Shown piece after piece: positions 1-37,533 of a DNA stretch of 37,533 bases (within the stretch, counting starts at the first letter, position 1; each line of letters begins with the position of its first letter). The notes below the pieces were generated by a model. The model searched no databases. It was not told where the DNA came from and saw only the letters and a program-made list of their open reading frames with translations. The position numbers and the translations under genes are program-made. Source of the DNA: an uncultured bacterium (GTDB lineage: Bacteria; Bacillota; Clostridia; Lachnospirales; Lachnospiraceae); assembly GCA_905215155.1 (NCBI GenBank), contig CAJMPJ010000036.1:1-37533 (forward strand). The letters run 5' to 3'.

Positions 1-64
<64 letters not shown>

Positions 65-96
65 TTTCACATCATTAACCAAAGATGTGGAATTAT

Positions 97-171
97 GGTG
101 GGTATGGCGAAGTTGGTTATCGCGCCAGATTGTGGCTCTGGAGGCCCAGGGTTCGAATCCCTGTACTCACC
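97..171 (+). tRNA. tRNA-His (anticodon GTG)
   Basis: A complete cloverleaf can be drawn. The acceptor strands GTGGGTA (98-104) and TACTCAC (164-170) pair over seven positions with one G-U. The anticodon stem CCAGA/TCTGG encloses loop TTGTGGC, so the anticodon is GTG. G97 and C171 provide the extra G-1:C73 pair that marks bacterial histidine tRNAs. No CCA is encoded after position 171. Confidence 0.96.
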
Positions 172-172
172 T

Positions 173-196
173 TTCCCTTTTAGGGAATTTTTTTTT
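173..196 (+). terminator. Possible weak terminator or processing hairpin between tRNA-His and tRNA-Gln
   Basis: A short inverted repeat TTCCC/GGGAA (173-177, 183-187) is followed by nine T residues. The stem is only five base pairs, so termination would be inefficient. It may instead be a spacer hairpin in a polycistronic tRNA precursor, since no promoter is evident before tRNA-Gln. Confidence 0.3.
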
Positions 197-211
197 ATCA
201 AGACGTTTTCA

Positions 212-283
212 TGGGCTATCGCCAAGCGGTAAGGCACAGGACTTTGACTCCTGCATTCGTTGGTTCAAATCCAACTAGCCCAG
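212..283 (+). tRNA. tRNA-Gln (anticodon TTG)
   Basis: Acceptor strands TGGGCTA (212-218) and TAGCCCA (276-282) pair fully. The anticodon stem CAGGA/TCCTG encloses loop CTTTGAC, giving anticodon TTG. The discriminator is G283 and CCA is not encoded. The next tRNA starts three bases later, so the two are surely co-transcribed. Confidence 0.95.
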
Positions 284-286
284 TAT

Positions 287-359
287 GGGATACTAGCTCA
301 GGTGGTAGAGCACTTGACTTTTAATCAAGTTGTCCGGGGTTCGAATCCCCGGTGTCTCA
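287..359 (+). tRNA. tRNA-Lys (anticodon TTT)
   Basis: The anticodon stem CTTGA/TCAAG encloses loop CTTTTAA, so the anticodon is TTT. The T arm is CGGGG-TTCGAAT-CCCCG. Acceptor strands GGGATAC (287-293) and GTGTCTC (352-358) pair with two G-U wobbles. Discriminator A359; CCA is not encoded. Confidence 0.94.
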
Positions 360-376
360 TGTTTGTTGTAGAAGGA

Positions 377-406
377 GCGGATTCTGACCATAGAATCCGC
401 TTTTTT
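377..406 (+). terminator. Intrinsic terminator of the Arg-His-Gln-Lys tRNA cluster
   Basis: A perfect nine-base-pair stem GCGGATTCT/AGAATCCGC (377-385, 392-400) is followed directly by six T residues. It sits 17 bases after tRNA-Lys and closes the tRNA transcript. Confidence 0.85.
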
Positions 407-458
407 ATTCCCTGCCCTCTCTCCCATCTTGTCCGGATCAGATTTCCCCTCATAATTG

Positions 459-487
459 TTGACAATTTCTTCTTCCGATGGTATTAT
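459..487 (+). promoter_or_regulatory. Sigma-A promoter of tRNA-Leu
   Basis: A perfect -35 TTGACA (459-464) is separated by 17 bases from -10 TATTAT (482-487). Transcription would begin about eight bases before the mature tRNA-Leu. It shows that tRNA-Leu is transcribed separately from the four upstream tRNAs, which end at the terminator at 377-406. Confidence 0.75.
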
Positions 488-501
488 CTATATTGTTGTC
501 A

Positions 502-581
502 GCGGGTATGGCGGAATTGGCAGACGCGCCAGATTTAGGTTCTGGTGGGAGACCGTGCAGGTTCAAGTCCTGTTACCCGCA
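502..581 (+). tRNA. tRNA-Leu (anticodon TAG)
   Basis: Acceptor strands GCGGGTA (502-508) and TACCCGC (574-580) pair perfectly. The anticodon stem CCAGA/TCTGG encloses loop TTTAGGT, giving anticodon TAG. The variable arm is shorter than that of many class II tRNAs. Discriminator A581; CCA is not encoded. Confidence 0.94.
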
Positions 582-599
582 TAATCAATAATTGGTAAG

Positions 600-643
600 A
601 ACACCGGGATTTCTTGTAGATACAAGAATTGCCGGTGTTTTTT
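600..643 (+). terminator. Intrinsic terminator after tRNA-Leu
   Basis: The outer stem ACACCGG/CCGGTGT (601-607, 632-638) and inner stem TTCTTGTA/TACAAGAA (611-618, 621-628) form one long hairpin followed by a T run. It lies 18 bases after tRNA-Leu. Confidence 0.85.
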
Positions 644-788
644 ACTTTTAAAAAACCAGCTTCCTCCCTCACTCCATTTAAATAGGAAGAAATTCATAAC
701 GATTCCGGCCGGTCTTTCTTATTTCTTTCGCTGTCAGTGCATGTTCGGAGGGCAAACACTCAATAGCAGTACTTCATAGAAAATGGAA

Positions 789-815
789 ATATTTTCATGT
801 ATTTTTTGATACAGT
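789..815 (+). promoter_or_regulatory. Possible mother-cell sigma (SigE/SigK-like) promoter of the 60-residue protein
   Basis: An ATA at 789-791 is followed after 16 bases by GATACAGT (808-815), one base away from the CATACANT -10 consensus of sporulation sigma-E. Transcription would start near 823, leaving a leader of about 35 bases with the ribosome site. A TATAAT at 834-839 is too close to the ribosome site to serve. In 644-788 nothing else recognisable is seen. Short motifs like this occur by chance, so this is a candidate only. Confidence 0.25.
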
Positions 816-857
816 ATGGCTTTACAATCGTTATATAATTTTCTGGGAGGTGATAAT

Positions 858-1040
858 TTGAAGCATCGAGAAAAAAAATGTGAAAAACATTGGGCTGATG
901 AATTTGACCAGTTGGAATCTGCCAGCAGGGAAATTCAGCCCCCGCCTGCTCCCCCCGGAGAATTCGACAGCATTCTGGCTGAGATGAAGCGGCGGGGAAT
1001 CAAACCACGAATCCGGAAAGAGCTGAAGCACAGCAAGTAA
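858..1040 (+). CDS. Small basic protein of unknown function, TTG start
   Basis: This 60-residue protein is not recognised. Translation most likely begins at the TTG at 858, because a near-ideal ribosome site GGGAGGTGAT (845-854) lies seven bases upstream; the in-frame ATG at 816 has no ribosome site. The sequence is hydrophilic: a Lys/Arg/His-rich start, an acidic stretch, a Pro-rich hinge (IQPPPAPPGEF, about residues 27-37) and a Lys/Arg-rich tail. No signal peptide or membrane segment is visible. It converges on the subtilase-like gene with 32 bases between the stop codons. The strong ribosome site and a possible sigma-E-type promoter suggest a real gene, perhaps tied to sporulation, but this is inference. 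Confidence 0.6.
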   Translation: MKHREKKCEKHWADEFDQLESASREIQPPPAPPGEFDSILAEMKRRGIKPRIRKELKHSK

Positions 1041-1072
1041 GTGCCTGCCGCAAGTCTCAGACCGCTCTGGCG

Positions 1073-2749
1073 TCACAGGTCCAGCAGCCGCCGGAATACC
1101 TCATCGTCATCGAGTATTCCATACCCCCATATTTGATTGGGGAACGTTTCATCCTGTGTCCGCTTTGCTTCTCTGACGAGCAGACGGTTGACCTGGTTTC
1201 CTGTAACAGCAGTATAATTTCCCTTGCTGTAAGCCCATTCCATGACCATGGCAGCAACTCCCGCAGTATGGGCGGCGGCGGCCCCTGTTCCGGTGATAGT
1301 CCCGTAACGGTTCTCTGGAATGGCACAGGGAATCCGGTAGCCAGGTGCGCTGATATCCGGTTTTACCTGCCCCAGTCTGGTATAGCCCCTGCCTGATTCG
1401 GGGAGAATCTCTCCGTTTTGCTGATTATACGCAGCAACAGTCAAAGGGTTTGTGGCATCGCCCTGGGCGGTAATGGTCGTATTCGGATCGGAGTCAGGAA
1501 AAAATGTTTCGTTTGAAATCAAATTGCCGGATGGAAGCCAGCAATGGAAGGAAAACGGTTCATCGCTGACACTTCCGATCCGAAAATACCAGGTTCCAGG
1601 GGCTGCATTCTGAAACCGCAGCAAAATCAGCTGTTCTCCGGTTTCTTCTTCAAAAAATATATTATTGATCCAGACTTCCGTCCTTACGGTTTGAAAGGTG
1701 AGCTTTTGGCAGCTTCCATTTATGGAGGGGTCCATTACCTGAGAGGATTCAAACGTGGGAGCTGTGATCTCAATAAAAAGTCTGGAAGGTATGTATGGCC
1801 AGATTTCCATAAAGAACTTTCGGTCATTGGTCCCTACCGTGAGCTGGAAGCTGTTGTAAAACGGTCCCGTCTCGGTGTTGTTGTAATAATGCCGCCGATT
1901 GTTGGCCTCATTTCCCGCAGATACCACCACACTGGTCTTTGGTAATTCCACCAGATAGTCCAGATACATACTGGAAGGTCCCTTTCCATCATGACCTCCC
2001 TGACTGCTTCCGACTGCCAGGCAAATGACCAGCGGACGGTTCAGCCTTTGAGCCACACCAACCACATAGCGTATGCCCAGTATGATATCAGATTCCTGAA
2101 AACATAAGGCATCTTCCGGAACTGAAAACAATGTTTTCAGATTCCGTTTTGCTTCTTTTAACTTTACTACTACCATATCTGCTTCCGGAGTCACACCAGC
2201 AAAGCCGATCTCTTCGTTTGGACGCCCTGCGATGATGCTGGCAATTGCCGTTCCATGGCCTATCTCATCCACCGTAGGAACCATGGCGAGAGGATCATCG
2301 GATATCAGGGCAAAATTAAGAAGGTCCCTGGTATATTCTGCGCCAAAGGTGAAGCCTCTGGGAGGCGTACCGCCAAACTTCGTCTGATCCCAAATAGAAA
2401 TGATCCTGGTGGTGCTGTCATTATACATAAAGGCAGGATGCTGATAGTCGATACCAGTATCCACGATGCCGATAATCACTCCTCTTCCACCCAATCCCAT
2501 CTCCGGCACTTCCTGAGCTGCTTTCATATGGGGGATATTCCCGCAGATCGTCGATTCCAAAGTATATAAGGCCGGAAACATATGATAAGGATATTCTCCC
2601 AGATCGCAAGGTTCCATGGAATCCTTCCGTAAATGCAGCAAAGAATTTATTTCGTTCAGCGGTGTAATGTTATCCCCCGTATTATAAGTTGGTACAACCG
2701 CATTGCTGATGATCAGGTCATAATATCCATCGTCCAGTATCTTTTCCAT
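1073..2749 (-). CDS. Subtilisin-family (S8) protein with catalytic Ser replaced by Gly; probable pseudoprotease
   Basis: This 558-residue protein has the S8 fold of clostridial Csp-like subtilases. The catalytic Asp is in IVDTGID (D97) and His in GHGTAIAS (H165). At the serine position the usual GTS motif reads GTGAAAAHTAG, so residue 489 is glycine (codon GGG, 1283-1285 on the plus strand). Such a protein should not hydrolyse peptides. In Clostridioides difficile the germination protein CspC is likewise an S8 pseudoprotease with Gly at the serine position, so a role in spore germination signalling or protein binding is possible, not shown. No signal peptide is seen. The start at 2749 is preferred over an ATG 17 codons upstream because AGGAGG lies seven bases before it. 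There is no neighbouring csp or sleC gene in the window. Confidence 0.85.
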   Translation of the reverse strand: MEKILDDGYYDLIISNAVVPTYNTGDNITPLNEINSLLHLRKDSMEPCDLGEYPYHMFPALYTLESTICGNIPHMKAAQEVPEMGLGGRGVIIGIVDTGIDYQHPAFMYNDSTTRIISIWDQTKFGGTPPRGFTFGAEYTRDLLNFALISDDPLAMVPTVDEIGHGTAIASIIAGRPNEEIGFAGVTPEADMVVVKLKEAKRNLKTLFSVPEDALCFQESDIILGIRYVVGVAQRLNRPLVICLAVGSSQGGHDGKGPSSMYLDYLVELPKTSVVVSAGNEANNRRHYYNNTETGPFYNSFQLTVGTNDRKFFMEIWPYIPSRLFIEITAPTFESSQVMDPSINGSCQKLTFQTVRTEVWINNIFFEEETGEQLILLRFQNAAPGTWYFRIGSVSDEPFSFHCWLPSGNLISNETFFPDSDPNTTITAQGDATNPLTVAAYNQQNGEILPESGRGYTRLGQVKPDISAPGYRIPCAIPENRYGTITGTGAAAAHTAGVAAMVMEWAYSKGNYTAVTGNQVNRLLVREAKRTQDETFPNQIWGYGILDDDEVFRRLLDL

Positions 2750-2788
2750 GTAACTGCCTCCTGCCGGTTTCAAATGGAGCATATGGTA

Positions 2789-2815
2789 TAGTTTATGCAC
2801 CTATATTTCTGTTAT
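2789..2815 (-). promoter_or_regulatory. Possible SigE/SigK-like promoter of the subtilase-like gene
   Basis: On the minus strand CATAAACTA (2789-2797) matches the CATA-N3-TA -10 of mother-cell sigma factors and lies 40 bases before the start codon. An ATA occurs 15 bases upstream, one base shorter than the usual sigma-E spacing of 16-18. No good sigma-A promoter is evident nearby. Weak evidence. Confidence 0.2.
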
Positions 2816-3367
2816 GAGCAGAAGATTTAAAGAAATTAATATAATATAATGGCAATATAAAGCAAACATGCATATTCATGTTTTATACTCTTAAATAAGC
2901 TTTATTAACAAAAACTTTTGACAAAACAACAAAAATTCACTTATTTTACTTTACTTAAACATTTTCTTGCGTTATAATTTATATAACTCTTCTTAGGAGT
3001 GCCGTATTTCCCCAATCCTACGGTACTCCATTTTTTATATTTTTTTCAATATAATCCATTTTACGTCATTCTCAGATGGTTTTCCCAAAAATCAACGGGT
3101 ATTTCTACCGCATAATTCTGTCTTTTTAAAACATTTCTGTTTGTTTTAAAAACTAAGCCTTCACAAATTCTTCACATTTTCATCAAAATAAAAACACAAT
3201 TGTCCTTTATATTGAAATCTGTAAACAGGCCGGAAAGACCTTTTATATAGACTTTTTTTCATACTCAGCCGGCAGGCATACTCCTGCCGGCTTCCTCCAT
3301 TTTACTTCCTCCATTTCATGAATTGCAAATTTCCCCATTCCTCTGCTATAATAAAATATTTAAAACC
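2816..3367. other. AT-rich intergenic region without a gene; two isolated hairpins
   Basis: No open frame with a ribosome site is present in this stretch of about 550 bases. It contains a plus-strand promoter-hairpin unit (2950-3036) and a GC-rich perfect inverted repeat AGCCGGCAGG/CCTGCCGGCT (3267-3276, 3283-3292). The latter lies about 75 bases beyond the binding-protein gene that ends at 3368, but on the minus strand it is followed by A residues rather than T, so it is not a standard terminator. Confidence 0.5.
2950..3036 (+). ncRNA. Orphan promoter followed by a hairpin and T run; possible short transcript
   Basis: TTTACT (2950-2955) and TATAAT (2973-2978) are spaced by 17 bases, a good sigma-A promoter. 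Only about 11 bases after the expected start lies an 11-base-pair stem GGAGTGCCGTA/TACGGTACTCC (2996-3006, 3019-3029, one G-U) followed by A and six T. The transcript would be about 50 bases and encode nothing. It could be a small RNA or a blocker of antisense transcription. Confidence 0.3.
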
Positions 3368-4936
3368 TCACTTTTTCATACTGTCATAATGTTCTGCTCT
3401 CGCGTCAAGAATCTTCTGCAGCCCTGCATTTACAAGGTTGTTATACTCTGCCTCCTGGAAACGGTCAAACTCATCGGGAGAACAGCTGATTAATTGATAG
3501 ACATATTCAATCATCATTTTCTCAACATTCAGTCCGTAATCGGCCTCTGCCTGTGAAATGTAGGAATCTACCGGGTAACGGAACTTTCCTTCTGCACGGA
3601 TATCGTAGAAGTTGGAGAACCACTCCGGGTCTGCCCAGTCCACCGACTGATCTTTATACCACTTGGATACAATGGCATCTTTGCTCCTGGTCCAGTCCAT
3701 AGACAGATTTACAAGGTTCAAGTCATCACAGGTTCCGGGATAACCCCTGGAAGCAAGTTCTTCACTGGACAATTTGATGGGAACCCCATTTTCATCCCGC
3801 TTGTGTTCGGCAGTGTATACAATATTCTCTGCCACCTGGGGGTCCGCCTGCCAGTTTAAATATTTCATACAGGCTTCCACTTTCTTTTCGCTTGTCTTGG
3901 GAACCATAAGAAACATACCGTATCTTTGCTCAAAAGGAGTGCGGTAAGAGCCATCGGACAGCTCAAAACACTGGACCGGGACAAAGGTGTTTTTTGCGCC
4001 AAGTGTCTGATTCATAATGGTGATATAATCCCATGGACGCTCCGAATCATCTAGGAAAAATCCCACATCGCCTGCTGATATCTTTGCTTTGTAGATATCC
4101 TCATTGGTATCCGTAGCAAAATCCTTTGTAATAAGACCTTTGTAATAAAACTCATTTAATTTTTTAATGCCCTCGACTGCTCCCGGGGCAACAGCCATAT
4201 AGGCATCGCTGTAAACGTAAGCCTCCCGATCCTCTTTCAGATCAACATAGGAGCCAACAAAGTTTAAATAGCCTTTTTCAGTATCATTGCGGCCGCTCAT
4301 TGCCCAGGGAATCACCTCGCTTACGCCGCCTGGATTTTTATCCTTTACCGCCTGCAGATAAGTTTCTAATTCTTTCTTGGTCTTTGGCATCTGCATTCCC
4401 AGCTTTTCCAGCCAATCCTGGCGTATATAAGCAGTATGTTTGGGTGCTTCCACCCCTCTTTGCTTCACAATTCCAAACTGCTTCCCTTCGATCTGCCCCA
4501 TCTTCTGTACATCTGACACGTATTTTTTAATGTCTGGTCCATAGGCTTCATATGCCTGTGTTAAATCTGCCAGACCCCCATTTTTGGCAAAGTTATAAAA
4601 AATACTCTGATTGTAGGTAAATACAATATCCGGTGCACTTCCGCCGGACATCATAATATTCAGTTTATCATCCGACGAAGCCCTTGGAACAGATATATAT
4701 TCCACATTGATGTTATACTTTTCCTTCATCTGTTTCCTTATCCACTCTGTCTGGGTGTTTTTCTCAACCGTTGTACCGGGAGCCGCATCACCTCTGTCCC
4801 AGACCATAACTTTAATGGTTCCCTCACCGTCTGCCGCGGTGGCACCAGCCGTTTCTTTGCCCAAACTGCAGCCGGTTATTAACGCTGCTGCGGTAAGGAC
4901 CGCCATCCCGCATTTCAAAAATTTCACTTTTTTCAT
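3368..4936 (-). CDS. Extracellular sugar-binding lipoprotein of an LplABC-type importer
   Basis: This 522-residue protein has a lipoprotein signal peptide with lipobox LITGC, lipidated at Cys23, and the body of a family 1 solute-binding protein. It is larger than MalE-type proteins, as is typical for LplA/YtcQ-like binding proteins. It would sit on the outer face of the membrane and deliver an oligosaccharide to the two permeases encoded immediately upstream. Ribosome site AAGGAGA lies eight bases before the ATG. It is last in the operon HAD protein, LplB-like permease, YtcP-like permease, binding protein. No ATPase gene is present; such importers usually share an MsmX-type ATPase encoded elsewhere. 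The substrate is unknown; the neighbourhood favours uronate-containing or host-type oligosaccharides. Confidence 0.9.
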   Translation of the reverse strand: MKKVKFLKCGMAVLTAAALITGCSLGKETAGATAADGEGTIKVMVWDRGDAAPGTTVEKNTQTEWIRKQMKEKYNINVEYISVPRASSDDKLNIMMSGGSAPDIVFTYNQSIFYNFAKNGGLADLTQAYEAYGPDIKKYVSDVQKMGQIEGKQFGIVKQRGVEAPKHTAYIRQDWLEKLGMQMPKTKKELETYLQAVKDKNPGGVSEVIPWAMSGRNDTEKGYLNFVGSYVDLKEDREAYVYSDAYMAVAPGAVEGIKKLNEFYYKGLITKDFATDTNEDIYKAKISAGDVGFFLDDSERPWDYITIMNQTLGAKNTFVPVQCFELSDGSYRTPFEQRYGMFLMVPKTSEKKVEACMKYLNWQADPQVAENIVYTAEHKRDENGVPIKLSSEELASRGYPGTCDDLNLVNLSMDWTRSKDAIVSKWYKDQSVDWADPEWFSNFYDIRAEGKFRYPVDSYISQAEADYGLNVEKMMIEYVYQLISCSPDEFDRFQEAEYNNLVNAGLQKILDARAEHYDSMKK

Positions 4937-4980
4937 GCAATCTTCTCCTTTACTATTTCCTTCTTATCCAACTAAAATAA

Positions 4981-5847
4981 TCAGCCTTTTACTGCACCAA
5001 GCATAATCCCTTTTGTAAAATATTTCTGAATAAACGGATAGGCAATAACCATTGGTGTCATAGAGATAACAATGCTTGCAGACTTGATATTATCCGCCAC
5101 AAGCTGAGATGTGATTCCTTCTTCCTGGGATATCTTTACCGATTCAATGAGCTGTTTTAAAACCATCTGTACCGTGTAAAGACTGGAAGAATTCACATAA
5201 TAGAGAACATCACTTAACCGGTTCCATCTGCCTACCGCATAGAACAGGGCAAGGGTGGCCAGGGTAGGATAAACCAGAGGCAGCGCCACTTTAAATAAGG
5301 TCTGGAACTCATTGCAGCCATCAATTTTGGCCGCCTCATAAAGAGAGGAATCAATTCCTTTGAAAGCAGTGCACAGGATAATCATGTTATAGGCACTCAA
5401 TGCTTCCGGTATGATCAGGGCCCAGAATGTATCAATCATCTTAAAATCCTTTACATTCAAATACTTGGGAATGATCCCAGGGTCCAGATACATGGTCAGT
5501 ACAAAAAGTGTCATGAGAAATACACCGCCCTTTAAATTCCGTTTGGAAAGGGGATAGGCCGCAAGAACGGTCATAATGATACTGACCACCGTGGAGCCAA
5601 GCATTAAAAATATGGAATAAATGAATGCGGAGAGAAAGCTTCCGCTTAGAAATGCCCTTTCATACGCTTCTGCCGTAAACTGAACCGGAGAAAGGAATAC
5701 CTTTCCCGCCAGAATTGCATCCTTGGAGCTGAAGGACATGGATACCACCCGGATAATGGGAACCAACGCTGCAATACTGATTACGATAAAAAATGTGTTC
5801 CAGAATAGCTGAAATCTTCGGTCTGCTTTGCTCTTTAATCCATTCAT
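4981..5847 (-). CDS. Carbohydrate ABC transporter permease, YtcP/LplC-like
   Basis: This 288-residue membrane protein has about six hydrophobic segments and the binding-protein-dependent permease signature EAAKIDGCNEFQTLFKVALP, the cytoplasmic EAA loop that contacts the ATPase. It pairs with the upstream LplB-like permease. Its start codon overlaps the stop codon of that gene by one base (TAATG), so translation is probably coupled. The length and the C-terminal ending GIMLGAVKG are typical of the LplC/YtcP group. Confidence 0.92.
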   Translation of the reverse strand: MNGLKSKADRRFQLFWNTFFIVISIAALVPIIRVVSMSFSSKDAILAGKVFLSPVQFTAEAYERAFLSGSFLSAFIYSIFLMLGSTVVSIIMTVLAAYPLSKRNLKGGVFLMTLFVLTMYLDPGIIPKYLNVKDFKMIDTFWALIIPEALSAYNMIILCTAFKGIDSSLYEAAKIDGCNEFQTLFKVALPLVYPTLATLALFYAVGRWNRLSDVLYYVNSSSLYTVQMVLKQLIESVKISQEEGITSQLVADNIKSASIVISMTPMVIAYPFIQKYFTKGIMLGAVKG

Positions 5848-6782
5848 TACATGATTCCCTCCTCTCCCATCTTTTTGGAAATCTGATTCACAGACAAGAT
5901 CAGGATGATTCCGACTATGGACTGGAATAAGCCAACTGCAGTAGCAAAGTCAAACCGGCCGGCCTGAAGCCCCACATGATACACATAAGTACTGATAACA
6001 TCGGAGACACTTTTTACAAGGGTATTGCCCATCATGTAAGGGCGGTCAAAATCAATGGAAACGATCTTGCCAAGCTGCATGATCAGCATAATGGAAATGG
6101 TGGGCCGGATTTGAGGAAGGGTTACGTGGGCAATCCTCTGCAGTCTGGTGGCACCGTCAATGTAAGCAGCTTCGCCAAGAGACGGGTCTGCAGCGGTCAG
6201 TGCGGCCAGATAAATAATCAGGGAATAACCGGCAGACTGCCAGATTCCAGAGATCCAGTAGACAAATCTCCAGATCAATGGATCGCTGAGAAAATTCACT
6301 TCGGAAAGCCCTGTCTTACGGATCAAATCGTTGACAAGGCCGCTGGTGGAAAACAACTGGGTAATGATTCCTGCAATGATGACCCAGGATAGAAAGTTGG
6401 GCAGATACAGAATGGTCTGCGTGGCCTTTCTTATGCACTTGTTGCGGATTTCAAAGAGAAATACGGCAATCAGTACCGGTACCGGAAATCCCAGAATCAA
6501 ATCACCGGCATTTAAAATCAGGGTATTTCCCAAAGCACTCCAAAAATCTTTGGAACCAAATGCTTCTTTAAAATTTGCCAGTCCCACCCAGGGACTGTTC
6601 CAGATCCCCGCAAACACGTTGAATTTTTTAAAGGCTATGATGCCTCCGATCATTGGCTTATAACGAAACAAAAGCATATAGACTATGGGAATCAGCAGCA
6701 TCAAATACAGCTGCCAGGAATTGCGTATGTACATCTTAAACGGCATCCTTTGTACCTTTGTCTTACTCTTTCTACGTTTCAT
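5847..6782 (-). CDS. Sugar ABC transporter permease, LplB-like
   Basis: This 311-residue protein begins with a basic segment and has about six membrane helices. The EAA loop reads GEAAYIDGATRLQRIAHVTLP. The N-terminal stretch, with YMLLLIPIVYMLLFRYKPM, is typical of LplB-type permeases. The ribosome site GAGGGGG lies about nine bases before the ATG at 6782. It is co-transcribed with the HAD gene 20 bases upstream and overlaps the next permease by one base. It forms the membrane channel with the YtcP-like partner. Confidence 0.92.
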   Translation of the reverse strand: MKRRKSKTKVQRMPFKMYIRNSWQLYLMLLIPIVYMLLFRYKPMIGGIIAFKKFNVFAGIWNSPWVGLANFKEAFGSKDFWSALGNTLILNAGDLILGFPVPVLIAVFLFEIRNKCIRKATQTILYLPNFLSWVIIAGIITQLFSTSGLVNDLIRKTGLSEVNFLSDPLIWRFVYWISGIWQSAGYSLIIYLAALTAADPSLGEAAYIDGATRLQRIAHVTLPQIRPTISIMLIMQLGKIVSIDFDRPYMMGNTLVKSVSDVISTYVYHVGLQAGRFDFATAVGLFQSIVGIILILSVNQISKKMGEEGIM

Positions 6783-6802
6783 AATCGTGCACCCCCTCTT
6801 AT

Positions 6803-7345
6803 TTATTCAATCCAGTGCTTGTTCAGTTGTTCCTCCAGACGGTTGGCCAGAGCCAGAAGCTCTTTTGGCTCGTGAATGATATAGTCCGCCTTTTGTGAGT
6901 CATCAGACGGTGTCATATCATAACGGGGCGACCAGTCTAAAAGTATGGAGGTGATCCCGAAACGGTTGGCTCCTGCAACATCCTTTCTTATATTATTGCC
7001 AATCATCACCACCCGCTTCTTATCCTTTTCTGTGAGATGGTTCTGATCCATGGCATCCTGAAACATCCGCCCGGAAGGCTTCTGGACCCCAACGGTTTCA
7101 GAAATGGTCCTGGTATGAAAGCAATACCCAAGTCCATTCTCCTTATAAACGTTTTCAAAGGACTGTTCCTCCCCATCTGCCACCATTGCTATGGTATATC
7201 CGGCATCATAAAGGGCCTTTAAAGTCTCTCCGGCACCTGGAATCAGTTTTGCATGGATTACAATTCCTTTGTCATTGCGAATTTCAGTACTTTCGTCGAT
7301 AATTGTGTCACCGCTGTCCGTAAAAATAATTAATCTTTTTTTCAT
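6803..7345 (-). CDS. HAD-superfamily hydrolase, small
   Basis: This 180-residue protein is a haloacid-dehalogenase-type phosphatase. Motif I is FTDSGDTI, the D-x-G-D-T variant with nucleophile Asp10, and the C-terminal motif is MIGNNIRKDVAGA. The short cap region between them suggests a simple C1-type cap. It is the first gene of the importer operon and starts 33 bases downstream of a palindromic operator candidate. A phosphatase or phosphoglucomutase role on the imported sugar is plausible but the substrate cannot be read from the sequence. The start uses GGAG eight bases upstream. Confidence 0.8.
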   Translation of the reverse strand: MKKRLIIFTDSGDTIIDESTEIRNDKGIVIHAKLIPGAGETLKALYDAGYTIAMVADGEEQSFENVYKENGLGYCFHTRTISETVGVQKPSGRMFQDAMDQNHLTEKDKKRVVMIGNNIRKDVAGANRFGITSILLDWSPRYDMTPSDDSQKADYIIHEPKELLALANRLEEQLNKHWIE

Positions 7346-7379
7346 TCTGCCGGCTCCATATGAATTTTTATGAGTTATT

Positions 7380-7428
7380 CCTTAAAACTTTTAAGGATAT
7401 TATAATATTTTATGCAGATTTTCTTGAA
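7380..7428 (-). promoter_or_regulatory. Promoter and palindromic operator candidate for the HAD-LplB importer operon
   Basis: On the minus strand TATAAT (7399-7404) is preceded after 18 bases by a weak -35 TTCAAG (7423-7428). Directly downstream, over the expected start site, lies a perfect inverted repeat CCTTAAAA-C-TTTTAAGG (7380-7396). The position suits a repressor operator, but no repressor is identified. Confidence 0.4.
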
Positions 7429-7479
7429 TGTGTAATTTGTATTATCGTGAAAATATGCAATGAAGAACCACTTCCGTTG

Positions 7480-7544
7480 AAAAAAGCTGGAGAAAGAGAC
7501 ATCACAAAGCGTTTCAAACATGTGATGTTTCAATTTCTCCAGCT
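7480..7544 (-). terminator. Intrinsic terminator of the mannosidase operon
   Basis: On the minus strand a long two-part stem (AGCTGGAGAAA pairing with TTTCTCCAGCT, then an inner 11-base-pair stem around ACATCACA/TGTGATGT) is followed by TTTTTTC. It lies about 230 bases beyond the GH38 stop codon. Confidence 0.7.
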
Positions 7545-7771
7545 ATATGCAGATTTGTTTTTTCCGTTCCTCAGACAAGACCATTATATTCCATATGGAG
7601 AGAGGTGACTATGCAATCGTTGCAAAATCCAGAACAAGATTTTTCATTTCTTGCAGATTGTTCGGCTTTTTAGGTGTTTCCCCGTGGATTCATGGACCGT
7701 CCAGGAACACACAGGCGTCTCCCTCCAGTCCCCCATTGGCGTTGTCAGGTGGTTTACTTTTAATCTTCCAA
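7545..7771. other. Intergenic region with one 20-codon open frame (7611-7673)
   Basis: Between the mannosidase stop codon and its terminator no full gene is seen. A plus-strand frame of 20 codons begins at ATG 7611 with the ribosome-like site GAGAGGTGACT just upstream, and TTCCGT-N17-TATATT precedes it. It encodes MQSLQNPEQDFSFLADCSAF and then stops. It may be a micro-protein, a decayed gene start, or chance. Confidence 0.2.
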
Positions 7772-10700
7772 TTATCTTCGTCCCTGTCTTTTTAATTTTA
7801 TGGTTTTTATTTCATAAGGTTTCAGTGTAATTACAAGCGTTCCATTTTTGTGCGAAAGGGTTTCTTGTTCTTCCTCCAGACAGTTACATTCCACATATGC
7901 GGCTGCTCCGGTTTCTGCAAATGTCACATGAGTTTTCGTCCGTTTCCCATAGGTTTCATACATGCGGACAATGATCCCGTCTCCGTCTTCCGCATATTTT
8001 ACCGTGTCTGCCAGTACATTTTCCTCTTCAATGGAGAGGAAGGAATAGGAAACCGGCTTATTTCCTGTGACAGCGGCTGCCTGCAGCGGGCAGTTTAAAT
8101 CATAGGCTTCCCGCACAACACCACCCGAACGGAAATCTCCTTTGTGAGGATACAGGGAATAGGTAAAGGTATGCTCTCCCTGATCTGCATCCGGATTGGG
8201 GAAAATTCCTGATTTTAACAGGGTCAGACGGATTACGGAATCATGGATGTCATAGCCGTACTTGCAGTCATTTAAAAGTGCGGCTCCGTATCCCGGTTCG
8301 GAGATGTCCGCCCATTTGTGAGCACATACTTCAAATCTGGCCTGATCCCAGGTGGTATTCTCATGGGTGGGACGGCTTACATTGCCGAACTGGATGTCGT
8401 AATTGGCCTCCTTGCAATGAATATCCAGGGGAAATGCTGCCTTTAACAGCATCTGATGCTCGTTCCAGTTGATTTTAGTCTTAAAATCAATTCTTGCTGT
8501 GTGCTTATAAAAACAGAGCGTTTGCTCCACTTCGGAATCCATAAACCTCTTTTTTATGAGGATGGAGCCTCTCACCGGTCCATTCTCCAAAAGACGTGCT
8601 TCTGTCACCTGGTCGATCTGCCATCCCTTTTCCCGGTAGGACGCGTCAATGTTCCAGGCATTATACTCCAAAGGCCGGTCCTCGTATACCAGAAGTTCGT
8701 TGCCTTTTGTGCCAGCCTTTAACAGATTTCGTTCTTCCATCCGGTCATAAAGTCTGGTCAGTGTTCCATCCGGGCCAAATTCCACTTCATAATAGGCAGT
8801 CATCAGCCGGACCGGTCTTTGGTCACCATCTGCTTCATATTCTAAAAATACCGCTGACGGATCACCACTGAAGACAGCATTGCCCTCTTGAAACACCTGA
8901 TATCCCTTAGAAGGCACCTGTTCTGCCAGATAAAGGACTCTGCCTTCTGCCGTCTCCTGAGACAAAAGACCAGGATTTTTCACCGGATGGTCAAGTTCTA
9001 CAATCCCGGTTCTTGGAAAACTTACGGTATTCCACACGGCAAGCCCATTCCCTCCTTCTTCCGTCCGTTTACAGCCGGCAGCCAAAAGCAGGCGGTCCAT
9101 ACGGCAGTCGATGATCTCACGGTCTGACCGAATGATTTGCTGGTATTGGATTTCCGAATCCTCATACACTTCTTTGATAGCGGAGCCGGGAAGAATATCG
9201 TGGAACTGGTTTAAAAGCAGAAGTTTCCAGTTCTTCTCCAATGCTTCCGACGGATACTCTGAGCCGTCTGTAAGGAGCAGATCCAGAACGGAGTAAAATT
9301 CAGCGTCCCCGTTTAAGAATTCGCAGGTGCGGTTGTATTTTTTATTCTTTGCCATGGAGGTATAAGTGCCCCGATGGGTTTCTAAATATAATTCTCCATC
9401 CCAGACGGGAAGCCGCTTCTGATCCAAATTTTCCTCCAGAATGTGGAAAAACTCTTTTACAAAGGTCTGTTTGGTCTTGGGTGCGCGGGCTACACTCCGT
9501 TCCAGACGGCGGCTCTGCTCCAGCATTTCTTCAGTCGGTCCGCCGCCGCCGTCTCCATAACCGTAACAGGTCAGCACTTCTTTGCTCACATCCTTGTTTA
9601 AGAATCTCTGCCAGGTTCCCATGATCTGTTTGGCATCCTGTCTTCCATTGTACGTGGTGCTGAAATTCTTTTCCGGTTCATTCTTTTTTAAGTAATCCCT
9701 GGTGCTGATTAAGTAAGTGAGCACTTCACTCCCGTCGATCCCTCTCCAGCGGAACACATCATTTGGAAACTGGTTGAATTCGTTCCAGCCAAGCTTGGTG
9801 GTCATGAAATACGGCAGTCCGGACTGCTTCATGATCTGCGGAATGGCGGCGCTGTAACCAAAGACGTCGGGCAGCCACAGTACTTCGTTGGCCTGTCCTC
9901 CCAGCTCTTTTTCAAAGAATCTTCTTCCATAGAGGATATGGCGGACCAGGGATTCCCCGGAGGCCAGGTTACAGTCCGGTTCCAGCCACATGGCTCCTTC
10001 TGTCTCCCAGCGGCCTTCTCGGATTTTTTCCCTGATCTCTTCAAACAGCTCCGGAGCTTCCTCTTTCACAAACTCGTAAAGCTGAGGCTGACTGGACATG
10101 AATTTATATTCCGGATAACGTTTCATCAAATTCAAGACGGTGCGAAAACTTCTGACGGCCTTCTGTCTGGTCTGCTTTAACGGCCACTTCCAAGCCACAT
10201 CAATGTGGGTATGGCCAATGCTGTGGACGGTCACCGGATGTTCCGGCCGGTTCTTATAGTAGTGCTCCAAAAGCCAGTCATCCGCCTCCCTGACGGATAA
10301 ACGGAATGCTTCGGAACCGGGGCGTCTAAAATCCACCAGCTCAAGCGCCTCATTCAATGTCTGAAAGGTGTCGATCCGTTCCAGATCGTCCTCTTCCAAA
10401 AGATCGGCTGCCTCAAAGGGAACCACGAAATCGTAATAAAATTCCGCAACGTCCTCCCGATAGGCTCCCATCTCCAGATGAAAGAAATTGGTAAGCCCGG
10501 AACTGTTTGAATATGCGTAGAATGCCAGTTCAAAATGCTCTCCTCCTTTTGCTTCTTCCGTCAGGATAAAATCCTGATGATTCATATCCATGGTGCCGGA
10601 AAGCCTGCCGTCCAGATAAACCATGACCTGGGGATTGTCGGTATTCCAGATATCCGTAGCTCCCGTATTTAATATGGCCCTTACCTGGGTACCTTTAAAA

Positions 10701-10927
10701 TCATCAGGAATGGTAACACGTGCCATAAACCAGAAATGGCGGTCGGTTCCGCCCCAGGTCTCATCCGTTCCATAGGCTGACCATTCGAGAGTACTGCTGT
10801 CAAACTGTTCCCCGAATTCATAATTCCCCTGACTTACCATCACCGGTTCCACACGGGTCAAGCCGCAATAGCACAGCTCTTTCAGGGAATCTGCTGCTGC
10901 CTTTAATCGGTTTCTAATAGGATTCAT
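7772..10927 (-). CDS. Alpha-mannosidase, glycoside hydrolase family 38
   Basis: This 1051-residue protein matches GH38 in length and motifs. The N-terminal catalytic domain has the metal-binding GHTHIDVAWKWP (H239, H241, D243) and the nucleophile in WLPDVFGYSAA (D354), followed by the middle helical and C-terminal beta-sandwich domains. It removes alpha-linked mannose using a divalent metal. No signal peptide is present, so it acts in the cytoplasm on imported oligosaccharides. It follows the MalG-like permease, separated by a hairpin terminator at 10956-10992 that probably lowers its expression relative to the transporter. The ribosome site (AAGGCGGAA) is poor, in line with modest expression. 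Specificity for alpha-1,2/1,3/1,6 linkages cannot be told from the sequence. Confidence 0.95.
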   Translation of the reverse strand: MNPIRNRLKAAADSLKELCYCGLTRVEPVMVSQGNYEFGEQFDSSTLEWSAYGTDETWGGTDRHFWFMARVTIPDDFKGTQVRAILNTGATDIWNTDNPQVMVYLDGRLSGTMDMNHQDFILTEEAKGGEHFELAFYAYSNSSGLTNFFHLEMGAYREDVAEFYYDFVVPFEAADLLEEDDLERIDTFQTLNEALELVDFRRPGSEAFRLSVREADDWLLEHYYKNRPEHPVTVHSIGHTHIDVAWKWPLKQTRQKAVRSFRTVLNLMKRYPEYKFMSSQPQLYEFVKEEAPELFEEIREKIREGRWETEGAMWLEPDCNLASGESLVRHILYGRRFFEKELGGQANEVLWLPDVFGYSAAIPQIMKQSGLPYFMTTKLGWNEFNQFPNDVFRWRGIDGSEVLTYLISTRDYLKKNEPEKNFSTTYNGRQDAKQIMGTWQRFLNKDVSKEVLTCYGYGDGGGGPTEEMLEQSRRLERSVARAPKTKQTFVKEFFHILEENLDQKRLPVWDGELYLETHRGTYTSMAKNKKYNRTCEFLNGDAEFYSVLDLLLTDGSEYPSEALEKNWKLLLLNQFHDILPGSAIKEVYEDSEIQYQQIIRSDREIIDCRMDRLLLAAGCKRTEEGGNGLAVWNTVSFPRTGIVELDHPVKNPGLLSQETAEGRVLYLAEQVPSKGYQVFQEGNAVFSGDPSAVFLEYEADGDQRPVRLMTAYYEVEFGPDGTLTRLYDRMEERNLLKAGTKGNELLVYEDRPLEYNAWNIDASYREKGWQIDQVTEARLLENGPVRGSILIKKRFMDSEVEQTLCFYKHTARIDFKTKINWNEHQMLLKAAFPLDIHCKEANYDIQFGNVSRPTHENTTWDQARFEVCAHKWADISEPGYGAALLNDCKYGYDIHDSVIRLTLLKSGIFPNPDADQGEHTFTYSLYPHKGDFRSGGVVREAYDLNCPLQAAAVTGNKPVSYSFLSIEEENVLADTVKYAEDGDGIIVRMYETYGKRTKTHVTFAETGAAAYVECNCLEEEQETLSHKNGTLVITLKPYEIKTIKLKRQGRR

Positions 10928-10955
10928 ATATCATTCCGCCTTCTTTGTATATTTT

Positions 10956-10992
10956 AAAAAGGCGGGAAACCGCATAAAGCTGGTCTCCCGCC
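10956..10992 (-). terminator. Intra-operon terminator or attenuator before the mannosidase gene
   Basis: On the minus strand GGCGGGAGACC/GGTTTCCCGCC forms an 11-base-pair stem (one G-U) with loop AGCTTTATGC, followed by five T residues. It lies 14 bases after the MalG-like permease gene, between it and GH38, and would give partial termination so that transporter RNA exceeds mannosidase RNA. Confidence 0.75.
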
Positions 10993-11005
10993 TAAAAAGC
11001 CGTAA

Positions 11006-11860
11006 TTAGCCCTTAATTCCTGTGGAGGCGATTCCTTCTACCAGATACTTCTGCATTGTTAAGAAAATCACAAATATGGGAATCAGGGATAAGGTCGCCA
11101 TTGCAAACATGGCTCCCCAGTCAGAACCTGCGGTCGGATCAGAGAACATCTTTAACGCATAGCTGACCGGATATTTTAACGGATCACTCAGGTAGAGCAA
11201 GGCCGCAAGGAAATCATCCCATCTCCACATGAAGGAGAAAATTGCGCTTGTGACCAGTGATGGTTTTATAAGCGGCAATATGATCCGGATAAAGATGGAA
11301 TATATGGAACAGCCGTCCATTCTGGCCGCTTCATCTAAGTCAATGGGAATTCCCTTGATAAACTGTACATTTAAGAAAATAAAAAAGCCCTGACCGAAAA
11401 ACTGCGGTACGATGATCGGAAGATAGCTGCCTACCCAGCCCAGCTTGTTAAAGATGATGTACTGGGGAATCATGATGACCTGGAACGGAAGCATCATGGA
11501 AAGCAGCATACATGCGAACCAAAAGCCTTTCCATTTAAAATCAATGCGGGCAAATCCATAGCTGACGATGGCAGAGGATACAACGGCACCGACGGTGGAA
11601 AGACCGGCAATGATAAAGGAATTCTTGAAAAAGGTTGCAAACCCGTAGCCTGCAAAGCCTTTCCAGCCCACCTTGTAATTGTCAAGGGAAAAGGCTTCCG
11701 GAATAAGGCTGGCTGCAGTACGGAATATCTCATTGGTATTTTTAAAGGAACTCATTACCATCCATACAAGCGGATATATCATAACACAAGCGAAGAAAAA
11801 CGTAAATACATGATATATCACTGTGATGGCATTTCTTTTTTCTTTATATCCTGTCTTCAT
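11006..11860 (-). CDS. Carbohydrate ABC transporter permease, MalG-like
   Basis: This 284-residue membrane protein has six predicted helices and the EAA loop DEAARMDGCSIYSIFIRIILP, a MalG-type feature. It ends YLVEGIASTGIKG, typical for the family. It partners with the MalF-like permease six bases upstream. The ribosome site AAGGGTG overlaps the end of that gene. Expected to carry the sugar captured by the lipoprotein encoded first in this operon. Confidence 0.93.
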   Translation of the reverse strand: MKTGYKEKRNAITVIYHVFTFFFACVMIYPLVWMVMSSFKNTNEIFRTAASLIPEAFSLDNYKVGWKGFAGYGFATFFKNSFIIAGLSTVGAVVSSAIVSYGFARIDFKWKGFWFACMLLSMMLPFQVIMIPQYIIFNKLGWVGSYLPIIVPQFFGQGFFIFLNVQFIKGIPIDLDEAARMDGCSIYSIFIRIILPLIKPSLVTSAIFSFMWRWDDFLAALLYLSDPLKYPVSYALKMFSDPTAGSDWGAMFAMATLSLIPIFVIFLTMQKYLVEGIASTGIKG

Positions 11861-11866
11861 GATTCA

Positions 11867-12796
11867 TCACCCTTCTGCCTCGTAATATACCCACTTTTTC
11901 TGGGTCTTGAACAGTACCAGAGTCAACAGACCCACTACCAGTACCATAAACCAGGCCATCGCACAGCCGTACCCCAGTTTGTTGTACGTAAAAGAATTCT
12001 GGTACATGTATACGGTATAGAACAAAGTCGTGTCCCTGGGTTTTCCCTGAGTGATGATGTAGCTTTGGGTGAATGCCATAAATCCGTTGATCAGCTGGTT
12101 GATCAGATTAAAGAAGATGCTGGGTGTCAGCATGGGAAGCGTAATCTTAAAGAACCGCTGGATTCCATTGGCTCCGTCTACGGTGGCTGCTTCATAAAGG
12201 CTGACCGGAATCTGCTTTAAACCGGACAAAAATATCAGCATGGAGGAACCAAACTGCCAAACAGCCAGTATGATCAGAGTCCAGATGGCGGTATCCATCC
12301 TTCCAAGCCAGGCAATGTCAGAAGGAAGACCCACGATTTTTAATAGTGCATTGATCACACCGTCACTGGCAAACATACGCTTCCATAGAATCGCCACCGC
12401 AACACTGGAACCAATGATGGATGGCAAATAATAAACGGCCCTGTAAAAACCGGATAGCTTTGTACTTTTTACCAGCAGCATGGCTACCGCAAGAGCCATG
12501 AGCAGCCGGAGAGGAACCGAAAACAGAACATAGTACATGGTTACGCCAAAAACCTTCCAAAATTTAGGGTCCGCTGTAAACATGGTTTTGTAATTTTCCA
12601 GACCTATAAAAACCGGTGACTCCAAAATGTTGTATCTGGTGAATGAAAACCCTAAAGATAAAATCATCGGAATGGCCAGGAAAGCTAAAAATCCTATCAT
12701 GAAGGGCAGGATAAAAATATATCCTGCAACCTTCGGTCGATTCAATGCCCGAACCAATGATTCTTTTCTTTTCGGGGTCATTTGATTGTTCTTCAT
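11867..12796 (-). CDS. Sugar ABC transporter permease, MalF-like
   Basis: This 309-residue protein has an N-terminal basic segment, six hydrophobic segments and the EAA loop YEAATVDGANGIQRFFKITLP. It is a CUT1-family permease of UgpA/MalF type. Ribosome site GGAGGGG is four bases from the ATG. It lies 26 bases after the binding-protein gene and six bases before the MalG-like gene, so the three form one transcription unit. Confidence 0.93.
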   Translation of the reverse strand: MKNNQMTPKRKESLVRALNRPKVAGYIFILPFMIGFLAFLAIPMILSLGFSFTRYNILESPVFIGLENYKTMFTADPKFWKVFGVTMYYVLFSVPLRLLMALAVAMLLVKSTKLSGFYRAVYYLPSIIGSSVAVAILWKRMFASDGVINALLKIVGLPSDIAWLGRMDTAIWTLIILAVWQFGSSMLIFLSGLKQIPVSLYEAATVDGANGIQRFFKITLPMLTPSIFFNLINQLINGFMAFTQSYIITQGKPRDTTLFYTVYMYQNSFTYNKLGYGCAMAWFMVLVVGLLTLVLFKTQKKWVYYEAEG

Positions 12797-12822
12797 CTTA
12801 TCCCCTCCAGAATGTCTAACTG

Positions 12823-14172
12823 CTATTTTGCCGCTTCTTCCAGGATGCGCTTGGCTTCCGGTACAAACTGAGCCGTCGCCTCATCCGTCGTTGCATCGCC
12901 GTAACGGATTGCTTCCACAACGGTCTTTGCTAATGCTTCCACTTCTCCTTTGCCTGCCGGATCTGGTGCATCAATTGGTGTTGCGATTTCAGAAACCTTT
13001 GCAATGAAGTCAAACACGTGCTGGGAAACTGCATCTGCCTTAGGTTTGATGTTATCTGCTACGGTTGAATTGATGGGAATTCCTCTTTCAGCAAGAAGAA
13101 TATCATTGGCCTCTGTGCTGTTTACAAACCAGTCAATAAACTTTGCTGCTTCTTCTTTGTTCTTGGAAGATTCTGAGATGGAGAAGAACTGGCTTGGTTT
13201 CAAATACATTGGCTGCGTTTTTGCATCCGTTGTAGTGGGATACATGGTGATTCCCAGTTCCCTGCCTGCCGTGCTGGAAACGCTGATGTACTGGTTGGAG
13301 AATAAAAAGTCATTCCAGGTGGTGGAATCAATAATCGGCTTCGTCTCCACAACATCAGGGTTTTTCTCTGCAAGAAGGTCTGCGGAAATGCTGAATTCAG
13401 CTTTTGCAAACTTCTCAACATTGGCAAAATGAAGTTTCATGGAATCCTCTTTGCCCTCCTTCAGCTCATCAAACAGTTGAGACCCATTGGTTCTGGCAAT
13501 GATCTGCATCATGTTGATCCCGCCGTCGAAATAGGTTTTTGTTCCTGTCTTTTCGTATATTGTCTTGGATATGTCATATAATTCCTCGATGGTCGGCTGT
13601 TCCGGAATGGTAACTCCTGCTTTTTCTACAATTGCCTTGTCATATACCATCATCGGAGCGTTGCTTCCTAAGCTGATGGCATAGCATTTGCCGTCAATGG
13701 AGCCGCTTTCAATGATGCTCTCCGGGATTTTGGAGGTATCAATGAGACCGCTTGTGATGTATTCCGACAAATCGGCAAGCTGTCCGCTCTTTTGGTACTG
13801 GGTCAAATAGGAATAGTCCATCTGTACGATATCCGGCATATTGCCGCCTGCAGCCATTGCGGAAAGCTTATCCCAGTAACCGGACCAGTCGGTAAATTCC
13901 ACCTTGATCTCCACATTGGGATTCTGGCTCATATACAAATCTGCCGCTTTTTTTGTTACATCATTTCTCGTCTGGTTCCCCCACCAGGTGAGATTTAAAG
14001 TAATCTTGTCCCCGGATGCTGCCTGGGTATCCGGGGCCGCCTTGGTCGTCTCAGCCGCACTGGCCGCACCGGTGGTCTGGGTGTCTGTGTTCTCTGGTTT
14101 AGAACCGCAGCCAGCTAAAGAAACTGCTGCCAAAAGTGCTGCAAGTACTGCCGGTAAAAATCTTTTTCTCAT
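12823..14172 (-). CDS. Extracellular sugar-binding lipoprotein (CUT1 type)
   Basis: This 449-residue protein has a lipoprotein signal with lipobox LAGC (Cys22) followed by a Thr/Ala-rich linker and a family 1 solute-binding domain beginning LNLTWWGNQTRND. It is the size of MalE/UgpB proteins and captures an oligosaccharide outside the membrane. It is first in the operon with two permeases and the GH38 mannosidase, so a mannose-containing glycan is the most likely ligand. The strong ribosome site GGAGG seven bases upstream suits a highly expressed binding protein. It is divergent from the two-component sensor gene, which may control it. Confidence 0.93.
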   Translation of the reverse strand: MRKRFLPAVLAALLAAVSLAGCGSKPENTDTQTTGAASAAETTKAAPDTQAASGDKITLNLTWWGNQTRNDVTKKAADLYMSQNPNVEIKVEFTDWSGYWDKLSAMAAGGNMPDIVQMDYSYLTQYQKSGQLADLSEYITSGLIDTSKIPESIIESGSIDGKCYAISLGSNAPMMVYDKAIVEKAGVTIPEQPTIEELYDISKTIYEKTGTKTYFDGGINMMQIIARTNGSQLFDELKEGKEDSMKLHFANVEKFAKAEFSISADLLAEKNPDVVETKPIIDSTTWNDFLFSNQYISVSSTAGRELGITMYPTTTDAKTQPMYLKPSQFFSISESSKNKEEAAKFIDWFVNSTEANDILLAERGIPINSTVADNIKPKADAVSQHVFDFIAKVSEIATPIDAPDPAGKGEVEALAKTVVEAIRYGDATTDEATAQFVPEAKRILEEAAK

Positions 14173-14209
14173 AATAAAACCTCCCTCTTAATTGATTTAT
14201 GATAATCTC

Positions 14210-14238
14210 ATGATATGTCAAATATGCACAACAGTAAA
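14210..14238 (-). promoter_or_regulatory. Promoter of the binding protein-MalFG-mannosidase operon
   Basis: On the minus strand TTTACT (14233-14238) and TATCAT (14210-14215) are spaced by 17 bases. The start site would lie about 30 bases before the ribosome-bound ATG. The -10 is weak, which fits a promoter needing an activator. Confidence 0.4.
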
Positions 14239-14259
14239 GTTAAAATATAGCTTTTTATG

Positions 14260-14329
14260 GTCAAAAAAACATCTTATTGTTACTTTTTGACTTTTTTTAA
14301 TTTATTTTTTTACATTTTTACTATATAAT
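14260..14329 (+). promoter_or_regulatory. Divergent control region: inverted repeat and promoter of the sensor gene
   Basis: A perfect inverted repeat GTCAAAAA/TTTTTGAC with 16 bases between the arms (14260-14267, 14284-14291) lies between the two divergent transcripts. A plus-strand TATAAT (14324-14329) with weak -35 TTTATT (14301-14306, 17-base spacer) could start the sensor-regulator-GH105 transcript, leaving a leader of about 95 bases. Confidence 0.35.
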
Positions 14330-14432
14330 ATAAATGTATAAGGTCTGAACACTGTATGTTTTATATGTGTGTCACACTCCAGCAAAACCTATGGGTGTCC
14401 AGACACGCCCCAGAAAGAAAGGACGTATGTCT

Positions 14433-16193
14433 ATGAGTCGGTGTACCATCTGGTTCAACAACCTGTCTTTATATAAGAAGGTCCTCACGGTATTTCTGCT
14501 GGCGGTGCTGGCACTTTGTATCACCTTTGCTCTCAGCCTCAAGATACTTACATCCCGGTATCATGAGGAACTTTACCGTACCAATGCAAATTCCTTAAAC
14601 CATGTGACCACTTATCTGGAATCGGAAATGAAGATGGTGGAAACCATATCAGACAACTTAATCGGGGACAAGGTCATCCAAAATAACCTGGCGTTCCTTT
14701 CGGAAAACCCCTACAGCAACCGCCGTTCCGCCGCCCGCAGAGATATATATGAACAGCTTTACCCCTATATGTACCGAAGCAGCTACATCAAATCCATCAA
14801 CATCGTACTGTCCGACGGTTCAAACATCTGTATGGGAAGCTCTGATGAAATCTTGAAATTCAACATCAAAGAACTGGATCAAAGTCTGGAGTCTTTAAAA
14901 GGGAGATCCATCTGGGCGTCCGGAATCGCCCCCGGTCCCAATACGGTATGTGCCAGGCAGATTCTGAAACTGAAGTATTTAAGCTTAAAGAAGCTGGCAG
15001 AACTCTATATCACCGTGGATATGGATAAAATGATTGAAGACGGCTTAAATAATTCCGGCAGCCTTGCAGAAAATTCCAAGTTCATCCTGATATCCGGAGA
15101 CAAGCGGATTTATCCTGCCGCCCCCTTTCACGATAAATACTGCAACCAGCTGATTGCAACTAATAGAAAGCAGGGAAATTCCTATTCCATTGCCACTTTA
15201 AGCGGCAACAAAGAATTTATCATCAACGGTCATGTGCCATATGTGGGCTGGGATTACCTCTATTTCAGGGATTATGATCCGTTATTTTACCGAATCCGTC
15301 TGGTCACCATGCAGATTTTTCTTTTTACCCTCTGCATCATTCTGGCCACTGCGGTCTGCGTGAACCTGATTTTCCGCCATATATTCCGACATCTGGACTA
15401 TCTGATTGAAAAGATACAGTGTTTTGGAAGCGGGGAACTTCCTGCCTGTGATGTAAAATGCTACGATTATCAGAACCGTCAGGATGAAATCGGTCAGCTT
15501 CACCGCAGCTTTGATGAGATGACCCACAGCGTAAAGGTCCTGCGGGATGAGAATTATGACAAGCAGCTTCTCGTCAGGGATTCCACCATCAAGATGCTCC
15601 AGCAGCAGATCAATCCGCACTTTTTATACAATACGCTGGATACCATCAACTGGATGGCCCAGAAATACGGAGCGGAGGACATTTCTGTAATGGTCCGCTC
15701 TCTGGGGAATTTGTTCCGTGCTTCCATTGCAGACCAAAAGGACAGGATTCCCCTGTCTGAAGAATTAAAGGTACTGGATAACTATATCCGCATCCAACAG
15801 ATCCGCTTCAAAGACAGGCTTCATTTTGAACTGGAAACTCCCGAGAATATTTCCCGGATTTGCGTACCAAAGCTTTGCATCCAGCCTCTGGTGGAAAACG
15901 CACTCAAGCACGCTATGGAGGACACGGACGAGCTGTGCCGGATACGGGTCATCATTAAGGAAATGGAGACGAATTACCGGATCACGGTCACCAATACCGG
16001 TTCCCGGTTTGAAGAGGATCTGCTTCAGAAAATAAAGAACAGGGAAATCACGCCCCAAGGCTCCGGAGTAGGCCTTTTAAACATCAACTCCCGGCTAAAA
16101 CTGCTTTACGGAGACCAGTACGGATTGAACTTTTACAACGAAGGCGGAAAGGCAGTGGTCATGCTGTCCATTCCCAAGGAACAGGAGGAATGA
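14433..16193 (+). CDS. YesM-type sensor histidine kinase
   Basis: This 586-residue protein has a membrane helix at about residues 16-38, an extracellular sensing region of some 240 residues, a second helix, a HAMP linker and a His_kinase plus HATPase module. The phosphorylated His396 is in QQINPHFLYNTLDT; the N box is PLVENALKHAM and the G box GSGVGLLN. This is the LytS/YesM class that typically senses sugars bound by a solute-binding protein. The start at 14433 is chosen for AAAGGA nine bases upstream; an ATG two codons earlier is possible. The response regulator starts one base after its stop codon. It probably senses the substrate of the adjacent importer. Confidence 0.93.
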   Translation: MSRCTIWFNNLSLYKKVLTVFLLAVLALCITFALSLKILTSRYHEELYRTNANSLNHVTTYLESEMKMVETISDNLIGDKVIQNNLAFLSENPYSNRRSAARRDIYEQLYPYMYRSSYIKSINIVLSDGSNICMGSSDEILKFNIKELDQSLESLKGRSIWASGIAPGPNTVCARQILKLKYLSLKKLAELYITVDMDKMIEDGLNNSGSLAENSKFILISGDKRIYPAAPFHDKYCNQLIATNRKQGNSYSIATLSGNKEFIINGHVPYVGWDYLYFRDYDPLFYRIRLVTMQIFLFTLCIILATAVCVNLIFRHIFRHLDYLIEKIQCFGSGELPACDVKCYDYQNRQDEIGQLHRSFDEMTHSVKVLRDENYDKQLLVRDSTIKMLQQQINPHFLYNTLDTINWMAQKYGAEDISVMVRSLGNLFRASIADQKDRIPLSEELKVLDNYIRIQQIRFKDRLHFELETPENISRICVPKLCIQPLVENALKHAMEDTDELCRIRVIIKEMETNYRITVTNTGSRFEEDLLQKIKNREITPQGSGVGLLNINSRLKLLYGDQYGLNFYNEGGKAVVMLSIPKEQEE

Positions 16194-16194
16194 T

Positions 16195-17736
16195 ATGCTG
16201 AGACTGATGATCGTAGATGACGAACAGATTATAAGAGAAGCCCTCTCCCAGATGATTGATTTTGAATCCATTGGCTATGAGCTGATCGCTGCGGCCAAAA
16301 ACGGTATGGAGGCTTATGATATTATTTGTGACGATTACCCGGATGTGGTGATCACAGACATCCGGATGCCCATACTAAACGGTCTGGATTTAATCAGCCG
16401 TTCCATGAAATCAGATTCCAGAATCACCTTTGTCCTGCTTTCCGGATACAATGACTTTGAATATGCCAAGCAGGCAATGAAGTACGGAGTCCGCTACTAT
16501 CTCTTAAAGCCCACCGACAAAAATGAGCTGATTGATTCTCTGGTATCCATCCAAAAAGAACGGCTGAAGGAGGAAGAAAACCGGAGACTCCAGCAGAAAC
16601 ATTTCCTTAATACCCTGCACGTTCCCCTGGAGCAAAGCTTTATTATGGAAGCACTGGAACATCAGGACTCCTTTTCTCCGGTATTCCGCAAATATCAGGG
16701 ATTTTTATGCTTTCCAAAGGACTGCCTTTATGCCTGTATCTGCTCCTTTGTGGAAGAAAACTACTTAAAAAACTTTGCCGCCGATGTAAGAAGAATCCTG
16801 GACTGTGCCCGGATTCCTCTGCAATTTTCCATTTTGTATGTAAAAAACACGGCGGTGCTGGTTTTCCCTGCCTCCACCCTGGCCCTGCAGGAAGAATTGA
16901 GCCGGCATATTCTGGAACTGAAATATCCGGGCCAGTCCGTCACCTTTGAAACCGAGTTTATCCATAAAGAATCCACGGAAAAATTGTTTCAAACTATAAT
17001 ATCAAAAATTTCCCGGTTTGAGAAAATCCTTCTTCTTGGGGACCGGGGCATCTCCCATGAGATCAAGAACCACATTGCCTCCCCGTGGAGGATCAGCCAA
17101 TTGGAGGATTCCATCACTTCCGCAGAAAACACCGTACAGGCTGCAAAACTACTGGACTCGGTTTTTATGGATTCCATGCCCGTATCCAGCGCCAGAAATC
17201 TGGCTCTCGGTCTTTTTCTGCAAAGCAGCAGGGAACAGGAAAAGCTGCCGTCGGACGCTGCCTGTGATTTTTTCAGGCGCCTTTATTCCTGTACTACGGT
17301 AAAGGACATCAAAACACTTTTACTGGTAGTCATGGTCCAAAAAACAGACAGCACCAATTCCCACAAAAACGGCTCCAACATTGCGCTTTTAAAATCCTAT
17401 ATCAGAGATCACTTAGACTCTGAGAATCTGTCGTTAAAATGGCTGGCAGAGAATTATCTGTTCGTCAGTGTGGGATATTTAAGCAAGCAGTTCATAAAAG
17501 AGGAGGGAATGCGCTTTTCCGACTACTTAAACAAAGAACGGATGGAAGAAGCCATTCGTCTGATGAGGTTTTATCAAAATGACAATGTAAAACAAATTGC
17601 CCGACAAGTGGGTTTTGGCAGCAATCCCCAGTACTTCAGCCAGGTATTCAAGCGGTTTACCGGCCTTACGCCGACCGAATATATTGAAACGCACAAAATA
17701 AAACAGGAAACACGTGCCAAAGGAGAGAAACCATGA
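16195..17736 (+). CDS. YesN-type response regulator with AraC DNA-binding domain
   Basis: This 513-residue protein has an N-terminal receiver domain with acidic pair Asp8-Asp9, phospho-acceptor Asp55 in VVITDIRMP and the conserved Lys in YYLLKPTDK, a middle region of about 270 residues without a clear family, and a C-terminal AraC-type double helix-turn-helix (about residues 400-505) ending in FGSNPQYFSQVFKRFTG. It pairs with the YesM-type kinase and should activate nearby transporter and hydrolase operons. Its stop codon overlaps the GH105 start by four bases (ATGA), so the hydrolase is translationally coupled. Confidence 0.94.
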   Translation: MLRLMIVDDEQIIREALSQMIDFESIGYELIAAAKNGMEAYDIICDDYPDVVITDIRMPILNGLDLISRSMKSDSRITFVLLSGYNDFEYAKQAMKYGVRYYLLKPTDKNELIDSLVSIQKERLKEEENRRLQQKHFLNTLHVPLEQSFIMEALEHQDSFSPVFRKYQGFLCFPKDCLYACICSFVEENYLKNFAADVRRILDCARIPLQFSILYVKNTAVLVFPASTLALQEELSRHILELKYPGQSVTFETEFIHKESTEKLFQTIISKISRFEKILLLGDRGISHEIKNHIASPWRISQLEDSITSAENTVQAAKLLDSVFMDSMPVSSARNLALGLFLQSSREQEKLPSDAACDFFRRLYSCTTVKDIKTLLLVVMVQKTDSTNSHKNGSNIALLKSYIRDHLDSENLSLKWLAENYLFVSVGYLSKQFIKEEGMRFSDYLNKERMEEAIRLMRFYQNDNVKQIARQVGFGSNPQYFSQVFKRFTGLTPTEYIETHKIKQETRAKGEKP

Positions 17737-18854
17737 AATCAAACGAACAGTTACTTGAAAAAATCCACTTAGTGGTAGAAAAACTCATGAACTTAGGCGG
17801 CAGCGATTACGACAAGGACCGTACCGTCAGCCAGAACGATACAAAAAAAGGCATTATCCAGAGAGATTTCGGTATCGAAGAATGGGACTGGCCCCAGGGA
17901 GTGGGATTATACGGGCTTTATAAGCTTCAGGACTTTTATGGAGACGGGCGCTATCTGCCATTTTTTGAAAAATGGTACCGCGGACATATGGAAAAAGGAC
18001 TTCCCTCCAAAAACATCAACACCACGGCTCCCTTTCTCCCCTTGTCCTATCTCTATGAAAAACTGGAACAATCCGAGGATTACAAAGGGCTTTGTGAGAA
18101 ACGGGCCGACTGGCTGATCCATGAACTTCCTAAAACTCCGGACAACGGCTTCCAGCATGTGACCAGCGCCATCGGCGACCGGAACGGAGTGGCATTAAAT
18201 GAAGGCCAGCTCTGGGTGGACACACTGTTTATGTCCGTTCTTTTCTTAAACAACATAGCCAATCAACTGGACCGCCCGGACTGGAAGAACGAAGCCATCC
18301 ATCAGTTTCTGGTCCACATCAAATATCTGTTTGACAAAGAGACCGGACTATTCCACCATGGCTTCCGTTTTGACCGAAGAGATAATTTCGGAGGTATCTT
18401 CTGGTGCAGAGGAAACGCCTGGTTCACCTACGGCATCATGGAATTCATTGACAACTGCAGCGAAGAACTGAACGAAGGCGTACGGACCTATTTCATTGAT
18501 ACCTTTAAAGCTCAGGCTGAGGCTCTCTTAAAACTCCAGGCACCCTCCGGCCTTTGGCATACCGTTCTCAATGACAGCACCAGCTACGAAGAGGTTTCCG
18601 GTTCCGCCGCCATCGCAGCCGGTCTTTTACGAGGGGTAAAAGCCGGAATTCTCGATGAGTCCTATAAAAAAGCCGCCGACCGGGCCATCGACGGGATCTG
18701 CGATAATATATCCGATGACGGAACGGTATTAAATGTATCCGCCGGAACCGGCATCGGTATGACAGCCGAACACTATAAAAATATTTTGATCATGCCCATG
18801 GCTTACGGACAGGCTCTCGCACTGACCGCATTGTGCGAGGCACTGGAAAAATAA
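17733..18854 (+). CDS. Unsaturated rhamnogalacturonyl hydrolase-like enzyme, GH105 (YteR/YesR-like)
   Basis: This 373-residue protein has the (alpha/alpha)6-barrel features of GH88/GH105 enzymes. The catalytic Asp is probably Asp163 in GQLWVDTLFM, matching Asp143 of Bacillus YteR, and WCRGNAWFTYG is another family hallmark. These enzymes hydrate the unsaturated uronic acid left by pectate or rhamnogalacturonan lyases and release it from the oligosaccharide. No signal peptide, so cytoplasmic, after import. The gene overlaps the response regulator by four bases and ends the operon at a strong terminator. Together with the LplD-like enzyme it points to rhamnogalacturonan use. Confidence 0.9.
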   Translation: MKSNEQLLEKIHLVVEKLMNLGGSDYDKDRTVSQNDTKKGIIQRDFGIEEWDWPQGVGLYGLYKLQDFYGDGRYLPFFEKWYRGHMEKGLPSKNINTTAPFLPLSYLYEKLEQSEDYKGLCEKRADWLIHELPKTPDNGFQHVTSAIGDRNGVALNEGQLWVDTLFMSVLFLNNIANQLDRPDWKNEAIHQFLVHIKYLFDKETGLFHHGFRFDRRDNFGGIFWCRGNAWFTYGIMEFIDNCSEELNEGVRTYFIDTFKAQAEALLKLQAPSGLWHTVLNDSTSYEEVSGSAAIAAGLLRGVKAGILDESYKKAADRAIDGICDNISDDGTVLNVSAGTGIGMTAEHYKNILIMPMAYGQALALTALCEALEK

Positions 18855-18883
18855 CCAAAAAAGCGGATTTTTTTATCACAGAA

Positions 18884-18918
18884 GGGAACCTGCTTTTCGC
18901 AGAAACAGGTTCCCTTTT
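18884..18918 (+). terminator. Intrinsic terminator of the sensor-regulator-GH105 operon
   Basis: A perfect nine-base-pair stem GGGAACCTG/CAGGTTCCC (18884-18892, 18905-18913) is followed by five T residues, 30 bases after the GH105 stop codon. From 18919 to 19118 nothing recognisable is seen. Confidence 0.88.
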
Positions 18919-19118
18919 TATTGTCCTTTTTGGGAGAAAACCACATATTCAGTCCCGGAATCCATTAAAAAATGAGAAAAATAAAAAACAGCAGATTGCA
19001 CAAAAAATCACCCGGCAAATCAAAAAATCCAAATCCATATCCGTCTTATCCCCGAAATAAAGCAAACATATTTTTGGTACATATGACTTTTTTCAACCGG
19101 AGATATGACGATCCGGAT

Positions 19119-19147
19119 TTGACAATCACTTTTCCATCTTGTAACAT
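19119..19147 (+). promoter_or_regulatory. Sigma-A promoter of the HAD/mannitol-1-phosphate dehydrogenase fusion
   Basis: A perfect -35 TTGACA (19119-19124) and -10 TAACAT (19142-19147) are spaced by 17 bases, about 41 bases before the start codon. Confidence 0.65.
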
Positions 19148-19188
19148 AAGATAAACATTTTATATGTAGTCTGAAAAAGGAGGAGCAC

Positions 19189-21297
19189 ATGATGAAATTA
19201 ATAGATAAAGATATCACTGCTGCGATTTTTGACATGGATGGCACCATGTTTGATACAGAGCGGCTCAGAATGAAGGTTTTAAACGAAGCCTCACTGGAAC
19301 AATACGGAAAAGCCATGCCGACGCAGCTGCTGTTAGACTCTCTGGGACTCAGTTCTGTTTCTGCCCAGAAGTTGGCGAAAGAAGAATTCGGTCCGGATTA
19401 CCCTTATGAGGAAACCCGAAAAAGAGCTGATGAACTGGAATTATCTTATGTAAAAGAGCATGGCGTTCCTGTAAAAAACGGACTGATTGAAGTTTTAGAA
19501 CGTTTGAAACGCAATGAAGTTCTGCTGGCAGTTGCCACCTCCAGTAAAAGAGCCATCGCAGAGGAATACTTAAGAGATGCAGATGTTTTTAAATACTTTG
19601 ATGTGGTAATCTGCGGAGATGAAGTAGACAAAGGAAAACCGAATCCCCAGATATTTTTAAAGGCGGCCGACGGCATCAACTGCCAGCCGGAAACCTGCCT
19701 GATCTTTGAAGATTCTGAAAACGGCCTTTTAGCCGCAGCTTCAGCAAACGGCCTTCCGGTCTATATAAAAGATATTAAAGAAGCCCGGCCGGAGATTAAG
19801 AAAAAAGCATGGCTTTGCTATGAAGATATGAACCAATTTCTGCAGGATCTGCGTCCTTATACAAAGAAATATTCCCTTCCAACTCTCAATGAACATTTCC
19901 CTCAAAACAACAACCCTCTTACTGCCGGTATCCACGGCTTTGGTGCCATCGGCGGCGGATACATTGCCCAGGTTTTTTCCCATTGGGATGGATATACGAG
20001 ACCCGGCAAGATCATCGGAGCCACCAGAAATGCGGAACTAAGGAACATGGTAAATGCATTCCATTCCTACCAGGTCAACTATGAAAGTCTCGCCTATGAG
20101 CAGACCATCCGGAATGTCTCCCTGATTGATATCGACCAGGAAGACCAGATGGTTTCCATGTATCTGGAAGCAGATATTATGGCCTTATGCCTTCCTGAAA
20201 GTGCCATAAAACAACAGGCGGCAATGACAGCCCAGGGACTGCTTGCACGAAAAAAGGCCAATCTGGAGCCGCTGACCATTTTAATCATATTAAATAAAGT
20301 TCATGCTGCTGCCTTTGTAAAAAAGCAGATCAAAAAAGCGCTTCTGGAGATTGTTTCAGAAGAAACTGCCAATGAAGTCCTTGATGAGACTTATTTTTGT
20401 GAAACCGTTGTAAACCGGATGGTTTCTGCCTGCCCGAAAGAGGAACTGTTAAAACAGATACAGCGAAAGCTTAATTCTCTAAGAGAATCTGTCCCGGATA
20501 CGGAAAATATAAACAAACCGGTGATCAGCCTAAAAGGAGTCACACGAATGTTAAAGGACATATCTGCAATTCAAACAGAACTTTCCAAAGTAAGTCTGGT
20601 ATTGTTTAACAGTGAACCGGATATGCCCCTTTATGCCGGCGGGAACAGTCCGCTTCTTCCCCATCTCCGTCAGGTAAAAGTCATGGAAGATATCAGCCAG
20701 ATGCAGGTAATTAAAAACCGGCTTTCCAACGGTACTCATGCCATGATCGCCTGGTATTCTGCAATTCTGGGCTATAAGACCATCGGACAGGGAATGGGAG
20801 ATGAAAGAATCCTTGATTTCGTAAACAGTCTTATGGAAAAGGAAATCAAACCAGCTCTCCTGGAAAAAAATCCTGATTATGAGGATTATATGAACGGATT
20901 TACAAAAAACTTTATTAAGCGCTGCCGATTTTCCTTTAAAGACCCTGTCGAGCGGGTCGGACGGGACCCAATCCGGAAACTCCAGCACAATGAACGGGTA
21001 CTGGGAACCATGTCCCTGGTACACTCTTTGAAACAATCATCTCCGCTTCTTGAATTTGGTACCGCTCTCGGATTCTATTATGGAATTTCTTTAATAGATC
21101 CAAATGACAAAGAAAGTCTAAAACTTCGCAGGCTTTATGAACAATTGGGGAATATTGAAGCAGTCCTGACTTACAGCGGAACGGTTGACAAAAAGCCCTG
21201 CAGATTCCTGGATAAGGAAAAGGATCATGATGCGGTCCTTCGTATCAGCAGATATTTTCACGAATTGGCCCGAAAAAACTCTGCAAGCTTCGCCTAA
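19189..21297 (+). CDS. Fused HAD phosphatase / mannitol-1-phosphate dehydrogenase-like enzyme
   Basis: This 702-residue protein joins two enzymes. Residues 8-215 are a beta-phosphoglucomutase-like HAD phosphatase: motif I FDMDGTMFD (Asp15, Asp17), later KGKPNPQ and FEDSENG. Residues about 240-690 resemble the polyol-specific long-chain dehydrogenases (MtlD): NAD site GIHGFGAIGGGYIA, HSYQV, and the catalytic K-x4-N-x2-H (Lys509, Asn514, His517). Acinetobacter MtlD has the same order and makes mannitol from fructose-6-phosphate in one polypeptide, so mannitol synthesis or fructose-6-phosphate/mannitol balance is the best guess. Ribosome site AGGAGG lies five bases before the ATG; a second ATG follows at once. 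It is monocistronic, with its own promoter and a terminator over the stop codon. No mannitol PTS gene is nearby. Confidence 0.82.
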   Translation: MMKLIDKDITAAIFDMDGTMFDTERLRMKVLNEASLEQYGKAMPTQLLLDSLGLSSVSAQKLAKEEFGPDYPYEETRKRADELELSYVKEHGVPVKNGLIEVLERLKRNEVLLAVATSSKRAIAEEYLRDADVFKYFDVVICGDEVDKGKPNPQIFLKAADGINCQPETCLIFEDSENGLLAAASANGLPVYIKDIKEARPEIKKKAWLCYEDMNQFLQDLRPYTKKYSLPTLNEHFPQNNNPLTAGIHGFGAIGGGYIAQVFSHWDGYTRPGKIIGATRNAELRNMVNAFHSYQVNYESLAYEQTIRNVSLIDIDQEDQMVSMYLEADIMALCLPESAIKQQAAMTAQGLLARKKANLEPLTILIILNKVHAAAFVKKQIKKALLEIVSEETANEVLDETYFCETVVNRMVSACPKEELLKQIQRKLNSLRESVPDTENINKPVISLKGVTRMLKDISAIQTELSKVSLVLFNSEPDMPLYAGGNSPLLPHLRQVKVMEDISQMQVIKNRLSNGTHAMIAWYSAILGYKTIGQGMGDERILDFVNSLMEKEIKPALLEKNPDYEDYMNGFTKNFIKRCRFSFKDPVERVGRDPIRKLQHNERVLGTMSLVHSLKQSSPLLEFGTALGFYYGISLIDPNDKESLKLRRLYEQLGNIEAVLTYSGTVDKKPCRFLDKEKDHDAVLRISRYFHELARKNSASFA

Positions 21298-22175
21298 AAA
21301 ACACCGGAAGAGCTGTTATTCTGCTCTTCCCCCATTTTTCGATATCTGGACGGGTTCGTATCTGCATGTTTTTTGAAAACCCGTTCAAAATAAGTAACGC
21401 TTTCAAACCCAAGTATATCGGAAATCTCCGTAATGGAATAAGCGCTGTTTGCAAGCAGCTCCTTGGCCTTTCTGACTCTCGCCAGATTCCGGTATTCATT
21501 GACAGAAAAACTTGTTACTTCCCGGAAAATTCTGCTTAAATAGGATTTGCTGATAAAAAACCGCTCCGCAAGCTCCTCTAAGCTTTCCCCTGTTTCACAG
21601 TGGACCGTTAAGTATTCGGCCACCTCATGAACCTTCCCGTGTTTGGCGGTCTGCACCGTAGGGGTTATCTCCTTGAGCACATTCCTTTTCCGGTTTCGAT
21701 AGATCATCAAAAGGATCTGAGACAGCATCAACCGGATCATGATCTCATACCGTTCTCCCCTCTGTTTCAGCTCCTTTCGGACCCCCAGCAGAAGTTTTTT
21801 CATCTCCCCCCATTCCATTTCCGAAAGCTTTATTACACCGTAATAATCCCCAAATATCTTTTCCAGAGAATATACCCCTGCACCTTTCAGCCACGGTTCC
21901 AAAACCCTTCCATTTAACTGAAGCAGTATCCGGTCATGTTTTCCACTCCCCGCCTGGCTTGTCTTGTGGACCTGTTCCCGGTTCACAAGAACCATATCTC
22001 CCGCCTTCACATAATACGTTTCCTTTTCAATAAAATAATACCGCTCTCCTTCCAAAAGAAAATACAGCTCATACGTGTCATGAAAATGCTTCATAGTCAT
22101 GGAATATTCCTGATCCCTTACCACTTCATCAATGGCGATTCCCTCCCCGCTTTCTGAAAAAACTGTTTTTTCCAT
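21294..22175 (-). CDS. AraC-family transcriptional regulator with cupin sensor domain
   Basis: This 293-residue protein has an N-terminal cupin domain (KHFHDTYELYFLLEG) and a C-terminal double helix-turn-helix (SISKSYLS-like first helix in FISKSYLSRIF, and FESVTYFERVFKKH). It is the one-component sugar-responsive type. The start at 22175 is chosen because GGAGG lies five bases upstream; an ATG eight codons earlier overlaps that ribosome site. It is divergent from the LplD-like gene, whose promoter lies within 150 bases, so it probably controls that gene. Its stop codon overlaps the stop of the fusion gene tail to tail (21294-21297). Confidence 0.9.
   Translation of the reverse strand: MEKTVFSESGEGIAIDEVVRDQEYSMTMKHFHDTYELYFLLEGERYYFIEKETYYVKAGDMVLVNREQVHKTSQAGSGKHDRILLQLNGRVLEPWLKGAGVYSLEKIFGDYYGVIKLSEMEWGEMKKLLLGVRKELKQRGERYEIMIRLMLSQILLMIYRNRKRNVLKEITPTVQTAKHGKVHEVAEYLTVHCETGESLEELAERFFISKSYLSRIFREVTSFSVNEYRNLARVRKAKELLANSAYSITEISDILGFESVTYFERVFKKHADTNPSRYRKMGEEQNNSSSGVF
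21297..21339. terminator. Bidirectional terminator inside the 3' end of the AraC gene
   Basis: Perfect stem GGAAGAGC/GCTCTTCC (21306-21313, 21323-21330). On the plus strand it is followed by CCCATTTTT; on the minus strand by GGTG and six T residues that run into the AraC stop codon. It can therefore end both convergent transcripts although their stop codons overlap. Confidence 0.6.
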
Positions 22176-22324
22176 TCCGCCCTCCATGTTAGTAGCCAAA
22201 AGTACGATTACATCAAAAAAAGCACCAATTATATAAGAATTATAATACTATAATACTTTATAATATGCAATATAGAACACAAGGAAGCACCGAAAAACAG
22301 CTGCATATTACAGGAGGAACCCAC
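22176..22324. promoter_or_regulatory. Divergent AT-rich promoter region between AraC and LplD-like genes
   Basis: Three TATAAT boxes on the plus strand begin at 22241, 22249 and 22259, with no clear -35 for any of them, which suggests an activator-dependent promoter, probably using the divergent AraC protein. The LplD ribosome site AGGAGG lies at the end of the region. Confidence 0.4.
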
Positions 22325-23722
22325 ATGAAATACGCTGACAACAAAGTTACAGATTTAACAATCGCCTACATCGGCGGCGGCTCCAGAGGCTGGGCCTGGA
22401 CCTTTATGACCGATTTATCCCTGGACGACTCATTGAGCGGAACCATTCGTTTATACGACATTGACGCGTCCGCCGCAAAGAGCAATGAAATCATTGGAAA
22501 TAAGCTGACTAGCAGAGAAGACACCATCGGAAAATGGAACTACGAAACTTCCGCTACCTTAGAAGAAGCACTGACCGGATGTGACTTTGCAGTTATTTCT
22601 ATTCTTCCGGGAACCTTTGACGAAATGGAATCCGATGTCCACCTTCCCGAAAGACTTGGCATCTACCAGTCCGTAGGCGACACCGCAGGCCCAGGCGGAA
22701 TGATCCGTGCCCTGCGCACCATCCCCATGTTCGTGACCATTGCAGAAGCCATCAAAGAGTACGCACCAGAGGCCTGGGTCATCAACTACACCAACCCCAT
22801 GTCCTTATGTGTAAAAACCCTCTACCACGTATTTCCCCAGATCAAAGCCTTCGGATGCTGCCACGAAGTATTCGGCACCCAAAAAGTCCTAAAAGGGATC
22901 TGTGAAGAAGCACTGGGTCTAAAAAACATCGACCGCCATGACATTCACGTAAACGTCCTTGGAATCAACCACTTTACCTGGTTTGACCAGGCTTCCTATA
23001 AAGGAATTGATTTATTCCCCGTATACCAGGATTACATTAAAACCCACTACGAAGAAGGCTACAACGAACCAGACAAAAACTGGGCAAACAGTACATTTGA
23101 ATGCGCGCACCGTGTAAAATTTGATCTGTTTTGCCGCTACGGATTCATAGCCGCCGCCGGAGACCGCCACCTTGCCGAATTCATGCCCGGAGCAGAATAC
23201 CTAAAAGACCCGGAAACAGTCAAAAGCTGGAAATTTGGCCTAACCACCGTAGCCTGGAGAAAAGAGGACTTAAAAACCCGCCTTGCAAAAAGCCAACGCC
23301 TGGTAAACGGAGAAGAAGAAATGCAGATCACCCCCTCCGGCGAAGAAGGAATCCTATTAATCAAGTCCCTCTGCGGCCTTGCGCGCACCATCAGCAACGT
23401 CAACATCCCAAACACCAGTCTGCAGATCCCAAATCTGCCCAAAGACGCCATTGTAGAAACCAACGCTGTATTCGCCCGTGACAGCATCAAACCAATCCAA
23501 GCCGGTTCCCTCCCGGAAAACCTCCTGGAATTAATAAGCCCCCACGTAGCCAACCACCAGCGAATCCTAACAGCCGCCCTCACCTGCGACCGCTCCTTGG
23601 TCTACGAGGCATTTGCCGCCGACCCTCTCATAAAAGGCCGCGCCACCAAAGCCGAGATCAAATCCCTCGCCGACGACATGATCACAAACACCCTCAACTA
23701 CCTCCCCAAAGGCTGGAAATAA
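22325..23722 (+). CDS. lplD: GH4 alpha-galacturonidase, LplD-like
   Basis: This 465-residue protein is an NAD- and metal-dependent family 4 glycosidase. The dinucleotide site is IAYIGGGSRGW, and the metal site includes GCCHEVFG (Cys178/Cys179, His180) and GINHFTW (His216). Segments such as DVHLPERLGIYQSVGDT, INYTNPMS and AHRVKFDLF closely resemble Bacillus subtilis LplD, which releases galacturonic acid by a redox-elimination mechanism. The start at 22325 follows AGGAGGAACCCAC; an ATG 20 codons upstream has no ribosome site. It is cytoplasmic. In Bacillus lplD sits with lplABC; here an LplBC-like importer is 15 kb away, so the operon appears split. Substrate assignment rests on family resemblance. 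Confidence 0.88.
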   Translation: MKYADNKVTDLTIAYIGGGSRGWAWTFMTDLSLDDSLSGTIRLYDIDASAAKSNEIIGNKLTSREDTIGKWNYETSATLEEALTGCDFAVISILPGTFDEMESDVHLPERLGIYQSVGDTAGPGGMIRALRTIPMFVTIAEAIKEYAPEAWVINYTNPMSLCVKTLYHVFPQIKAFGCCHEVFGTQKVLKGICEEALGLKNIDRHDIHVNVLGINHFTWFDQASYKGIDLFPVYQDYIKTHYEEGYNEPDKNWANSTFECAHRVKFDLFCRYGFIAAAGDRHLAEFMPGAEYLKDPETVKSWKFGLTTVAWRKEDLKTRLAKSQRLVNGEEEMQITPSGEEGILLIKSLCGLARTISNVNIPNTSLQIPNLPKDAIVETNAVFARDSIKPIQAGSLPENLLELISPHVANHQRILTAALTCDRSLVYEAFAADPLIKGRATKAEIKSLADDMITNTLNYLPKGWK

Positions 23723-23764
23723 TAAAATTCATTCAAACAATTACCTATACCCCATGAAATCAAA

Positions 23765-23776
23765 CTCATCCCCTGC
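23765..23776 (+). repeat. Left copy of a 12-bp direct repeat flanking the palindromic element
   Basis: CTCATCCCCTGC here and CTCATCCCCCGC at 24060-24071 differ at one base and bracket the 254-bp palindrome. They may be a target-site duplication, but 28 bases separate this copy from the palindrome while the right copy abuts it within one base. Confidence 0.35.
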
Positions 23777-23804
23777 TCTTTTGTCCTCCGCCAACACGCC
23801 CGCC

Positions 23805-24058
23805 GGGAAAAGAGCCAACAGGGGGACCTGCCGGCGCCGGTTTGCAGGCAGGTTAGAGTTTCTTAGGTTGGAAGGGTACAAAAAATGCGGGTTGGGATTG
23901 GCTTCAAAGCCAATTCCCAAAGGAAACCCTGAGTGCGAATTTCCTTCAGAAATTCGCACGAAGTGTTTCCGATCCCGCATTTTTTGCACCCTTCCGGCCT
24001 TAGAAACCCTCCTGCCGAAACCCCGGCGAAGGCAGGTCCCCCTGTTGGCTCTTTTCCC
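23805..24058. repeat. 254-bp imperfect palindrome with two internal hairpins (Y-shaped element)
   Basis: The terminal 28 bases (23805-23832) are a perfect inverted repeat of 24031-24058; the arms start GGGAAAAGAGCCAACAG and end ACCTGCC. Pairing continues imperfectly inward through GGCAGG, GTTTCT, GGAAGGGT and CAAAAAATGCGGG to about 23891/23974. The apex holds two further hairpins: 23892-23920 (TTGGGATTGGCT/AGCCAATTCCCAA) and 23922-23970 (GGAAAC/GTTTCC enclosing an exact 11-bp stem GTGCGAATTTC). The product is a three-way junction in RNA or extruded DNA. It fills the gap between two convergent genes and contains no plausible gene; long frames on both strands merely mirror each other. It could be a non-autonomous mobile element, a structured RNA or a bidirectional terminator. 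Confidence 0.85.
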
Positions 24059-24060
24059 TC

Positions 24061-24552
24061 TCATCCCCCGCAAAAATTAAGCATAAACCTCCCTTCCCCC
24101 TCATCATCAATCTCCATAATCATATAGGAAGGCTTTCTCCCCTCCTGCCGCGGATAAGACAAACTCCCCGGATTCAAGATAATGACCCCATTATGTACCT
24201 CATAAAAGGGCCTGTGGGTATGACCGTACATAACGATATCCAGATTCCGTTCCCTCGCCTCCAGTTCCAGCCGTTCCACACCAAGAGAAACATTATAATA
24301 ATGTCCATGCGTAAGCAATACCCGGTATTTTCCGATGTTTATTTCCTTCTCCCGGTCCAGGTCGGAGAAAAAATCATTATTTCCAAGCACCATATGAACC
24401 TGACAGTCCTCCCCGGCCCAGCCGGCGATCTTATCTTCACTGCCCTCCACATCTCCCAGATGGATCAGCATATCAAAGGGCCCTTCCTCTTTCATGATTT
24501 TATAAAGATTCTCGTCCTTGCGATGGGTATCACTGACAATCAGTACTCTCAT
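24061..24552 (-). CDS. YfcE/MJ0936-type metallophosphoesterase
   Basis: This 163-residue protein has the calcineurin-like phosphoesterase motifs in order: VSDTHRKDE, HLGDVEGSED, LGNNDFF, THGHYY and GHTHRPF, all ligands for a dinuclear metal site. It is the usual full length for the YfcE group, which hydrolyses phosphodiesters of unknown physiological identity. It is the last gene of the minus-strand operon, one base after rdgB, and its stop codon lies within the direct repeat flanking the palindromic element. A second family member is encoded at 27676-28224 in the same operon. Confidence 0.92.
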   Translation of the reverse strand: MRVLIVSDTHRKDENLYKIMKEEGPFDMLIHLGDVEGSEDKIAGWAGEDCQVHMVLGNNDFFSDLDREKEINIGKYRVLLTHGHYYNVSLGVERLELEARERNLDIVMYGHTHRPFYEVHNGVIILNPGSLSYPRQEGRKPSYMIMEIDDEGEGRFMLNFCGG

Positions 24553-24553
24553 C

Positions 24554-25162
24554 CTATTTCCTCCCGTAAAAATCCATAAGCTTCCATTTCATGGCTTCCA
24601 ATGCCTTTCCACGGTGGCTGATTTTATTTTTCTGTTCCATGGTAAGCTCTGCAGCAGTCATAGAAAATTCCGGAACATAAAAAATAGGATCATAGCCAAA
24701 TCCATCTCCCCCAGCCGGACTGTCTGCCAAAAATCCTTCCATGGTCTCCTCCGTATGAAGAACGGTTCCATCCGGAAGAACTGCCGCTATATTACAGACA
24801 AACCGGGCGCTGCGTTCTGCTCCGGCTGCCCTGGCTGCACGGTTTAAAATATTCTGGTTTTTAATTTCGTAAGAGGTATCCTCCCCCATGTATCTGGCGG
24901 AGTATATCCCCGGTTCCCCGTTTAAGCAGTCCACCACCAGACCGGAATCATCTGCAAGTACGATTCCCCCGGTTTCCTTCCACACGGCTTTGGCCTTTAT
25001 CTCTGCGTTTTCCCCAAAGGTAGATCCATCTTCCACAATATGGGGGTTGGCTCCTGCCTCTTTCATGGACAGGACCTTCCCTCCCAGATCCTTTAAAATT
25101 TCCCGGACTTCCCGCATTTTCCCCTCGTTGCCGGTTGCAAAAACAATTATCCCCTCGTTCAT
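24554..25162 (-). CDS. rdgB: XTP/dITP diphosphatase (RdgB/HAM1)
   Basis: This 202-residue protein removes non-canonical purine triphosphates such as dITP and XTP by pyrophosphohydrolysis. Family motifs are FATGNEGKMREV at the start, ADDSGLVVDCLNGEPGIYSARY in the middle and GGDGFGYDPIFYVPE followed by SHRGKALEAM at the end. Ribosome site AAGGAGA lies seven bases before the ATG. The YfcE-like gene follows after one base, a pairing common in clostridia. Confidence 0.96.
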   Translation of the reverse strand: MNEGIIVFATGNEGKMREVREILKDLGGKVLSMKEAGANPHIVEDGSTFGENAEIKAKAVWKETGGIVLADDSGLVVDCLNGEPGIYSARYMGEDTSYEIKNQNILNRAARAAGAERSARFVCNIAAVLPDGTVLHTEETMEGFLADSPAGGDGFGYDPIFYVPEFSMTAAELTMEQKNKISHRGKALEAMKWKLMDFYGRK

Positions 25163-25186
25163 TTGTTCTCTCCTTTATTCCCAATT

Positions 25187-26515
25187 CTATCGGTCTTTTG
25201 TATACGCTTTCAGGCATAGATTGCAGTTTTGTTTCTCCTCCACGCTCTCCCAGTTTCCCCCGTCTGCACTGATATACCCTTCCCCATCGGAAAGGTCTGC
25301 AAAGGTACGTCCATCTCCCGCATCGTATTCAATTGCTGCCGGGTGGACCGTATCCGGGGTGGTGATCTTTACAACAACTGCAAAACGCTCCCCTTTTTTC
25401 AGTTCCACCGCTTTCCCGGCTCCTTCGGGCAGAGCCACCGTATAATATCCGGCATTTTGAAAGCTGCCCTCTGCCAAACGTATTCTCCGGTCAAAATCCC
25501 CGCCATTAATGATTGCCTCCCGGTCTTTTGCAGCAGGCACCGCATAAATCTCATAGGTTGTCCGGGAAGCCGTAGCATAAAAGCCCACTGCCGATAACGT
25601 TTCATTGTTCTCTGCCTCATAAACATTGGACATCCACACCGTATCCTCCCCGTATCCAAGCTGGCCCACCCAGCCTCTTAGGTCGGACTGATAAATGTGA
25701 TCGTAATTATCCGGCTCCTCCGCCGCAGCATAAACCAGATTATTCATTCCGATATTGGAATCATAGTAAGATACATAATAATATCCCTGATCCCCAAAGC
25801 CCTTTCCCCAGCTGTTTAAACAGATAAATGCTCCGTCTCCGTTCACATCTTCATGAAAATTTTCCTTTGGGTAGGCATCATCCCAGCCAATGATCACAGA
25901 ATCGTGGTTGGGAGGCTGAGAACCGATATAGCAATAAGCATAAGCCTCCTCATTATAAGAGGAAGACCGGCTGTTTTCGTCGGTCATCGAGGTATAGAGA
26001 GAGCTTTGAACCCCGCCATACTGAAGGACCGCCCGCTTGATTTTTTCATAGTCTTTTCCGGGAATCAACTGGACCTCCTGGACGTGCTTTACGGCTTTTA
26101 ATCCCACCGGGGATATTCCGTCTCCGTAGGGATCATCCGATTCCAGCACAGGCCCTTTCCAGGAAAGGAGGTAAGCCAGTGACATGGTAAATTCTCCCCC
26201 TTCTTCCTGGGGAATACTGAAACCATTGCCAAGTGACATATGATCCTCAGAAAAATCATAGGATTCTTCTGGTAAGAGACTGGCTTCCAGGGCCTGAAGA
26301 GAGGCAAATGCCCAACAGGTACCAAGGGTCCCCTGATTTTTCACCGGCGGAACTCTGCCCTCTTTTCTTCCATCGTAGAATACCGGAAGAACACCGGTCT
26401 CCTGGGAAGGCTTCACTTCTTTGCCGGAAGAATCAGGGATTGGCTGTGCAGACCGGCAGCCCGTTAAAAGAAAGACCGTAAAAAACAAAAAGGCAATCCA
26501 TTTTTTATTTTTCAA
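25187..26515 (-). CDS. Papain-family (C1) cysteine protease lipoprotein
   Basis: This 442-residue protein has a lipoprotein signal (LLTGC, Cys20), then a C1A peptidase domain: QGTLGTCWAFAS (catalytic Cys67), NHDSVIIGWDD (His204) and LNSWGKGFGDQGY (Asn234). The C-terminal 180 residues are beta-rich and resemble the lectin-like domain often found behind clostridial C1 peptidases. It would act at the outer membrane face. The start is TTG, chosen for AGGAG six bases upstream; it overlaps the methyltransferase gene by 11 bases. Its place within a nucleic-acid-metabolism operon is unexpected. No prodomain is apparent, so activation may be autonomous. Confidence 0.88.
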   Translation of the reverse strand: MKNKKWIAFLFFTVFLLTGCRSAQPIPDSSGKEVKPSQETGVLPVFYDGRKEGRVPPVKNQGTLGTCWAFASLQALEASLLPEESYDFSEDHMSLGNGFSIPQEEGGEFTMSLAYLLSWKGPVLESDDPYGDGISPVGLKAVKHVQEVQLIPGKDYEKIKRAVLQYGGVQSSLYTSMTDENSRSSSYNEEAYAYCYIGSQPPNHDSVIIGWDDAYPKENFHEDVNGDGAFICLNSWGKGFGDQGYYYVSYYDSNIGMNNLVYAAAEEPDNYDHIYQSDLRGWVGQLGYGEDTVWMSNVYEAENNETLSAVGFYATASRTTYEIYAVPAAKDREAIINGGDFDRRIRLAEGSFQNAGYYTVALPEGAGKAVELKKGERFAVVVKITTPDTVHPAAIEYDAGDGRTFADLSDGEGYISADGGNWESVEEKQNCNLCLKAYTKDR

Positions 26516-27674
26516 ATGAATCTCCTGGTTTTCTTTTTGGTGGCTTTGGCCCCATAAACTGATAAAAATAAGTTTTCATCATACCGTTATAGATCTTCCG
26601 GTTTTTATCCGCTTTTCTGCCGATGTATTTTTCTGCATCCTCATAAGCCGTTATCATATACAAGGACCATGCATCCAGCGCTTTATAGCGTTCTCCGATC
26701 TGGCGGTACAGCTCCGGTAAGTCTTTCTTTTCCTCCAGACGCTCTCCATAAGGAGGATTGGTTATGAGAAAGCCGTATTTTTTCGGATGGCTCAATGCAC
26801 TGACCGGTCTTTGCTGAAAATGGATCATATGGTCCACTCCAGCCGCTTCCGCATTGGACTTGGCTGCTTTTATAATCTCCGGGTCTATGTCATATCCCTG
26901 GATATCCACTTTCCCCTCTTGGTCCACAAGATCGTTGGCCTCATCCATGGCATCGTACCAGCATTTCCTGGGAATTAAATTCTTCCAGTCTTCGGACAGA
27001 AAAGAACGGTTCATACCCGGTGCCATATTGGCCGCCATCATGGCTGCCTCAATGACAAAAGTACCGCTTCCGCAGAACGGATCCACTAAAATACGGTCCT
27101 TATTCCATGGAGTCAGCATAATAAGGGCCGCTGCCAGGGTTTCCGTAATGGGAGCTTTGCTGGTCAAGGTACGGTACCCCCTTTTGTGCAGAGAATCCCC
27201 GGACGTATCAATTCCAACCGTCACCTGATCTTTATAAAGGAATACACGAAGCGGATAACTGCTCCCCTTTTCCTCAAACCATTCCACACCATAGGCTTTT
27301 TTCATCCGTTCCACCATAGCTTTTTTCATAATGGACTGGATATCCGAAGGGCTGAAGAGCTTGCTTTTTATGGAAGAAGCCTTGGCAACCCAGAACTTTC
27401 CGTCCTGGGGAATATAATCCTCCCATGCAATGGCCTTGGTTTTCTGAAAAAGTTCTTCAAAAGACTCTGCCTGAAAGCTTCCTACCTTTAAAAGAACACG
27501 TTCAGCTGTGCGAAGAAATACATTGGCACGGCAAATCGCTTCATCATCTCCAAGAAAGGTCACTCTTCCATCCTCTACCGCAGTAATATCATATCCTAAA
27601 TCCGTTATCTCTCTTTTTAATACCGCTTCCATACCAAAATGGCAGGGGGCGATCAGTTCAAATGTTTTTTTCAC
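26505..27674 (-). CDS. THUMP-domain class I SAM-dependent RNA methyltransferase (RlmL/YpsC-like)
   Basis: This 389-residue protein has an N-terminal THUMP region (about residues 1-160) for RNA binding and a C-terminal methyltransferase with SAM motif VDPFCGSGTFVIEAA and catalytic motif NPPYGERL, the signature of N2-guanine rRNA methylation. In Bacillus the YpsC group is of this type; the target is probably 23S rRNA, by analogy with RlmL. The start codon is GTG at 27674 with AGGAG six bases upstream, one base after the stop of the upstream phosphoesterase gene. Confidence 0.93.
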   Translation of the reverse strand: MKKTFELIAPCHFGMEAVLKREITDLGYDITAVEDGRVTFLGDDEAICRANVFLRTAERVLLKVGSFQAESFEELFQKTKAIAWEDYIPQDGKFWVAKASSIKSKLFSPSDIQSIMKKAMVERMKKAYGVEWFEEKGSSYPLRVFLYKDQVTVGIDTSGDSLHKRGYRTLTSKAPITETLAAALIMLTPWNKDRILVDPFCGSGTFVIEAAMMAANMAPGMNRSFLSEDWKNLIPRKCWYDAMDEANDLVDQEGKVDIQGYDIDPEIIKAAKSNAEAAGVDHMIHFQQRPVSALSHPKKYGFLITNPPYGERLEEKKDLPELYRQIGERYKALDAWSLYMITAYEDAEKYIGRKADKNRKIYNGMMKTYFYQFMGPKPPKRKPGDSFEK

Positions 27675-27675
27675 C

Positions 27676-28224
27676 TTATTCTCCTAAGTTCATTTCTTTT
27701 TGCACATTTCCCTCAAAATCCAGAATGCGGAAGGTCTGATTCTCCAATGTGGCATAGGTAGGCGGATTACCGCCCTTTGGAATGGAAACAGAACCGGGAT
27801 TTAAAATGGTAATATCTCCCTCACTGTCCGCAGTCAGGATATGAGTATGGCCATGAAGCAGTATATCTCCTTTTTTTACCGGCGGCAGATGATCCTTGTT
27901 AAAAATATGGCCGTGAGTCGCATAGACCGTAAGACCATTGATCACAAACAGGGCATAATCTGCAAGTACCGGAAATTCCAGCACCATCTGGTCCACTTCT
28001 GTATCACAGTTTCCACGGACACAATAAATCTGGTCCTTATATCCATTTAACATGGAAATAACTGCTTTGGGGTCATATTCTTTGGGAAGATCATTTCTAG
28101 GACCATGATAAAGAATATCTCCCAATAAAAGCAGCCTGTCTGCGCCGGATTTTTTATATTCATCTAACAGAAGCCTGCAATAAAAAGCAGAGCCATGGAT
28201 GTCAGAAGCAATCATATATTTCAT
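27676..28224 (-). CDS. YfcE-like metallophosphoesterase (phosphodiesterase)
   Basis: This 182-residue protein shows ASDIHGSAFYC, LLGDILYHGP, RGNCDTEVD, ATHGHIF and LHGHTHIL, a complete set of calcineurin-fold metal ligands, and is full length for YfcE. It begins the operon: ribosome site AAGGAG, then the promoter at 28257-28286. Its closeness to the RNA methyltransferase (one base) suggests coordinated expression. Physiological substrate unknown. Confidence 0.93.
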   Translation of the reverse strand: MKYMIASDIHGSAFYCRLLLDEYKKSGADRLLLLGDILYHGPRNDLPKEYDPKAVISMLNGYKDQIYCVRGNCDTEVDQMVLEFPVLADYALFVINGLTVYATHGHIFNKDHLPPVKKGDILLHGHTHILTADSEGDITILNPGSVSIPKGGNPPTYATLENQTFRILDFEGNVQKEMNLGE

Positions 28225-28256
28225 AAGCTATTTCTCCTTCTGTATATAATAGATAT

Positions 28257-28286
28257 ATTTTAAAGCCACGGAGGTGTTTCTGTCAA
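28257..28286 (-). promoter_or_regulatory. Sigma-A promoter of the phosphoesterase-methyltransferase-protease-rdgB operon
   Basis: On the minus strand a perfect -35 TTGACA (28281-28286) is separated by 18 bases from TAAAAT (28257-28262). The start site would be about 25 bases before the ATG at 28224. Confidence 0.6.
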
Positions 28287-28295
28287 TGAATTTAC

Positions 28296-28604
28296 CTATC
28301 CCCAAACCATATATTTTCCCCTGTAATATGCGATTCCATTGGCAATATTCAACACCTGGTATCCATAAGGCTCTAATTTCCTGCAGACCATCATGCTTTG
28401 TCCGCCCCTTGCACAGTAAAAAATGAGAAGTTTATCCTTTTGAAGGGAGTTGATCCAGCTGTCCATCTCTTCATACGGAAGATTTACAGCTCCTTTAATA
28501 TGGGATTTCCGGTAGGACTGTCTATTTCGGAGATCTATGATCATGATATTATCATTATAATCAATATAATTATCAATTTCCCAAATCGGGATCGTCTGGA
28601 ACAT
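28296..28604 (-). CDS. Single-domain rhodanese-like protein
   Basis: This 102-residue protein is one rhodanese domain: IDLRNRQSYRKSHIKGAVNLPY and the active loop FYCARGGQS with the persulfide-carrying cysteine. Such proteins move sulfane sulfur. A ribosome site AAAGGA lies upstream of the ATG. It is followed, 71 bases on, by the phosphoesterase operon with its own promoter, so read-through is possible but not needed. No sulfur-metabolism partner is adjacent, though an Rrf2 regulator with three cysteines is 0.8 kb away. Confidence 0.9.
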   Translation of the reverse strand: MFQTIPIWEIDNYIDYNDNIMIIDLRNRQSYRKSHIKGAVNLPYEEMDSWINSLQKDKLLIFYCARGGQSMMVCRKLEPYGYQVLNIANGIAYYRGKYMVWG

Positions 28605-28686
28605 ATTTTCACCTGTCCTTTCTAGTAATAATATATTCCATTTTTTCCAGATTGCGAAACTTCACATGGACACGGTGGTTGGATAC

Positions 28687-28731
28687 AAAAAACGCGGGAA
28701 AGGACCGGCAGTCTCTTTCCCACGCTTTTTT
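28687..28731. terminator. Bidirectional-type terminator downstream of the repeat protein gene
   Basis: GCGGGAAAG/CTTTCCCACGC forms a stem with one bulge (28694-28725). On the minus strand it is followed by GTTTTTTG, ending the repeat-protein transcript 22 bases after its stop; on the plus strand by six T residues. Confidence 0.7.
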
Positions 28732-28752
28732 ACTTCTGTTCTTTTATAAAAT

Positions 28753-29022
28753 TTAGTTTGTTTTGTTGCGGCTGGAGTCACGGCTTGAATCGCGGCTGGA
28801 GTCACGGCTGGAGTCACGGCTTGAATTACGGCTGTTATCCTGGCTCTTGTTCTGGCTGTAATTCTGGCTGTTGTTCTGGTTGTTGTTCTGGCTGTAATTC
28901 TGGCTGTTGTTCTGGTTGTTGTTCTGGCTGTTGTTCTGGTTGTTGTTCTGGTTCATGTCACGGAAATTTCTGGAAGAGTTATCCATATCATTGTAGTTAT
29001 CGTTGTAGCTGTTTCTGGACAT
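28753..29022 (-). CDS. Small low-complexity protein of sixteen Q/R-N/D tetrapeptide repeats
   Basis: This 89-residue protein is not a recognised family. A 24-residue Asn/Asp/Ser/Arg-rich head is followed by sixteen tetrapeptides and a final Asn. The first ten are of the type QNNN, QNNS, QNYS and QDNS (polar, nearly uncharged); the rest are RDSS or RNSS (alternating charge). There is no Cys, signal peptide or membrane segment, so it should be disordered and very hydrophilic. The start at 29022 follows AGGAGGTATTAATT; an in-frame ATG 37 codons upstream lacks a ribosome site. A forespore-type promoter lies at 29061-29089. The RDSS repeats recall Ser/Arg-rich spore coat proteins, but a spore role is inference. 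Confidence 0.65.
   Translation of the reverse strand: MSRNSYNDNYNDMDNSSRNFRDMNQNNNQNNSQNNNQNNSQNYSQNNNQNNSQNYSQNKSQDNSRNSSRDSSRDSSRDSSRDSSRNKTN
28770..28961. repeat. Sixteen-copy 12-bp tandem repeat within the small protein gene
   Basis: The region divides exactly into 16 units of 12 bases on the plus strand, of type GGCTGGAGTCAC, GGCTGTTGTTCT, GGTTGTTGTTCT or GGCTGTAATTCT. Each unit encodes one tetrapeptide on the minus strand, so copy number can change without a frameshift. Confidence 0.9.
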
Positions 29023-29060
29023 AATTAATACCTCCTGTTGATGTTTTTTGTTACATGGAC

Positions 29061-29089
29061 TAGTATGGCAAAATCCGAATAGATTATAC
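29061..29089 (-). promoter_or_regulatory. SigG/SigF-like (forespore) promoter candidate of the repeat protein gene
   Basis: On the minus strand GTATA (29085-29089) and CATACTA (29061-29067) are spaced by 17 bases; the -10 matches CATWHTA and the -35 matches GHATR, the forespore sigma-G consensus. The start site would be about 32 bases before the ATG. An overlapping TATAAT (29083-29088) has no -35. Good fit, but unproved. Confidence 0.4.
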
Positions 29090-29296
29090 GAATATTTTAA
29101 TTTAAAAATTTGGAAAAAAACCAGATCTACCATTTATTTTTCCTTTATCAACAGGTTATGTCCTCATTCACAGCTCCATACTTATTTTGATAGGGAAAGC
29201 CCCTTATGGATTAAAAATAATAATAATCTTGAATCATAACAAATCCTTAATAAAAAATAACTTTGCTTTTTTTCAAGGCTATATTATAATTAATGT

Positions 29297-29379
29297 GAGG
29301 AGTTCACTTTCCTCATCCTTATTAATTATTTATACTCCCCTCGGAAAAAGCCGGATAGCTCCCCTATCCGGCTTTTTCC
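29297..29379 (+). ncRNA. Possible small RNA: promoter, hairpin and strong terminator without a gene
   Basis: TATAAT (29285-29290) with TTGCTT 16 bases upstream (29263-29268) could start a plus-strand RNA of about 80 bases. The region holds an imperfect stem AATTAAT-G-TGAGGA/TCCTCA-ATTAATT (about 29289-29329) and ends at the 16-base-pair terminator hairpin 29343-29379. No frame with a ribosome site is present. The rest of 29090-29435 contains nothing else recognisable. Confidence 0.35.
29343..29379. terminator. Strong bidirectional terminator downstream of the Rrf2 gene
   Basis: A perfect 16-base-pair stem GGAAAAAGCCGGATAG/CTATCCGGCTTTTTCC (29343-29358, 29364-29379) with a five-base loop; T runs are built into both strands. 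It can end the minus-strand Rrf2 transcript and any plus-strand RNA. Confidence 0.85.
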
Positions 29380-29435
29380 CTTCTTGCTCGACCCTGATTA
29401 TTCTTCTGCTTTTACCGTCATTTCTTCTTGGTTCC

Positions 29436-29933
29436 TCATTCTTTTCTAAACCACAGATCAATGGCTTCTGTCGCTTCCTTCGATAAAATATTCGTATATA
29501 CCTGATGATGCAGCCAGGCCAATGTTTTCTGCTCCAGATATTTCTTCATTTCATTTTCCGCCTGGTCCATTACTACCTTTATAAGACAAGGACATTTGGG
29601 GGGAGAATCGGATAACCTGTCTTTCTCGTGTAACATCGTATTCTGCCGGATCTCTGCACACTGAAAAAATGCTTCCTTTCCTTCTACCGCTTCCACAACG
29701 TCCCAAAACGTAATGTCTTCAGGCTCACGGGCCAAAGCATATCCGCCCTTGACTCCCGGCACAGACTTAATAAGCCCGGATTTCCCAAGCTTTGCATAGA
29801 CCTTTGATAAATAGCTTTCCGAAATGCCCTGAAACGCCGCCAGGTCTCTGATGCCAACAGATTTTCCTTTTTCTATGTTTATCATATAGAGCAGACAGTG
29901 CAATGCGTATTCGACTCCAATTGAAAATTTCAT
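29436..29933 (-). CDS. Rrf2-family transcriptional regulator
   Basis: This 165-residue protein has the Rrf2 winged helix (residues 1-80: YALHCLLYM, GIRDLAAFQGISESYLSKVYAKLGKSGL, GVKGGYAL) and a C-terminal region with three cysteines (FFQCAEI and PPKCPCLI) that could bind an iron-sulfur cluster or sense thiols, as in IscR and NsrR. The order and spacing differ from IscR. It is divergent from a split-barrel flavin-type gene and probably controls it. Ribosome site AAGGAGA upstream. Confidence 0.92.
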   Translation of the reverse strand: MKFSIGVEYALHCLLYMINIEKGKSVGIRDLAAFQGISESYLSKVYAKLGKSGLIKSVPGVKGGYALAREPEDITFWDVVEAVEGKEAFFQCAEIRQNTMLHEKDRLSDSPPKCPCLIKVVMDQAENEMKKYLEQKTLAWLHHQVYTNILSKEATEAIDLWFRKE

Positions 29934-29966
29934 TGATTCCTTCTCCTTTCACCCAGATATGTCTCT

Positions 29967-29995
29967 ATCATAATGGATGGCAGGGATGAATACAA
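29967..29995 (-). promoter_or_regulatory. Sigma-A promoter of the Rrf2 gene
   Basis: On the minus strand TTGTAT (29990-29995) and TATGAT (29967-29972) are spaced by 17 bases, about 35 bases before the start codon. Confidence 0.5.
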
Positions 29996-30028
29996 GACAA
30001 AAATTATCTGCAATTATGGAAAAAAGCA

Positions 30029-30057
30029 TTGACATGGAATTCAAATGAGAGTATTAT
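30029..30057 (+). promoter_or_regulatory. Sigma-A promoter of the split-barrel protein gene
   Basis: A perfect -35 TTGACA (30029-30034) and -10 TATTAT (30052-30057) are spaced by 17 bases. The intergenic region shared with the Rrf2 gene is short, so an Rrf2 operator is likely here. Confidence 0.6.
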
Positions 30058-30112
30058 AATTAAAGACAATATTAATCGACGATATATAAAGTCGCCAAAT
30101 AGGAGGTAACTG

Positions 30113-30484
30113 ATGTTTCCAGAAAAATTTTTAGAGGTATTAAAGTATGAAGGTGTGGTATCCATTGTAAGCTGTGCGGATAATGAAGCACATGTAGTCA
30201 ATACATGGAACCATTATTTAGAAATAACAGAGGACAATAAAATTTTAATCCCTTCGGCTGCCATGATAAAAACCGAAAAAAATGTAAAATCAAATCCAAA
30301 GGTAAAGCTGACTCTGGGAAGCAAAGAAGTTATGGGATATAGAAGCATGGGAACCGGATTTTTATTGGAAGGAACTGCAGAGTTTTTAAAAGAAGGGGAA
30401 CATTATGAGATGATGAAGAAAAAACGTCCGTTTTTGACCAGAGTATTGGAAGTGACCGTTGACTCCTGCAAACAGACGCTGTAA
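30113..30484 (+). CDS. Pyridoxamine 5'-phosphate oxidase-like FMN-binding split-barrel protein
   Basis: This 123-residue protein has the short split-barrel fold of the PPOX/flavin-binding family: VLKYEGVVSIVSC, HVVNTWNHYLE, ILIPSAAMIKTEKNVKSNPKVKLTLG. Members bind FMN or related flavins; the reaction is unknown for this short type. AGGAGG lies six bases before the ATG. It is divergent from the Rrf2 regulator, which suggests response to redox or nitrosative stress, by inference. It converges on an NlpC/P60 gene at a shared terminator. Confidence 0.82.
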   Translation: MFPEKFLEVLKYEGVVSIVSCADNEAHVVNTWNHYLEITEDNKILIPSAAMIKTEKNVKSNPKVKLTLGSKEVMGYRSMGTGFLLEGTAEFLKEGEHYEMMKKKRPFLTRVLEVTVDSCKQTL

Positions 30485-30537
30485 GTCAGAAGTATCCCAG
30501 GTTTAGATAAATCAATCCTGCCTTTTCCGAAATTACA

Positions 30538-30570
30538 AAGGACCTTCAGCAATCCCTGCCGAAGGTCCTT
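30538..30570. terminator. Terminator between convergent split-barrel and NlpC/P60 genes
   Basis: Perfect ten-base-pair stem AAGGACCTTC/GAAGGTCCTT (30538-30547, 30561-30570). T runs on either side are short, so it may act weakly in both directions. Confidence 0.55.
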
Positions 30571-30603
30571 ACCCTATTCAAAATCCTGTTATCCGCTTTA
30601 TCA

Positions 30604-31335
30604 TTAGTCGCCTAAAATATTGACGATTTTCACAGGTGTCCGATAATTCCATGGGGAAGTCTTGATACCTGTTCTGTATGTAGAAGAATGAACCACCTGG
30701 CCGTTGCCGATGTACATGGCAACGTGGTTGATGGACCTGCCATTGCCATAGAAAATCAAATCGCCGGGGCGCATCTGATCTGCACTGATGGCTCTGCCCT
30801 GGGCAGCTTGTCCGCCAGAGGAACGGCTGATGGTAATCCCTGCCGCGTGCTTCATAATATATCTTGTAAATCCGGAGCAATCCACTCCGGTGTGAGGATC
30901 AGTTCCGCCATATGCATAACGTCCGCCTACAAACTGCAATCCAAAATTTGCAATACTCTGTCTGAAATCAACGGTTTCTTCCACCTTCTTCTGATCTTTC
31001 AGAGCCGCTAATGTCTCTTCATCGGTCTCAGTCACGGTCGCATTGCCTTTGACCGGCAAATAGCCGTATGTATCATTTACCTTCACTTTAACGAATCCGT
31101 CGCCCATGTCTTCCAGAACTTCAAAGGAAGACCCCTTGGATGCGGTCATCAAAGCTTCGTTTCCATCTTCATCTTTACTGATTGTTACTTTATCTGAATG
31201 AACTGTGACTAAATAGCTGCCATAACTGAGTCCTGGTCCTGAAATCTCATCTGCTTTTACATCTGAAGGTCCTGCAAGTACGATTGCGCTGCAAAAAGCC
31301 ATAAGGCCTAACGTTTTCCATGTTTTTTTCATCAT
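30604..31335 (-). CDS. Secreted NlpC/P60 peptidoglycan endopeptidase with SH3 domain
   Basis: This 243-residue protein has a signal peptide (about residues 1-29, cleavage near VKADE), a bacterial SH3 domain (about 40-105) for wall binding and a C-terminal NlpC/P60 domain with catalytic Cys153 in VDCSGFTRY, His204 in INHVAMYIGNG and His216 in VVHSS. It cleaves D-gamma-glutamyl-diamino acid links in stem peptides. The ATG at 31335 (a second ATG follows) has GAGGAG 11 bases upstream. A longer frame starting 26 codons upstream would bury the signal. It is a paralogue of the next gene. Confidence 0.93.
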   Translation of the reverse strand: MMKKTWKTLGLMAFCSAIVLAGPSDVKADEISGPGLSYGSYLVTVHSDKVTISKDEDGNEALMTASKGSSFEVLEDMGDGFVKVKVNDTYGYLPVKGNATVTETDEETLAALKDQKKVEETVDFRQSIANFGLQFVGGRYAYGGTDPHTGVDCSGFTRYIMKHAAGITISRSSGGQAAQGRAISADQMRPGDLIFYGNGRSINHVAMYIGNGQVVHSSTYRTGIKTSPWNYRTPVKIVNILGD

Positions 31336-31374
31336 CGGGAAATCTGCTCCTCTTTTTACTTTTTGGTTTTCAAA

Positions 31375-31433
31375 TGTTACATAATTATTAAATTCATTAC
31401 GGTAATTATACATTTATTTTATCTTTTCGTCAA
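31375..31433 (-). promoter_or_regulatory. Promoter and shared leader motif of the first NlpC/P60 gene
   Basis: On the minus strand TTGACG (31428-31433) and TATAAT (31405-31410) are 17 bases apart. Just downstream, the plus strand reads TGTTAC-ATAAT-TATTAA (31375-31391), a degenerate copy of the box at the other NlpC/P60 promoter; TCAAATGTTACATAATT is shared exactly. Confidence 0.6.
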
Positions 31434-31467
31434 GTATTATTTAAAACTGCACCAAATTCGTTGTTTT

Positions 31468-32160
31468 TCAATTTAAAACGCTGACAAATTTTACAGGCTT
31501 GCGGTACATGACGTTTGTTACGATAATACCGGTCTTTTCTGTAGAAGCGTGAACAACTTTTCCGTCTCCCATATAAAGGGCCACATGGTTAATTGAACCA
31601 TTTTTTCCATAAAATACCAGGTCCCCGGGGCGGGCATTCTCATAGCTTACAGGCTGTCCCTGTGCAGACTGGGTTCTGGAGCTGTGGCTGATGTTCACTC
31701 CTGCCGCTTTCCCAAGCACGTATCTGGTAAATCCTGAACAGTCGACTCCGGTATTCGGGTTCACACCGCCATAGACATAACGGCCGCCCACAAACTGCAG
31801 GGCATAATCCACCACTTCCTGCCGCTTCAATGCGGCCTTGTCCACCTTTTCCACAGACTTTTCAATTAAGGTTGCAGAACTACTTTTTATGTAGCCTTGT
31901 CCATCCGGAATGCGAATCTTCACCCAGCCATCCTTCGGCGGTTCCACCACTTCATAAGTCTTTCCTTCTTCGGTTTTTAAAAGAATGGTGCCGTCTGGCT
32001 CTGCTGCGTGAAAGACAGAAACAGGTGCATCCAGCTTTGCATAAAGTGCCGTGCTGGTTTCTACTGGGATTTCCGCCGCATATGTCTTTTCCGGTGATAC
32101 AAAGCCAAGTCCTGCCAATAGCCCCAAAAGCCCAAACACCTTCCACTTTTTATTCCTCAT
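31468..32160 (-). CDS. Secreted NlpC/P60 peptidoglycan endopeptidase with SH3 domain (paralogue)
   Basis: This 230-residue protein has a signal peptide (residues 1-29, ending KTYAAE), an SH3-like domain (about 30-100) and a NlpC/P60 domain with Cys141 in VDCSGFTRY, His192 in INHVALYMGDG and His204 in VVHAS. It is about as long as its neighbour and very similar in the catalytic half, so the pair arose by duplication. Ribosome site AGGAGAATCAAT precedes the ATG. It has a near-consensus promoter of its own and no terminator before the next gene. Confidence 0.94.
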   Translation of the reverse strand: MRNKKWKVFGLLGLLAGLGFVSPEKTYAAEIPVETSTALYAKLDAPVSVFHAAEPDGTILLKTEEGKTYEVVEPPKDGWVKIRIPDGQGYIKSSSATLIEKSVEKVDKAALKRQEVVDYALQFVGGRYVYGGVNPNTGVDCSGFTRYVLGKAAGVNISHSSRTQSAQGQPVSYENARPGDLVFYGKNGSINHVALYMGDGKVVHASTEKTGIIVTNVMYRKPVKFVSVLN

Positions 32161-32214
32161 ATTGATTCTCCTGTTTTACTTGATTTGTGTCCATACAGAA
32201 AAGAATTAATCAAA

Positions 32215-32266
32215 TGTTACATAATTGTTACTTTTTGATTATATAATCATTTCTTAACATTGTCAA
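32215..32266 (-). promoter_or_regulatory. Consensus promoter with WalR-box-like direct repeat for the second NlpC/P60 gene
   Basis: On the minus strand TTGACA (32261-32266) and TATAAT (32238-32243) are exactly 17 bases apart, a perfect sigma-A promoter. Directly downstream, on the plus strand, is TGTTAC-ATAAT-TGTTAC (32215-32231), matching the WalR/YycF consensus TGTWAH-N5-TGTWAH. Lying at about +1 to +17, it would repress. Confidence 0.65.
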
Positions 32267-32268
32267 GT

Positions 32269-32309
32269 AAAAACGGCAGTTATGACGAATCACCGCCGCA
32301 ACTGCCGTT
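32269..32309 (-). terminator. Intrinsic terminator after the DUF1700-type gene
   Basis: On the minus strand AACGGCAGTT/AACTGCCGTT forms a perfect ten-base-pair stem followed by a T run. The T run merges with the -35 of the NlpC/P60 promoter. Confidence 0.75.
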
Positions 32310-32356
32310 ACATTTTTGTAATATTTAAATGGTATTATGAATAATATTTGACAAAA

Positions 32357-32818
32357 TTATTTCATTCCCCTTACAAACCAGACGATCAGAAGTACCAAAA
32401 GCAGAGGTCCAACAAGAGGCATCAAAAGGCTGAAAATCCCGGTAAGAATCGTGGCGGACAGAAAGAATACAAAGATAAGCACGCCAATTCCCAAAACCTT
32501 CCAGTACCACTTGTTAAAGTCGATGTAATGCATATGACGCCCAAAATCTTCCGGGTCCTCATACCCATTCTGTCTGGGACCTGAGTAAGACTCATAATAA
32601 GCATTCCCGGAATCAGAAGCATTCTCGCTGGCCTCAATGATGGTCTTGGCAATCAGTCTCGGATCACCGATGGAAGCAATGACCTCTTCTTCAGAACCCT
32701 TCCTCGCCTCCGTACTGATATATTCTTCATAGAACCTTATATTTTCCTCGATTACGTTTCCGGGAACTTCACCGGTTAAAGTTTCCCTTAGACGCTGTAA
32801 AAATTCCTGTTTGCTCAT
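32357..32818 (-). CDS. DUF1700/HAAS-type membrane protein
   Basis: This 153-residue protein starts SKQEFLQRLRETLTGEV and continues with the helical EENIRFYEEYISTEARKG-EEEVIASIGDP pattern typical of DUF1700 (HAAS) domains. The C-terminal part has two adjoining hydrophobic segments (YWKVLGIGVLIFVFFLSATI and a second, LLMPLVGPLLLVLLIVWFV). Such proteins usually accompany PadR regulators, none of which is seen here. The start at 32818 follows GAAGGAGGCTCAG. Confidence 0.85.
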   Translation of the reverse strand: MSKQEFLQRLRETLTGEVPGNVIEENIRFYEEYISTEARKGSEEEVIASIGDPRLIAKTIIEASENASDSGNAYYESYSGPRQNGYEDPEDFGRHMHYIDFNKWYWKVLGIGVLIFVFFLSATILTGIFSLLMPLVGPLLLVLLIVWFVRGMK

Positions 32819-32853
32819 CTGAGCCTCCTTCAATTTAGTAAATCACTCCGACT

Positions 32854-32882
32854 ATTGTACCATCCGGGCACGGCTTCGTAAA
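32854..32882 (-). promoter_or_regulatory. Sigma-A promoter of the DUF1700-type gene
   Basis: On the minus strand TTTACG (32877-32882) and TACAAT (32854-32859) are spaced by 17 bases, about 35 bases before the start codon. Confidence 0.5.
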
Positions 32883-32926
32883 TAAACCATCTCTGAAAAA
32901 ATTATTAAATTTCAGCGGATGCCGGA

Positions 32927-34864
32927 CTATTCTACGTTCTCCTTCAGGATTCCTTCCCGGTATGCGGCTACCAGTTCTTTCAAATCCGCAATCCGTTCTG
33001 CCAGCTCCGCCCCTTTGTCCGTATCCGCTACCATGACCCGGTGCTTTACATTTTCCACTACGGATACCCTTGGCGTGCTTTCCTCCTCCGGGTGAAAGGG
33101 CTTATGCTCGGCCAGAGCCAGATGATTGGAATTATAAATAAGGGTATAGCCGGCGATCCCTGTCTTTGGCTGGTAGGCCTTTGACAGACCTCCGTCAATG
33201 AGGAACAGTTTCCCGCCAGCCTTTACCGGGGATTCTCCTTCCTTGATTTTCACCGGCACATGACCGTTGATGATATGGGAGCCCTCCTTTGGGAGACCGA
33301 ACTCTTCCAGGATCTTATCGCAGTATTCTTCTTTCACGCTGAGACGGTAATAAGGATTCATAGGTTCCGTATAAGTCTCCGGATCATCAATGAAATAATG
33401 CTCAAAGGTGGTCATCTTCCCTTTCCCATAAACCGGAGATTTGGCGCCGCACCACAAATACCACATAAAGTCTCTGGCGTCTGCGCACTCCGGGGAATCC
33501 TCCGGCATAAAATAAGCGTTTTGGACCTTCTTGTCCAGATGATCCATAAGCGCTTTTCCGCAGTAAGACTGGTTGTCTATCTGAAGTTCTTCAAAACTGC
33601 CGTCTTCCCTCATGGGAATGCAGCCGTGATAAAGAAGGTTGGAATTATAGCATTTATACATGCTTCCGTGGGAATACAGGAAACGGACATGCTTATGGAG
33701 AAGCTGATTGTGAAGGAAGGAAAGCTGCAGGGCACGAAGCAGTTCTTCCTCTTCCTTCGTAAGCTTTAAAGGATCTTTGGGGTCGACCGTAGGCAGGAAG
33801 CTATCAGCCAGAGGATATTCTTTTCCTTCTACCGTTACCACACCCCGTTTATAATCAATGGACTCTAACAGGATGCGGTCATTCATTTCGTATTCGGGAT
33901 GGCGTTTGATGATCTGGCCTTCTACCTTGAACTGAATGACGGCAATGGCCTTATGCATCTTGGCTGCAAGCCCCGGGTCCACCGAGTCATAAATATTTTC
34001 GTCAAGAATCTGGGGAATGAACCGTTTACAGGAATCCTTCCGGTAAACTCTGGCGGCAAACATGGATAATGGCCTTAAATTAATGCCGTAGCCGTCCTCC
34101 AGCACATCAAAGCTGTTATAGCTGATGGCGATCCGCAGCACATTGCAGATGCATGCCAGATTCCCGGTGGCCGCTCCCATCCAGGAGATGTCATGGTTTC
34201 CCCACTGGATATCCACATCATGGAACTGAAGCAGTTCGTTCATGATCATATCCGCCCTTGGACCCCGGTCAAAAATATCCCCGATGATGTGCAGGCAGTC
34301 AATGGTCAGATTCTGGATCAGCTCGCACAGCGCCACAATAAATTTATCTCCCACCTCAATATCTATGATAGATCGTATGATTTCACTATAGTATACACGC
34401 TTATTATCATCATTATAATCCACATGGAGAAGTTCATCTATGACATAGGCAAATTCTGCCGGCATCTTTTTTCTGACCTTGGATCTGGTGTATTTGGAAG
34501 ATACCACCTTGCAGATCTGCACCAGGCGGTAAATGGTTACTCTCTGCCACTCATCGTCTGCGGCATTGGTACACTGCAGCTGATTTAACACCTTCTCCGG
34601 ATAATAGATCAAATTCGCCAGCTCCACTTCCTCTTTTTCAGGCATAATGTGACTGAAGGTTTCTGTGATTTTTTCCCGGATGACACCGGAGGCACTCTTT
34701 AATAAATGAATAAAGGCTTCATGTTCTCCATGTAAATCGCTGAAAAAATACTCGGTTCCTTTTGGCAGACCCTGAATCGCCGTCAAGTTGATGATCTCGC
34801 TGGATGCGGCTTTAATGGTTGGATACTCCCTTGCCATCAGTTTCAGATATGCTAAATCTCTCAT
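32927..34864 (-). CDS. fbp: Fructose-1,6-bisphosphatase, class III
   Basis: This 645-residue protein is the Firmicutes class III enzyme, which dephosphorylates fructose-1,6-bisphosphate in gluconeogenesis and uses a metallophosphatase fold: FSDLHGEHEAF (Asp43, His45), IIGDIFDRGPRAD and WGNHDISWMG. The length fits Bacillus Fbp (about 640-670). AGGAG lies upstream of the ATG. It is divergent from the MBL-fold gene with 100 bases between starts. It may recycle hexose when growth is on uronates or amino acids rather than sugars. Confidence 0.97.
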   Translation of the reverse strand: MRDLAYLKLMAREYPTIKAASSEIINLTAIQGLPKGTEYFFSDLHGEHEAFIHLLKSASGVIREKITETFSHIMPEKEEVELANLIYYPEKVLNQLQCTNAADDEWQRVTIYRLVQICKVVSSKYTRSKVRKKMPAEFAYVIDELLHVDYNDDNKRVYYSEIIRSIIDIEVGDKFIVALCELIQNLTIDCLHIIGDIFDRGPRADMIMNELLQFHDVDIQWGNHDISWMGAATGNLACICNVLRIAISYNSFDVLEDGYGINLRPLSMFAARVYRKDSCKRFIPQILDENIYDSVDPGLAAKMHKAIAVIQFKVEGQIIKRHPEYEMNDRILLESIDYKRGVVTVEGKEYPLADSFLPTVDPKDPLKLTKEEEELLRALQLSFLHNQLLHKHVRFLYSHGSMYKCYNSNLLYHGCIPMREDGSFEELQIDNQSYCGKALMDHLDKKVQNAYFMPEDSPECADARDFMWYLWCGAKSPVYGKGKMTTFEHYFIDDPETYTEPMNPYYRLSVKEEYCDKILEEFGLPKEGSHIINGHVPVKIKEGESPVKAGGKLFLIDGGLSKAYQPKTGIAGYTLIYNSNHLALAEHKPFHPEEESTPRVSVVENVKHRVMVADTDKGAELAERIADLKELVAAYREGILKENVE

Positions 34865-34892
34865 CGTACGTTCTTCCTCTCCTGATGTACTA

Positions 34893-34921
34893 TTGCTTTT
34901 GTACGCTTCTTATAGTACCAT
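34893..34921 (+). promoter_or_regulatory. Candidate sigma-A promoter of the MBL-fold gene
   Basis: TTGCTT (34893-34898) and TACCAT (34916-34921) are spaced by 17 bases, about 35 bases before the ribosome site. The -10 is weak. Confidence 0.3.
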
Positions 34922-34965
34922 ATTTTAGGAAAACAGAAAACCCCCGCACAAAAAAGGAGTACATG

Positions 34966-35775
34966 ATGGAACAATTATATATTTTCGGAACGGGAAATGC
35001 GGCCGTGACCAATTGTTATAACACCTGTTTTGCTTTGAAAAAGGGCGATGAATATTTTATGACTGATGCCGGAGGCGGCAATGGAATCCTGCACATATTA
35101 AATGAGATGAACGTGGATTTATCCCGTATCCACCACTTGTTTGTCAGCCACGAGCATACGGATCACATTCTGGGTGTGATCTGGATGGTCCGTATGATCG
35201 GAGCCGGAATGAAAGCCGGTAAATACGAAGGGGAGTTCCAGATCTACTGCCATGAGCGGCTGGTTCCGGTCATTGATACCCTTTGTCGTCTGACGCTGCA
35301 GGGCAAATTTTATGAACTGATCGGCAAACGCATTCTATTAAACTCCGTCTCCGACGCAGAGACCAGGAACATCCTTGGAACTGATGTTACCTTTTTTGAT
35401 ATCCATTCCACCAAGGCAGAACAATACGGTTTTGCCCTAACGCTGGAAAACGGAAAACGTCTTACCTTCTGCGGGGACGAGCCTTATAACAAAGCCTGCT
35501 CTATGTATGTGGAAAACTGCAGCTGGCTCCTCCATGAAGCCTTCTGCTTATATGAGGACAGGGAGCTGTTCAAGCCTTACGAAAAGCATCACAGCACCGT
35601 TAAGGATGCCTGCCTGCTTGCAGAGGAGATAAAGGTAGAAAACCTGGTTCTCTGGCATACGGAGGATTCCGACCTTTCCCACCGGAAAGAACGCTACCGG
35701 AAAGAGGGAACTACTTTCTATCACGGAAACCTCTTTGTTCCGGATGACGGAGAAATCATTTCTCTTGCCCTATAA
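34966..35775 (+). CDS. Metallo-beta-lactamase-fold hydrolase, RNase Z-like
   Basis: This 269-residue protein has the metal site SHEHTDHILG (His62, His64, Asp66, His67) and later FCGDEP and WLLHEAFC with the terminal LWHTED, the pattern of the RNase Z/arylsulfatase-like MBL group. No long exosite typical of tRNase Z is seen, so another phosphodiester or ester substrate is possible. Two successive ATGs occur; 34966 is chosen because AGGAG is six bases before it (34963 is only three). Confidence 0.85.
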   Translation: MEQLYIFGTGNAAVTNCYNTCFALKKGDEYFMTDAGGGNGILHILNEMNVDLSRIHHLFVSHEHTDHILGVIWMVRMIGAGMKAGKYEGEFQIYCHERLVPVIDTLCRLTLQGKFYELIGKRILLNSVSDAETRNILGTDVTFFDIHSTKAEQYGFALTLENGKRLTFCGDEPYNKACSMYVENCSWLLHEAFCLYEDRELFKPYEKHHSTVKDACLLAEEIKVENLVLWHTEDSDLSHRKERYRKEGTTFYHGNLFVPDDGEIISLAL

Positions 35776-35850
35776 GAACGCTCCTGGTGTGCCCCTCGTC
35801 CCTGATCGTGCATATGATATAACAATAGAACAGGCAAAGGAGTTTCTTAT

Positions 35851-36144
35851 ATGAGCTGCTCAGGCAACTTTACCCCTTACCGGGATGTGGATTGCAGAGA
35901 CTTAGCGATTTTTCATGAAGCGACCAGAGACTTGAGGGGCACAACCTTTAAACCCTATCTGGTAGCCACTCAGGAAACCAGGGGGATTAATTTCCGTTTT
36001 ATCTGCAATTCCACCTATATGACCCGTCCCCCCCAGAATGCGATCACCATGGTATCCATTCACATGCCCTTTTGCAGGGATAAAGAAAAGAGCAAAGCCA
36101 AAGCGTTCGTGACAAATATCTGCAAAATGGGCTGTTACAGATAA
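35851..36144 (+). CDS. Small Cys-containing protein of unknown function, possibly cystatin-like
   Basis: This 97-residue protein is not firmly recognised. It has five cysteines, no signal peptide and no membrane segment. The middle reads VATQETRGINFRFICNSTY, which recalls the QxVxG inhibitory loop and following strand of cystatin-type folds (Q-E-T-R-G in place of QVVAG), and the ITMVSIHMP strand near the end fits a small beta-sheet. Function as a protease inhibitor is speculation. AAAGGAG lies eight bases before the ATG. It lies 75 bases after the MBL-fold gene and could be co-transcribed with it. It converges on the alcohol dehydrogenase gene. Confidence 0.55.
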   Translation: MSCSGNFTPYRDVDCRDLAIFHEATRDLRGTTFKPYLVATQETRGINFRFICNSTYMTRPPQNAITMVSIHMPFCRDKEKSKAKAFVTNICKMGCYR

Positions 36145-36170
36145 AAAAAGGGGGGGCAAAAGCCCCCTCT
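36143..36170 (-). terminator. Intrinsic terminator of the iron alcohol dehydrogenase gene
   Basis: On the minus strand GAGGGGGC-TTTT-GCCCCCCC forms a GC-rich stem followed by seven T residues, 14 bases after the stop codon. It overlaps the stop codon of the convergent small gene. Confidence 0.8.
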
Positions 36171-36183
36171 GTCTGATCCATTC

Positions 36184-37371
36184 CTAATAAGCCAGACGAT
36201 AAATGTCCATCATCTCTGGTTTCCCCAGGGCCTTGATTCCAGGTAAGGTCCTGGTTCCGTGGGAGGAACATTTCTCTGCCATCGTTTCAAAGTCCTCCTC
36301 TTTAATGGAGGCATGAAGCTCTCTTAAGCTGACCGGCATGGAAAGACTCTGGAAGAATTCCTCCAAACGTTTGATTCCGTTCCATGCAGTTTTCATGGGA
36401 TCTTCAAAATCCATCTCTACCTTCATCACACGAACGGCAAGCTGGGCAAACCGCATGGGGTCTTCCCCGCACACGTATCTGGCCCAGGAACAAAAGAGAG
36501 CGGAAAGTCCGGCTCCATGTGCTATGGCGGGATATAGACCGGAAAGCTCATGTTCCATCTGGTGGACCTGCATCATGTAATCTCTGCCAAGGCCGGTCAG
36601 ACCATTATGGGACAGGCTTCCGGCCCACATAAGCGTAGCCCTTGCTTCATAATTCTCTGGATCTTTATCCGCCACAGCTCCTGCTTCCATGACAGAGACC
36701 AAAAGCCCTTCTGCAATGCGGTCTGTCAGAGGTGTATTCTTTGTAGAACCACCTAAATACCGCTCCAGCGTATGCATCATAATATCTACGGTCCCGCAGC
36801 CTGTCTGAAATTTGCTTACGGAAAACGTCAGTTCCGGATTCAGGATCGCAAACAAAGGCCGGTGGGTCGGGCTGTTAAACCCTCGTTTGTATCCTCCGTC
36901 TTCATTGGTAATGACACAGGATAAGCTTGTTTCACTTCCTGATGCGGACAAGGTTAAAATGTTGCCGTGAGGAAGTGCTTTTTTCGGAACTGCTTCCTTT
37001 AAGAAAAATTTCCACGGATCTATGTCCGGATTTAGGGCTCCGTCTGCGATGCATTTGGCGGAATCCAGAACGCTTCCTCCTCCCACAGCAAGAATAAATT
37101 CAATCTTTTCTTTCCTGCAAAGCTCCATGCCTTCCTTTGCTAAGGATAGGGTCGGATTGGGTTTTACTCCGCCAAGCAGCACATACTCAATTCCATGTTC
37201 CTTTAAAGAAGCGGTGACTTGGTCCAGCAGACCGCTCTTTTTCACACTGCCCCCGCCAAAATGGACCAGTATCTTTTTAAACCCGTATTCTTTTACTACT
37301 GCTCCAACCTCTCTGTGAGTGCCGCGTCCGAATAACACCCTGGTAGGTACACAATACTCAAAATCATTCAT
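36184..37371 (-). CDS. Iron-containing alcohol dehydrogenase (butanol dehydrogenase-like)
   Basis: This 395-residue protein is a group III NAD(P)H-dependent alcohol dehydrogenase. The nucleotide site includes AVGGGSVLDSAK; the metal ligands are Asp196 and His200 in TVDIMMHTLE, His270 in MQVHQMEHELSG and His284 in AIAHGAG. The family reduces aldehydes to alcohols, which suits a fermenting clostridium, and the sequence is closest in style to BDH-type enzymes. Ribosome site GAGGGG is five bases from the ATG. It stands alone, with its own promoter and terminator. Confidence 0.93.
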   Translation of the reverse strand: MNDFEYCVPTRVLFGRGTHREVGAVVKEYGFKKILVHFGGGSVKKSGLLDQVTASLKEHGIEYVLLGGVKPNPTLSLAKEGMELCRKEKIEFILAVGGGSVLDSAKCIADGALNPDIDPWKFFLKEAVPKKALPHGNILTLSASGSETSLSCVITNEDGGYKRGFNSPTHRPLFAILNPELTFSVSKFQTGCGTVDIMMHTLERYLGGSTKNTPLTDRIAEGLLVSVMEAGAVADKDPENYEARATLMWAGSLSHNGLTGLGRDYMMQVHQMEHELSGLYPAIAHGAGLSALFCSWARYVCGEDPMRFAQLAVRVMKVEMDFEDPMKTAWNGIKRLEEFFQSLSMPVSLRELHASIKEEDFETMAEKCSSHGTRTLPGIKALGKPEMMDIYRLAY

Positions 37372-37389
37372 GATAACCCCTCACTTTCC

Positions 37390-37462
37390 GGTACGGGATC
37401 GGTTCCCTTCTTCCGTACCAATTCCATACTTCAAGTATAGCATGAACCTCCTGAAATTCCAA
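37390..37462 (-). promoter_or_regulatory. Promoter and leader inverted repeat of the alcohol dehydrogenase gene
   Basis: On the minus strand TTGGAA (37457-37462) and TATACT (37434-37439) are spaced by 17 bases. In the leader an inverted repeat GGTACGG/CCGTACC (37413-37419, 37390-37396) lies between the start site and the ribosome site and could be an operator or RNA hairpin. From 37463 to the window end nothing else is seen. Confidence 0.45.
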
Positions 37463-37533
37463 TATGAAGGCAGACTCCAGGACTGCGTAAATTTATCTTC
37501 GGATTTAATGGTTTAGAGTTCACCCACGATGCT

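Follow-up and report, generated by a model that had tools for sequence, protein, structure and literature searches.

The bcr-type repeats of the Bacillus cereus group are 100–400 bp long, are found in this one group only and have features of mobile elements, bcr1 being present in up to 130 copies (PMC6542083, in its passages on these repeats); bcr1 is also listed as a conserved stem-loop family (PMC2267715, in its list of such families). REPs of the CGTC type mostly have CCA-like tails and are apparently without a dedicated transposase (PMC3733652, in its sections on this type), and the words 'Firmicutes' and 'Clostridi' are absent from the main text of that article. Palindromic, two-strand candidate structured RNAs from the human microbiome make up 250 of 3161 candidates, with terminator predictions for 230, and those that are named, which we compare here by their description, are 80–132 bp long and come mostly or entirely from Bacteroidetes (PMC8040213, in its parts on palindromic candidates).

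In this work we analysed a palindrome of 254 bases in a 37,533-nucleotide stretch of DNA (the window) from an uncultured bacterium of the Lachnospiraceae. This palindrome is one copy of a dispersed, gene-free family of Lachnospiraceae elements that have the shape of a Y-hairpin. Among known repeats, those of the bcr1 type and MITEs resemble the family most, but it clearly differs from both. Like bcr1-type repeats, which have a TTTAT motif and with which they were compared by description, Y units are stem-loop repeats that occur, in the genomes drawn, around one group and are endowed with mobile features; unlike bcr1, they contain a three-way junction and copy-specific arms, they form head-to-head pairs, and one subfamily has terminal inverted repeats (TIRs) and 9-bp duplications. 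With the MITEs of DDE transposons they share the TIRs and 9-bp target duplications seen in Hungatella, the lack of a gene and the existence of deletion derivatives, but their internal core is conserved across genera while their ends change between lineages, whereas ordinary MITEs conserve mainly their ends. TIRs, by which MITEs are recognized, are present in the relatives from genomes G015 and G391 (CAGGATAAACTTGTAAACTTACA) and from G348 (ends of about 35 bp), and the outermost part of the window copy is eroded. GTAG/CGTC REPs and REPINs are likewise palindromes that form dimers and carry short unpaired tags, and the foot of the Y hairpin often reads CCA-GC...GC-GTAAC; however, REPs measure 20–40 bp whereas Y hairpins measure about 250–550 nt, with an internal three-way junction and a core of about 185 nt plus arms, and the REP tag is GTAG/CGTC whereas the foot motif is GTAAC in many copies of Clostridium sp. 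MCC353 (G017). What is new here is a dispersed element family of the Lachnospiraceae that has no match in Rfam and no description in the literature searched, most subscription papers, preprints and supplementary models lying outside the scope of that search. The family offers a test case for the way in which hairpins that are long and nearly perfect persist in genomes, with arms that are equal within a copy and different between copies, and for the way in which a selfish repeat acquires a part showing conservation at a fixed site.

Architecture of the palindrome

The features of the element are collected in Table 1. Most of the architecture claimed by a previous, sequence-only reading of the window was confirmed: the 28-bp terminal inverted repeat of 23805–24058 is exact, the inner arms are mostly paired (inverted arms of 48 nt, 85%, and 43 nt, 84%, plus an apical hairpin), and a three-way junction with two hairpins is predicted in the RNA fold of the 254 bases. 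The energy of this fold is -184.5 kcal/mol, compared with a mean of -86.1 for shuffled sequences (z -17.5; none of 200 shuffles as good). The Y element accounts for three of the six inverted repeats that the whole window contains when arms of 22 nt or more, lying within 600 bp, are required. The convergent setting also held: the flanking ORFs converge, with ends at 23722 and 24061, and the element takes up the interval from a 485-aa ORF, presumably a family-4 glycosidase, to a 163-aa ORF at 24061–24552, presumably an MJ0936-type phosphoesterase. It carries no gene, as had been proposed, the overlapping ORFs at 23741–24073 (minus strand) and 23754–24080 (plus strand) being taken as by-products of the palindrome. 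The description as GC-rich has to be toned down, as the element is only moderately so (GC 0.54 vs 0.45 for the window).

Table 1. Coordinates, in the window, of the Y-hairpin element, its parts and the flanking repeat
Feature	Position	Strand	Remarks
Y-hairpin element, surviving part	23805..24058	+ (the family's sense strand)	TTTGCAGG side 5'
Outer stem 5' arm, GGGAAAAGAG..., copy-specific sequence	23805..23840	+	arm start common to G013 copies
Outer stem 3' arm, ...CTCTTTTCCC	24023..24058	+	
Conserved core, match of covariance model R1, 170 bits	23838..24025	+	training set of 18 rows includes the window
TTTGCAGG, internal loop 5' side	23841..23848	+	common to closer relatives
CCGAAACC, internal loop 3' side	24015..24022	+	common to closer relatives
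First CTTAG	23862..23866	+	pairs with second CTTAG, leaving a T-T (U-U) mismatch
Second CTTAG	23999..24003	+	
Apical hairpin 1, GGGATTGGC-TTCAAA-GCCAATTCCC	23894..23918	+	
Apical arm 2	23922..23970	+	short helix, CCTGA/GAAGT internal loop, hairpin 2 (23933-23959)
12-bp direct repeat, left copy	23765..23776	+	not accepted as target duplication
12-bp direct repeat, right copy	24060..24071	+	not accepted as target duplication

The 12-bp direct repeat that flanks the element does exist, with 11 of 12 positions matching, but its reading as a mark of insertion found no support. The ends of the closest relatives lie outside the repeat (copies in G013 end ...AAAGTCCACGTAAC) and repeats as good are reached by chance, at 11 of 600 sampled places of the window and in 16 of 600 shuffles of the flanks, and we therefore rejected it as a target duplication. 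In the comparison with the nearest relatives the repeat lies inside the natural ends of the family, not at them; the window copy is end-eroded, its outermost part being gone. Rfam at gathering cut-offs gave only tRNAs in the window and nothing at the element, and with relaxed limits the element region and 15 loci gave only subthreshold hairpin matches, nearly all with microRNA models. A cluster of five tRNA genes occupies positions 1–581, at the start of the window.

Distribution of the family

The sequence-only reading had suggested looking for copies elsewhere, and dispersed intergenic copies were indeed found in relatives. In a DNA search, 13 of 24 kin genomes gave hits at E <= 0.01, and for nine of these E was below 1e-37. 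R1, a covariance model built from 18 copies, window included, matched 12 of 25 genomes from the genus of Clostridium sp. Marseille-P2415 (G013), which holds Lacrimispora, match counts including opposite-strand echoes. In draws of genomes from the family, the order and the phylum, in which stricter filters applied, six candidates were scored for each genome and distant copies could escape notice, R1 matched at least 23 of 397, at least three of 392 (the centre genome G013, G302, which is already in the family draw, and G1113) and at least one of 398 genomes (the centre genome itself) respectively. G017 has at least 72 distinct full places in the 56 loci read; its 94 rows also comprise one partial place and 21 opposite-strand echoes, both left out of this count. 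At least 14 R1 matches, echoes included, were found in G170 among the best 120 of up to 1913 candidates scored. The counts in kin, genus and family genomes, together with the 72 places in G017, rule out a single-copy curiosity. Homologous structured copies occur in many independent assemblies, including the complete chromosomes CP102274 (G015) and CP070896 (G024).

A plasmid or phage origin was rejected, with no match in either collection, and matches of a 16-base arm pattern in three viral contigs were taken as chance. A degenerate pattern, TTTGCAGG...CCGAAACC, was noisy (29 of 299 genomes matched, the reversed control also matched in some, and viral contigs gave matches too), with recognizable family sequence only in the matching genomes of G013, G015 and G017, and it was replaced by the covariance model. 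In G348, unit ends lie within about 420 bp of the starts of contigs C23, C24, C37, C40, C45 and C47, as if the hairpins broke draft assemblies.

Units, pairs and genomic placement

Folds of single copies from different genomes follow the same plan, with a copy-specific outer stem, an internal loop, an inner stem and a three-way junction. The common core of about 185 nt consists of the inner stem, the junction, two hairpins and a T·T mismatch; this mismatch (U·U), between two TTA motifs of the inner stem, is present in all 62 aligned rows. The internal loop TTTGCAGG/CCGAAACC was found in closer relatives by alignment. Hairpin 1 and a second arm leave the junction, the latter carrying, in many rows, hairpin 2 and a loop of the CTGA/GAA type. 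The outer stem of G017 copies often has the foot (C/A)CA-GC...GC-GTAAC, and in this genome the arms reach a median of 82 nt beyond the core, up to the measuring limit of 180 nt.

Neighbouring cores less than 900 bp apart are arranged head to head (minus, plus) in 27 of 27 compiled pairs, a set for which some loci were fetched for two close hits and others not, and in which three pairs represent one orthologous site. A pair made of a type-X and a type-Y unit is found, in eight aligned carriers, next to genes that we presume, from their ORF sequences, to be of the TIGR04086 and scfA types and a transporter gene of the CNNM type. Clostridium sp. HBUAS56010 (L085, genome G003) has a single diverged copy, located elsewhere than at this TIGR04086/CNNM-type site.

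The units seldom lie between divergent genes but are frequent at the ends of genes: of the 83 units flanked by two ORFs (the other 13 of the 96 lacked one of the two), 35 are in convergent, 42 in tandem and six in divergent intervals (convergent vs divergent, p 5e-6). These counts are approximate, because a simple script was used to call the ORFs and the units include orthologous ones. In solo copies, the 3' neighbouring gene is directed toward the element in 45 of 65 cases (p 0.003); the 5' neighbouring gene shows no clear bias (38 toward, 27 away, p 0.21).

Mobility

The family is dispersed and has moved, as shown by TIRs and 9-bp duplications in Hungatella and by near-identical copies at different sites elsewhere. 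The Hungatella units (G015, G391) are 430–431 bp long with TIRs CAGGATAAACTTGTAAACTTACA, and all six end-paired units read have 9-bp flanking repeats, perfect in L442 and L444 and matching at eight of nine positions in L094, L120, L352 and L467. In G391, sequence that matches the flanks of L352, split over two contig ends, lacks the unit. L467 is a core-less derivative of 137 bp; a MITE that received the core by nested insertion was considered and rejected, as L467 is better read as a palindrome deletion. Outside Hungatella, units of about 477 bp at four sites in G059 are 89–97% identical and the match stops at the unit edges; two sites in G1113 share 285 bp at 98.6%, and loci of this genome also share repeats outside the element; and the repeated unit of G348, about 785 bp, is a whole head-to-head pair with ends of about 35 bp. 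No consistent target duplication was found for the units of G059, G348 and G1113, 9-bp duplications being present only in the Hungatella type. With up to three mismatches, 16 ends were found in G015 and G391 and 25 in G348; all facing pairs are less than 0.8 kb apart, and no longer or autonomous unit with the same ends was found in these three genomes. The proposal of a non-autonomous mobile element is thus supported by the dispersed intergenic copies and by the Hungatella TIRs and duplications, but a transposase partner was not found.

Conservation of core and arms

In an alignment of 62 rows, 59 of 60 core pairs change on both sides, as compensatory changes do, 96.5% of cells pair, and the covariation score is 0.958, vs 0.227 when shuffled and at most 0.162 with slid partners; this alignment is fitted to the model and made of related copies, and template switching, which can create and maintain RNA hairpins (PMC8794818, in its statements on this process), can mimic compensation. 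The sequence-only reading would have fallen with a single copy that had no relatives and no compensatory changes; both relatives and compensatory changes were found.

A fold of one strand tolerates G·T better than A·C while a double-strand process should be indifferent, hence we used the type of mismatch as a test. In the inner stem of 120 copies, none skipped, G·T outnumbers A·C by 164 to 44. After clustering of the cores at 75%, which leaves 34 representatives, the counts are 34 and 14, and 17 copies have more G·T vs five with the reverse (p 0.017); the test weakens with clustering, p being 0.052 at 70% and 0.031 at 65%. The 23 copies found by DNA or pattern search and not by the model, which are partly close relatives, give 54 G·T vs nine A·C. 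In the outer arms of 114 copies (six of the 120, weakly aligned, were skipped) there are 190 G·T vs 174 A·C (p 0.43), and by copy after clustering 42 have more G·T vs 25 with the reverse (p 0.05). The two arms are 91.5% identical within a copy but 57.7% between copies, for which cores are 78% identical (22 copies, 120 sampled pairs); being alike within a copy and unlike between copies, the arms are thus rewritten together.

At the site beside the TIGR04086-type gene, the G013 pair was aligned with seven orthologues, giving eight carriers (the pair-bearing genomes G319 and G324 are not in this alignment). Identity is 88.9% for the Y core and 81.5% for the X core, compared with 46% for the spacer, 58–65% for the Y arms and, at third codon positions, 55% for the CNNM-type gene and 67% for the TIGR04086-type gene. 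The mismatch bias of the inner stem and the conservation of the core at this fixed site argue that the core would function as a folded sense strand, and against a passive repeat.

The window site in relatives

The neighbouring gene puts the window near Lacrimispora and Hungatella in the Lachnospiraceae, and the phosphoesterase gene is also present in 16 of the 80 loci fetched with this neighbour. The site was compared in 10 of these 16 two-gene loci and in L015; L004, L012, L013, L017 and L060, in which the two genes are kilobases apart, were left out. The element is absent from the site in the 10 relatives read, which have a short convergent gap with what looks, by eye, like a terminator hairpin. 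When the full element was compared by BLAST with the window and the first 83 loci, the only hits were the window itself and one match of 28 nt. In L015 (from G013), the orthologous gap of about 480 bp holds family remnants, namely the left end of a type-X unit, arm pieces and the right tail of a type-Y unit; they enclose a 77-aa ORF, presumably a Phd/YefM antitoxin. These are remnants of a head-to-head X/Y pair around the ORF (L015:11380–11900), so that an old insertion of a pair at this site may have given rise to the window copy. In the window copy one foot of the outer arms is A-rich and the opposite one T-rich, with terminator-like matches on both strands, which suggests that this copy probably also serves as a two-way terminator for both neighbours, where relatives use a plain hairpin. 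A scan for promoter-like sites in front of the window copy found none.

Discussion

We consider it probable that the window copy belongs to a non-autonomous mobile family of giant Y-hairpins with a selected core, probably RNA, and arms equalised by template switching. A transposase supplied in trans would have moved the units; the core would be under purifying selection and act as a folded single strand, most likely RNA; and the outer arms would be kept equal mainly by hairpin-templated correction of the DNA, that is by template switching, and not by selection for an RNA duplex. With a Y-core fold that looks preserved by natural selection, a repeat that spreads in genomes appears to carry a functional structured part, probably RNA. 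The wobble bias and the RNA-like loops point to RNA as the likeliest form of the core, and template switching would be the simplest reason for arms that are equal and show little strand preference. The structured RNA that the sequence-only reading had listed as a candidate thus gains from the covariation, the one-strand wobble bias and the fixed-site conservation of the core, folded DNA being its chief rival. In this rival, the core would act as DNA, either folded as a single strand or extruded as a cruciform, and would be a site of recombination or of protein binding (for a transposase, a nucleoid protein or a chromosome-organising protein) and not an RNA. DNA, too, tolerates G-T better than A-C, and the regular stem feet (C/A)CA-GC...GC-GTAAC of many G017 copies, the strict head-to-head arrangement of the pairs and the lack of a clear sense bias toward the neighbouring gene are consistent with a DNA site. 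However, the duplication-forming transposition seen in Hungatella, like any of this kind, requires no folded single strand, and a site used for transposition only would not need conservation at a fixed locus. We regard a core acting as folded DNA as unlikely, while giving it real weight.

Purely passive MITEs, in which pairing is made and kept by template switching alone and the core has no function, would account for arms that equalise within copies and diverge between them, and template switching can make and keep RNA hairpins (PMC8794818, in the same statements). Nevertheless, core conservation at the fixed site is far above that of third codon positions, the T-T mismatch persists in 62 of 62 rows although templating would erase a mismatch, and the inner stem has a strand bias, which makes a wholly passive repeat improbable. 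A REP/REPIN-type repeat moved by a Y1 transposase (RAYT or IS200) would share the palindromes, the inverted pairs and the short unpaired motifs at the stem foot, and PF01797, the Y1 transposase family, is matched in 14 of 15 carriers. The remaining carrier, G170, has no PF01797 match in spite of its R1 matches, and R1 run around all 55 PF01797 matches (48 loci) gave one weak match (29.9 bits) and one at chance level. These 48 loci contain no repeat-flanked RAYT gene; moreover, the units are not 20–40 bp palindromes with a GTAG/CGTC tag but far larger than REPs, and those of Hungatella have 9-bp duplications, so that movement by a Y1 enzyme seems very improbable. Just as improbable is an ordinary long terminator or an assembly artefact: the terminator-like hairpin seen by eye at the site in relatives and the outer arms, which resemble terminators on either strand, speak for the former, but structured homologues exist in many independent assemblies, complete chromosomes included.

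Within the favoured reading of a mobile family with a selected core, a more specific form can be proposed, tentatively. The family may be a mobile structured-RNA gene, that is, a putative functional noncoding Y-core RNA in a MITE-like carrier, often arranged as a divergent head-to-head pair, with a fixed and selected pair domesticated beside the scfA/TIGR04086-type locus in relatives of Lacrimispora, and with giant arms that would evolve by template switching.

Head-to-head pairs might carry cargo. The spacer of the pair at L334:1249–2064 contains, by eye, a Nudix-like ORF or a remnant of one, and the 5-kb spacer at L326:2471–7466 contains ORFs or ORF remnants, presumably of a relaxase, an AraC-type protein and a repressor. 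A second, small palindrome resembling CAAGGCATTTTCGAAAATGCCTTG, whose copies are sometimes in tandem, is present in the spacer at L337:1250–1696 and in other G017 spacers.
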